42,033 nt of DNA from Rhodanobacter sp. (lineage in GTDB: Bacteria; Pseudomonadota; Gammaproteobacteria; Xanthomonadales; Rhodanobacteraceae). The stretch covers positions 1-42,033 of the forward strand of contig SCRM01000012.1 of assembly GCA_004298045.1 (NCBI GenBank). Direction: 5' to 3'. Under the pieces are notes generated by a model, which was not told the DNA's origin, did not search any database, and was given only the letters and a program-made list of their open reading frames with translations. This document shows, piece by piece, positions 1 to 42,033 of this stretch (position 1 is its first letter; each line of letters starts with the position of its first letter). Position numbers and translations under genes: made by a program.

Positions 1-120
1 GAACCGCTCCGCACCGAGCTTCGTCAGTGCCGCCGTCAACGTCGTCTTGCCGTGATCCACGTGGCCGATCGTCCCCACGTTCACATGCGGCTTGGTCCGC
101 TCGAATTTACCCTTTGCCAT
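1..120 (-). CDS. tuf: Elongation factor Tu, N-terminal 40 residues (truncated by window edge)
   Basis: The reverse strand reads [19 protein letters not shown] and continues into the P-loop [17 protein letters not shown], which is the N-terminus of the translation GTPase EF-Tu. EF-Tu carries aminoacyl-tRNA to the ribosomal A site. The G1 motif (GHVDHGKT) is complete; the remainder, about 355 residues in the family, lies beyond base 1. The start ATG is fixed by the conserved MAKxKFER beginning. Three tRNA genes lie directly upstream on the same strand, the classic tRNA-tufB arrangement, so tuf is probably co-transcribed with them from the promoter before tRNA-Tyr. Partial only because of the window edge. 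Confidence 0.97.
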
Positions 121-186
121 ACGCCAGAGTCCCGGTGGAGTCAGTGATGGGGAAACAACCGCCCGGTGCGGGCGAAACCTGTAACG

Positions 187-262
<76 letters not shown>

Positions 263-353
263 AGAAACTTGCAACGGCTTCCGTGTCGACTGCCGGTTCG
301 GCATCCGGCCGAACGCATGAAATGGTATCGCGTCGCGCGGCAGGCTGGTTCAG

Positions 354-427
<74 letters not shown>

Positions 428-557
428 CCTGCGTGCAGCGTGTTGCGGGCCGCGCCGCTCTCGCGTCGCGTTCCGATTCGCTCCCGGCGAATCGGTCGAA
501 CCTGCACTCCATTCGGTGGTTCTCATCCACCTCATGAAGTGCCTTGAATCGCTATCG

Positions 558-643
558 TGGTGGAGGGGGGTGGATTCGAACCACCGAAGGCGTGAGCCAG
601 CAGATTTACAGTCTGCCCCCGTTGGCCGCTTGGGTACCCCTCC
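558..643 (-). tRNA. tRNA-Tyr (GTA anticodon), with long variable arm
   Basis: The reverse strand shows acceptor stem GGAGGGG/CCCCTCC, anticodon loop CTGTAAA (GTA), a class II long variable arm, T-loop GGTTCGAATCC and encoded CCA, 86 nt in all. It is the first gene of the cluster and sits 14 bases downstream of a strong-looking promoter -10 element. Confidence 0.97.
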
Positions 644-657
644 AACAAAGAAGGCGT

Positions 658-686
658 ATTGTGTGGATCGGCCCCGCAGCTGTCAA
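658..686 (-). promoter_or_regulatory. Sigma-70-type promoter for tRNA-Tyr/Gly/Thr-tuf operon
   Basis: On the reverse strand a perfect TTGACA (-35, bases 686-681) is followed after exactly 17 bases by CACAAT (-10, bases 663-658). The expected start point is about 7 bases before the mature tRNA-Tyr 5' end region, giving a short precursor leader. It is the best -35 element in the window together with the one before the SAM riboswitch. Confidence 0.75.
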
Positions 687-736
687 CACCTTGGCTCGGT
701 GTCGGCACGTGATTTGCACGCGTGGTACGCGGTATT

Positions 737-1237
737 TCAGCCGCTCGGCTCGCAGCGTTCCGCCGCGTGCGCGTCAACCAACTCTTCCATCTTGTGCGAC
801 AGCGCCTGCATGCCCTTGGCGTAACGCTGCAGGCGGCGCTCGGCATCGTCGCGCGGCTCCCAGTGCGGCACCGGCGTGGGTCCGCCATCGGCGTCATCGA
901 GTGCAACGAACACCATCACGCAGCTCGTTGCCAGGCGCTCCTCGCCGCGGCGCAGATCACGGGCGAGCACTTCCACCGCCAGATGCATGCTGGTGGTACC
1001 GGTATGGATCAAACGCGCACGCACGGTCACCAGATCACCGATGCGGATCGGCGCCACGAACTGGATGCCGCCCACCGAGGCGGTGACGCAATAGGCGCCG
1101 CTCCACGCCACGGCGCAGGCGTAACCGGCCTGGTCGATCCATTTCATCGCCATGCCGCCATGCACCTTGCCCCCAAAATTGACGTCGGTGGGCTGGGCGA
1201 GAAAACGAAAGCTCACCTCGTGCTGGGTTCCAGGCAT
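737..1237 (-). CDS. Acyl-CoA thioesterase, single hotdog domain
   Basis: A 166-residue protein beginning MPGTQHEVSFRFLAQPTDVN. The segment NFGGKVHGGMAMKWIDQAGY is the thioesterase hotdog signature, with the Asp of WIDQAG at the expected catalytic position; a strand GGIQFVAPIRIGDLV follows. The family hydrolyses acyl-CoA to free acid and CoA in the cytoplasm. The open frame extends upstream for about 77 codons, but that stretch has no homology-like features and the chosen ATG matches the usual family start, so the shorter form is called. No good Shine-Dalgarno is visible. It lies between ychF and the tRNA-tuf promoter on the same strand. Confidence 0.85.
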   Translation of the reverse strand: MPGTQHEVSFRFLAQPTDVNFGGKVHGGMAMKWIDQAGYACAVAWSGAYCVTASVGGIQFVAPIRIGDLVTVRARLIHTGTTSMHLAVEVLARDLRRGEERLATSCVMVFVALDDADGGPTPVPHWEPRDDAERRLQRYAKGMQALSHKMEELVDAHAAERCEPSG

Positions 1238-1413
1238 GGATGTGGCCCACGGCAAACAGGTGTCCCGATTATGCACGCGTGGGCCACTGCCGGCAGCGGC
1301 TTCTCGGGAACATGACGGCAAGCCGGGGAAGACACGGCGGCATGACTCAGGCACCCGGTCCGCCCTTGCGGCAACGGCGCGGATTGGCCTGGAGTCTGGT
1401 TGGCGAGCTGCAC

Positions 1414-1439
1414 TGGCCTGGCCGCGCGCGGCCAGGCCA
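1414..1439. repeat. Perfect 26-bp GC-rich palindrome downstream of ychF
   Basis: The two 13-base arms (TGGCCTGGCCGCG and its exact reverse complement) abut with no spacer. It lies in the 270-base gap between the ychF stop and the thioesterase start. Neither strand has a T-run after it, so it is not a standard intrinsic terminator. It could still act as an RNA 3'-end stem or a protein site. The rest of the gap (1238-1507) shows nothing recognisable. Confidence 0.6.
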
Positions 1440-1507
1440 ATCTTGGGACGGGAACAGCACGGCGACAAACTTCATCGTCGCGCCTCAGCCTGCGGCGACT
1501 GCGCCGG

Positions 1508-2599
1508 TCAGACGTTGAACAGGAAGTGCATCACGTCGCCGTCCTGCACGACGTAGTCCTTGCCTTCCTTGCGCAGGCGGCCGGCGGCGGCGGCGCCTTG
1601 TTCGCCCTTGTGGGCGATGAAGTCAACGAAGGAGACGGCTTCGGCGCGGATGAAGCCGCGCTCGAAATCGGTGTGGATGACGCCGGCGGCCTGCGGGGCG
1701 GTGAAGCCGCGGTGGATGGTCCACGCGCGCACTTCTTTCGGGCCGGCGGTGAAGTAGGTTTCCAGGTCGAGCAGCTTGTAGCCGGCGCGGATCACGCGGT
1801 TCAGGCCGGGCTCGTCCAGGCCCATGGACTGCAGGAACTCGCCGCGGTCGGCCTCGTCGAGCTGCGCCAGCTCCTCCTCGATGGCCGCGCACACCGGCAC
1901 CACCTCGGCACCTTCGGTTTGCGCGTGGGCGCGCAGCGCGTCCAGGTGTGGATTGTCGGTGAAGCCGTCCTCGAGCACGTTGGCGACGTACATCAGGGGC
2001 TTGAGCGTGAGCAGGAACAGGTCGCGGACCAGTGCCTTGTCCTCGTCGGACAGGCGCAGGCTGCGCGCGGACTTGCCCTCGTTCAACGCGGCGGCAAGTT
2101 TCTCCAGCACCGGGCGCTTGGCCAGCGCCTCCTTGTCGTTGGCCTTGGCGGCGCGCTCGACGCGGTTCAGCGCCTTGTCCACCGATTCGAGATCGGCCAG
2201 CGCCAGCTCGGTGTCGATGGTTTCGATGTCGGCGATGGGGTCGACCTTGCCGGCGACGTGGATGATGTCCGGATGCTCGAAGCAGCGCACCACGTGGGCA
2301 ATGGCGTCCACCTCGCGGATGTGGGCGAGGAACTTGTTGCCCAGGCCCTCACCCTTCGATGCGCCGGCGACGAGGCCGGCGATGTCCACGAATTCCACTG
2401 CCGCCGGCACGATCTTCTGCGGGTTCACCACCGCCGCCAGTTGCGCCAGTCGCGGGTCCGGCACCGGCACCACGCCGACGTTGGGCTCGATCGTGCAGAA
2501 CGGAAAATTCGCCGCCGCGATGCCGGCCTTGGTGAGCGCGTTGAACAACGTGGACTTGCCGACGTTGGGCAGGCCGACGATGCCGCATTTCATGCTCAT
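1508..2599 (-). CDS. ychF: Redox-regulated ATPase YchF (OLA1 subfamily of Obg-like P-loop proteins)
   Basis: A 363-residue protein starting [17 protein letters not shown], the usual family length. The P-loop GLPNVGKST is at residues 10-18 and the G3 region is [19 protein letters not shown] coiled-coil stretch lies mid-protein and a TGS-type domain ends the protein ([15 protein letters not shown]). Family members bind ATP rather than GTP and associate with ribosomes in translation and stress responses. The start is set by GGAG seven bases upstream; the longer open frame (to 2677) reads through repeat DNA and is rejected. It follows pth, the standard gammaproteobacterial order. Confidence 0.97.
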
Positions 2600-2608
2600 G
2601 GTTTTCTC

Positions 2609-2697
2609 CGGGATTCGGGATGTCGGGATAGGAGATTCGGAAAAGCGGGATCGCCAGGCGTCAGACGAATCCCGCATCCCTTATCACGAATCCCGGC
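2609..2697. repeat. GGGATTC-type inverted-repeat element between pth and ychF
   Basis: A G-rich arm with tandem GGGATTC/GGGATG/GGGATA units (about 2609-2640) is followed by a short AAAAGC-containing centre and a C-rich arm with GAATCCC/GCATCCC units (about 2668-2697). The arms can pair imperfectly. The right arm overlaps the last codons and stop of pth. Related sequence occurs at 4144-4223 and, as a half copy, near 32757-32785. Such elements are frequent between xanthomonad genes. Confidence 0.7.
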
Positions 2698-3283
2698 TTG
2701 GGGTATGCAGCAGCTGCATCGCCTTGTCGAACTCGCCGGCGACCGCAAGGGGCAGAACGTCGAGGGCGCGGGCGATGGCGTCGAGGATAAGGTCTTCGTC
2801 CTGCGCGGAAGGCCGGCCGAGCACCCAGTTGACCACTCTGTCCTTGTGCGCAGGATCGTGGCCGGGGTGGCCGGTGCCCAGGCGCAGGCGATGGAACCTG
2901 CCATGGCCAAGGTGCGCGATGATGTCGCGCAGGCCATTCTGGCCACCATGGCCGCCGTCGAACTTGATCCGCGCGGTACCGGGCGACAAGTCGAGATCGT
3001 CGTGTGCCACCAGGCATTCGACCGGGTCGATCTTGTAGTAGCGCAGCGCCGCGGCCACGGCGATGCCGCTTTTGTTCATGAAAGTGGACGGTTTGAGCAG
3101 CCACACCGGGCTGCCGCCAACTCGCACGCGGCAAACCTCGCCGTGCAGTTTGCCGTCGGAACCCCAACGCTCGTCCTGGCTCGCCGCCAGGGCGTCCACA
3201 AACCAGAACCCGGCGTTGTGCCGGGTTCGGAGGTATTCGGCACCGGGGTTGCCCAGCCCGACAATCAGCTTCAGACCCGCCAT
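2684..3283 (-). CDS. pth: Peptidyl-tRNA hydrolase
   Basis: A 199-residue protein starting MAGLKLIVGLGNPGAEY. It recycles tRNA by cleaving peptidyl-tRNA released from stalled ribosomes. Family residues are visible: N in GLGNPG, the catalytic His in TRHNAGF, N in STFMNKSG, and Asp in AHDDLDL, followed by GGHGGQNGLRDI. The length matches the family (about 195). The ATG at 3283 is chosen because the conserved LIVGLGNPG motif begins 5 residues later. The C-terminal codons fall in the GGGATTC repeat, so the tail sequence is probably not constrained. It is downstream of rplY and upstream of ychF. Confidence 0.97.
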   Translation of the reverse strand: MAGLKLIVGLGNPGAEYLRTRHNAGFWFVDALAASQDERWGSDGKLHGEVCRVRVGGSPVWLLKPSTFMNKSGIAVAAALRYYKIDPVECLVAHDDLDLSPGTARIKFDGGHGGQNGLRDIIAHLGHGRFHRLRLGTGHPGHDPAHKDRVVNWVLGRPSAQDEDLILDAIARALDVLPLAVAGEFDKAMQLLHTPSRDS

Positions 3284-3303
3284 GATGGGGCGCAAACCGC
3301 AGT

Positions 3304-3329
3304 GACCCGCGCCGCGAACGGCGCGGGTC
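3304..3329 (-). promoter_or_regulatory. Stem-loop between rplY and pth
   Basis: An 11-bp perfect stem (GACCCGCGCCG and its complement) with a 4-base loop lies in the 54-base gap after rplY and before pth. No T-run follows on the reverse strand, so it is more likely a processing or stability structure, or a weak attenuator, than a full terminator. Confidence 0.5.
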
Positions 3330-3337
3330 GGCGCGAC

Positions 3338-4069
3338 TTACTTCTTGCCCTTGGCCGGAGCGGCATCCTTCGCCGGGGCGGCAGCGCCCTTGGTCGGGGC
3401 GGCCGCATCCTTGCCGGCGGCGGCCGGGGCCGCAGCGGCGGCGGCGGCATCGCCCTCGGCGGCCGGGGCCGGCTCTTCTTCCACTTCGATCTTGGCCATC
3501 ACCGCGGTGACCACCGCCGCGTCATGCGCCTCGCCCAGGTGCAGCTGCACCAGCTGCACATCCGCCGGCAGCTTGAGCTGCGAGAGGTGGACGATGTCGC
3601 CGAGCTTGAGATCCTTCAGGTCGACCTCGATGTGCTCGGGCAGATCCTTCGGCAGGCAGTACACCTCGACCTCGTTGAGGTTGTGGGTGATGACCACGCC
3701 GGCCGTCTTCGCCGCCGGAGAAACCTCCTTGTTGAGGAAGTGCAGCGGCACGTTGACGCGCAGCTTGACGCTCTCGTCGATGCGCAGGAAATCCACGTGC
3801 ATCATCTGCTGCTTGTACGGGTGCTTCTGCCAGTCGCGCAACAGCACCTTCTGCACCTTGCCGTCGATGCTCAGGTCGAGCAGCGAGGAGAAGAACCACT
3901 CGTTCTTCGCGGCCAAAAGGATGGTGTTGTGCTCGACCTGGACGTTTTCAGCCGGCTTGCCCGCGCCATAGACGACGCCCGGCACGTAGCTCGCACGACG
4001 CAGGCGGCGGCTCGCACCTTTCCCCTCGTCCTTGCGGCTCTCGGCCTTGATTTCGTGAACCTTTGCCAT
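3338..4069 (-). CDS. rplY: 50S ribosomal protein L25, long Ctc-type form
   Basis: A 243-residue protein starting MAKVHEIKAESRKDEGKGASRRLRR. It binds 5S rRNA in the central protuberance of the large subunit. The N-terminal ~95 residues form the L25 domain (VPGVVYGAGKP, QKVLLRDWQKHPYKQQMMHVDF). The C-terminal TL5/Ctc beta domain follows (LHFLNKEVSPAAKTAGV to about residue 190). The last ~45 residues are a low-complexity Ala/Pro/Lys tail ending PAKGKK, common in this family in Xanthomonadales. It sits between prs and pth, the conserved order. Confidence 0.97.
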   Translation of the reverse strand: MAKVHEIKAESRKDEGKGASRRLRRASYVPGVVYGAGKPAENVQVEHNTILLAAKNEWFFSSLLDLSIDGKVQKVLLRDWQKHPYKQQMMHVDFLRIDESVKLRVNVPLHFLNKEVSPAAKTAGVVITHNLNEVEVYCLPKDLPEHIEVDLKDLKLGDIVHLSQLKLPADVQLVQLHLGEAHDAAVVTAVMAKIEVEEEPAPAAEGDAAAAAAAPAAAGKDAAAPTKGAAAPAKDAAPAKGKK

Positions 4070-4143
4070 GTTGTGATACCTCGGAAGTTGGCCACCTCGC
4101 GGTGGCTGGGTGACTTCCCCGCGACCAGGGAAGTCGATGTGCA

Positions 4144-4223
4144 GGGAATCGGGAATGGGGAATGGAAAATCGGAAAAGCTGCGTTGCTGCGATCCGATTC
4201 CCTATTCCCTACTCCCTACTCCC
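4144..4223. repeat. GGGAATC-type inverted-repeat element between prs and rplY
   Basis: The left arm carries GGGAATC, GGGAATG and GGGGAATGG units, and the right arm carries GATTCCC, TATTCCC and two TACTCCC units. They flank a centre CGGAAAAGCTGCGTTGCTGCG, and the arms can form an imperfect hairpin. It is the same family as the element at 2609-2697 and ends just before the prs stop codon. Confidence 0.7.
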
Positions 4224-4227
4224 GTAT

Positions 4228-5193
4228 TCAGTCCACATACAACGAACTCACCGACTCGCCATAGGCGATGCGGCGGATGGTTTCGGCCAGGAGCTCGGCC
4301 ACCGAGAGCTGGCGAATCTTGGGGCACGCCTTGGCCTCGGGACGCAGCGGCAGGGTGTCGGTGACGACCAGGCGATCGAGGCTGGATTTTTCCAGGTTGC
4401 CGAGCGCCGGGCCGGAAAGCACCGGGTGCACGCAGTAGGCCACCACCTTCTTCGCGCCGCGCTCCTTGAGTGCCGCCGCGGCGGCGCACAGGGTGCCGGC
4501 GGTATCGACGATGTCGTCCACCATGACGCAGGTCTTGCCGGCAACGTCACCAATGATGTTCATCACCGTCGCCACGTTGGCGCGCGGCCGGCGCTTGTCG
4601 ATGATGGCGAGATCGGCGTCGTCCAGCCGCTTGGCAACCGCGCGCGCGCGCACCACACCGCCAACGTCGGGGCTGACCACGACCATGTCGTCGGTGCTGT
4701 AGTGGCGCCAGATGTCGGCCAGCAGCACCGGCGAGGCATAGACGTTGTCCACCGGGACATCAAAAAAGCCCTGAATCTGTTCGGCGTGCAGGTCGACCGT
4801 GAGTACGCGGTCGATGCCGGCGGTGCTGATGAGCTTGGCCACCAGCTTGGCGGTGATCGGCACGCGGGTGGAGCGCGGGCGGCGATCCTGGCGGGCATAA
4901 CCGAAATACGGCATCACCGCGGTGACGGTGGTGGCCGAGGCGCGCTTGAGGGCATCGGCCAGCGCCAGCAGCTCGACCAGGTTCTTGGCGCTCGGCGCAC
5001 CGGTCGGCTGGATCACGAACACTTCCTGCCGGCGAACGTTCTCCTCGATCTCGATCTGCACCTCGCCGTCGCTGAAGGTGCTGACCAGCGCCTTGCCGAG
5101 CGGCACGCCCAACCGATGGGCGATCTCCTCGGCAAGTTGCGGATGCGCCTTGCCGGCGAACAGCATCATCGGACTGGAATCGGTCCTGTCCAC
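4228..5193 (-). CDS. prs: Ribose-phosphate pyrophosphokinase (PRPP synthetase)
   Basis: A 321-residue protein that makes PRPP from ribose 5-phosphate and ATP for purine, pyrimidine, histidine and NAD synthesis. Visible motifs are the N-terminal [17 protein letters not shown], flexible-loop region [33 protein letters not shown], and the PRPP loop [13 protein letters not shown]. The start is a GTG at 5193, supported by GAGG nine bases upstream; the in-frame ATG pair eight codons later has no ribosome site. tRNA-Gln lies 33 bases upstream and is probably in the same transcript. Confidence 0.96.
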
Positions 5194-5226
5194 GCTTGTA
5201 TACCTCGATACCCGTTACTGGCTGGA

Positions 5227-5304
5227 TGGCTGGGGCGGCAGGATTCGAACCTGCGCATGCGGGAATCAAAATCCCGTGCCTTGACCAGACTTGGCGACGC
5301 CCCA
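5227..5304 (-). tRNA. tRNA-Gln (TTG anticodon)
   Basis: The reverse strand folds with acceptor stem TGGGGCG/CGCCCCA, D-arm GCCAAGTCTGGTCAAGGC, anticodon loop TTTTGAT (TTG), T-arm with GGTTCGAATCC and encoded CCA, 78 nt. It decodes CAA/CAG. It lies between the GNAT/IspE-like gene and prs, a position conserved in xanthomonads. Confidence 0.97.
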
Positions 5305-5388
5305 CCAATGGTTTTGCGGTGCCGCCCCGTGGCGACGCCTTGGGCCGGCCCCATGGCCGACTGCGAGCGAACCGTCCTGTTTCGCCCG

Positions 5389-6759
5389 TCAACGCTGCCT
5401 GCGACGATGGCGCGACAAGGCTTCGTGCAAAGGCGAAACCGCCGCACCGGTGGCAACCCGGGCCGTGAACGCCGACGGACAACGGGCCGCGATGGCCTGT
5501 GCCTGCTCCAGCGTACGCACTTCCAGAAAGCCGCAACCGCCACTGCCAGAAAGCCGTGCCGCCCCATGGCGACCCAACCAATCCAGCGCCGCCGCCACCT
5601 GCGGATGGTGCTTGCGCACCCCGGCAGTGAAGGCATTATCCGCTGCTTCGCCCGAAATAAAGGCGGAAATTGTCGCTGGCGACGTCGGAGGTGTCAATTC
5701 CGCGACCGCTGGCGTGATGGCCGAAGCCCCCCGTTCACCGGGATCGAGCAACACGTAATGCCGGCGCGGCAGATGCAACGCGGTGATCTGTCCCCCCATG
5801 GCGACCCAGGCTGCCTCGCCGCACAGAAAGGCCGGCACGTGCGCGCCAACGCGGCGCGCCACGGCGGCCAATTCGTCCTCGCCGAGTCCGCATTGCCATA
5901 GTTGATTGAGCGCCACGAGCACGGTCGCGGCATTCGAGCTGTCGGCACCGAGGCCACCACTGGGTACCAGTTTCCGCCCCAAGGCCAGATCGGCCCCCGG
6001 CCCGTCACCGGCCTGTTCGCGCAACAGGCGCGCAGCGCGCATGGCCAGGTTTTCCTCGGATACGCCACCGAGGCAGTGGATTGCAGCATCGGCGCGCGCG
6101 CGCACCTGCAATTCGGTACCGGCGTCGAGCAGGCGATAGGCCGCTTGCAGCACGGCGCTGTCGTCGTCACCCCGACCCACGACGCGCACGCACACATTGA
6201 GTCGTGCCGGCGCCGGCCAGGCATGCCAATCATGCGCGGCGAGCGGCGCCAGCGCGCGGCTCATGAACACGCGCAGATGGTCGGGGAACCCGTTTTCGCG
6301 GTCGCGCGCCAGCTCCGGCGCAAACGCCGGCGCGTGCTTGTCGACGATCACGAAGCCGTGTTTGGCGTAGAACGGCGCGTTCCACGGCACATCGGCCAAA
6401 GTGCCCAGATCCACCCGCCGATAGCCCGCTGCGCGCGCCCAGGCGCAGGCGTGTTCGAGCAAGGCAGCGCCAATGCCGTGCTGGCCGTGCGCTGGCAGCA
6501 CGTCGATCTCGGCAACGCCGATCGCGTCTGCGCGCGACATCGGATCGAGCCAGATAAAACCGAGTTCATTGCCGTCGATATCCAGCGCCACCCACACATA
6601 ACCGCGCACCAGCGCCCGCAACAGCTCGCCGCGCGGCATCTCCACCGCTGCATACGCCGGCCACACCGGGTGCGTACGAAACAACTGCACCGCCTTGCGC
6701 TCGATCGTGCACAGGGCATCCAGTTGGTCGGGCTCGGCGCGTTCGATGGTGTACGCCAC
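5389..6759 (-). CDS. GNAT acetyltransferase fused to a degenerate IspE-like (GHMP kinase) domain
   Basis: A 456-residue fusion. Residues 1-168 form a GNAT domain with acetyl-CoA loop QHGIGA at 93-98 in the segment EIDVLPAHGQHGIGAALLEH. Residues ~178-450 resemble IspE, the CDP-methylerythritol kinase of isoprenoid synthesis: WPAPARLN, ATVLVALNQLWQCGL, ARLSGSGGC and the terminal VSPLHEAL. Key residues are changed: the catalytic Lys of PAKLN is Arg186, the catalytic Asp of LGADVP is His307 (VGAHVP), the GYH motif is replaced by DSA, and GGGLGGGSS is SGGLGADSS. The domain is probably kinase-dead, though it holds the conserved ispE position between lolB and prs. The GTG start at 6759 has GAGG nine bases upstream. 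The frame is continuous across the junction. What the fusion does is unknown. Confidence 0.85.
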   Translation of the reverse strand: MAYTIERAEPDQLDALCTIERKAVQLFRTHPVWPAYAAVEMPRGELLRALVRGYVWVALDIDGNELGFIWLDPMSRADAIGVAEIDVLPAHGQHGIGAALLEHACAWARAAGYRRVDLGTLADVPWNAPFYAKHGFVIVDKHAPAFAPELARDRENGFPDHLRVFMSRALAPLAAHDWHAWPAPARLNVCVRVVGRGDDDSAVLQAAYRLLDAGTELQVRARADAAIHCLGGVSEENLAMRAARLLREQAGDGPGADLALGRKLVPSGGLGADSSNAATVLVALNQLWQCGLGEDELAAVARRVGAHVPAFLCGEAAWVAMGGQITALHLPRRHYVLLDPGERGASAITPAVAELTPPTSPATISAFISGEAADNAFTAGVRKHHPQVAAALDWLGRHGAARLSGSGGCGFLEVRTLEQAQAIAARCPSAFTARVATGAAVSPLHEALSRHRRRQR

Positions 6760-6785
6760 CGGGATTTACCTCGGCGCGAAAGGAC

Positions 6786-6847
6786 TGTCGGGCTGAGGCC
6801 CAACCCACAGGAGCACCGGCTTTCGTGGGTCGGGATTCATCCCGACC
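6786..6847. repeat. REP-like doublet, copy 1
   Basis: Two adjacent hairpins: TGTCGGGCTGAGGCCCAACC and TCGGGATTCATCCCGACC, joined by a short spacer and flanked by CCCAC/GTGGG that can also pair with each other. It sits in the 119-base gap between the lolB stop and the GNAT/IspE-like start. It closely matches the element at 26811-26870 in sequence, length and order of parts. Confidence 0.7.
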
Positions 6848-6878
6848 AAGGGCAGCCGAGCGGCGAAACGCTGAGGGT

Positions 6879-7487
6879 TCATGGCTGCAAATCCCAATTC
6901 TCGATCGACAGCCGCACCTTGTACGGCGGACGCGCGGCAAACACGGTGGTGGGCAGTGGCGGCGTGCGGGTGGTGTCCCACGCGCGGTACTCCACGCTCC
7001 AGCCATCCTGCGTCAGGAGCGACGGCAAGCGGTTGTCGCCAAAGGCGATCTCGGCCGGGCCACTGTCGGCACGCAAGCCCAGTACCCACGCGCGCAGGTC
7101 GCGCATCGGCACTTCCCAGCCGAGCGCACGCCGCATCAACGCCTCGGCATCCGGGCCATGCCGCGGGCCGCCATCCAGGCCTTCCAGCACGGCGCCGCTC
7201 GGGTCGCCATGCAACTCGAAACTGCGTCCGGTGATTGGCGTGCGGAATACGAACCGGTAGTGCTCGCCGTCCTGGGTCCAGGTGAAACCGCCGCTGCCGC
7301 CCTCATGGCCGTCGGAGACGCCGAGCCGTCCGCTCAATACCCAGTGGCTGGTGTGCACCAGTGCCTGCTCGCGCGCAAGTTGCGCGTTGAGCAATCCAGC
7401 GTCGCCCTTGATGCGCACCATCTGCGGTGCGCATGCCGCCAGCAGCAGCGGCAGCGCCGCCACCCAAAGTCGCACATGACGGTTCAT
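6879..7487 (-). CDS. lolB: Outer-membrane lipoprotein insertase LolB
   Basis: A 202-residue lipoprotein that receives lipoproteins from LolA and inserts them in the outer membrane. It starts MNRHVRLWVAALPLLLAAC, with lipobox LAAC giving lipidated Cys19. The mature part carries LolB-type features: HWVLSGRLGVSDGHEGGSGGFTW, ELHGDPSGAVLEG and a C-terminal beta region PPYKVRLSIENWDL. The start ATG overlaps the stop of the upstream TPR gene (ATGA), indicating coupled translation. Its place before the ispE position supports the call. Confidence 0.9.
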   Translation of the reverse strand: MNRHVRLWVAALPLLLAACAPQMVRIKGDAGLLNAQLAREQALVHTSHWVLSGRLGVSDGHEGGSGGFTWTQDGEHYRFVFRTPITGRSFELHGDPSGAVLEGLDGGPRHGPDAEALMRRALGWEVPMRDLRAWVLGLRADSGPAEIAFGDNRLPSLLTQDGWSVEYRAWDTTRTPPLPTTVFAARPPYKVRLSIENWDLQP

Positions 7488-9193
7488 GGGTGCAGTCGCT
7501 TGATGGTGTTGGCAAGGTTGACGTTGTGCGGGTCGAGCTTGCGCACCTGATCGAATACCTGCTCGGCCGCCGCATGATTGCCCTGCTGCCACAGCACTTC
7601 GCCCAGATGCACGCCAATATCGGCCTGTTTGCTGGCTTGCCACGCGCCGCGCAGGGTTTGCGCCGCCTGGGCAAGGTCGCCCATGCGGTATTGCAACCAG
7701 CCCCACGAGTCGGCAATGGAGGGATCGTTCGGCCGCGCGGCACGCGCGCGAGTCAGCAGCTGCTCGGCTTCGGGCAGGTCGCGGTTGGCGTCGGCCAGGG
7801 TAAAGCCGAGCGCATTGCTGGCGTCGACGTCGTCCGGCTTCTGCTTGAGGATGGCGCGGAAATCGCGTACTGCGTTGTCCACCTGACCGGCTTCGGCGTA
7901 GGCCAGCCCGCGCCCGTACAGCAGCCCGGAGTTGTTCGGCACCACTTGCAGTGCGCGGGTGAACGCGGTGATCGCCTGCACGTAGTTGCCTTCGCGCAGA
8001 TACAGCTCGGCATCCAGCTGCCACGCCTGGCGCAGCTGGTCGGGCTGATCGAGGTAATCCAGCTGCAACTGGCCCAGCAGCTCGTGCGCCGCCGCGCCGC
8101 GGCCTTGCGCCTGCAGCAGCACCGCGCTGCGCAGATCGGCGTCGAACGCGTGCGGATCGTCGTCATCGACCTGTCCGTACCAGCTGAGCGCCTCGCTGCC
8201 ACGGTGCAGCATTTCCGCGAGCTGGCCGAGCAGGTAGGCGCTGTGCTCGCGCACGCCGGCCGGCGCCTGCTGTACTTGCCGATACAGCGCGGTCAGCGCC
8301 TTGGTGTCGTTGCGCCGTGCCGCCAGCGCGGCGCGCAGGCGGTAGGTACCGACATCCTGCGGACCGTGGTCGAGCAACTTTTCGGCTGCCGCATAGTCGC
8401 CGGCCTCGCTCAGCATGCCAGCGTAGACCAGGCGCAGATGCACGTCGTTCGGTGACCGCGCGATCGCCTGCTTCAGCAGTTTCCGCGCGCCCGGCACGTT
8501 GCCGTTGTGGGCCTGCATGCGCGCGGCCCACGCATACACCTCACCGTTGTGCGGAAAGCGTGCCAGCGCCGCGTCCGCCAGATGCTGCGCCCACGCATGG
8601 CGGCCCAGCTTGTCGGCCAGCTCGCTCATCGCCAGCCACGCCTGCGGATCGGGCGGCAGGCGCTGCGGCGTCGCCAATTGCTCCAGCAGTTGCCCGGCCT
8701 GGGCCTGGTCGCGCGCGCCCACCAGCACGCGCGCAAACGAGCGCCACGCATCCTTGTCGCGGGTTTCGGTGAGCAGTTTCAACTGCCGCCGCGCCTCGGC
8801 GGTGTCGCCGCGGTCGAGCGCAAGCTGTGCGCGCGCCTGCGCCATCGCCGCCGGCTTGCCGCCCAGCGCCTGCCAGCGGTCGAGCGCGCGGGTGGCGGCC
8901 GCGTCGTCGTGGGTTGCAATGGCCAACAGCGCCGCACGCTCGGCCACCACGGGGTCGCTGCTGAGCGCCATCGCGCGGTCGTAGTGGCCGGAGGCCACCG
9001 CAAGATCGCTGCGTCCAAGCGCCATTTCGCCCGCCATGAGCTGCGCCAGCAGGTCGTGTTCGGCATCTGGCGTCGCCACCGTCATGCGCGCCATCGGCTG
9101 CGCCGGTGCCGGCGGACGCGTCGGCTTGGGCGGCAACGGCGCGCAACCGGCCAGCCCGAGCATCAACGCCGCCACTGCCGTAAAATGCCGCAT
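7484..9193 (-). CDS. TPR-repeat outer-membrane lipoprotein
   Basis: A 569-residue protein with signal MRHFTAVAALMLGLAGC (lipobox LAGC, Cys17). A Pro-rich linker PPKPTRPPAPAQP follows, and the rest is tetratricopeptide repeats (for example LLYGRGLAYAEAGQVDNAVRDFRAIL and DSWGWLQYRMGDLAQAAQTL). TPR lipoproteins of this kind are commonly encoded just before lolB in Xanthomonadales; their partner is not established here. The ATG at 9193 is chosen over an upstream in-frame start because it begins the signal peptide. It is divergent from hemA across 153 bases and translationally coupled to lolB. Confidence 0.88.
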   Translation of the reverse strand: MRHFTAVAALMLGLAGCAPLPPKPTRPPAPAQPMARMTVATPDAEHDLLAQLMAGEMALGRSDLAVASGHYDRAMALSSDPVVAERAALLAIATHDDAAATRALDRWQALGGKPAAMAQARAQLALDRGDTAEARRQLKLLTETRDKDAWRSFARVLVGARDQAQAGQLLEQLATPQRLPPDPQAWLAMSELADKLGRHAWAQHLADAALARFPHNGEVYAWAARMQAHNGNVPGARKLLKQAIARSPNDVHLRLVYAGMLSEAGDYAAAEKLLDHGPQDVGTYRLRAALAARRNDTKALTALYRQVQQAPAGVREHSAYLLGQLAEMLHRGSEALSWYGQVDDDDPHAFDADLRSAVLLQAQGRGAAAHELLGQLQLDYLDQPDQLRQAWQLDAELYLREGNYVQAITAFTRALQVVPNNSGLLYGRGLAYAEAGQVDNAVRDFRAILKQKPDDVDASNALGFTLADANRDLPEAEQLLTRARAARPNDPSIADSWGWLQYRMGDLAQAAQTLRGAWQASKQADIGVHLGEVLWQQGNHAAAEQVFDQVRKLDPHNVNLANTIKRLHP

Positions 9194-9346
9194 TGGCTTG
9201 TCATCGCAACGCGCGTTTCGCACACTGACCACTTGTTTGTCCGCCGTCCGTCTGTCCGTTGCGCCATGTCCGGGTGGCTACCCAAGGCGCCGCGGCGACA
9301 AGCTTAGCCTACGCTGCCAGACACACGCCGGAATCTTCGTTACGCC

Positions 9347-10615
9347 ATGCCGCTGATCGCCCTCGGGCTCAACCACCTCACTGCACCGATCGGTCTGCGC
9401 GAACAGGTGGCGTTCGACGCGGAGGCAACGCCGTTGGCGCTGCACGAGCTGCAGCACGAACCCGGCGTGGAAGAAGCCTTGATCCTGTCCACCTGCAACC
9501 GCACCGAGCTCTACGTGAGCGTGGCCGCCGGTGCCGAGGCGCTGCCGCGGGAGTGGCTGGGTCGCCAGCATCACCTGACCCCCGGCAAGCTCGACGAGTT
9601 CCTGTACCGCCACGACGAGCAGGAAGCCGCGCGCCATCTGTTTCGCGTCGCCACCGGACTGGACTCGATGGTGCTCGGCGAGCCGCAGATCCTCGGCCAG
9701 GTCAAGGACGCCTACCAGCTTGCGCGCGAGGCGCACACGCTCAAGGCGCCGCTGGATCGCCTGTTGCAGCACACCTTTGCGGTGGCCAAGCGGGTGCGCA
9801 CGGAAACCCAGGTGGGTGCGCACACGGTGTCGATCGCGTTCACTGCGGTGCGCCTTGCCGAGCAGGTGTTTGCCGACCTGCACGAAGCCTGCGTGCTGCT
9901 GATCGGCGCCGGCGACACCATCGAGCTGGCGGCGCAGCACTTGGCCGACCGCAAGGTGCGCCGGCTGATCGTCGCCAACCGCACGCTGGAACACGCGCAG
10001 GATCTCGCCGGCCGCTACGGCGGCTACGCGATCGCGCTGGCCGACCTGCCGCAGCACCTGCCCGAGGCCGACGTGGTGATTTCCTCCACCGCCTCGCGGC
10101 TGCCGCTGGTCACCCGACCAATGATGGAGCGCGTGATCGCCACGCGACGCCGCAAGCCGGTGTTCATGGTGGACATCGCCGTGCCGCGCGACATCGAGCC
10201 GGCGGTGGGCGAGCTGCCGGACGTCTATCTCTACGGCATCGACGACCTGCAGCAGGTGATCGACGACAACCGCCGCTCGCGCGCCGCCGCCGCGCGCGAA
10301 GCCGAGGCCATCATCAACCTGCAGGTGGACCGCTACATGGCCTGGCGCCACGCGCTCGGCCTGCACAACCCGCTGGTGGCCATGCGCCAGCATGCCGAAA
10401 ACCAGCGCGACGAAGTGCTGGAAAAGGCACGTACCCTGCTGGCCCACGGCAAGACGCCGGAGGAGGCGCTGGCCTTCCTCGCCCACACGTTGACCAACAA
10501 GCTGCTGCACGAACCCAGCGCCCACTTGCGCGAGGCGGCACTGTCCGGGGATCTCGACCTGCTGCACTCGGCCGGGCGGCTGTACGGACTGGACGAGCAC
10601 AAGCCCGAACCCTAG
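9347..10615 (+). CDS. hemA: Glutamyl-tRNA reductase
   Basis: A 422-residue protein catalysing the first step of C5-pathway tetrapyrrole synthesis, reducing glutamyl-tRNA to glutamate-1-semialdehyde with NADPH. The catalytic Cys50 sits in [11 protein letters not shown]; the NADPH site is [16 protein letters not shown], and the C-terminal helical dimerisation domain ends [16 protein letters not shown]. The length is typical. prfA follows 71 bases later, the usual hemA-prfA pairing. It is divergent from the TPR lipoprotein; a -10-like TACGCT lies about 37 bases before the start. Confidence 0.97.
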
Positions 10616-10686
10616 CGGTGCGATGTGCCTTGCCGCCGGCGCGCGCTGCGCATCGGTGCCCTTCCCCATCACCGCTGCCGCCACGC

Positions 10687-11766
10687 ATGACCCCATCCAT
10701 CCGCCGCAAACTCGAAACCCTCGCCGAGCGCCACGAAGAGCTTGGCCTGCTGCTGGCGCAGCCGGACGTGCTGGCCGATGCCGCGCGCTTTCGCGAGCTG
10801 TCGCGCGAATATGCGCAGCTGGAACCGCTGGTGGCGGCGCTGCACGAACACACCGCAGCGCAGCGTGAGCTTGCCGAAGCGCGCGCGCTGCTGGACGACG
10901 CCGACCTCGGTGCGCTGGCAGCGGACGACGTCGCCCGCTGCGAGGCGCGGCTGGCCGAGCTCGACGGCGAGCTGCAAGTGCTGCTGCTGCCGAAAGACCC
11001 GCGCGACGAGGCCAACCTGTATCTCGAAGTGCGCGCTGGCACCGGCGGCGACGAGGCCGCGCTGTTTGCCGGCGACCTGCTGCGCATGTACCTGCGCTAC
11101 GCCGAGCGTCGGCATTGGCAGGTGGAAGTGCTGAGCGAGCACGTGGGCGAAAAAGGCGGCTGCAAGGAGGCGGTGGTGCGCATTGAGGGCCGCGGCGCGT
11201 ATTCGCGGCTCAAGTTCGAGTCCGGCACGCACCGTGTGCAGCGGGTGCCGGAAACCGAGTCGCAGGGGCGCATCCATACCTCGGCCGCCACGGTGGCGAT
11301 CCTGCCCGAGCTGGACGAGATCGACACCATCGAACTGAACCCGGTCGACCTGCGCATCGACACGTACCGGTCTTCCGGCGCCGGCGGCCAGCACGTCAAC
11401 AAGACCGACTCCGCCATCCGCATCACCCACCTGCCGACCGGCACCGTGGTCGAGTGCCAGGACGAGCGCAGCCAGCACAAGAACAAGGCACGTGCCATGA
11501 GCCTGCTGAAGGCGCGCCTGCTCGACGCGGCACAATCGCAGCAGGCCGCCGTGCAGGCGCAGGAGCGGCGCCTGCAAGTCGGCTCCGGCGACCGCAGCCA
11601 GCGCATCCGCACCTACAACTTCCCGCAGGGACGGATCACCGACCACCGCATCAACCTTACGTTGTATCGCCTACCCGAAATACTCGGCGGCGATCTGGAC
11701 GAGCTGATCGACGCCCTGACGCGCGAGCATCAGGCCGACGAACTGAAGGCGCTGTCCGGATCATGA
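10687..11766 (+). CDS. prfA: Peptide chain release factor 1
   Basis: A 359-residue class I release factor reading UAA and UAG. The GGQ motif that triggers peptidyl-tRNA hydrolysis is at residues 233-235 ([17 protein letters not shown]), the same position as in E. coli RF1. The PxT codon-recognition motif appears as PET in [14 protein letters not shown]. The open frame runs far upstream through hemA, but the ATG at 10687 matches the family N-terminus ([19 protein letters not shown]). Its stop overlaps the start of the OGT-like gene (ATGA); prmC, a common neighbour elsewhere, is not here. Confidence 0.97.
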
Positions 11767-13883
11767 GCGACCTCACCGCACGCGAGCTGGCCGCCGCGCT
11801 CGAGCGTCTGGCGGAGCTGCTCGAACACGGCGCCAACGCGGCGGCGGAAACCCTCGCCGCGCACACGCGCGAACGCTTCCCGCACGAGCCGGAGCCGATC
11901 CGCCTGCACGCTCTGGCGCTGCTGCAATCAGGCCAGCGCGAACAGGCCCGGCAGGCGCTGCAGCACGCGGCACAAGTGGCCCCGCAGCACATCGCGACCC
12001 AGTGCAACCTCGCCACGCTCGAACTTGAAGACGGCGACCCCAATGCCGCCATTGTGCGTCTGCGCACTGCGTTGCGCCGGGCGCCCGGCCACCCCGACAT
12101 CCTCAACGCCCTGGGCACGGCGCTGATGGCGGCGGCACGCCACGCCCAGGCGCGCGAAGCCTTTGCCATGGCCACCCACGGCGCACCGACGCACGCCGGC
12201 GTGCGCCTGAACCTCGCCGCGGCCGAGCTGGAACTCGGCCACGCTGCGCAGGCGGAAATCCACGCGCGGGAGGCCTTGCAACTGGTGCCGGAGTTGCCTG
12301 CTGCACACGCACTGCTCGGTCACGCGCTGCGCGCACAGCACCGCACCGCCGAAGCCGCACGCGTGTTTCTGGCGGCCGAACAGCGCGAACCGCACAACCC
12401 GGTGCACGCATATGAAGCCGGCCTGGCACTCGACGATGCCGGCGCGCTGGACGCTGCGGCCACGGCGTGGCGACGCGCGCTGCAAGCCGATACCGGGTTT
12501 GCCCCGGCGCTCGGCCAACTGGTCTACGCGCAACGCCGACGTTGCGACTGGCGCGGGCTGGACACGCTCGGCGCGCAGCTGCGCCGAGCGGTGGACAATC
12601 ACCGCGAAGGCATTGGCCCGTTCGCGTTCCTCGCCGAGGACGCCGACGCCGCTGCACACCGCCGCTGCGCCGAAACCTACGCCGGCGTGATCGAACGCCG
12701 CATGGCGCCGCTGCGCACGCAACTGGCGCTGCCCGCGTTGATCCTGGCTGCGGAGGCGCCGATCCGCGTGGGCCTGGTCGCCGACGGCTTCGGCGCGCAT
12801 GCCACCGGGCTGCTGCTGGTGGCGCTGATCGAAGCGCTGGCCACCAGCTCGCTCGACGTCCACCTGTTTGCCACTACGCCGGACGATGGCAGCGCCCTTC
12901 GCCGCCGCCTCGCCCGCGCCGCCACCATGCATGAGCTTGCCAGCATGAACGCCGCGCAGTCGGCGCTGGCGATCCACGCCGCCGGCATCGAGATCCTGTT
13001 CGACCTGAACGGTTACTGCGGCAAGGACAACGCCGAGCTGATGGCGCTGCGCGCCGCACCGGTGCAGGTGAACTACCTCGCCTACCCCGGCACCAGCGGC
13101 GCGCCGTGGATGGACTACCTGCTCGCCGACGCCACCGTTGTGCCGGATGCCATGCGCCCGGCCATCAGCGAAAAGCTGCTGCGCCTGCCGCGCTGCTACC
13201 AGCCCAGCGACACCACCCGCGCCGTCGCCCCCGCGCCATCACGCAGCGCGTCCGGCCTGCCGGAACACGGCACCGTGTTTGCCTGCTTCAATGCCGGCTA
13301 CAAGCTCAACCCCGCCTCGTTCGCGCGCTTTTTGCACGTGCTTGATGGCGTGCCCGACGGCGTGCTGTGGCTGCTTTCCGTCGGTGCCGATGGCGACGAA
13401 CGTCTGCGCCACGCTGCCACCGAACACGGCATCGCGCCGGCGCGCCTGGTGTTCCTGCCGCACCTGCCGCACACCGAATACCTCGCGCGCTACGCGCTGG
13501 CCGACCTGTTCCTGGATACCCTGCCGTACAACGCGCACACCACCGCATCCGACGCGCTGTGGGCCGGCTGCCCGGTGCTCACCCTGCGCGGCGAAACTTT
13601 TGCCGGTCGCGTCGCGGCAAGTCTGCTGGAACACGTCGGCCTGCCGGAGTTGATCGCCGACGACGAAACCGCCTTTGTCGAGAGCGCGATCGAACTCGGG
13701 CAAAACCCGAATGGGCTGGCCACGCTGCATCGCTACCTCGCGCAGCAAGGCCGCCGCAGCGAGCTGTTCGACATGCCGGGTTACGCCCGCGATTTCGAAC
13801 GCGCCGTGCAATGGATCAGCGCGCGCCATCGCGCCGGCCTCGCGCCGCAAGACCACGATGTCGCGCCCGCCATCAGCCGGTGA
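11763..13883 (+). CDS. TPR-containing O-linked GlcNAc transferase-like protein (GT41)
   Basis: A 706-residue protein with about eight TPR-like helical repeats (residues ~1-270) followed by a GT41/SPINDLY-type glycosyltransferase region (~330-690). Catalytic-type features are retained: His346 in [11 protein letters not shown], Lys514 in [10 protein letters not shown], and [24 protein letters not shown] with [13 protein letters not shown]. The eukaryotic relatives glycosylate Ser/Thr of proteins with UDP-GlcNAc, and bacterial members are proposed to modify proteins; donor and targets are unknown here. The start ATG overlaps the prfA stop, so it is translationally coupled. Its 3' end overlaps the convergent acylphosphatase gene by 11 bases. 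Confidence 0.9.
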
Positions 13884-14139
13884 CAAACCCGCTGCGCGCG
13901 GCCTCCGCGATGTCTTCGCGCGCCACCGCCACGACCTTGGCCGCCGGTGGCCCCTGCCACAGCCAGCGTTCGAGCGCGACGAGCGCGGGCGCACTGCCTT
14001 CGGCGATCACCTCGACGCGGCCGTCCGCAAGGTTCGTCGCGCTGCCGGCCAAACCGAGCACACTGGCCTTCTCGCGGGCGCTGGCGCGAAAAAACACCCC
14101 CTGCACGCGGCCGCTGACGAGAAAGCGCGCGGCAGGCAT
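13873..14139 (-). CDS. Acylphosphatase
   Basis: An 88-residue protein, the usual family size, hydrolysing carboxyl-phosphate bonds such as acetyl or carbamoyl phosphate. The signature VSGRVQGVFFRAS carries the phosphate-binding Arg18, and Asn36 in SATNLADGRVEV is the catalytic Asn. The start ATG shares one base with the stop of the TlpA-like gene (TGATG), so it is translated by coupling. It is last in the yihY - thioredoxin - acylphosphatase unit. Confidence 0.93.
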   Translation of the reverse strand: MPAARFLVSGRVQGVFFRASAREKASVLGLAGSATNLADGRVEVIAEGSAPALVALERWLWQGPPAAKVVAVAREDIAEAARSGFVTG

Positions 14140-14618
14140 CAAGGTTTGCCTTTCGCGATGGCGGCATCCAGCATCTTCGCGTCGATCGGACCGAGGAAGT
14201 GGGTGGCGACGGTGCCGTCCGGCGCAATCAGCCAGGTTGTCGGCAAGCCCCGAGGCTCGGCGAAATCCTTGAGCGGCTTGTCCAGCGTGACCTGCGCCAC
14301 CGGATAACGCACCGGGTGTTTGGCGAGAAACGCCTTGATGTCCGCCGGCTCGCTGTCGTCGTAGGCGATGCCGATCGCACGCACATTCGCGTGGCTGCGC
14401 ACGTAGCGCGAGAGGTCCGGCATCTCCTTGATGCACGGCACGCACCAGGTGGCCCAGAAATTGACGATCACCCAGTGCCCGCGCTGCGCGGCAAGGCTGA
14501 AGTGCCCGCCACCGAGCGTCGCCACTTCCAGTGCCGGGTGCGTCGGCATCGCCGCCTGCACCGGGTTGGCAACCGCCAGCGCAAGCAAGCACGCCGTCAG
14601 CCAGTGGAATCGCTTCAT
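14139..14618 (-). CDS. TlpA-like periplasmic thioredoxin
   Basis: A 159-residue exported thiol-disulfide protein. A signal peptide (MKRFHWLTACLLALAVANPVQA) precedes the thioredoxin-fold domain; the active site is WCVPC at residues 58-62 and the cis-Pro is in RGLPTTWLI. Such proteins reduce or resolve disulfides in the periplasm. Two ATGs lie two codons apart; the inner one (14618) is chosen because GGAG is eight bases before it, while it would be only two bases from the outer one (14624). The outer ATG overlaps the yihY stop. Confidence 0.9.
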   Translation of the reverse strand: MKRFHWLTACLLALAVANPVQAAMPTHPALEVATLGGGHFSLAAQRGHWVIVNFWATWCVPCIKEMPDLSRYVRSHANVRAIGIAYDDSEPADIKAFLAKHPVRYPVAQVTLDKPLKDFAEPRGLPTTWLIAPDGTVATHFLGPIDAKMLDAAIAKGKP

Positions 14619-14620
14619 GC

Positions 14621-16903
<2,283 letters not shown>

Positions 16904-16967
16904 TCCACGCGCGCGCCTTCACGCCACGCTGCCTATACTCGCCCCGTTCCCGCAACGGAGGCTCGCC

Positions 16968-18596
16968 ATGGCATTCCTGCAGACCGCGCCGCAACTGGCG
17001 CATCCGTGGCGCGAGGAGCGCGTGTTGCATGCGTGGCTGGATCGCGTGCTGCCGGCGGGGCGTCGCGCAGCGCTGGACGCCGACCTTGATGCGCTCGGCG
17101 ATTACGCACTTCACGCTTGGCAACGTGCGCGCACTATCACTCCGCGCACGCCGGTGCTGACCCAGTGGGACGCGTGGGGGGCACGCGTGGATCGCATCGA
17201 GCTCACGCCGACGTGGCAGGAAGGCGCCGCCATCACGGCCCAGCACGCGGTGCTGGCGGCAGGCCATGAAGCGAGCGAATACGCGCGGCTGGAAGAGTTT
17301 GCCCGGGTATACCTCTACCACGTGGCCAGCGAGTTCTACACCTGCCCGCTGGCAATGACCGACGGTGCGGCAACGGTGCTGAAAGCCTCGGACAATCGCG
17401 AGCTCATGGCACGCGCGCTGCCGCATTTCCTCAGCCGCGACCCGGCGACGCTGTGGCTGAGCGGCCAATGGATGACGGAAACCCACGGCGGCTCGGACGT
17501 CGGCAACACCGAAACCGTTGCACGCAAGAGCGACGACGGCCAGTGGCGCCTGTACGGCCGCAAGTGGTTCAGCTCGGCGGTGGTCGGCGAAGCCGCGCTG
17601 GCCCTCGCGCGACCGGAAGGCGCCGGTGCCGGTTCCGGCACGCTCGCGTTGTTCTACGTGGAAACCATGGACGGTGCGCACCGCCGGCCTGAGCTTTCCA
17701 TCGACCGGTTGAAGGACAAGCTCGGCACGCGCGAGCTGCCCACCGCGGAGATCCATCTGGACGGCCTGCCGGCGTGGCCGGTCGGCGAGCTCGCACACGG
17801 CGTGCGCCAGATTGCGCCGGTACTCAACATCACGCGCACCTGGAACACGATTTGCGCGGTGGCGCACATGGCCCGTGCGATCGAGCTGGCGCGCGACTAC
17901 GCCATGCACCGCGAAACCTTCGCCCGCCCGCTGATCGAGCAGCCGCTGCACGCGCAGACGCTGGCCGACATGCAGGCCGAATTCGAGGGCGCGTTTGCGC
18001 TGGGGTTCGAGGTGGCGCTACTGCTGGGCCGGGTGGAACACGGCACCGCCGCGCCGCACGAAGTGCAGCTTTTGCGCCTGCTGACGCCGCTGGCAAAGCT
18101 GTGGACCGGCAAGCTTGCGGTGCGCATCTGTTCCGAAGCACTCGAATGCTTCGGCGGCCAGGGCTACATCGAAGACACCGGCCTGCCGCAATTGCTGCGC
18201 GACGCACAGGTGTATCCGATCTGGGAAGGCGCCACCAACGTGCTCGCGCTCGATGCGCTGCGCACCCTCGACGGCAGTGCGCTGATGGCGCTGCGCACCG
18301 CCTGCGCGGCGTGGAACAAAGGCGGCGATCCGCGCGCGGCGTTCGCGATCGACGCGGCGCTGGACGCGGCGCAAGCCCACCTCGACGCCGACCGCGCCCG
18401 GCTCGAAGCGGGCGCGCGCGGCATCGCGCTCACGCTGGCGCGCTGCGCGGCGGCGGCCCTGCTCACGCGGCAGGCCACGTGGTCACAGGAGCGTGCCGAC
18501 GCGCGTCCGGCGGCGGCGTTGCGGCGGTTTCTCGGCCACGGCCTGACGCGCCTGGCCGATACCGAGCCGGACGATACCCACCTGCTGCTGGGCTGA
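16968..18596 (+). CDS. AidB-like acyl-CoA dehydrogenase family flavoprotein
   Basis: A 542-residue protein of the acyl-CoA dehydrogenase superfamily, long like AidB. Visible landmarks are [16 protein letters not shown] (flavin contact), a mid beta-domain [58 protein letters not shown] and [14 protein letters not shown] with the Glu at the AidB/ACAD base region. AidB itself is linked to alkylation response; the substrate here is unknown. GGAGG six bases upstream fixes the start, and TATACT 29 bases upstream of the ATG could be a -10 element. Confidence 0.9.
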
Positions 18597-18639
18597 GCGG
18601 CAAAGCCCGCTAAAATGGCGGCCTTACCTTGAGCGGCGC

Positions 18640-19137
18640 ATGACCATGCAACACCTCACCATCGTCACCACCGGCGGCACCATCGACAAGATCTATTTCG
18701 ACGACAAGTCGGACTACAAGATCGGCGCGCCGCAGATCGGCGACATCCTCGGCCAGCTCGGCGTGGCGTTCACTTTCGACGTGATCCCGATCCTGCGCAA
18801 GGACAGCCTGCACATCACCGACGAGGACCGCGCGCTGATCCGCTCCACCATCGAGGCGCAGCCGGCGCGGCACGTGCTGGTCACCCACGGCACCGACACC
18901 ATGGTGGAGACAGCCAAGGTGCTGGCCGGCATTCCCGGCAAGGTGATCGTGCTCACCGGCGCACTGAACCCGGCACGGTTCCAGGGCTCGGACGCGGTGT
19001 TCAACGTGGGCTGCGCCGTGGCCGCGGTGCAGACCCTGGCCGACGGCGTGTACATCACCATGAACGGTCGTGTATGGGACCCGGCGCACGTGCGCAAGAA
19101 CCGTGCGGAAAACCGGTTTGAGGAAGTGCGTGGCTGA
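18640..19137 (+). CDS. One-domain asparaginase-like protein
   Basis: A 165-residue protein covering only the N-terminal domain of type I/II asparaginases. It has both catalytic Thr motifs, TTGGTIDKIY near the start and VTHGTDTMVETAKVL in the middle, but ends at about half the usual ~330 residues. The end looks natural (RVWDPAHVRKNRAENRFEEV) and stand-alone proteins of this form occur in Xanthomonadales. Since full enzymes place the active site at the subunit interface, activity is uncertain. A TAAAAT -10-like box lies 24 bases before the ATG. Confidence 0.88.
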   Translation: MTMQHLTIVTTGGTIDKIYFDDKSDYKIGAPQIGDILGQLGVAFTFDVIPILRKDSLHITDEDRALIRSTIEAQPARHVLVTHGTDTMVETAKVLAGIPGKVIVLTGALNPARFQGSDAVFNVGCAVAAVQTLADGVYITMNGRVWDPAHVRKNRAENRFEEVRG

Positions 19138-19332
19138 GGCCCGCGGAAACGCCTTGAAAAAGCGTACTTGAGAGCTGGGTCTGCGTGAGGCTGGCGCCCA
19201 CCCCTGCCACGCCTACCCGAACATTCTGGGATGGTTCCACGCCGGATCGAACGCCGGGCTGATCACGCCCTCGACGAAGGCCTGGATCATGTCCCACCTG
19301 GCCGTGGGCATTGTCCATTCGGGCGCCCCCAT
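19138..19332. other. Unexplained spacer after the asparaginase-like gene
   Basis: About 195 bases with no gene I can support. Reverse-strand codons from 19419 to 19213 are open without a stop, but the product matches nothing I recognise and has no ribosome site. Confidence 0.4.
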
Positions 19333-19368
19333 GACCAAGAACCCCGGCCAAGGCCGGGGTTCTTGGTC
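19333..19368. terminator. Bidirectional terminator-like hairpin between convergent genes
   Basis: A perfect 17-bp stem (GACCAAGAACCCCGGCC and its complement) with a 2-base AA spacer lies between the asparaginase-like gene (plus) and the M4 protease (minus), which converge. No long T-run follows on either side, but the placement and strength fit transcript ending for both genes. Confidence 0.7.
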
Positions 19369-19418
19369 GCAAGTGCCGGACACGGCGCCGGTTGCCCCGC
19401 GCCGTGCCGGTATCGCCA

Positions 19419-22182
<2,764 letters not shown>

Positions 22183-22202
22183 GCGCCCGCAAAAGCGGGC
22201 GC
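22183..22202 (-). terminator. Intrinsic terminator-like hairpin after sufT
   Basis: The stem GCGCCCGC/GCGGGCGC closes a 4-base loop, followed on the reverse strand by TTGTCGTT. It lies about 30 bases past the sufT stop codon. Confidence 0.65.
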
Positions 22203-22233
22203 AAGGCAATGGCCGCAGCGAACGAAGCTACAG

Positions 22234-22791
22234 CTACAGCATGCCGGTTTCGAGCTTGGCCTCTTCCGACATCATGGTGTGGTTCCACGGCGGGTCGAAC
22301 ACGAGGTCGACGTCGGCCTCGGCCACGGTCGGGATCATCAGGAGTTTGGTGCGCGCATCGTCGACCAGGATGTCGCCCATGCCGCAGCCCGGCGCGGTCA
22401 GCGTGAGCTTGACGTAGACCCGGCGCTGCCCGTCGTCGCGTTTTTCGAGGCTCATGTCGTAGACCAGGCCGAGGTCGACCACGTTCACCGGGATCTCGGG
22501 GTCGAACACGCCGTGCAGCTGCTGCCAGCACAGTTTTTCGACGTCGGCGTTGGTGGCGTTTTCCGGCACCGTCAGCGGGGCGGGCTTCTCCTTGCCCAGC
22601 GCATCGGCGTCGTCACCGGCGATGCGGAACAGGTTGCCGTCCACATACACCGTGAAGCTGCCGCCGAGCGCTTGCGTGATGTAACCGATCTGGCCGGCCG
22701 GCAGCGTCACCTCTTCACCCTGCGGCACCATCACCGCATCGCAGTCGCGCGAAAAGGTTACCGGTTCGCTGCTCAGCGCAAATCCACTCAT
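22234..22791 (-). CDS. sufT: Putative Fe-S cluster assembly protein SufT
   Basis: A 185-residue protein. The N-terminal ~75 residues (AVMVPQGEEVTLPAGQIGYITQALGG) form the SufT-specific domain. The C-terminal ~100 residues form a DUF59/MIP18 domain with FDPEIPVNVVDLGLVYDM and the Cys-containing APGCGMGDILVDDAR. SufT proteins assist Fe-S cluster maturation. It is not next to a suf operon in this window. The ATG at 22791 fits the family start. It is divergent from the small membrane protein gene. Confidence 0.92.
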   Translation of the reverse strand: MSGFALSSEPVTFSRDCDAVMVPQGEEVTLPAGQIGYITQALGGSFTVYVDGNLFRIAGDDADALGKEKPAPLTVPENATNADVEKLCWQQLHGVFDPEIPVNVVDLGLVYDMSLEKRDDGQRRVYVKLTLTAPGCGMGDILVDDARTKLLMIPTVAEADVDLVFDPPWNHTMMSEEAKLETGML

Positions 22792-22917
22792 GCCACATCA
22801 CCTTTTGTCGAAGACCCATGCCGCACGTCGCGTACAGCAGGTCGATTATGTCGCAGCGCGTCGCCGCCTGCCTGTCCCAGATCAGGCGCCACCCCGGGGG
22901 GCCGGTGCAATGCGGTT

Positions 22918-23409
22918 ATGATCGGCGTTTTCGCCTTGCCGATCGACGCCTTGCCTCCTGCTTCCCCGCCTTCCGCCTCGGCCCTGCGCACGCTGGCCGG
23001 CCTCGTCTTTGCGGCGTTCAGCGCGGCCATGCTCGGACTCGCCGCCGGCGCGGTCTGGATGGTGGCGGCGATGTATCTGCAACGCGCTCCGGACTGGTTG
23101 GCGTTTGCTGCCGGCGCTCTGCTGGCGCTGGCTACCCGACACTGGCTGCGCCGCCCAGGCCTCGCGGCGGCACTGCTGGCCATGTTCGCGACCCTGCTGG
23201 CAGCGCTGTATTTCAACGTGTTGATCGCCGCCGTCCGGCTGGCCGCCAACTTCGATCTGGGGCTGGTCGAGGCGATGCGCACTGCCGGCATTGCCATGTT
23301 GATTGCGCTAGCGCGCGTCGGACTGACGCCGGGCGAGCTGGCGTGGTATCTGCTGGCAGCGCTGTTTGCCGGCTGGCTTGCGTGGCGCCCCGGCGCCCGC
23401 AAGCCCTGA
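22918..23409 (+). CDS. Small four-helix membrane protein of unknown function
   Basis: A 163-residue protein with four hydrophobic segments: ~28-57 (LAGLVFAAFSAAMLGLAAGA), ~62-78, ~86-112 (LAAALLAMFATLLAALYFNV) and ~125-157. The N-terminus is Pro/Ser-rich. I do not recognise the family. The frame extends upstream, but that part is antisense to sufT. It ends 3 bases before the pntB stop, on the opposite strand. Confidence 0.65.
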   Translation: MIGVFALPIDALPPASPPSASALRTLAGLVFAAFSAAMLGLAAGAVWMVAAMYLQRAPDWLAFAAGALLALATRHWLRRPGLAAALLAMFATLLAALYFNVLIAAVRLAANFDLGLVEAMRTAGIAMLIALARVGLTPGELAWYLLAALFAGWLAWRPGARKP

Positions 23410-23412
23410 AGG

Positions 23413-24885
23413 TCAGTCGTCGATCGCCTTCAGTGCGCTGACCAGTTGCCCGGCAGCAGCCTGGCCGTCGCCGTACAGCATGCGCGTGTTGTCGGCGTAG
23501 AACAGCGCGTTTTCGATGCCGGCAAAGCCGCGGCCCTTGCCGCGCTTGATGACGATGACGTGCTTGCACGCCGCCACGTCGAGGATCGGCATGCCGTAGA
23601 TCGGCGAACCGGGATCGGTCTTGGCCATCGGGTTCACCACGTCGTTCGCGCCGATCACCAGCGCCACGTCGATGTTGGGAAACTCGGCGTTGATGTCGTC
23701 CATGTCCTCGATCAGGTCGTAGGGCACGCCGGCCTCGGCCAGCAGCACGTTCATGTGCCCCGGCATGCGCCCGGCCACCGGGTGGATGGCGAATTTCACT
23801 TTCACGCCGCGGTCGATCAGCGCCTTGGCGAACTCCCACACCTTGTGCTGGGCCTGCGCCACCGCCATGCCGTAGCCCGGCACGATCGCCACGCGCTCGG
23901 CGTAGGCCATCATCACCGCCGCGTCGGCGGCGTCGATCGGCTTTTGTGCGCCGCTGATTTCCTGCGCCGTCCCACTGGCGGCGGCGCCGAAGCTGCCAAA
24001 CAGCACGTTGCTGATCGAGCGGTTCATCGCCTTGGCCATGAGCTGGGTCAGCAGCGTGCCGGCCGCGCCCACCACCATGCCGGCAATGATGATCGCCTCG
24101 TTGCCCAGCACGTAGCCTTCAAATGCCACGGCCAGCCCGGTGAACGCGTTGTACAGCGAGATCACCACCGGCATGTCGGCGCCGCCAATCGGCAGCGTCA
24201 TCATCAATCCGAACGCGAGCGCCAGCAGGAAGAACGCGCCGATCAGCGGCAGCGTCAGCCCGTTGCCGATCAGTGCCGCCGCGCAAGCCAGCGCCGCCAC
24301 CAGCACGACCAGGTTGATCACGCGCTGGCCGGGAAACACGAAGCGCTTGTCCATCCAGCCCTGCAGCTTGGCAAACGCGATCATCGAGCCGGAAAAGCTC
24401 ACCGCGCCGATCAGCGCGCCTAGCACGCCAAGCACCAGCACCGCCGTCGGCAACGGGGCGACCGCCTCGGCGGCCTGGCGGGCCGCGTCGGCAGCCCAGT
24501 TTTCGAGCTTGAGCGGCGCGGTGTCCGGCACCGCCAACGCGCCGTGGCGCGCATGTGCGATCAACTCCACCGCGCCGATCGCGGCCGCGGCACCGCCGCC
24601 CATGCCGTTGTAGATCGCCACCATCTGCGGCATCGCCGTCATCGCCACCCGGCGGCCGGTCCACCAGGCAACGACCACGCCGATCAGCACCGCGGCAAAG
24701 ATCAGCCCGCGGTGCTGCATGTCCGGCAGCGCAAACGTGGCCAGCACGGCAACCAGCATGCCCACGCCGGCCCACACGATGCCGCCGCGCGCGGTGCGCG
24801 GCGAGCTCATGCGCTTCAGGCCCAGGATGAACAACAGCGCCGCCAGCAGGTAGCAGGCCTTGACCAGCGTCGGTACCCAGCTCAT
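23413..24885 (-). CDS. pntB: NAD(P) transhydrogenase subunit beta
   Basis: A 490-residue inner-membrane protein with about eight or nine helices in the N-terminal ~290 residues, then the NADP(H)-binding domain III: VAIVPGYGMAVAQAQHKVWEF, FAIHPVAGRMPGHMNVLLAEA, MDDINAEFPNIDVALVIGANDVVNP and the terminal VIVIKRGKGRGFAGIENALFY. With PntA it drives hydride transfer from NADH to NADP+ using the proton gradient. The start overlaps the pntAb stop (ATGA). Confidence 0.97.
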   Translation of the reverse strand: MSWVPTLVKACYLLAALLFILGLKRMSSPRTARGGIVWAGVGMLVAVLATFALPDMQHRGLIFAAVLIGVVVAWWTGRRVAMTAMPQMVAIYNGMGGGAAAAIGAVELIAHARHGALAVPDTAPLKLENWAADAARQAAEAVAPLPTAVLVLGVLGALIGAVSFSGSMIAFAKLQGWMDKRFVFPGQRVINLVVLVAALACAAALIGNGLTLPLIGAFFLLALAFGLMMTLPIGGADMPVVISLYNAFTGLAVAFEGYVLGNEAIIIAGMVVGAAGTLLTQLMAKAMNRSISNVLFGSFGAAASGTAQEISGAQKPIDAADAAVMMAYAERVAIVPGYGMAVAQAQHKVWEFAKALIDRGVKVKFAIHPVAGRMPGHMNVLLAEAGVPYDLIEDMDDINAEFPNIDVALVIGANDVVNPMAKTDPGSPIYGMPILDVAACKHVIVIKRGKGRGFAGIENALFYADNTRMLYGDGQAAAGQLVSALKAIDD

Positions 24886-25184
24886 GGCTTGCCCCCCGGC
24901 TTTTTCGCGCTGGGTTTGAACATCTCCAGCATGCGTTCGGTCACCACGTAGCCGCCGGCGGCGTTGCCGGCACCGAGCAGCACGGCGACAAAACCGAGTG
25001 CGGTCTCAAACGGCGTCGTGGCATGGCCGAGCGCTATCATCGCCCCCACCAGCACGATGCCGTGCACGAAGTTGGAGCCGGACATCAGCGGCGTGTGCAG
25101 GATCACCGGCACCCGCGCAATGATTTCGTAGCCGGTGAATGCGGCCAGCATAAAGATGTACAGCGCCAGGAACCCGTCGAGCAT
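24882..25184 (-). CDS. pntAb: NAD(P) transhydrogenase subunit alpha part 2 (membrane part)
   Basis: A 100-residue protein with three membrane helices (FLALYIFMLAAFTGYEII, GSNFVHGIVLVGAMIALGH, ALGFVAVLLGAGNAAGGYVVT). This is the separate membrane segment of the alpha subunit found in split transhydrogenases. It overlaps pntB (ATGA). It should follow pntAa directly, but here 1.7 kb with three plus-strand genes lies between, so pntAb-pntB need their own promoter in 25185-25322. Confidence 0.94.
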   Translation of the reverse strand: MLDGFLALYIFMLAAFTGYEIIARVPVILHTPLMSGSNFVHGIVLVGAMIALGHATTPFETALGFVAVLLGAGNAAGGYVVTERMLEMFKPSAKKPGGKP

Positions 25185-25322
25185 GTGTCTCCCCCGCCTC
25201 GCAGTCGCGACTGCCGCATCATACGGTGCGTGGTCAACCTGCGCGAGCCCGCAGCGTTGAACACGGGTACCGAACCGCTGGAGCGCACGCATGCACAGGC
25301 CGACGACGCGGACGCAGCCGGC

Positions 25323-25910
25323 ATGAATGGCCTTGCAACAACCTTCGACGCAGAGCTCGTCGCGGACAGCGCGTGCGCGGCGCCGGCAACGCTGGACACC
25401 TTCCTGGCCGGCGTGGAGCGCCGCGCGTTCCGCATTGCCGAGATCAATCTGCGCCAGCACGAAGACGCGATGGATGCCGTCCAGGACGCCATGTTGCGCC
25501 TGGTCAGCCATTACCGTGACAAGCCGGCGAACGAATGGGCGCCGCTGTTCTGGGGCATCCTGCGCCGACGCATCGTTGACCTGCAGCGCCGGCGCAAGGT
25601 GCGTTCCATCGTGATCGGCTGGCTGGGCGGCGGGCACGACGACAATGGCGAGGAGCTGCCGAGCTGGGACCCGGCCGACACCGGCCCCGACCCGCTCGAC
25701 CGCGTGCGCGATGCCCAATCCTGGGCCGACCTCAGCCGCGCGCTGCGCGCGTTGCCGCGCCGCCAGCGCGAGGCATTCTCCCTGCGCATGCTGGAAGGCC
25801 TCGACGTGGCCGAAACCGCGCAGGCCATGGGCTGCTCCGAAGGCAGCGTGAAAACCCACCTGTCGCGCGCCATGCAACGGCTGCGCAAAGAGTTGGAGGA
25901 TTGGCAATGA
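25323..25910 (+). CDS. ECF-like RNA polymerase sigma factor
   Basis: A 195-residue sigma-70-family factor. Region 2 is FRIAEINLRQHEDAMDAVQDAMLRLV with the following RDKPANEWAPLFWGILRRRIVDLQRR. Region 4 is ALPRRQREAFSLRMLEGLDVAETAQAMGCSEGSVKTHLSRAM, a clear helix-turn-helix. Regions 1.1 and 3 are absent. The start ATG is chosen by protein coverage; no strong ribosome site is seen and an upstream TTG is possible. The stop overlaps the next start (ATGA). Factors of this type are commonly followed by DUF3619 and DUF3106 genes, as here. Confidence 0.88.
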   Translation: MNGLATTFDAELVADSACAAPATLDTFLAGVERRAFRIAEINLRQHEDAMDAVQDAMLRLVSHYRDKPANEWAPLFWGILRRRIVDLQRRRKVRSIVIGWLGGGHDDNGEELPSWDPADTGPDPLDRVRDAQSWADLSRALRALPRRQREAFSLRMLEGLDVAETAQAMGCSEGSVKTHLSRAMQRLRKELEDWQ

Positions 25911-26290
25911 AGACGTCCGATGAAACCTTCGCGCGCCAAGCCCGCACGCTTTACCACACGGCGGCGCAGCGGCTCGACCCGGCGCTGGCCGCGCGGCTGC
26001 GCACGGCGCGCCGTGAGGCGCTGGCCGGCACGGCGCGTCCGGCACGCCGCGTCGCGCGCTGGCTGGTGCCTTCCGGCGCCTGTGCCGCGATTGCCCTGGC
26101 GGCCGTGCTGAGCTGGCCAACCATGCCGCTCACTGACGCGGGCGTGGCGGGCAGCACGGCAAGCGCCAACCAGACGACCGAAGCCGACAACCTGTTGCCA
26201 CCCGACCCGGAACAGGCCGATCCCAACCTTTACCAGAACCTCGATTTCTACGGTTGGCTCGCCGCCAACGCCCGCCAACCAGCCCACTGA
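25907..26290 (+). CDS. DUF3619-like single-pass membrane protein, possible anti-sigma factor
   Basis: A 127-residue protein: a basic cytoplasmic N-terminal part (FARQARTLYHTAAQRLDPALAARLRTARREAL), one membrane helix (residues ~56-70, GACAAIALAAVLSWP), then an acidic tail ending DLDFYGWLAANARQ. The layout and the coupling to the sigma gene suggest membrane anti-sigma control, but this is inference; no zinc-binding ZAS motif is present. The ATG overlaps the sigma factor stop. Confidence 0.78.
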   Translation: MKTSDETFARQARTLYHTAAQRLDPALAARLRTARREALAGTARPARRVARWLVPSGACAAIALAAVLSWPTMPLTDAGVAGSTASANQTTEADNLLPPDPEQADPNLYQNLDFYGWLAANARQPAH

Positions 26291-26293
26291 CCC

Positions 26294-26800
26294 ATGCGCG
26301 TACGTTTCCACCCCCTGTGGTTGCTGGTCATGGCCACCTTGCTCGGCTTCGCCACCACCCTGCCGCTGGCGGCCCAGGATGCGCCGGTGGCGTGGAGCAG
26401 CCTCACGCCCGCACAACGCGACCTGCTCGCGCCGCTGCAACCGGCATGGGACACGGTGCCGGCACGCCGCCAGCAGCACCTGCTGGAAAAAAGCGAACAC
26501 TGGGTGACGCTGCCGCCGGAACAACGTGACGAAGTGCGGCGCCGCATCGAACACTGGCAGGAGATGACCCCGCAAGAGCGGGCGCAGGCACGCGAAAACA
26601 TCAAGCTCTATCGCGCCATGCCACCGGAACAGCGCGAACAGCTGCACGCGGCCTACCAGCGGTTCCAGACCTTGCCACCGGATCAGCGCGCCACCCTGAT
26701 GCAGGAGTGGCATTCGATGCCGCCCACCCAGCGCTTGCAATGGCTGCACCAGGGCGACGCTGGCGGCATGGCACCGGCAGCGCGCCGGCCGCATCGCTGA
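26294..26800 (+). CDS. DUF3106-family exported protein
   Basis: A 168-residue protein with a signal peptide (MRVRFHPLWLLVMATLLGFATTLPLAAQ). Repeated helical segments of the form LPPEQRDEVRRRIEHWQEMTPQERAQ, MPPEQREQLHAAYQRF and LPPDQRATLMQEW follow. The repeating PPxQR units are typical of DUF3106. It is probably a periplasmic output or sensor partner of the sigma/DUF3619 pair; this is inferred from linkage only. It starts 3 bases after the DUF3619 stop. Confidence 0.82.
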   Translation: MRVRFHPLWLLVMATLLGFATTLPLAAQDAPVAWSSLTPAQRDLLAPLQPAWDTVPARRQQHLLEKSEHWVTLPPEQRDEVRRRIEHWQEMTPQERAQARENIKLYRAMPPEQREQLHAAYQRFQTLPPDQRATLMQEWHSMPPTQRLQWLHQGDAGGMAPAARRPHR

Positions 26801-26810
26801 ACGCGGCACC

Positions 26811-26870
26811 TGTCGGGCTGAAGCCCGACCCACGAAAGTCGCGCCGGTGGGTCGAAGTTCATCCCGACAC
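26811..26870. repeat. REP-like doublet, copy 2
   Basis: Two adjacent hairpin-forming units: TGTCGGGCTGAAGCCCGACC, and GTGGGTCGAAGTTCATCCCG plus two bases. They have the same order and nearly the same spacing as at 6786-6847. The element lies between the convergent DUF3106 and pntAa genes and may also help end transcripts. Confidence 0.7.
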
Positions 26871-26900
26871 GCTCCTGCCGGGCGTCCCCGGCAGGACGAA

Positions 26901-28001
26901 TCAGGCTTTGAACAGCACCTCGCCGGCACGCACGACGCAGCTCTTGGCGACCAGCTCGTCGCCGAAATCGGGGGCAAGCGCGCCTTCTTTCAGCAGCAGT
27001 TCGACGAAGTGCAGCACATTGCGCGCGTACATCTCCGACGCGTGCAGCGGTGCGCCGGCTGGCAGGTTGAGCGGCCCCAGCACGATGACGCCGTGGTGGT
27101 CGACCCGCTCGCCGGGTTTGGTCAGCGCGCAATTGCCGCCGCTTTCGGCCGCCAGGTCGACGATCAGCGCGCCGGGCTTCATGCCTTCGATCATCGCCGC
27201 TGAAAGGATCTTCGGCGCCGGACGCCCGGGTACCGCCGCGGTGGACACCACCACGTCGAACGCCTTGAGATGATCGGCCAATGCCTGTTGTTGCGCGGCG
27301 CGTTCCTCCGCCGACAGCTCGCGCGCATAGCCGCCGCTGCCGGCGGCGCTGACGCCGAGATCAAGGAACTTGGCGCCGAGCGATTCCACCTGTTCACGCG
27401 TCTCCGGACGCACGTCGTAACCCTCGACCTGCGCACCGAGCCGGCGTGCGGTGGCGATCGCCTGCAGACCGGCCACGCCGGCGCCGATCACCAGCACCTT
27501 GCTCGGCCGGATGGTGCCGGCCGCGGTGGTCAGCATGGGGAAGAACTTGGGGCACGCTTCGGCGGCGATCAGCATCGCGCGGTAACCGGCCACGGCAGCC
27601 TGCGAGCTGAGCACATCCATCGCCTGCCCGCGGGTGGTGCGCGGCAACAGCTCCAGCGCAAAGGCGCTGAGCTTGCGCGCGGCCAGCGCGGCGATACGCG
27701 CAGTCGCGCCATAGGGCCGCAACTGCCCCACCACCAGCGTGCCTTCGCGCAGCTGGCCAAACACGGCGTCGTCGGGCGGCAACACGCAGGCCAAAAGGTC
27801 GGCCTGCGCCAGCACTTCATCCGCGCTGGCAAACGCCGCCTCGGGGTAGGCCGTGTCGGGAAAACCGGCGGCACTGCCCGCCCCGCGCTCCAGCAGCACG
27901 CGCACGTCCTTCGCCGCCAGTTTCTTCGCCACCTCGGGCGTGATCGCCACGCGGCGCTCGGCCGCAGCCGTTTCCCGCAAGGCAGCTACCGTGATCGGCA
28001 T
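26901..28001 (-). CDS. pntAa: NAD(P) transhydrogenase subunit alpha part 1 (NAD-binding)
   Basis: A 366-residue soluble domain I. It starts MPITVAALRETAAAERRVAI, with the alanine-dehydrogenase-like N-terminal fold; the NAD site is VLVIGAGVAGLQAIATARRLGAQVEGYDVRPE. GGYARELSAEERAAQQ is the mobile loop and VDLAAESGGNCALT follows. It works with PntAb and PntB. The ATG at 28001 has GAGGGG seven bases upstream. It is separated from pntAb-pntB by the inverted sigma operon, so in this genome it is a single-gene unit, divergent from cdd. Confidence 0.96.
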   Translation of the reverse strand: MPITVAALRETAAAERRVAITPEVAKKLAAKDVRVLLERGAGSAAGFPDTAYPEAAFASADEVLAQADLLACVLPPDDAVFGQLREGTLVVGQLRPYGATARIAALAARKLSAFALELLPRTTRGQAMDVLSSQAAVAGYRAMLIAAEACPKFFPMLTTAAGTIRPSKVLVIGAGVAGLQAIATARRLGAQVEGYDVRPETREQVESLGAKFLDLGVSAAGSGGYARELSAEERAAQQQALADHLKAFDVVVSTAAVPGRPAPKILSAAMIEGMKPGALIVDLAAESGGNCALTKPGERVDHHGVIVLGPLNLPAGAPLHASEMYARNVLHFVELLLKEGALAPDFGDELVAKSCVVRAGEVLFKA

Positions 28002-28108
28002 TGCACATCCCCTCGTCGATGACCCCGTGCATCTTATCGACTCTGACGCCGCTGCCACCAGCGCGGCACGCGCTAAGCTGGCATGCCGTCCAGGTTCCGG
28101 AAGACGCG

Positions 28109-28525
28109 ATGGCACTTGCCCCTGTCCATGCCGATTTGCTCGCCCTTGCCCGCAGCGCACGCCAGCATGCCCACGCGCCTTATTCGGGCTTTGCCGTGGG
28201 CGCCGCCGTGCGCACCCGCGACGGCCGGCATTTCCTCGGCTGCAACGTCGAGAACGCGGCCTACGGCCTGTGCAACTGCGCCGAGCGCACGGCGCTGTTC
28301 GCCGCGATCGCGGCCGGCTGCCAGCCGGGCGATTTCGTCGCGCTGGCGGTGGTGGCCGACACGCCCGAGCCGGTCAGCCCGTGCGGTGCCTGCCGGCAGG
28401 TGATGAGCGAACTGTGCGCGGCGGACATGCCGGTGATCCTCGGCAGCCTTGGAGTCGCCAGCAGCCAGACCAGCGTCGGCGCGCTCCTGCCCGATGCCTT
28501 CACCCTGCAGGCGCCTGCGCGCTGA
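28109..28525 (+). CDS. cdd: Cytidine deaminase (small tetrameric type)
   Basis: A 138-residue enzyme deaminating cytidine and deoxycytidine for pyrimidine salvage. Zinc ligands Cys57, Cys92 and Cys95 (GLCNCAER and PCGACRQV) and the proton shuttle Glu59 are all present; HAPYSGFAVGAAV and NVENAAYG bind the nucleoside. The start ATG at 28109 fits the family; an upstream in-frame ATG lies in the pntAa promoter region and is rejected. A TAAGCT -10-like box is about 31 bases upstream. Confidence 0.95.
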   Translation: MALAPVHADLLALARSARQHAHAPYSGFAVGAAVRTRDGRHFLGCNVENAAYGLCNCAERTALFAAIAAGCQPGDFVALAVVADTPEPVSPCGACRQVMSELCAADMPVILGSLGVASSQTSVGALLPDAFTLQAPAR

Positions 28526-28575
28526 AGCAGCGCGAGGCGCCGGTTACCATGCAGGTTTCCGTCAGCGATCCCGCC

Positions 28576-29145
28576 ATGTCCAACCCGCTGCAATTCCTGC
28601 TCGACCGCCACTCCGTTCCCTCGCGCCAGTTGATCGAACCGGCGCCTGACGACGCGATGCTGCGCGAGTTGCTGGCCGCGGCGATCCGGGTGCCCGACCA
28701 CGGCACGCTGGTGCCGTTCCGGCTGATCCGGCTTGCAGGCGAGGCCAAGCTGCAGTTTGGCGAACGCCTCGCCGCGATCGCGCTACGCAAGAACCCCGAT
28801 CTGCCCGAGCCCAAGCGCGAGAAAGAGCGCAAGCGTTACACTTGGGCGCCGCTGGTGATCGCCGTGATCGTGCGGCTCGACGTCAGTGGCCGCATCCCGG
28901 ACATCGAGCAGCGCCTGAGCGCCGGTTGCGTCGCGCACAACCTGCTGCTGGGCGCGCAAGCGCTGGGCTTCGGTGCGCAGTGGCTTACCAGTTGGGCGGC
29001 GTACGACCACGACGCAGCCGCGGTGCTCGGGCTGGCGGACCACGAACACGTGGTGGGCTTCGTGCACATCGGCACGCCGAAGATCGGGGTGCCGAACCGC
29101 AAGCGCCCGGCGCTCGACGACGTGCTGTCCACGTGGGCGCCATGA
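28576..29145 (+). CDS. YdjA-like nitroreductase family protein
   Basis: A 189-residue FMN-dependent oxidoreductase of the small nitroreductase type. It aligns with E. coli YdjA: LQFLLDRHSVPSRQLIEPAPDD, RVPDHGTLVPFRLIRLAGE, SAGCVAHNLLLGAQALGFGAQWLTSW and VVGFVHIGTPK. The ATG at 28576 matches the family start. An in-frame ATG at 28549 with GAGG 11 bases upstream is a real alternative and would give 198 residues. The substrate is unknown. Its stop overlaps the nuclease start (ATGA). Confidence 0.9.
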   Translation: MSNPLQFLLDRHSVPSRQLIEPAPDDAMLRELLAAAIRVPDHGTLVPFRLIRLAGEAKLQFGERLAAIALRKNPDLPEPKREKERKRYTWAPLVIAVIVRLDVSGRIPDIEQRLSAGCVAHNLLLGAQALGFGAQWLTSWAAYDHDAAAVLGLADHEHVVGFVHIGTPKIGVPNRKRPALDDVLSTWAP

Positions 29146-30032
29146 ACGCGCCCGGCGCCTACCTGGTCGACGGCAGCCTGTACGTTTTTCGTGCCTGGCA
29201 TTCGCTGCCGGACGATTTTCGCGACACCGACGACCGCCCGGTCAACGCGGTGCACGGCTTCACGCGTTTCCTCTGCGAGCTACTGGAAAAGGTGCAGCCG
29301 CAGCGCATCGCGGTCGCCTTCGACGCCTCGCTCACCAGCTCGTTCCGCAACGCGATCTACCCGCCCTACAAAGCCAACCGCGAGCTGCCGCCGCCCGATC
29401 TGGAGCACCAGTTCGTGCTGTGCCGGGCGGTCACCGCCGCGCTCGGCATCCAGGTGCTGATCGACCACCAATACGAGGCCGACGACCTGATCGGCAGTGC
29501 GCTGTGGAACCTGCGCGGCCACGGCGAGGCCAGCGTGATCGTCTCTGCCGACAAGGATTTTGGCCAGTTGCTGGGCGCGCACGACGAGCAATGGGACTAT
29601 GCGCGCAACCACCGCTGGGGCCCGGATGGCGTGGTGGAAAAACTCGGTGTGCGGCCCGAACAGGTGGCCGATTACCTCGCGCTGTGCGGTGACGCGGTGG
29701 ACAACATCCCTGGCGTGCCTGGCATCGGCGCCAAGACCGCTGCCGCGCTGCTCACCCGCTTCGGCACGCTGGACGACCTCCTCGCGCGCATCGACGAGAT
29801 CCCGTTCCTGCGCCTGCGCGGCGCCGCCAGCATGGCGGCCAAGCTGCGCGAGCACGGCGAGGATGCGCTGCTGTATCGCCGCATCACGCGCATTGCGCTG
29901 GATGCGCCCATCCCCGCCGACATCGACGCGCTGCGCCGCCACGGCGCCGACGCGGCGCAACTGCATGCACTGGCCGACCAATTGCGCTTCGGGCCGCTGA
30001 CGCGCGCCCGGCTCAAGGCGCTGGCCGACTGA
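29142..30032 (+). CDS. Xni/ExoIX-like flap endonuclease (5'-3' exonuclease family)
   Basis: A 296-residue protein of the PolI 5' nuclease family without a polymerase domain. Metal-binding and structural motifs are visible: YLVDGSLYVFRAWHS, AFDASLTSSFRNAIYPPYKAN, QYEADDLIGSALW, IVSADKDFGQLL, and GDAVDNIPGVPGIGAKTAAALL, the helix-3-turn-helix. It is expected to cut flaps or 5' ends during replication or repair. It is coupled to the nitroreductase gene and converges with the redoxin gene, overlapping it by 20 bases. Confidence 0.92.
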   Translation: MNAPGAYLVDGSLYVFRAWHSLPDDFRDTDDRPVNAVHGFTRFLCELLEKVQPQRIAVAFDASLTSSFRNAIYPPYKANRELPPPDLEHQFVLCRAVTAALGIQVLIDHQYEADDLIGSALWNLRGHGEASVIVSADKDFGQLLGAHDEQWDYARNHRWGPDGVVEKLGVRPEQVADYLALCGDAVDNIPGVPGIGAKTAAALLTRFGTLDDLLARIDEIPFLRLRGAASMAAKLREHGEDALLYRRITRIALDAPIPADIDALRRHGADAAQLHALADQLRFGPLTRARLKALAD

Positions 30033-30507
30033 CGCCAGCCTCCGCCTCGGCCAGCAGCCGCCCGATCGCCACACCCAGCGACAGATCATCCACGGTGCCG
30101 AAATGCTGGTCGCGCAGCACGCCGTCGGCATCGATCAGAAGCAGCGTCGGCGTGCCCTGCATGCGATACCTCTGCATGGTCAGCGGGATCGGGCCGGCGT
30201 CCGTCGGCGTGTCGACGCCAACCGGAAAGCCGTAGCGGTACTCGTGCAAGAAAGCCTCCAGCGCTTCGGGATTCTGCTGCGCGTGGTGCTCGAACACCGT
30301 GTGCAGGCCGATCACGGCGAGCCGCTCCGGCGGAAATGCCGAATGGATGCGCTGCATCTGCGGCAGCGCCGTCATCGCGCAGCCGGGGCACAGCATCTGG
30401 AACGCGTGCGCAACCACCACCTTGCCGCGCAGGCTGGCCAGCGTCAGCGGTTCGCTGTTGAACCAGCGGGTAACCTGCCACTCGGGCGCAAGATCGGCAG
30501 CGGGCAT
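30013..30507 (-). CDS. Redoxin-domain (TlpA/AhpC-like) protein with CPGC motif
   Basis: A 164-residue cytoplasmic-looking thioredoxin-fold protein without a signal peptide. The active-site motif is CPGC in FQMLCPGCAMTALPQM; the cis-Pro segment is MQGTPTLLLIDADGVL. The start ATG has GGAGG about seven bases upstream. The reaction partner is unknown. The 3' end overlaps the nuclease gene on the other strand. A terminator-like hairpin lies in the leader 27 bases before the start codon. Confidence 0.9.
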   Translation of the reverse strand: MPAADLAPEWQVTRWFNSEPLTLASLRGKVVVAHAFQMLCPGCAMTALPQMQRIHSAFPPERLAVIGLHTVFEHHAQQNPEALEAFLHEYRYGFPVGVDTPTDAGPIPLTMQRYRMQGTPTLLLIDADGVLRDQHFGTVDDLSLGVAIGRLLAEAEAGVSRPAP

Positions 30508-30533
30508 AGGGTACCTCCGGCAAGGAACAAAAC

Positions 30534-30550
30534 GGCCCGCCCAACGGGCC
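30534..30550 (-). terminator. Terminator-like hairpin in the redoxin leader
   Basis: On the reverse strand GGCCCG-TTGGG-CGGGCC is followed at once by GTTTTGTT, the form of an intrinsic terminator. It lies upstream of the redoxin ribosome site with no known minus-strand gene before it. It could be an attenuator or a stabilising 5' stem: a TAGACT -10-like box occurs just upstream. Confidence 0.45.
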
Positions 30551-30682
30551 TGCCGCCAGTCTAGTGGACGGCCACCAGGCACGATCCGGCTCGCCGGCAC
30601 CCCGCATGCGCCAAGGGTCATGCTTCGCCCGTCCGCGCGACGCGCTATCGTGCCGGTCTCACCTCTTTGCGCGGAACCGCCC

Positions 30683-32749
30683 ATGCACCACTCCCATTGG
30701 CTGCTTGCCACCGCCATCGCCGCCGGCCTGTGCGGCACCCCGGCATGGGCCGCCGCGCCTGCCACCGCCAGCTCGAACATCGGCATCGACCTGGCCGGGG
30801 TCGACCACGCGGTCAAGCCGGGCGACAACTTCTTCGACTACGCCAACGGCACCTGGCTCAAGACCGCGCAGATTCCCGCCGACCGTTCCAGCACCGGCAC
30901 CTTTCTCAAAATTTTCGAGCTGACCGAGCAGCACACTGCCGACCTCATCCGCAACGCCAATGCGGGCCACCCGGCCGCCGGCAGCAACGCGCGCAAGATC
31001 GCCGACTACTACGCCGCGTACATGGACGAGGCCGCGATTGCGCGCAACGGCATGGCGCCGCTCAAGCCCGAACTGGCCGCCATCGACGCGATCAAGTCCA
31101 AGGGCGACCTCGCGCGCATGCTCGGCAGCCGCCTGCGCGCCGACGTCGACCCGATCAACTCCACCCACTTCCACACCGAGCACCTGTTCGGCCTGTTCGT
31201 GACGCAGGGCCTGGAAGACCCGAGCCACACCATCGCCTACCTGTTGCAGGGCGGCCTGGCGATGCCGAGCCGCGATTACTACCTGTCGACCGAACCGCAC
31301 ATGGCCGAAGCGCGCGCCAAGTACCGCGCCTACGTGGTCGCCTTGCTCAAGCAGGCCGGCCATGCCCAACCGGAACAGACCGCCGACACCGTGATCGCGC
31401 TGGAAACCAAGATCGCCAAGGCGCAGGAAACCCTGATCGACAGCCAGGACGTGCACAAGGCGAACAACCTGTGGACGGCCGCCGACTTCGCGAAAAAGGC
31501 GCCGGGGCTGGATTGGGCCACGTACTTCAAGGCGGCCGGCCTCGCGGGCCAGAAGACCATTGACGTGTGGCAACCCCACGCCACCACCGGCCTGGCCGCA
31601 CTGGTCGGCAGCGAGCCGCTGGCAGCGTGGAAGGATCTGCTCGCCTTCCACACCCTCGATGCCGCCGCGCCGTTGCTGCCCAAGGCGTTTGCCGACCTGC
31701 ATTTCGATTTCTACGGCCACACGCTGCAAGGCACACCCGAGCAGCAGCCGCGCTGGAAGCGTGCGGTGGGCGCCACCAACACCGATCTCGGCGACGCCGT
31801 GGGCCAGCTCTACGTGGCCAAATATTTCCCGGCCTCGTCCAAGACCGAAGTGCAGCAACTGGTCAAGAACCTGATTGCCGCGTTCAACGACCGCCTCGAC
31901 ACCCTGGCGTGGATGACGCCGGCCACGCGCGCCAAGGCGAAGGAAAAACTCGCAACGCTGAAGGTTGGCGTCGGCTACCCGGGCACCTGGCGCAGCTACG
32001 CGGCGCTCGACATCCGGCCCGACGACCCGCTCGGCAACCACCAACGCGCGGTGAAACACGAGTACGAGCATCAGCTGGCCAAACTCGGCAAGCCGGTGGA
32101 TCGCAGCGAATGGTGGATGACCCCGCAGACGGTGAACGCGGTGAATCTGCCGCTGCAGAACGCGCTGAATTTCCCGGCCGCCATCCTGCAGGCGCCGTTC
32201 TTCGACCCCAGGGCCGACGCCGCCGCCAACTACGGTGCGATCGGCGCCATCATCGGCCACGAGATCAGCCACAGCTTCGACAACACCGGCGCGGATTTCG
32301 ACGCCCAGGGCAAGCTCGAAAACTGGTGGACACCTGCCGATCTCGCGCATTTCGAGGCCGCTGGCAAGGCGCTGGTCAAGCAGTTCGACCAGTACCAGGC
32401 GCTGCCCGGCCTGCACGTCAACGGCGAGCAGACGCTGGGCGAAAACATCGCCGACGTCTCCGGCCTGACCATCGCCTGGGTCGCCTACCACAAGTCGCTC
32501 GGCGGCAAGCCGGCGCCGGTGATCGACGGCCTCACCGGCGACCAGCGCTTCTTCCTCGCCTTCGGCCAGGCCTGGCGCAGCAAGATCCGCGACGCCGCAC
32601 AACGCCAGCGCCTTGCCACCGACGTGCACGCCCCGGCACAGTTCCGCGCCCTCACCGTGCGCAACCTCGACGCCTGGTACCCCGCGTTCAACGTGAAGCA
32701 AGGCGAGAAGCTGTACCTCGCACCGACGCAGCGGGTGAAGATCTGGTAG
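30683..32749 (+). CDS. M13-family (neprilysin/PepO-like) metallopeptidase, exported
   Basis: A 688-residue zinc peptidase with signal peptide (MHHSHWLLATAIAAGLCGTPAWA). The N-terminal part has the family GDNFFDYANGTWLKTAQIP. The zinc site is His526, Glu527, His530 (GHEISHSFDNTG) and Glu587 (GENIADVSGL). The usual NAF/YY substrate-binding motif reads NAVN here (VNAVNLPLQN), a small departure. The C-terminus ends LAPTQRVKIW, one residue class away from the usual CxxW of animal forms. It cleaves small peptides, probably in the periplasm. It stands alone. Confidence 0.95.
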   Translation: MHHSHWLLATAIAAGLCGTPAWAAAPATASSNIGIDLAGVDHAVKPGDNFFDYANGTWLKTAQIPADRSSTGTFLKIFELTEQHTADLIRNANAGHPAAGSNARKIADYYAAYMDEAAIARNGMAPLKPELAAIDAIKSKGDLARMLGSRLRADVDPINSTHFHTEHLFGLFVTQGLEDPSHTIAYLLQGGLAMPSRDYYLSTEPHMAEARAKYRAYVVALLKQAGHAQPEQTADTVIALETKIAKAQETLIDSQDVHKANNLWTAADFAKKAPGLDWATYFKAAGLAGQKTIDVWQPHATTGLAALVGSEPLAAWKDLLAFHTLDAAAPLLPKAFADLHFDFYGHTLQGTPEQQPRWKRAVGATNTDLGDAVGQLYVAKYFPASSKTEVQQLVKNLIAAFNDRLDTLAWMTPATRAKAKEKLATLKVGVGYPGTWRSYAALDIRPDDPLGNHQRAVKHEYEHQLAKLGKPVDRSEWWMTPQTVNAVNLPLQNALNFPAAILQAPFFDPRADAAANYGAIGAIIGHEISHSFDNTGADFDAQGKLENWWTPADLAHFEAAGKALVKQFDQYQALPGLHVNGEQTLGENIADVSGLTIAWVAYHKSLGGKPAPVIDGLTGDQRFFLAFGQAWRSKIRDAAQRQRLATDVHAPAQFRALTVRNLDAWYPAFNVKQGEKLYLAPTQRVKIW

Positions 32750-32756
32750 CTGGCAG

Positions 32757-32785
32757 CCGGGATGCGGGATTGGGGATTTGGGAAA
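32757..32785. repeat. Half copy of the GGGATTC-type repeat
   Basis: The bases GCCGGGATGCGGGATTGGGG and the following ATTTGGGAAAAGCG match the left arm and the AAAAGC centre of the elements at 2609 and 4144, but no C-rich arm follows. It lies between the M13 gene and the terminator. Confidence 0.55.
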
Positions 32786-32821
32786 AGCGCGCTGCGGCGA
32801 GACATTCGCTCCTGAGCCGAT

Positions 32822-32854
32822 GCGAAAACGCCGCACTGGGTGCGGCGTTTTCGC
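32822..32854. terminator. Bidirectional intrinsic terminator between M13 peptidase and hom
   Basis: A perfect 14-bp stem (GCGAAAACGCCGCA and its complement) with loop CTGGG. Each arm carries AAAA/TTTT at its outer side, so RNA from either strand ends in a GC stem plus U-rich tract. It serves the M13 gene (plus) and the met operon (minus). Confidence 0.85.
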
Positions 32855-32857
32855 GTC

Positions 32858-33937
32858 TCAGCCGAGCGCGAGGACGTCGCCGAGCAGGGCTTGGGCGGTC
32901 ACTTCCGGGCCGGCGCCGGGACCCTGGATGACCAGCGGCTGGGTGTGGTAGCGAGTGGTGGTGAGGGCAAACTGGTTGTCGGTGCCGTACAGGCGCGCCG
33001 CAGGGTGGGTGAGCGGCACTTCGACCAGGCCGACGCGGGCATGCCCGCGCTGGTTCAAGCGCGCAAGAAAGCGCAGCACGCAACCGCGTGATGCTGCCTC
33101 GGCATGGCGTGCGGCCAAGGGCGCGTCGAGCTCTTCCAGACGTGCGAGGAAGGCGTCGGTGGCCAGCGCGCGCAAGGCCTCCGGCACCAGGCCTTCGACC
33201 TGGACCTCGTCGGTACCCAGCGCAAAGCCGGCGTTGCGCGCGAGGATCAAGAGCTTGCGCGCGACGTCGTCGCCGGAAAGATCGGCGCGTGGATCGGGCT
33301 CGGTGTAGCCCAACTCGCGCGCTTCGCGCAGCAGCGCGGAGAACGGCCGGCTGCCGTCGTAACCATTGAACAGATAGCTGAGCGAACCGGAAAACACGCC
33401 TTCGAGCGTGAGCAGCGCATCGCCACAGCGGCGCAGGCGGCGCAGCGTGGAGAGCACCGGGAGCCCCGCGCCGACGGTGGCCGTGTCGCCATACACCGCA
33501 CCGTGCGCCAACGCCGCCTGCAGGGCACGCCAGCCGGCCAGCTCGCCGCCAGCCAGGGCCTTGTTGGCGGTAACCACGTGGTAGCCGTGCGCCAGCCACT
33601 CGGCGTGATGGGTCGCCAGCGCAGCGCTGGCCGTGGCGTCCACCACCACCTTCGTCGTGGCGCCACTCGCATCCAGCGCCGCCAGCAGCGTGGCGTCGTT
33701 GCGCGCCTCGCCGCTGTCGCGCAGTTGCTCGCGCAGATTGCGCGCGGCAAGGCGCGCAGGGTCGGTCTCCTGCCGCCGCGAATTGGCCGCCGCCACCAGC
33801 TGCACCGAACCGGCCGCCGGGGTATTCAACAGTTTCAGGAACGCGCCGCCGACGACACCGGTGCCGAGCAGGGCCACCGCCGTCGCCATGCGCGGTTGCG
33901 CCGCTGGCGCGGCCGCCGTCGCGAGCACCGCACTCAT
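32858..33937 (-). CDS. Homoserine dehydrogenase
   Basis: A 359-residue stand-alone enzyme (no aspartokinase domain, no C-terminal ACT domain) reducing aspartate semialdehyde to homoserine. Features: NAD(P) loop LLGTGVVGGAFLKLL, VVVDATASAAL, TANKALAGG, EGVFSGSLSYLFN and the catalytic pair in DLSGDDVARKLLILAR. The start overlaps the metB stop (ATGA), so it is the third gene of metX-metB-hom and supplies the substrate used by metX. Confidence 0.95.
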   Translation of the reverse strand: MSAVLATAAAPAAQPRMATAVALLGTGVVGGAFLKLLNTPAAGSVQLVAAANSRRQETDPARLAARNLREQLRDSGEARNDATLLAALDASGATTKVVVDATASAALATHHAEWLAHGYHVVTANKALAGGELAGWRALQAALAHGAVYGDTATVGAGLPVLSTLRRLRRCGDALLTLEGVFSGSLSYLFNGYDGSRPFSALLREARELGYTEPDPRADLSGDDVARKLLILARNAGFALGTDEVQVEGLVPEALRALATDAFLARLEELDAPLAARHAEAASRGCVLRFLARLNQRGHARVGLVEVPLTHPAARLYGTDNQFALTTTRYHTQPLVIQGPGAGPEVTAQALLGDVLALG

Positions 33938-35124
33938 GCGGAAACCCGGCGTTTCGCCTCGCCCGCCTGCTGCGCGCGCACCAGCGCCGCGTCGAGATCG
34001 CGCAGAAGATCGTCGCCATCCTCGATGCCGACCGACACGCGCAGGAGGTTGTCGGCAATGCCGGCGCAGCGGCGCGCTTCAGGCGCCATCGAGGCGTGGG
34101 TCATGCTGGCCGGGTGCGCGATCAGGCTTTCCACCCCGCCGAGCGATTCGGCCAGCGAGAAGAAGCGCAAACCGTTGACGAACGCGGCGATCTGCGCTTC
34201 GTCGCCATCCAGCTCGAAACTGAGCATGGCGCCAAACCCCTGCTGCTGGCGCGCGGCCAGCGCGTGGTACGGGTTGGCCGCAAGGCCCGGGTAATAGACC
34301 TTGCGCACCGCTGGGTGCGCAGCGAGATGCTCGGCGATGCGCACCGCGTTTTCCTGGTGCTGACGCAGGCGCACGCCCAGCGTGCGCAGGCCCCGCAGCG
34401 TGAGGTAGCTGTCGAACGGCGCGCCGATGATGCCGTTGCAGTTGCCCCACCACTTGAGCTTGTCGGCCAGCTCCGGCTCGCGGGCGATCACTGCGCCGCC
34501 CACCACGTCGCTGTGGCCGTTGATGTACTTGGTGGTGGAGTGCACCACCACGTCCGCGCCCAGCGTCAGCGGCTGTTGCAGCGCCGGCGACAGGAAGGTG
34601 TTGTCCACCACCACCAGCGCGCCGACCGCGTGCGCCGCCTGCGCCACGTGGCGAATGTCGGTGATGCGCAGCAGCGGATTGGACGGGGTTTCCACCCACA
34701 CCAGCGCCGGCGTGGCGGCCAGCCCTTCGGCCAGTGCCGCGGGGTCGGTGAGGTCGGCAAACTTGAGCGTGAAGCGGCCCTTCTTGGCCCACGCATCAAG
34801 CAGGCGCCAGGTGCCGCCGTAGCAGTCGTGCGCGGCCAGCACGGTGGCGCCGGTCGGCACCAGTTCGAGCACCAGCGCCACCGCCGCCATGCCGCTGGCG
34901 GTGATCACCGTGCCCGCACCGTGTTCCAGGTCGGCCAGCGCTTCGCCCAGCAGATCGCGCGTGGGGTTGCCGCTGCGCGAGTAGTCGTAATGCCGCTTCT
35001 TGCCGAACGCCTCGAAGCTGTAGTTGGTGGACAGGTGCAGCGGCGGCACCACCGCGCCGTGCTGGGTGTCGCTTTCGATCCCGGCGCGCACGGCGCAGGT
35101 GCTGGGGGCAATGGCTTGGCTCAT
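33934..35124 (-). CDS. metB: Cystathionine gamma-synthase / O-succinylhomoserine lyase-type PLP enzyme
   Basis: A 396-residue Cys/Met-metabolism PLP enzyme. PLP Lys199 is in HSTTKYINGHSDVVGG; the phosphate site is ITASGMAAVALVLEL, and YSRSGNPTRDLLGEAL and VETPSNPLLRITDI are family hallmarks. Its place between metX and hom points to using O-acylhomoserine with cysteine (MetB) or sulfide (MetZ); the sequence alone does not separate these. GGAG seven bases upstream fixes the start. Confidence 0.92.
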   Translation of the reverse strand: MSQAIAPSTCAVRAGIESDTQHGAVVPPLHLSTNYSFEAFGKKRHYDYSRSGNPTRDLLGEALADLEHGAGTVITASGMAAVALVLELVPTGATVLAAHDCYGGTWRLLDAWAKKGRFTLKFADLTDPAALAEGLAATPALVWVETPSNPLLRITDIRHVAQAAHAVGALVVVDNTFLSPALQQPLTLGADVVVHSTTKYINGHSDVVGGAVIAREPELADKLKWWGNCNGIIGAPFDSYLTLRGLRTLGVRLRQHQENAVRIAEHLAAHPAVRKVYYPGLAANPYHALAARQQQGFGAMLSFELDGDEAQIAAFVNGLRFFSLAESLGGVESLIAHPASMTHASMAPEARRCAGIADNLLRVSVGIEDGDDLLRDLDAALVRAQQAGEAKRRVSA

Positions 35125-35171
35125 GGGGTGGCTCCGAAAATCAGGAAGGAGGGGGAACGCGCGGCGCAGCG

Positions 35172-36191
35172 TCACATCAAGGCAGCACGCAACAGCGGCG
35201 CAAGCTGCTCGGGTTCCTTGAGAAACGCGTCGTGGCCATAAGGGGACTCGACCACTTCGAGCGTGGCCGGCCCGCGCAACCGGCGCTGCAGCTCGCACAG
35301 GTCGGCGAGCGGCACCAGGCGATCGGACGGAAAGCCGATCAAGGTGGCCGGCAGCGGCACCCGTTCGGGCTGGATATCGTGCAGATCGATGGATTCGGAC
35401 AACGCGAGGAACCGGTCGGCATCGAAGCGGGCGACAAACCGCCGGCCCTGGTGTTCGAGGTAATCCTCGACCGGAAAGTGGAAACGGTCGCCGCGCCACT
35501 CCGGCGCACCGGCGAAACGGCGACCGAACTCGGCGCTGCCGCGGTAAGTGGTCATCGCCAGCTCGCGCGCCAGCGCCAACGCCGCGTCGATCTGGCCGCT
35601 GGATTGCCCCAGCCGCACGATGCCGCGCTGCACGCTGCGCTGGGCGGTGGACAGCGGGTGGGCGTGATGCGCGCCGGCCAACAGCACCAGGCGTTCCGCC
35701 CGCTGCGCGTGCCGCGCGGCAAACGCCAGCGCCACCATCGCACCGTACGACGAGCCGACAAAGGCATGCGCCTTGGCGATGCCGAGCGCGTCGAGCAACG
35801 CAGCCAAGAGGTCGGCCTGGTCCTCGCTGGAAATGGTCTTGGTGCCGAGCTCGCCCGGCACCGCCCAGTCGATCGCCAGCACGCGCCAGCGCGTCAGGTC
35901 GATCGCCGCGTCCGCCGCGACCAGCGCCTGCCACCAGCCGGGGTTGGCGGCATCCGGCGTGGTGACGTCGCGGTCGGCGGAGATGCCGCCCTGCACGATC
36001 ACGGTGGGCGCATCCGGCGCGCCGCACCACAGGTAGCGCACGTCGACGTCACGTGCGGCGTGGCCGTACTTGGGCTGGATGCGCAGTTGGCGGGTCGTGC
36101 GCTGCATGCCGAGCGCACCATGGCGGCTGCCGGTCGCAAGATCGACGACGTCGGCGTGGCGAACGGTGCGGGGATCGGTCAGCTGGCTCAC
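35172..36191 (-). CDS. metX: Homoserine O-acyltransferase (MetX fold, probably succinyltransferase)
   Basis: A 339-residue alpha/beta-hydrolase-fold enzyme acylating homoserine, the entry step to methionine. Nucleophile Ser148 lies in VGSSYGAMVALAF; the acid and base lie in PSDRLVPLADL and SPYGHDAFL; the oxyanion region is VIVQGGISAD. The xanthomonad MetX branch with GSSYG is known mainly as succinyl-CoA-using, so succinyltransferase is inferred. The start is a GTG at 36191 with AGGAG six bases upstream, inside the riboswitch-controlled leader. First gene of metX-metB-hom. Confidence 0.92.
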   Translation of the reverse strand: MSQLTDPRTVRHADVVDLATGSRHGALGMQRTTRQLRIQPKYGHAARDVDVRYLWCGAPDAPTVIVQGGISADRDVTTPDAANPGWWQALVAADAAIDLTRWRVLAIDWAVPGELGTKTISSEDQADLLAALLDALGIAKAHAFVGSSYGAMVALAFAARHAQRAERLVLLAGAHHAHPLSTAQRSVQRGIVRLGQSSGQIDAALALARELAMTTYRGSAEFGRRFAGAPEWRGDRFHFPVEDYLEHQGRRFVARFDADRFLALSESIDLHDIQPERVPLPATLIGFPSDRLVPLADLCELQRRLRGPATLEVVESPYGHDAFLKEPEQLAPLLRAALM

Positions 36192-36197
36192 GGGTAT

Positions 36198-36299
36198 CTC
36201 CTCTCCGGCATCGACCTGCGGTGACCTCGGGAGGAGCGCCACGCAGGCGACCACCGCCGCTTGCGCAAGCTGCCCATCTGTCAGTACGCGCCAATGCGC
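36198..36299 (-). promoter_or_regulatory. metX: Expression platform of the SAM-I riboswitch (translation control)
   Basis: The Shine-Dalgarno GAGGAG (36203-36198) can be masked by CTCCTC (36236-36231). Between them CACCGCAGG (36223-36215) is the exact complement of CCTGCGGTG at the 3' side of aptamer stem P1 (36308-36300). Pairing of these two breaks P1 and opens the mask. There is no U-run, so control is probably at translation start. Confidence 0.65.
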
Positions 36300-36390
36300 C
36301 ACCGCAGGAGTTGGCACCGTGGCGGATGACTCCGCAGGTTGCCCCGGCTTCAAAGGGCCTGTCCCTCAGCCGGTCTCGATGAGTGCGGTG
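36300..36390 (-). ncRNA. SAM-I (S-box) riboswitch aptamer
   Basis: The reverse strand carries the conserved core in order: CTCATCGAGA, GAGGGAC, GGCCCTTTGAAGCC, GGCAACCTGC, a P3-like GCGGA/TCCGC stem, and GGTGCCAACTCC. Stem P1 is CACCGCA with TGCGGTG. It senses S-adenosylmethionine and turns off met genes when SAM is plentiful. It heads the leader of metX-metB-hom, where this class is expected in Xanthomonadales. Confidence 0.95.
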
Positions 36391-36420
36391 AATATTGGCG
36401 GGCGTCCGCAAACCTGTCAA
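36391..36420 (-). promoter_or_regulatory. Promoter of the met operon
   Basis: On the reverse strand a perfect TTGACA (36420-36415) is followed after 18 bases by AATATT (36396-36391), which puts the start point at the first bases of the riboswitch P1 stem. Confidence 0.7.
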
Positions 36421-36421
36421 T

Positions 36422-36445
36422 AGACGTCTAAACGTCTGGACGTTC
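36422..36445. promoter_or_regulatory. Tandem MetJ-box-like octamers
   Basis: Three consecutive 8-base units: AGACGTCT (exact met-box consensus), AAACGTCT (7 of 8) and GGACGTTC (5 of 8). They lie immediately upstream of the -35 element of the met promoter and in the divergent region with the cysteine-synthase-like gene. MetJ binds tandem boxes of exactly this phase in enterobacteria. Whether this lineage has MetJ cannot be seen here; another factor may use the site. Confidence 0.5.
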
Positions 36446-36604
36446 ATATGCATATTCGTGATATAAATTTGCGCGTGCTGCGCTGGCCTCGCACAGTGGC
36501 TGGCGGCATGGCTGATGCGGATCAGGTTGGCCACGCGATGCGCGTAAGCTATGCGCGTCCCCCGTCCCGCCCGGGGCATACTTTCGCTACGCGAGCCTTC
36601 CAGC

Positions 36605-37645
36605 ATGAGCATCCAATCCGATCTTTCCGCCGCCGTCGGCCACACCCCGCTGATCCGCCTGCGCCATGCCAGCGAGCTGACCGGTTGCGAGGTGCTGGCC
36701 AAGGCGGAAATGCTCAACCCGGGTGGCTCGATCAAGGACCGCACCGCGCTCGGCCTGGTGCTGGACGCGGAACAGCGCGGGCAACTCCTGCCCGGCGGCG
36801 TGATCGTCGAAGGCACCGCCGGCAACACCGGCATCGGCCTGGCGCTGGTCGGCGCCAGCCGCGGACACCGCACCGTGATCTTCATGCCGAACACGCAAAG
36901 CGCCGAAAAGATCGCCGCGCTCAAGATGGCCGGCGCCGACGTGCACCTGGTGCCTGCCGTGCCGTACAGCGACCCCAATCACTACTCCCACCACGCGCGC
37001 CGCTATGCGGAGACGCAGAACGTCGCCAAGGCGGGCAGTGCGTGGTTTGCCAATCAGTTCGACAACACCGCCAACCGCGACTACCACACCGCCACCACGG
37101 CGGTGGAAATCTGGGAGCAGACCGCCGGCGCCGTCGACGGCTTCGTCTGCTCGGCCGGCACCGGCGGCACCCTGGCCGGCGTGGCGTTCGGGCTCAAGGC
37201 GCGCAAACCGGGCGTGCGCATCGCGCTGTCCGACCCGACCGGCTCGGCGCTGGCCAACTACATTCTGCACGGCGAGCTGGCAGCCAGCGGCAACTCCATC
37301 AGCGAGGGCATCGGCTCCAGCCGCATCACCGCCAACTTCGACGGCGCGCCGATCGACACCGCGTATTCGATCCCCGACACCGAGTCGGTGCCGCTGCTGC
37401 ACCAGTTGCTGGAAGCCGAAGGCTGGTGCGTGGGCGGGTCGAGCGGCGTCAACATGGCTGGCGCGATCCGCCTCGCCCGCGAGCTGGGGCCGGGGCACAC
37501 GGTCGTCACCATCCTGGCGGATGCCGGTACGCGCTACCAGGCCAAATTGTTCAACCCGCCGTTCCTGCGCGAAAAAGGCATCCCGGTGCCGGCGTGGCTC
37601 GACCGTGCCTTTCCGACCACGCCGACGCGCGCCACAGCGGCCTGA
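36605..37645 (+). CDS. Cysteine synthase / CBS-like PLP enzyme
   Basis: A 346-residue fold-type II PLP enzyme. PLP Lys44 is in NPGGSIKDRTAL; the substrate loop reads EGTAGNTGIGLAL (family members usually have TSGNTG), and the phosphate loop is SAGTGGTLAGVAFG. The C-terminus ILADAGTRYQAKLFNP is typical of cysteine synthase A-type proteins of this branch. It may make cysteine from O-acetylserine or act in transsulfuration. The ATG at 36605 fits the family; the longer frame is not supported. It is divergent from the met operon and followed by the dioxygenase. Confidence 0.9.
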   Translation: MSIQSDLSAAVGHTPLIRLRHASELTGCEVLAKAEMLNPGGSIKDRTALGLVLDAEQRGQLLPGGVIVEGTAGNTGIGLALVGASRGHRTVIFMPNTQSAEKIAALKMAGADVHLVPAVPYSDPNHYSHHARRYAETQNVAKAGSAWFANQFDNTANRDYHTATTAVEIWEQTAGAVDGFVCSAGTGGTLAGVAFGLKARKPGVRIALSDPTGSALANYILHGELAASGNSISEGIGSSRITANFDGAPIDTAYSIPDTESVPLLHQLLEAEGWCVGGSSGVNMAGAIRLARELGPGHTVVTILADAGTRYQAKLFNPPFLREKGIPVPAWLDRAFPTTPTRATAA

Positions 37646-37695
37646 CGGGGCGTCGATCCAGCACCGCTTCATGCATGCGCTGCTAGCGTGCGCCC

Positions 37696-38412
37696 ATGAC
37701 GATCACGCCTTTCGACTTGCGCGCCACCATCGTGCGCAACGGCTATGCCTTTGCGGATGCGCCGACCATGCGCACCCTGCTCGATGCCGACACGCTGGCC
37801 GACTGGCCGGCATTCGTCGCCAGCTGGGATCGTCTGGGCGACGACCGTTATCTCGCCGCCAAGGGGCGCCACCGGCGCCGTCGGCATGCCGTATTTGCCG
37901 CCGATGCCACCGGGCCCATCGAACGCCAGCCGAACCAGCCGCACTACCAGAGCCTCACCTACAACAACCTGCAGGGCGGCATTGAACGCTGGTTCGAACC
38001 GCTGGAACCGGCGATTGCCGATGGCGCGAGCCTTGCGCGCATCCTCGCGTTTTGCCGCGAGCAATTCGGCACACTGGCGCCGGCAACGGCGCACTGGCAC
38101 ATCGAGGTGCACCAGTTCCGCATCGAGGCGCGGGCAGCGGAAGCCGGCGAGCCGACGCCCGAGGGCGTGCATCGCGACGGCGTGGATTTCGTGCTGGTGT
38201 TCATGATCGACCGCACCAACATCGAGCGCGGCGTCACCACCATCCACGCGCCCGACGGCCACGAGCTGGGCCATTTCACCCTGGCCCACCCGTTCGAGGC
38301 CGAGCTGATCGACGACCACCGCGTGTTTCACGGCGTTACCCCGGTACTGCCCAAGGTACCCGGCGAGCCGGCCCACCGCGATGTGCTGGTGGTGACCTTC
38401 AAGGCGGCCTGA
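37696..38412 (+). CDS. 2-oxoglutarate/Fe(II) dioxygenase (BsmA/IDO-type family)
   Basis: A 238-residue protein with the iron facial triad His159, Asp161 (GVHRDGVDFV) and His212 (DDHRVFHGVTPV), and Arg228 in HRDVLVVTF placed to bind 2-oxoglutarate. The family includes amino-acid hydroxylases such as isoleucine dioxygenase, so a free amino acid or a sulfur amino acid is a reasonable substrate guess; this is inference. It starts 50 bases after the cysteine-synthase-like gene on the same strand. Confidence 0.88.
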   Translation: MTITPFDLRATIVRNGYAFADAPTMRTLLDADTLADWPAFVASWDRLGDDRYLAAKGRHRRRRHAVFAADATGPIERQPNQPHYQSLTYNNLQGGIERWFEPLEPAIADGASLARILAFCREQFGTLAPATAHWHIEVHQFRIEARAAEAGEPTPEGVHRDGVDFVLVFMIDRTNIERGVTTIHAPDGHELGHFTLAHPFEAELIDDHRVFHGVTPVLPKVPGEPAHRDVLVVTFKAA

Positions 38413-38563
38413 GCGCAAACTCCTGCGCCGCTGTACGCAGGAAAAACGGCATACGCACCCATCACGTAACGCGGCAGTAACATTCTGCTTGCGCAACGAG
38501 GCAGGGGGGCCCGTTGCGCCACCCGGCGCCGAGGAGCGGCGCCTCATCCTGCCGAGGCATCTC

Positions 38564-41503
38564 ATGATTTCTCGTACGTTGCGACTCACCCACGCGACAC
38601 GCACCCATTCATTCCGTCGCCAGACCCTCGCCGCCGCCTGCTCGGCCGCGCTGCTCGGCCTGGCCTTCTGCAGCACCGCCATCGCCCAGGACACCCAGCC
38701 GGCCACCGCCACCGGCACGACCAGCAGCAAGGCGCCGGCCCCCAAGAAGAACGCCGAAAAGAAACCGGCCGACAAGCAGAACGCGCAAAACCTCAACGCC
38801 GTAATCGTCACCGGCATTGCCGGCAGTATCGAAAATTCGCTGAGAACCAAGAAGAATTCCAACGAAATCGTCGAGGCGATTTCCGCCGAGGACATCGGCA
38901 AGCTGCCTGACGCGAGCATTGCCGAGAGCCTGTCGCGTCTGCCCGGCCTGGCCACCCAGCGCCTGGACGGCCGCGCCAACATGATCTCGATCCGTGGCTT
39001 CTCGCCAGACTTTTCCGGCACGCTGCTGAACGGTCGCGAGCAGGCCACGGTCGGCGAGAACCGCGGTGTCGACTTCGACCAGTACCCCTCCGAGCTGATC
39101 AGCGGCGCGGTCGTCTACAAGACCCCCGATGCCACCCTGATCGGCCAGGGCCTGTCGGGCACGGTGGACCTGCACACGATCAGGCCGCTGGATCAACCCG
39201 GCCGGGTGATCACCGCCAACGTGCGTGGCGAATACACCACCAACGGCGATCTCAACCCCGGCACCGACGTGGGCACGCTGGGCCACCGCGCCAGCATCTC
39301 CTATGTCGACCAGTTCTTCGACCACACCCTGGGCCTCGCCGTGGGCTTCGCCCAGCTCGATTCACCGATCCAGAACAAGCGGTACAACTACTGGTGGTGG
39401 AACGCGGACAACGGCCCCATCGGCATGAACCAGAACTGGGGCGCGCCACTCACGCCGGGCCTGCCCGACAACGTGGTCAACCAGCAAGGCATGGAGCTGG
39501 ACGCGCAGTCGCAAACGCAGCGGCGCAACGGCCTGATGGCGGTACTGGAGTGGGCACCCAGCGAGCACACCCACTCCACGCTGGACATGTACTACTCCAC
39601 GTTCGACAACAAGAAGTACACCAACGACGCACAGTGGTCGAACAACCCGTGGGACAACGTGGCGTTCAGCAACGCGGGCATCACTTCCGCACTGCCCTAC
39701 CCCATCGTCACCTCGGGCACGATCAGCGGGATCAAGCCGATCCTGCAGAACCAATACCACCACGAGCACGACAAGCTGTTCTCAGTGGGCTGGAACAACC
39801 AGTTCTTCTTCGACAACGGCTGGACCGCCACCACCGACCTGTCCTATTCCGGCACCCGCGACAAGGTGCGTGACATCCAGATGTACATGGGGCTGCCTCC
39901 GGGCACCACGGCTTCGGTCGACTTCAACACCCCCACTGGCTTCGACTTCCCGAACCTCTCTCCCAGCGTGAACCTCGCCGACCCGAACATGGTCGGGTTC
40001 ACCGACCCGGGTGGCTACGGCCGCAACGGTCGCGAAGAGTTCGACCGGCAGACCGATACCATTCGCGCGGTGCGCTTCGAGGTCAGCCATCCGCTGGGTT
40101 GGATCTTCAGCGACTTCGTGCTGGGCGCGAACTACTCCCAGCGCATCAAGCGCAAGAACGCCGATGTGTTCTTCGCCTGGTTGAACGGCAATGGTTCCTC
40201 CAACACCTCGACCCTGCCGTATGACTCGAACTTCTTCGCGCCGATCACCGGCTTCGTGGGCCGGCCCACGCGGCTGAACTTCGGCGGCATCCCCGGCATC
40301 CTGTACTACAACGTGGCGGAGGCGCTGCAAAACCAGTTCTACCTCACCGAGGCAAACGGCGCCGGCGACTGGAGCCGCAACTATTCGATCACCGAGAACG
40401 TGCCGGTCGGCTACGTGAAGTTCAACATCGATACCAACGTTGGCAACGTACCGGTGACTGGCAACGTCGGTGTGCAGGTGGTGCACACCAACCAGAGCTC
40501 GCGGGCGCTGCAAACCGACAACAACGGCGATGCCATCGGCACGCTCAGCGGCGGTATCAGCTACACCAACTGGCTGCCCAGCCTGAACCTGGTATTCCAC
40601 CTTACCGACCGCCAGGACATCCGCTTCGGCTTCGCCAAGACGCTGGCGCGCGGGCGCATCGACGACGAGAAGGTAGCCAGCTCCGCCTGGGTGTCCAAGA
40701 TCACCCAAGGGCCGGCCGCCGGCCAGGTGCTGTGGGCGGGCAGCGGCGGCAACCCGAAGCTCAAGCCTTACGTGGCGGTGGGCACCGACCTGTCCTACGA
40801 GTTCTACTTCGGCAAGTCGAGCTACTTTGCCGCGGCCGTGTTCAACAAGAACCTGCTCAACTACATCGCCACGCAGACCGAGTTGAACCACGACTTCACG
40901 GGCTACGTCAACAACGACCCCACGCTGACGCCCACCAGCAACATCGGCTCGTTCACCATGCCGATGAACGGCAGCGGCGGCAAGATGCAGGGGCTGGAGT
41001 TGTCCGGCTCGCTGGAAGGCGGCCTGCTCGCCGATGCACTGGACGGTTTCGGTGCACAGGCCAACTTCTCGCTGACCAACAGCACCGTGTCGCAAAAGGT
41101 CATTGGTTCCATCCCGGGCGGCGCCGGGTCGCCACCGACCACCCTGCCGGGCCTGTCGCGCAAGGTGGCCAACCTCACGCTGTTCTACGAGAAATACGGC
41201 TGGTCGATACGCGTCGCCGAACGCTACCGCTCCTCGTTCACCGGCGAGATCGTGCCGAATTTCAACCAGATCGCGTATACGAAGGTCATCCCCAACCGGC
41301 AGACCGACCTGCAGTTGGGCTACGCCTTCGACGCTGGCAAATGGAAGGGGCTGACGCTGTTGCTCCAGGTCAGCAACTTGACCAACTCGCCTGATGCGAA
41401 GGTGCAGGTCTCCGGTCTGGCCGATGGCGAGCAGTTGACCATGCCGCAGTACTACGACACCTACGGTCGCACCGTGCTGCTGGGTGCGAGCTACAAGCTG
41501 TAA
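38564..41503 (+). CDS. TonB-dependent receptor, Xanthomonas/Caulobacter type
   Basis: A 979-residue outer-membrane receptor. A signal peptide ends near AIAQ (~residue 42), then a Thr/Ala/Lys/Pro-rich linker. A Ton-box-like LNAVIVTGI is followed by the plug domain ([64 protein letters not shown]). The rest is a 22-strand barrel with terminal Tyr/Leu-type strand ([14 protein letters not shown]). This subfamily often imports carbohydrates or peptides; no transport or degradative genes adjoin it, so the ligand is unknown. GAGG six bases before the ATG fixes the start. Two hairpins (38491-38519, 38525-38543) lie in its leader. Confidence 0.94.
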
Positions 41504-41518
41504 GCCTGCAACCTTGAC

Positions 41519-41551
41519 GCCCTCCCCGGCCCGCGCCGGGGAGGGCGTTTT
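41519..41551 (+). terminator. Intrinsic terminator after the TonB receptor
   Basis: A 12-bp stem (GCCCTCCCCGGC and its complement) with loop CCGC, followed by GTTTT. It lies 16 bases past the receptor stop codon. Confidence 0.9.
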
Positions 41552-41561
41552 CGTGTCCGGC

Positions 41562-41567
41562 TACAAT
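41562..41567 (+). promoter_or_regulatory. -10-like element TACAAT before prfC
   Basis: TACAAT lies 25 bases before the prfC ATG, inside a short inverted repeat CCGGC/GCCGG. No clear -35 is seen at the right spacing. Confidence 0.45.
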
Positions 41568-41591
41568 AGCCGGCTTGCTTCGAGACGCCCC

Positions 41592-42033
41592 ATGTCCACC
41601 CATCTTCAAGAAACCCGCCGCCGGCGCACGTTCGCCATCATCAGCCACCCGGACGCGGGCAAGACCACGCTGACCGAAAAGCTGCTTCTGTTCGGCGGCG
41701 CGATCCAGCTGGCCGGTGCGGTCAAGGGGCGCAAGGCCGCGCGCCACGCCACCTCCGACTGGATGGCGCTGGAGCAGGAGCGCGGCATTTCGGTCACCAG
41801 CTCGGTGATGCAGTTCCCCTACGCCGGCAAGATCGTGAACCTGCTCGACACGCCGGGGCATGCGGACTTTTCCGAGGACACCTATCGCGTGCTCACCGCG
41901 GTCGACTCCGCGCTGATGGTGATCGACTGCGCCAAGGGCGTGGAGGAGCGCACGATCAAGCTGATGGAGGTGTGCCGCCTGCGCGACACGCCGATCATGA
42001 CCTTCATCAACAAGCTCGACCGCGAGGGCCGCT
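41592..42033 (+). CDS. prfC: Peptide chain release factor 3, N-terminal part (truncated by window edge)
   Basis: The first 147 residues of RF3, the GTPase that removes RF1/RF2 from the ribosome after peptide release. G1 is [15 protein letters not shown], switch I includes [20 protein letters not shown]3 is [16 protein letters not shown], and G4 (NKLDRE) is just reached. The ATG at 41592 fits the family start. The rest of the ~530-residue protein lies beyond the window. Confidence 0.97.

Follow-up and report, generated by a model that had tools for sequence, protein, structure and literature searches.

Why does a bacterium keep, at the ispE locus, a reading frame in which a GNAT acetyltransferase is joined to an IspE domain that has lost its catalytic residues? 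This question is raised by the window, the whole stretch of 42,033 nucleotides analysed here (Rhodanobacter sp., contig SCRM01000012.1), and the features concerned are collected in Table 1. The first-pass annotation, made from the letters of the DNA, had described one frame joining GNAT to IspE with the QHGIGA loop, and lolB, tRNA-Gln and prs as neighbours, and all of this is confirmed by the present analysis.

Table 1. Features of the fusion locus in the window
Feature	Position	Strand	Basis or remark
Fused GNAT + IspE ORF	6759..5389	(-)	One continuous frame, 456 aa, GTG start
GNAT acetyltransferase domain (putative), residues 1-170	6250..6759	(-)	Pfam PF13508/PF00583
IspE-derived GHMP-kinase domain, residues 176-456, active site lost	5392..6234	(-)	TIGR00154, Pfam, residue comparison
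Sigma70-like promoter candidate TTGACA-N17-GACAAT within the IspE coding sequence	5697..5669	(-)	Upstream of tRNA-Gln/prs
tRNA-Gln (TTG), first gene 3' of the embedded promoter candidate	5227..5304	(-)	ARAGORN
prs, ribose-phosphate diphosphokinase (name presumed)	4228..5193	(-)	ORF translation; agrees with the E. coli order lolB-ispE-prs
lolB, outer-membrane lipoprotein insertase	6879..7487	(-)	PF03550 137.7 bits, TIGR00548 75.6 bits

The GNAT half matches PF13508 (46.5 bits) and PF00583 (44.5 bits) above their cut-offs at residues 45-137, and QHGIGA at residues 93-98 corresponds to the acetyl-CoA loop, which has the form (Q/R)xxGx(G/A). This half is a putative acetyltransferase. Its closest solved GNAT chain is PA2271 (PDB 9cr5; 77.5 bits over window residues 3-163), from which it differs by being fused to IspE. 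In the other half, PF00288 GHMP_kinases_N (44.3 bits, residues 237-314) and PF08544 GHMP_kinases_C (38.4 bits, residues 374-431) are both above cut-off, whereas the ispE profile TIGR00154 reaches 130.3 bits at residues 179-448, below its cut-off of 138.7; the fusion of the congener G010 scores 272.4 bits on the same profile. The IspE half thus resembles true IspE (TIGR00154; E. coli 1oj4) in its GHMP family matches, in its place between lolB and prs and in a score of about 163 bits to solved IspE chains, but it lacks the catalytic Lys and Asp, the Tyr-His pair and the glycine loop, falls below the family cut-off and sits behind a GNAT domain.

Comparison with E. coli IspE (from NC_000913.3, with five substituted window codons read directly) placed R186 (CGA) at K10, H307 (CAC) at D141, S201-A202 at Y25-H26, so that GYH reads DSA, and R262 at K96. 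The ATP loop GGGLGGGSS reads SGGLGADSS, including G101S and G107D, and T181S is a further substitution; N12, G103 and L104 are retained. The replacements of Lys10, Asp141, GYH and the loop listed by the first-pass annotation were hence borne out. K10 and D141 are present in all 85 comparison rows (genomes that are HMGR-negative or without an HMGR test), and in a 90-row alignment of fusions and IspE the Lys, Tyr-His, glycine loop and Asp are intact in nearly all rows, with the window genome (G000), G063 and G031 standing out as exceptions. When conserved sites were defined as those at least 95% identical in 51 intact fusions, the window protein kept 61/61 in the GNAT half and 90/136 in the IspE half, and the congener G010 kept 60/61 and 136/136, respectively. 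By this count GNAT is constrained and IspE is relaxed in the window. The losses concentrate on what we take to be 11 active-site positions, each of them present in 51/51 intact fusions (8/11 lost vs 40/127 other conserved sites, p = 0.016, for a list picked with several of the changes already known). Such wide loss, together with the 85 unchanged rows, is explained neither by chance nor by a single base error. Moreover, a second ispE was not found in the window genome (96% complete), in keeping with what the first-pass annotation expected; the other match was a 21-bit partial one inside the HMGR/mevalonate-kinase frame. From these residue comparisons we infer that the IspE domain of the window is probably no longer a kinase, as had been proposed.

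If the kinase is dead, the first-pass annotation offered three ways out: a kinase supplied elsewhere, a mevalonate pathway, or an altered enzyme. The gene inventory of the window genome (3.26 Mb, 22 contigs, listed contamination 0.18%) favours the second, and the first is not supported by any second ispE. No DXR match was found in this genome, and a joined query retrieved dxs and an ispD-like gene but nothing else of the MEP set, with ispF, ispG and ispH all missing; the same query retrieved dxs, ispD, ispF, ispG and ispH in both MEP controls (G010, G052). The ispD-like gene scores 144.1 bits against a profile cut-off of 181.3, lacks the counterparts of the signature residues R20 and K27 (E. 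coli IspD numbering), and is directly followed by truD at the expected place of ispF. Its frame (contig C3, locus L153, about 5968-6645(-)) is open and degenerate.

On the same 435-kb contig as this degenerate ispD lies a mevalonate operon (L147), which contains mvaD, a phosphomevalonate kinase-like gene, an HMGR/mevalonate-kinase fusion and idi. Diphosphomevalonate decarboxylase (mvaD; TIGR01240, 277.9 bits), HMGR (TIGR00532, 403.1 bits), mevalonate kinase (TIGR00549, 234.6 bits) and the isomerase (idi; TIGR02150, 146.5 bits) all exceed their cut-offs, and the phosphomevalonate kinase-like GHMP protein reaches 67.2 bits to TIGR01220, with a cut-off of 165.7. HMGR and mevalonate kinase form one 756-aa protein (contig C3, L147 7487-9757(-)), a fusion also seen in G063 and G037. 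HMG-CoA synthase was not found in the window genome, either as a PF01154 match or with the g18 enzyme as query, so that the mevalonate pathway there may be incomplete; TIGR00748 gives 43 bits in this genome and is non-discriminating, being below cut-off in 10/10 genomes including carriers of HMG-CoA synthase. A match to this enzyme is also absent in Rhodanobacter G052, which has HMGR and the full MEP set, and one might speculate that HMG-CoA in both genomes derives from leucine breakdown. The HMG-CoA synthase gap aside, replacement of the MEP pathway by the mevalonate pathway is well supported in the window genome, and IPP of this organism would be made by the mevalonate route.

Our survey can help to understand the order in which fusion and decay occurred. 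Among 119 genomes searched, the window's own included, 108 gave a match; in many genera of Rhodanobacteraceae both domains lie in one frame, and in other genera of the family and order the match is to IspE alone. Fusion-type loci in a collection of named genomes belong mostly to Rhodanobacter, Dyella and Luteibacter, on which the assignment of the surveyed family to Rhodanobacteraceae rests. Because the GNAT-IspE fusion is widespread with intact kinase motifs, loss of the kinase came after the fusion. The proposal of the first-pass annotation that the old domain had been reused for the acetyltransferase is not supported, given this greater age of the fusion, of which 51 intact examples were used here.

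Of 233 genomes of the family, 44 have HMGR (by genus, 16 in g18, 14 in g24, 10 in g19, 2 in g26 and 1 each in g25 and g1), and the sole positive genome of g1 is that of the window. In 43 of the 44 the open frame that contains HMGR is 755-960 aa long, and in the remaining one it is split over two contigs. DXR is above cut-off in 13 of the HMGR-positive genomes, degenerate or split in 6 and without a match in 25; the 2 HMGR-negative genomes in this survey both have DXR. All 13 genomes with DXR above cut-off keep K10, Y25-H26 and D141, with exceptions confined to the loop, where G148 lacks one Gly and G051 has one Gly changed to Ser. The 31 HMGR-positive genomes without a proper DXR present a different spectrum: in 15 the fusion protein found no counterpart (E 1e-8), 5 have GNAT only, 1 (G031) has GNAT with half an IspE whose first half is gone, 9, the window among them, have a degenerate IspE, and 1 (G181) has a near-intact IspE. 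The 15 without a match belong to g24 and g26, where the examined MEP-bearing members have IspE without GNAT. In the genera where the fusion occurs, GNAT is retained in 16/16 of these genomes. Genus g18, which includes Dyella lipolytica and D. mobilis, shows every stage, with IspE intact, degenerate or deleted and GNAT always present; the five genomes with IspE deleted and GNAT kept are G170, G172, G174, G177 and G178. This stepwise decay after the same replacement also speaks against reuse of the domain. The state of G181, a 91%-complete MAG in which IspE is near-intact and ispH present without a DXR match, counts against a simple replacement picture.

Six g18 genomes (L269-L274) have a DXR with a broken DSEH motif; in five the frame is full-length and open, in one it is split in two, and single DSEH residues remain in some of these copies. 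D. lipolytica (G051, L197) has an intact-looking DXR and IspE and, by the joined query, no ispD, ispF, ispG or ispH; this may represent a transitional state, or else a partial pathway that serves another purpose. A tree of the HMGR/mevalonate-kinase protein places the window beside G148 of g26 (99/100) and outside both g24 and g18/g19; it holds 22 of the 31 proteins tried, since the motif search did not read the other 9, and the long branch of the window makes its placement unsure. The IspE of G148 (L276/L260) is intact except for its missing ATP-loop Gly. Separate acquisitions of mevalonate genes across the genera are likely.

The IspE coding sequence also contains a promoter-like site. The TTGACA-N17-GACAAT match is the single one in 5180-6900, where 0.2 are expected from shuffles. 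Its strict form, TTGACA-N17-SACAAT, occurs in 99/114 genomes, the window included, and a relaxed form in 108/114; the site is absent from G067, G077, G087, G095, G102 and G108. Among named fusion loci, 44 of 49 were read, and 43 of these have the strict form somewhere in the locus. The codons of the hexamers are fixed to an unusual degree: Leu-Thr at the -35 is TTG-ACA in 51/51 intact fusions, although over the remaining codons of these genes TTG accounts for 267 of 2514 for Leu and ACA for 117 of 959 for Thr, and at the -10 the codons are ACA in 50/51 and ATT in 49/51. As the genes are related, these counts are not independent of one another. Both hexamers are present in 9/9 degenerate IspE copies, and the spacer sequence varies. 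In the five g18 genomes with IspE deleted, the GNAT stop codon is separated from tRNA-Gln by DNA that includes 54-59 nt left over from ispE, and this remnant holds TTGACA-N17-CACAAT. We infer that the embedded site serves as a promoter for tRNA-Gln, and probably for prs as well.

Promoters inside an upstream coding sequence are comparable in that the promoter of a downstream gene lies within an open frame, but here the hexamers are fixed across most compared genomes and outlive the gene. In E. coli, the leader of prs has a length that would let it begin within ispE. The hexamers are absent at the homologous E. coli ispE codons.

Selection on the two halves is less simple than the count of conserved sites suggests. 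Raw dN/dS between the window and G010, by a counting method, is 0.50 for GNAT and 0.36 for IspE, which does not fit a simple view of GNAT as constrained and IspE as relaxed; it is the conserved-site count that separates the halves. Non-conserved GNAT sites vary freely in the window's genus, and dN/dS in the window lineage says little because the congener is just 59% identical. The degenerate copies of g18 offer closer pairs. In five pairs of four dead IspE copies, dN/dS by counting was 0.20-0.37 for the N part of the domain and 0.10-0.19 for its C part, compared with 0.05-0.13 for GNAT of g18 and 0.07 for IspE in a near-intact pair, and neutral simulations for these pairs gave medians of 0.74-0.86 with lower 2.5% points of 0.45-0.61; one bootstrap interval, 0.25-0.54, overlaps the neutral range, and some of the divergence, which was measured in g18 and not in the window lineage, may predate kinase death. 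The values of 0.20-0.37 mean that some selection persists in the dead domain, reduced and not absent. The low dS of residues 368-451 in g18 fusions (0.25-0.44 compared with the rest of the gene) is found in dead and near-intact copies alike and goes beyond what a promoter of 29 nt explains. The idea that the conserved C-terminal stretch of the dead copies is promoter only was rejected, as conservation reaches well beyond the promoter.

Open reading frames point in the same direction. The nine degenerate full-length copies have no stops or frameshifts, and their indels are all in frame. Simulated neutral decay to the level of the window gave on average 2.4-4.8 stops, with zero stops in 1 to 36 of 400 runs, according to the mutation bias and starting sequence chosen, and the same simulation for six g18 copies gave zero stops in 5 to 66 of 400. 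An open frame with in-frame indels is thus expected less often under pure neglect; copies that lost the frame are absent from these tests by construction, so the tests are flattered. Models were predicted from one set of 30 sequences for both proteins. The AlphaFold model of the window protein had a pLDDT of 63.7 and a pTM of 0.42, compared with 90.6 and 0.90 for the intact fusion of D. lipolytica, whose model matched E. coli IspE 1oj4 with a TM of 0.95 on target and the GNAT PA2271 9cr5 with 0.89. The window protein is 52-61% identical to the other rows of the alignment, whereas D. lipolytica is 66-88% identical to every row except that of the window. Since no other row diverges as much as the window's, part of this drop in confidence is expected. 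The models suggest that the IspE half of the window folds less well.

How should a dead domain with a constrained frame be read? Recruitment as a pseudoenzyme, in which the fold is kept and serves the acetyltransferase by binding a ligand or by lending stability, would account for the dN/dS of dead g18 copies below neutral simulations, for the nine degenerate copies without stops and for the concentration of losses on the active site, and through the residual purifying selection in g18 a weaker form of the reuse idea of the first-pass annotation stays alive. However, the domain was deleted with GNAT kept in five g18 genomes and its first half was lost in G031, and the modelled fold of the window protein loses confidence. 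Free-standing DXR in g18 and IspD in the window genome are degenerate but open without any GNAT, and open frames therefore need no special role. The supporting numbers carry the limits given with them: the dN/dS values may include time before kinase death, and the active-site list was chosen knowing several changes. We consider such recruitment rather improbable. Selection of the dead IspE as a partner domain of GNAT in the window lineage and independently in g18, with the same DNA also hosting the tRNA-Gln/prs promoter, is in our judgement unlikely. The reading we prefer, and hold to be probable, is that the IspE half is a relic of a replaced pathway, attached to a conserved GNAT and hosting the promoter of its neighbour.

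Two further explanations concern the deadness itself. An altered CDP-ME kinase that is still active would agree with a TIGR00154 score just 8 bits below cut-off, with the conservative Lys to Arg change and with the kept N12, G103 and L104, but dxr, ispF, ispG and ispH were not found in the genome, which leaves neither supply nor use of the kinase substrate, and D141H, Y25S, H26A and the loop changes are combined in one protein, with K10 and D141 present in all 85 comparison rows; we regard this as very improbable. That assembly error, chimera or contamination gave the kinase its dead look is scarcely credible. The genome is indeed a draft of 22 contigs, but the changes extend across the whole domain with the frame open, both GNAT and lolB give ordinary matches to their families, a single contig carries the mevalonate operon together with the degenerate ispD, contamination is low, and the same process is seen in other genomes.

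According to the relic reading, a bifunctional GNAT and IspE gene would have arisen in an ancestor of much of Rhodanobacteraceae. The window lineage would then have acquired the mevalonate operon, with mvaD, phosphomevalonate kinase, HMGR/mevalonate kinase and idi, and this operon would have taken over IPP synthesis. Subsequently, dxr, ispF, ispG and ispH may have been lost, and IspD and the IspE domain would have lost their active sites. The gene may have been kept because the GNAT half remains an enzyme under constraint and the IspE DNA carries the promoter of tRNA-Gln and probably of prs, and the IspE half would now be a relic whose reading frame and fold are still under some selection. This order of events is the one by which we would connect the states seen in the family.

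Neither pathway replacement nor pseudoenzymes are new as such. The review PMC13001223 deals with the replacement or doubling of the MEP pathway by mevalonate genes within bacterial genera; mevalonate operons of patchy distribution, incomplete MEP pathways and decaying pathways are described in the parts consulted, as are Legionella without phosphomevalonate kinase and mostly without HMG-CoA synthase, the latter gap resembling that of the window genome. The main text of that paper has no mention of Dyella, Rhodanobacter or xanthomonads, and its consulted parts do not describe graded decay in a GNAT-IspE fusion or a promoter inside ispE. Our literature search returned no report linking Dyella, Rhodanobacter and the mevalonate pathway, none on ispE fused to a GNAT acetyltransferase or on the PA2271 acetyltransferase, and none on a promoter with ispE, prs and lolB. 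New here are the fused setting, the graded series, and a widely conserved promoter-like site in ispE that outlives deletion of the IspE domain.

The family thus offers a natural series of essential-pathway replacement, in which intact, half-decayed and deleted copies are found beside an incoming mevalonate operon. It suggests why the gene of a dead enzyme persists, namely its link to a useful partner domain and the neighbour's promoter concealed in it. Annotators should be aware that calling such a gene ispE can be wrong, as can deducing a MEP pathway from it. Moreover, bacteria of this kind are predicted to be insensitive to inhibitors of the MEP pathway without any resistance gene.
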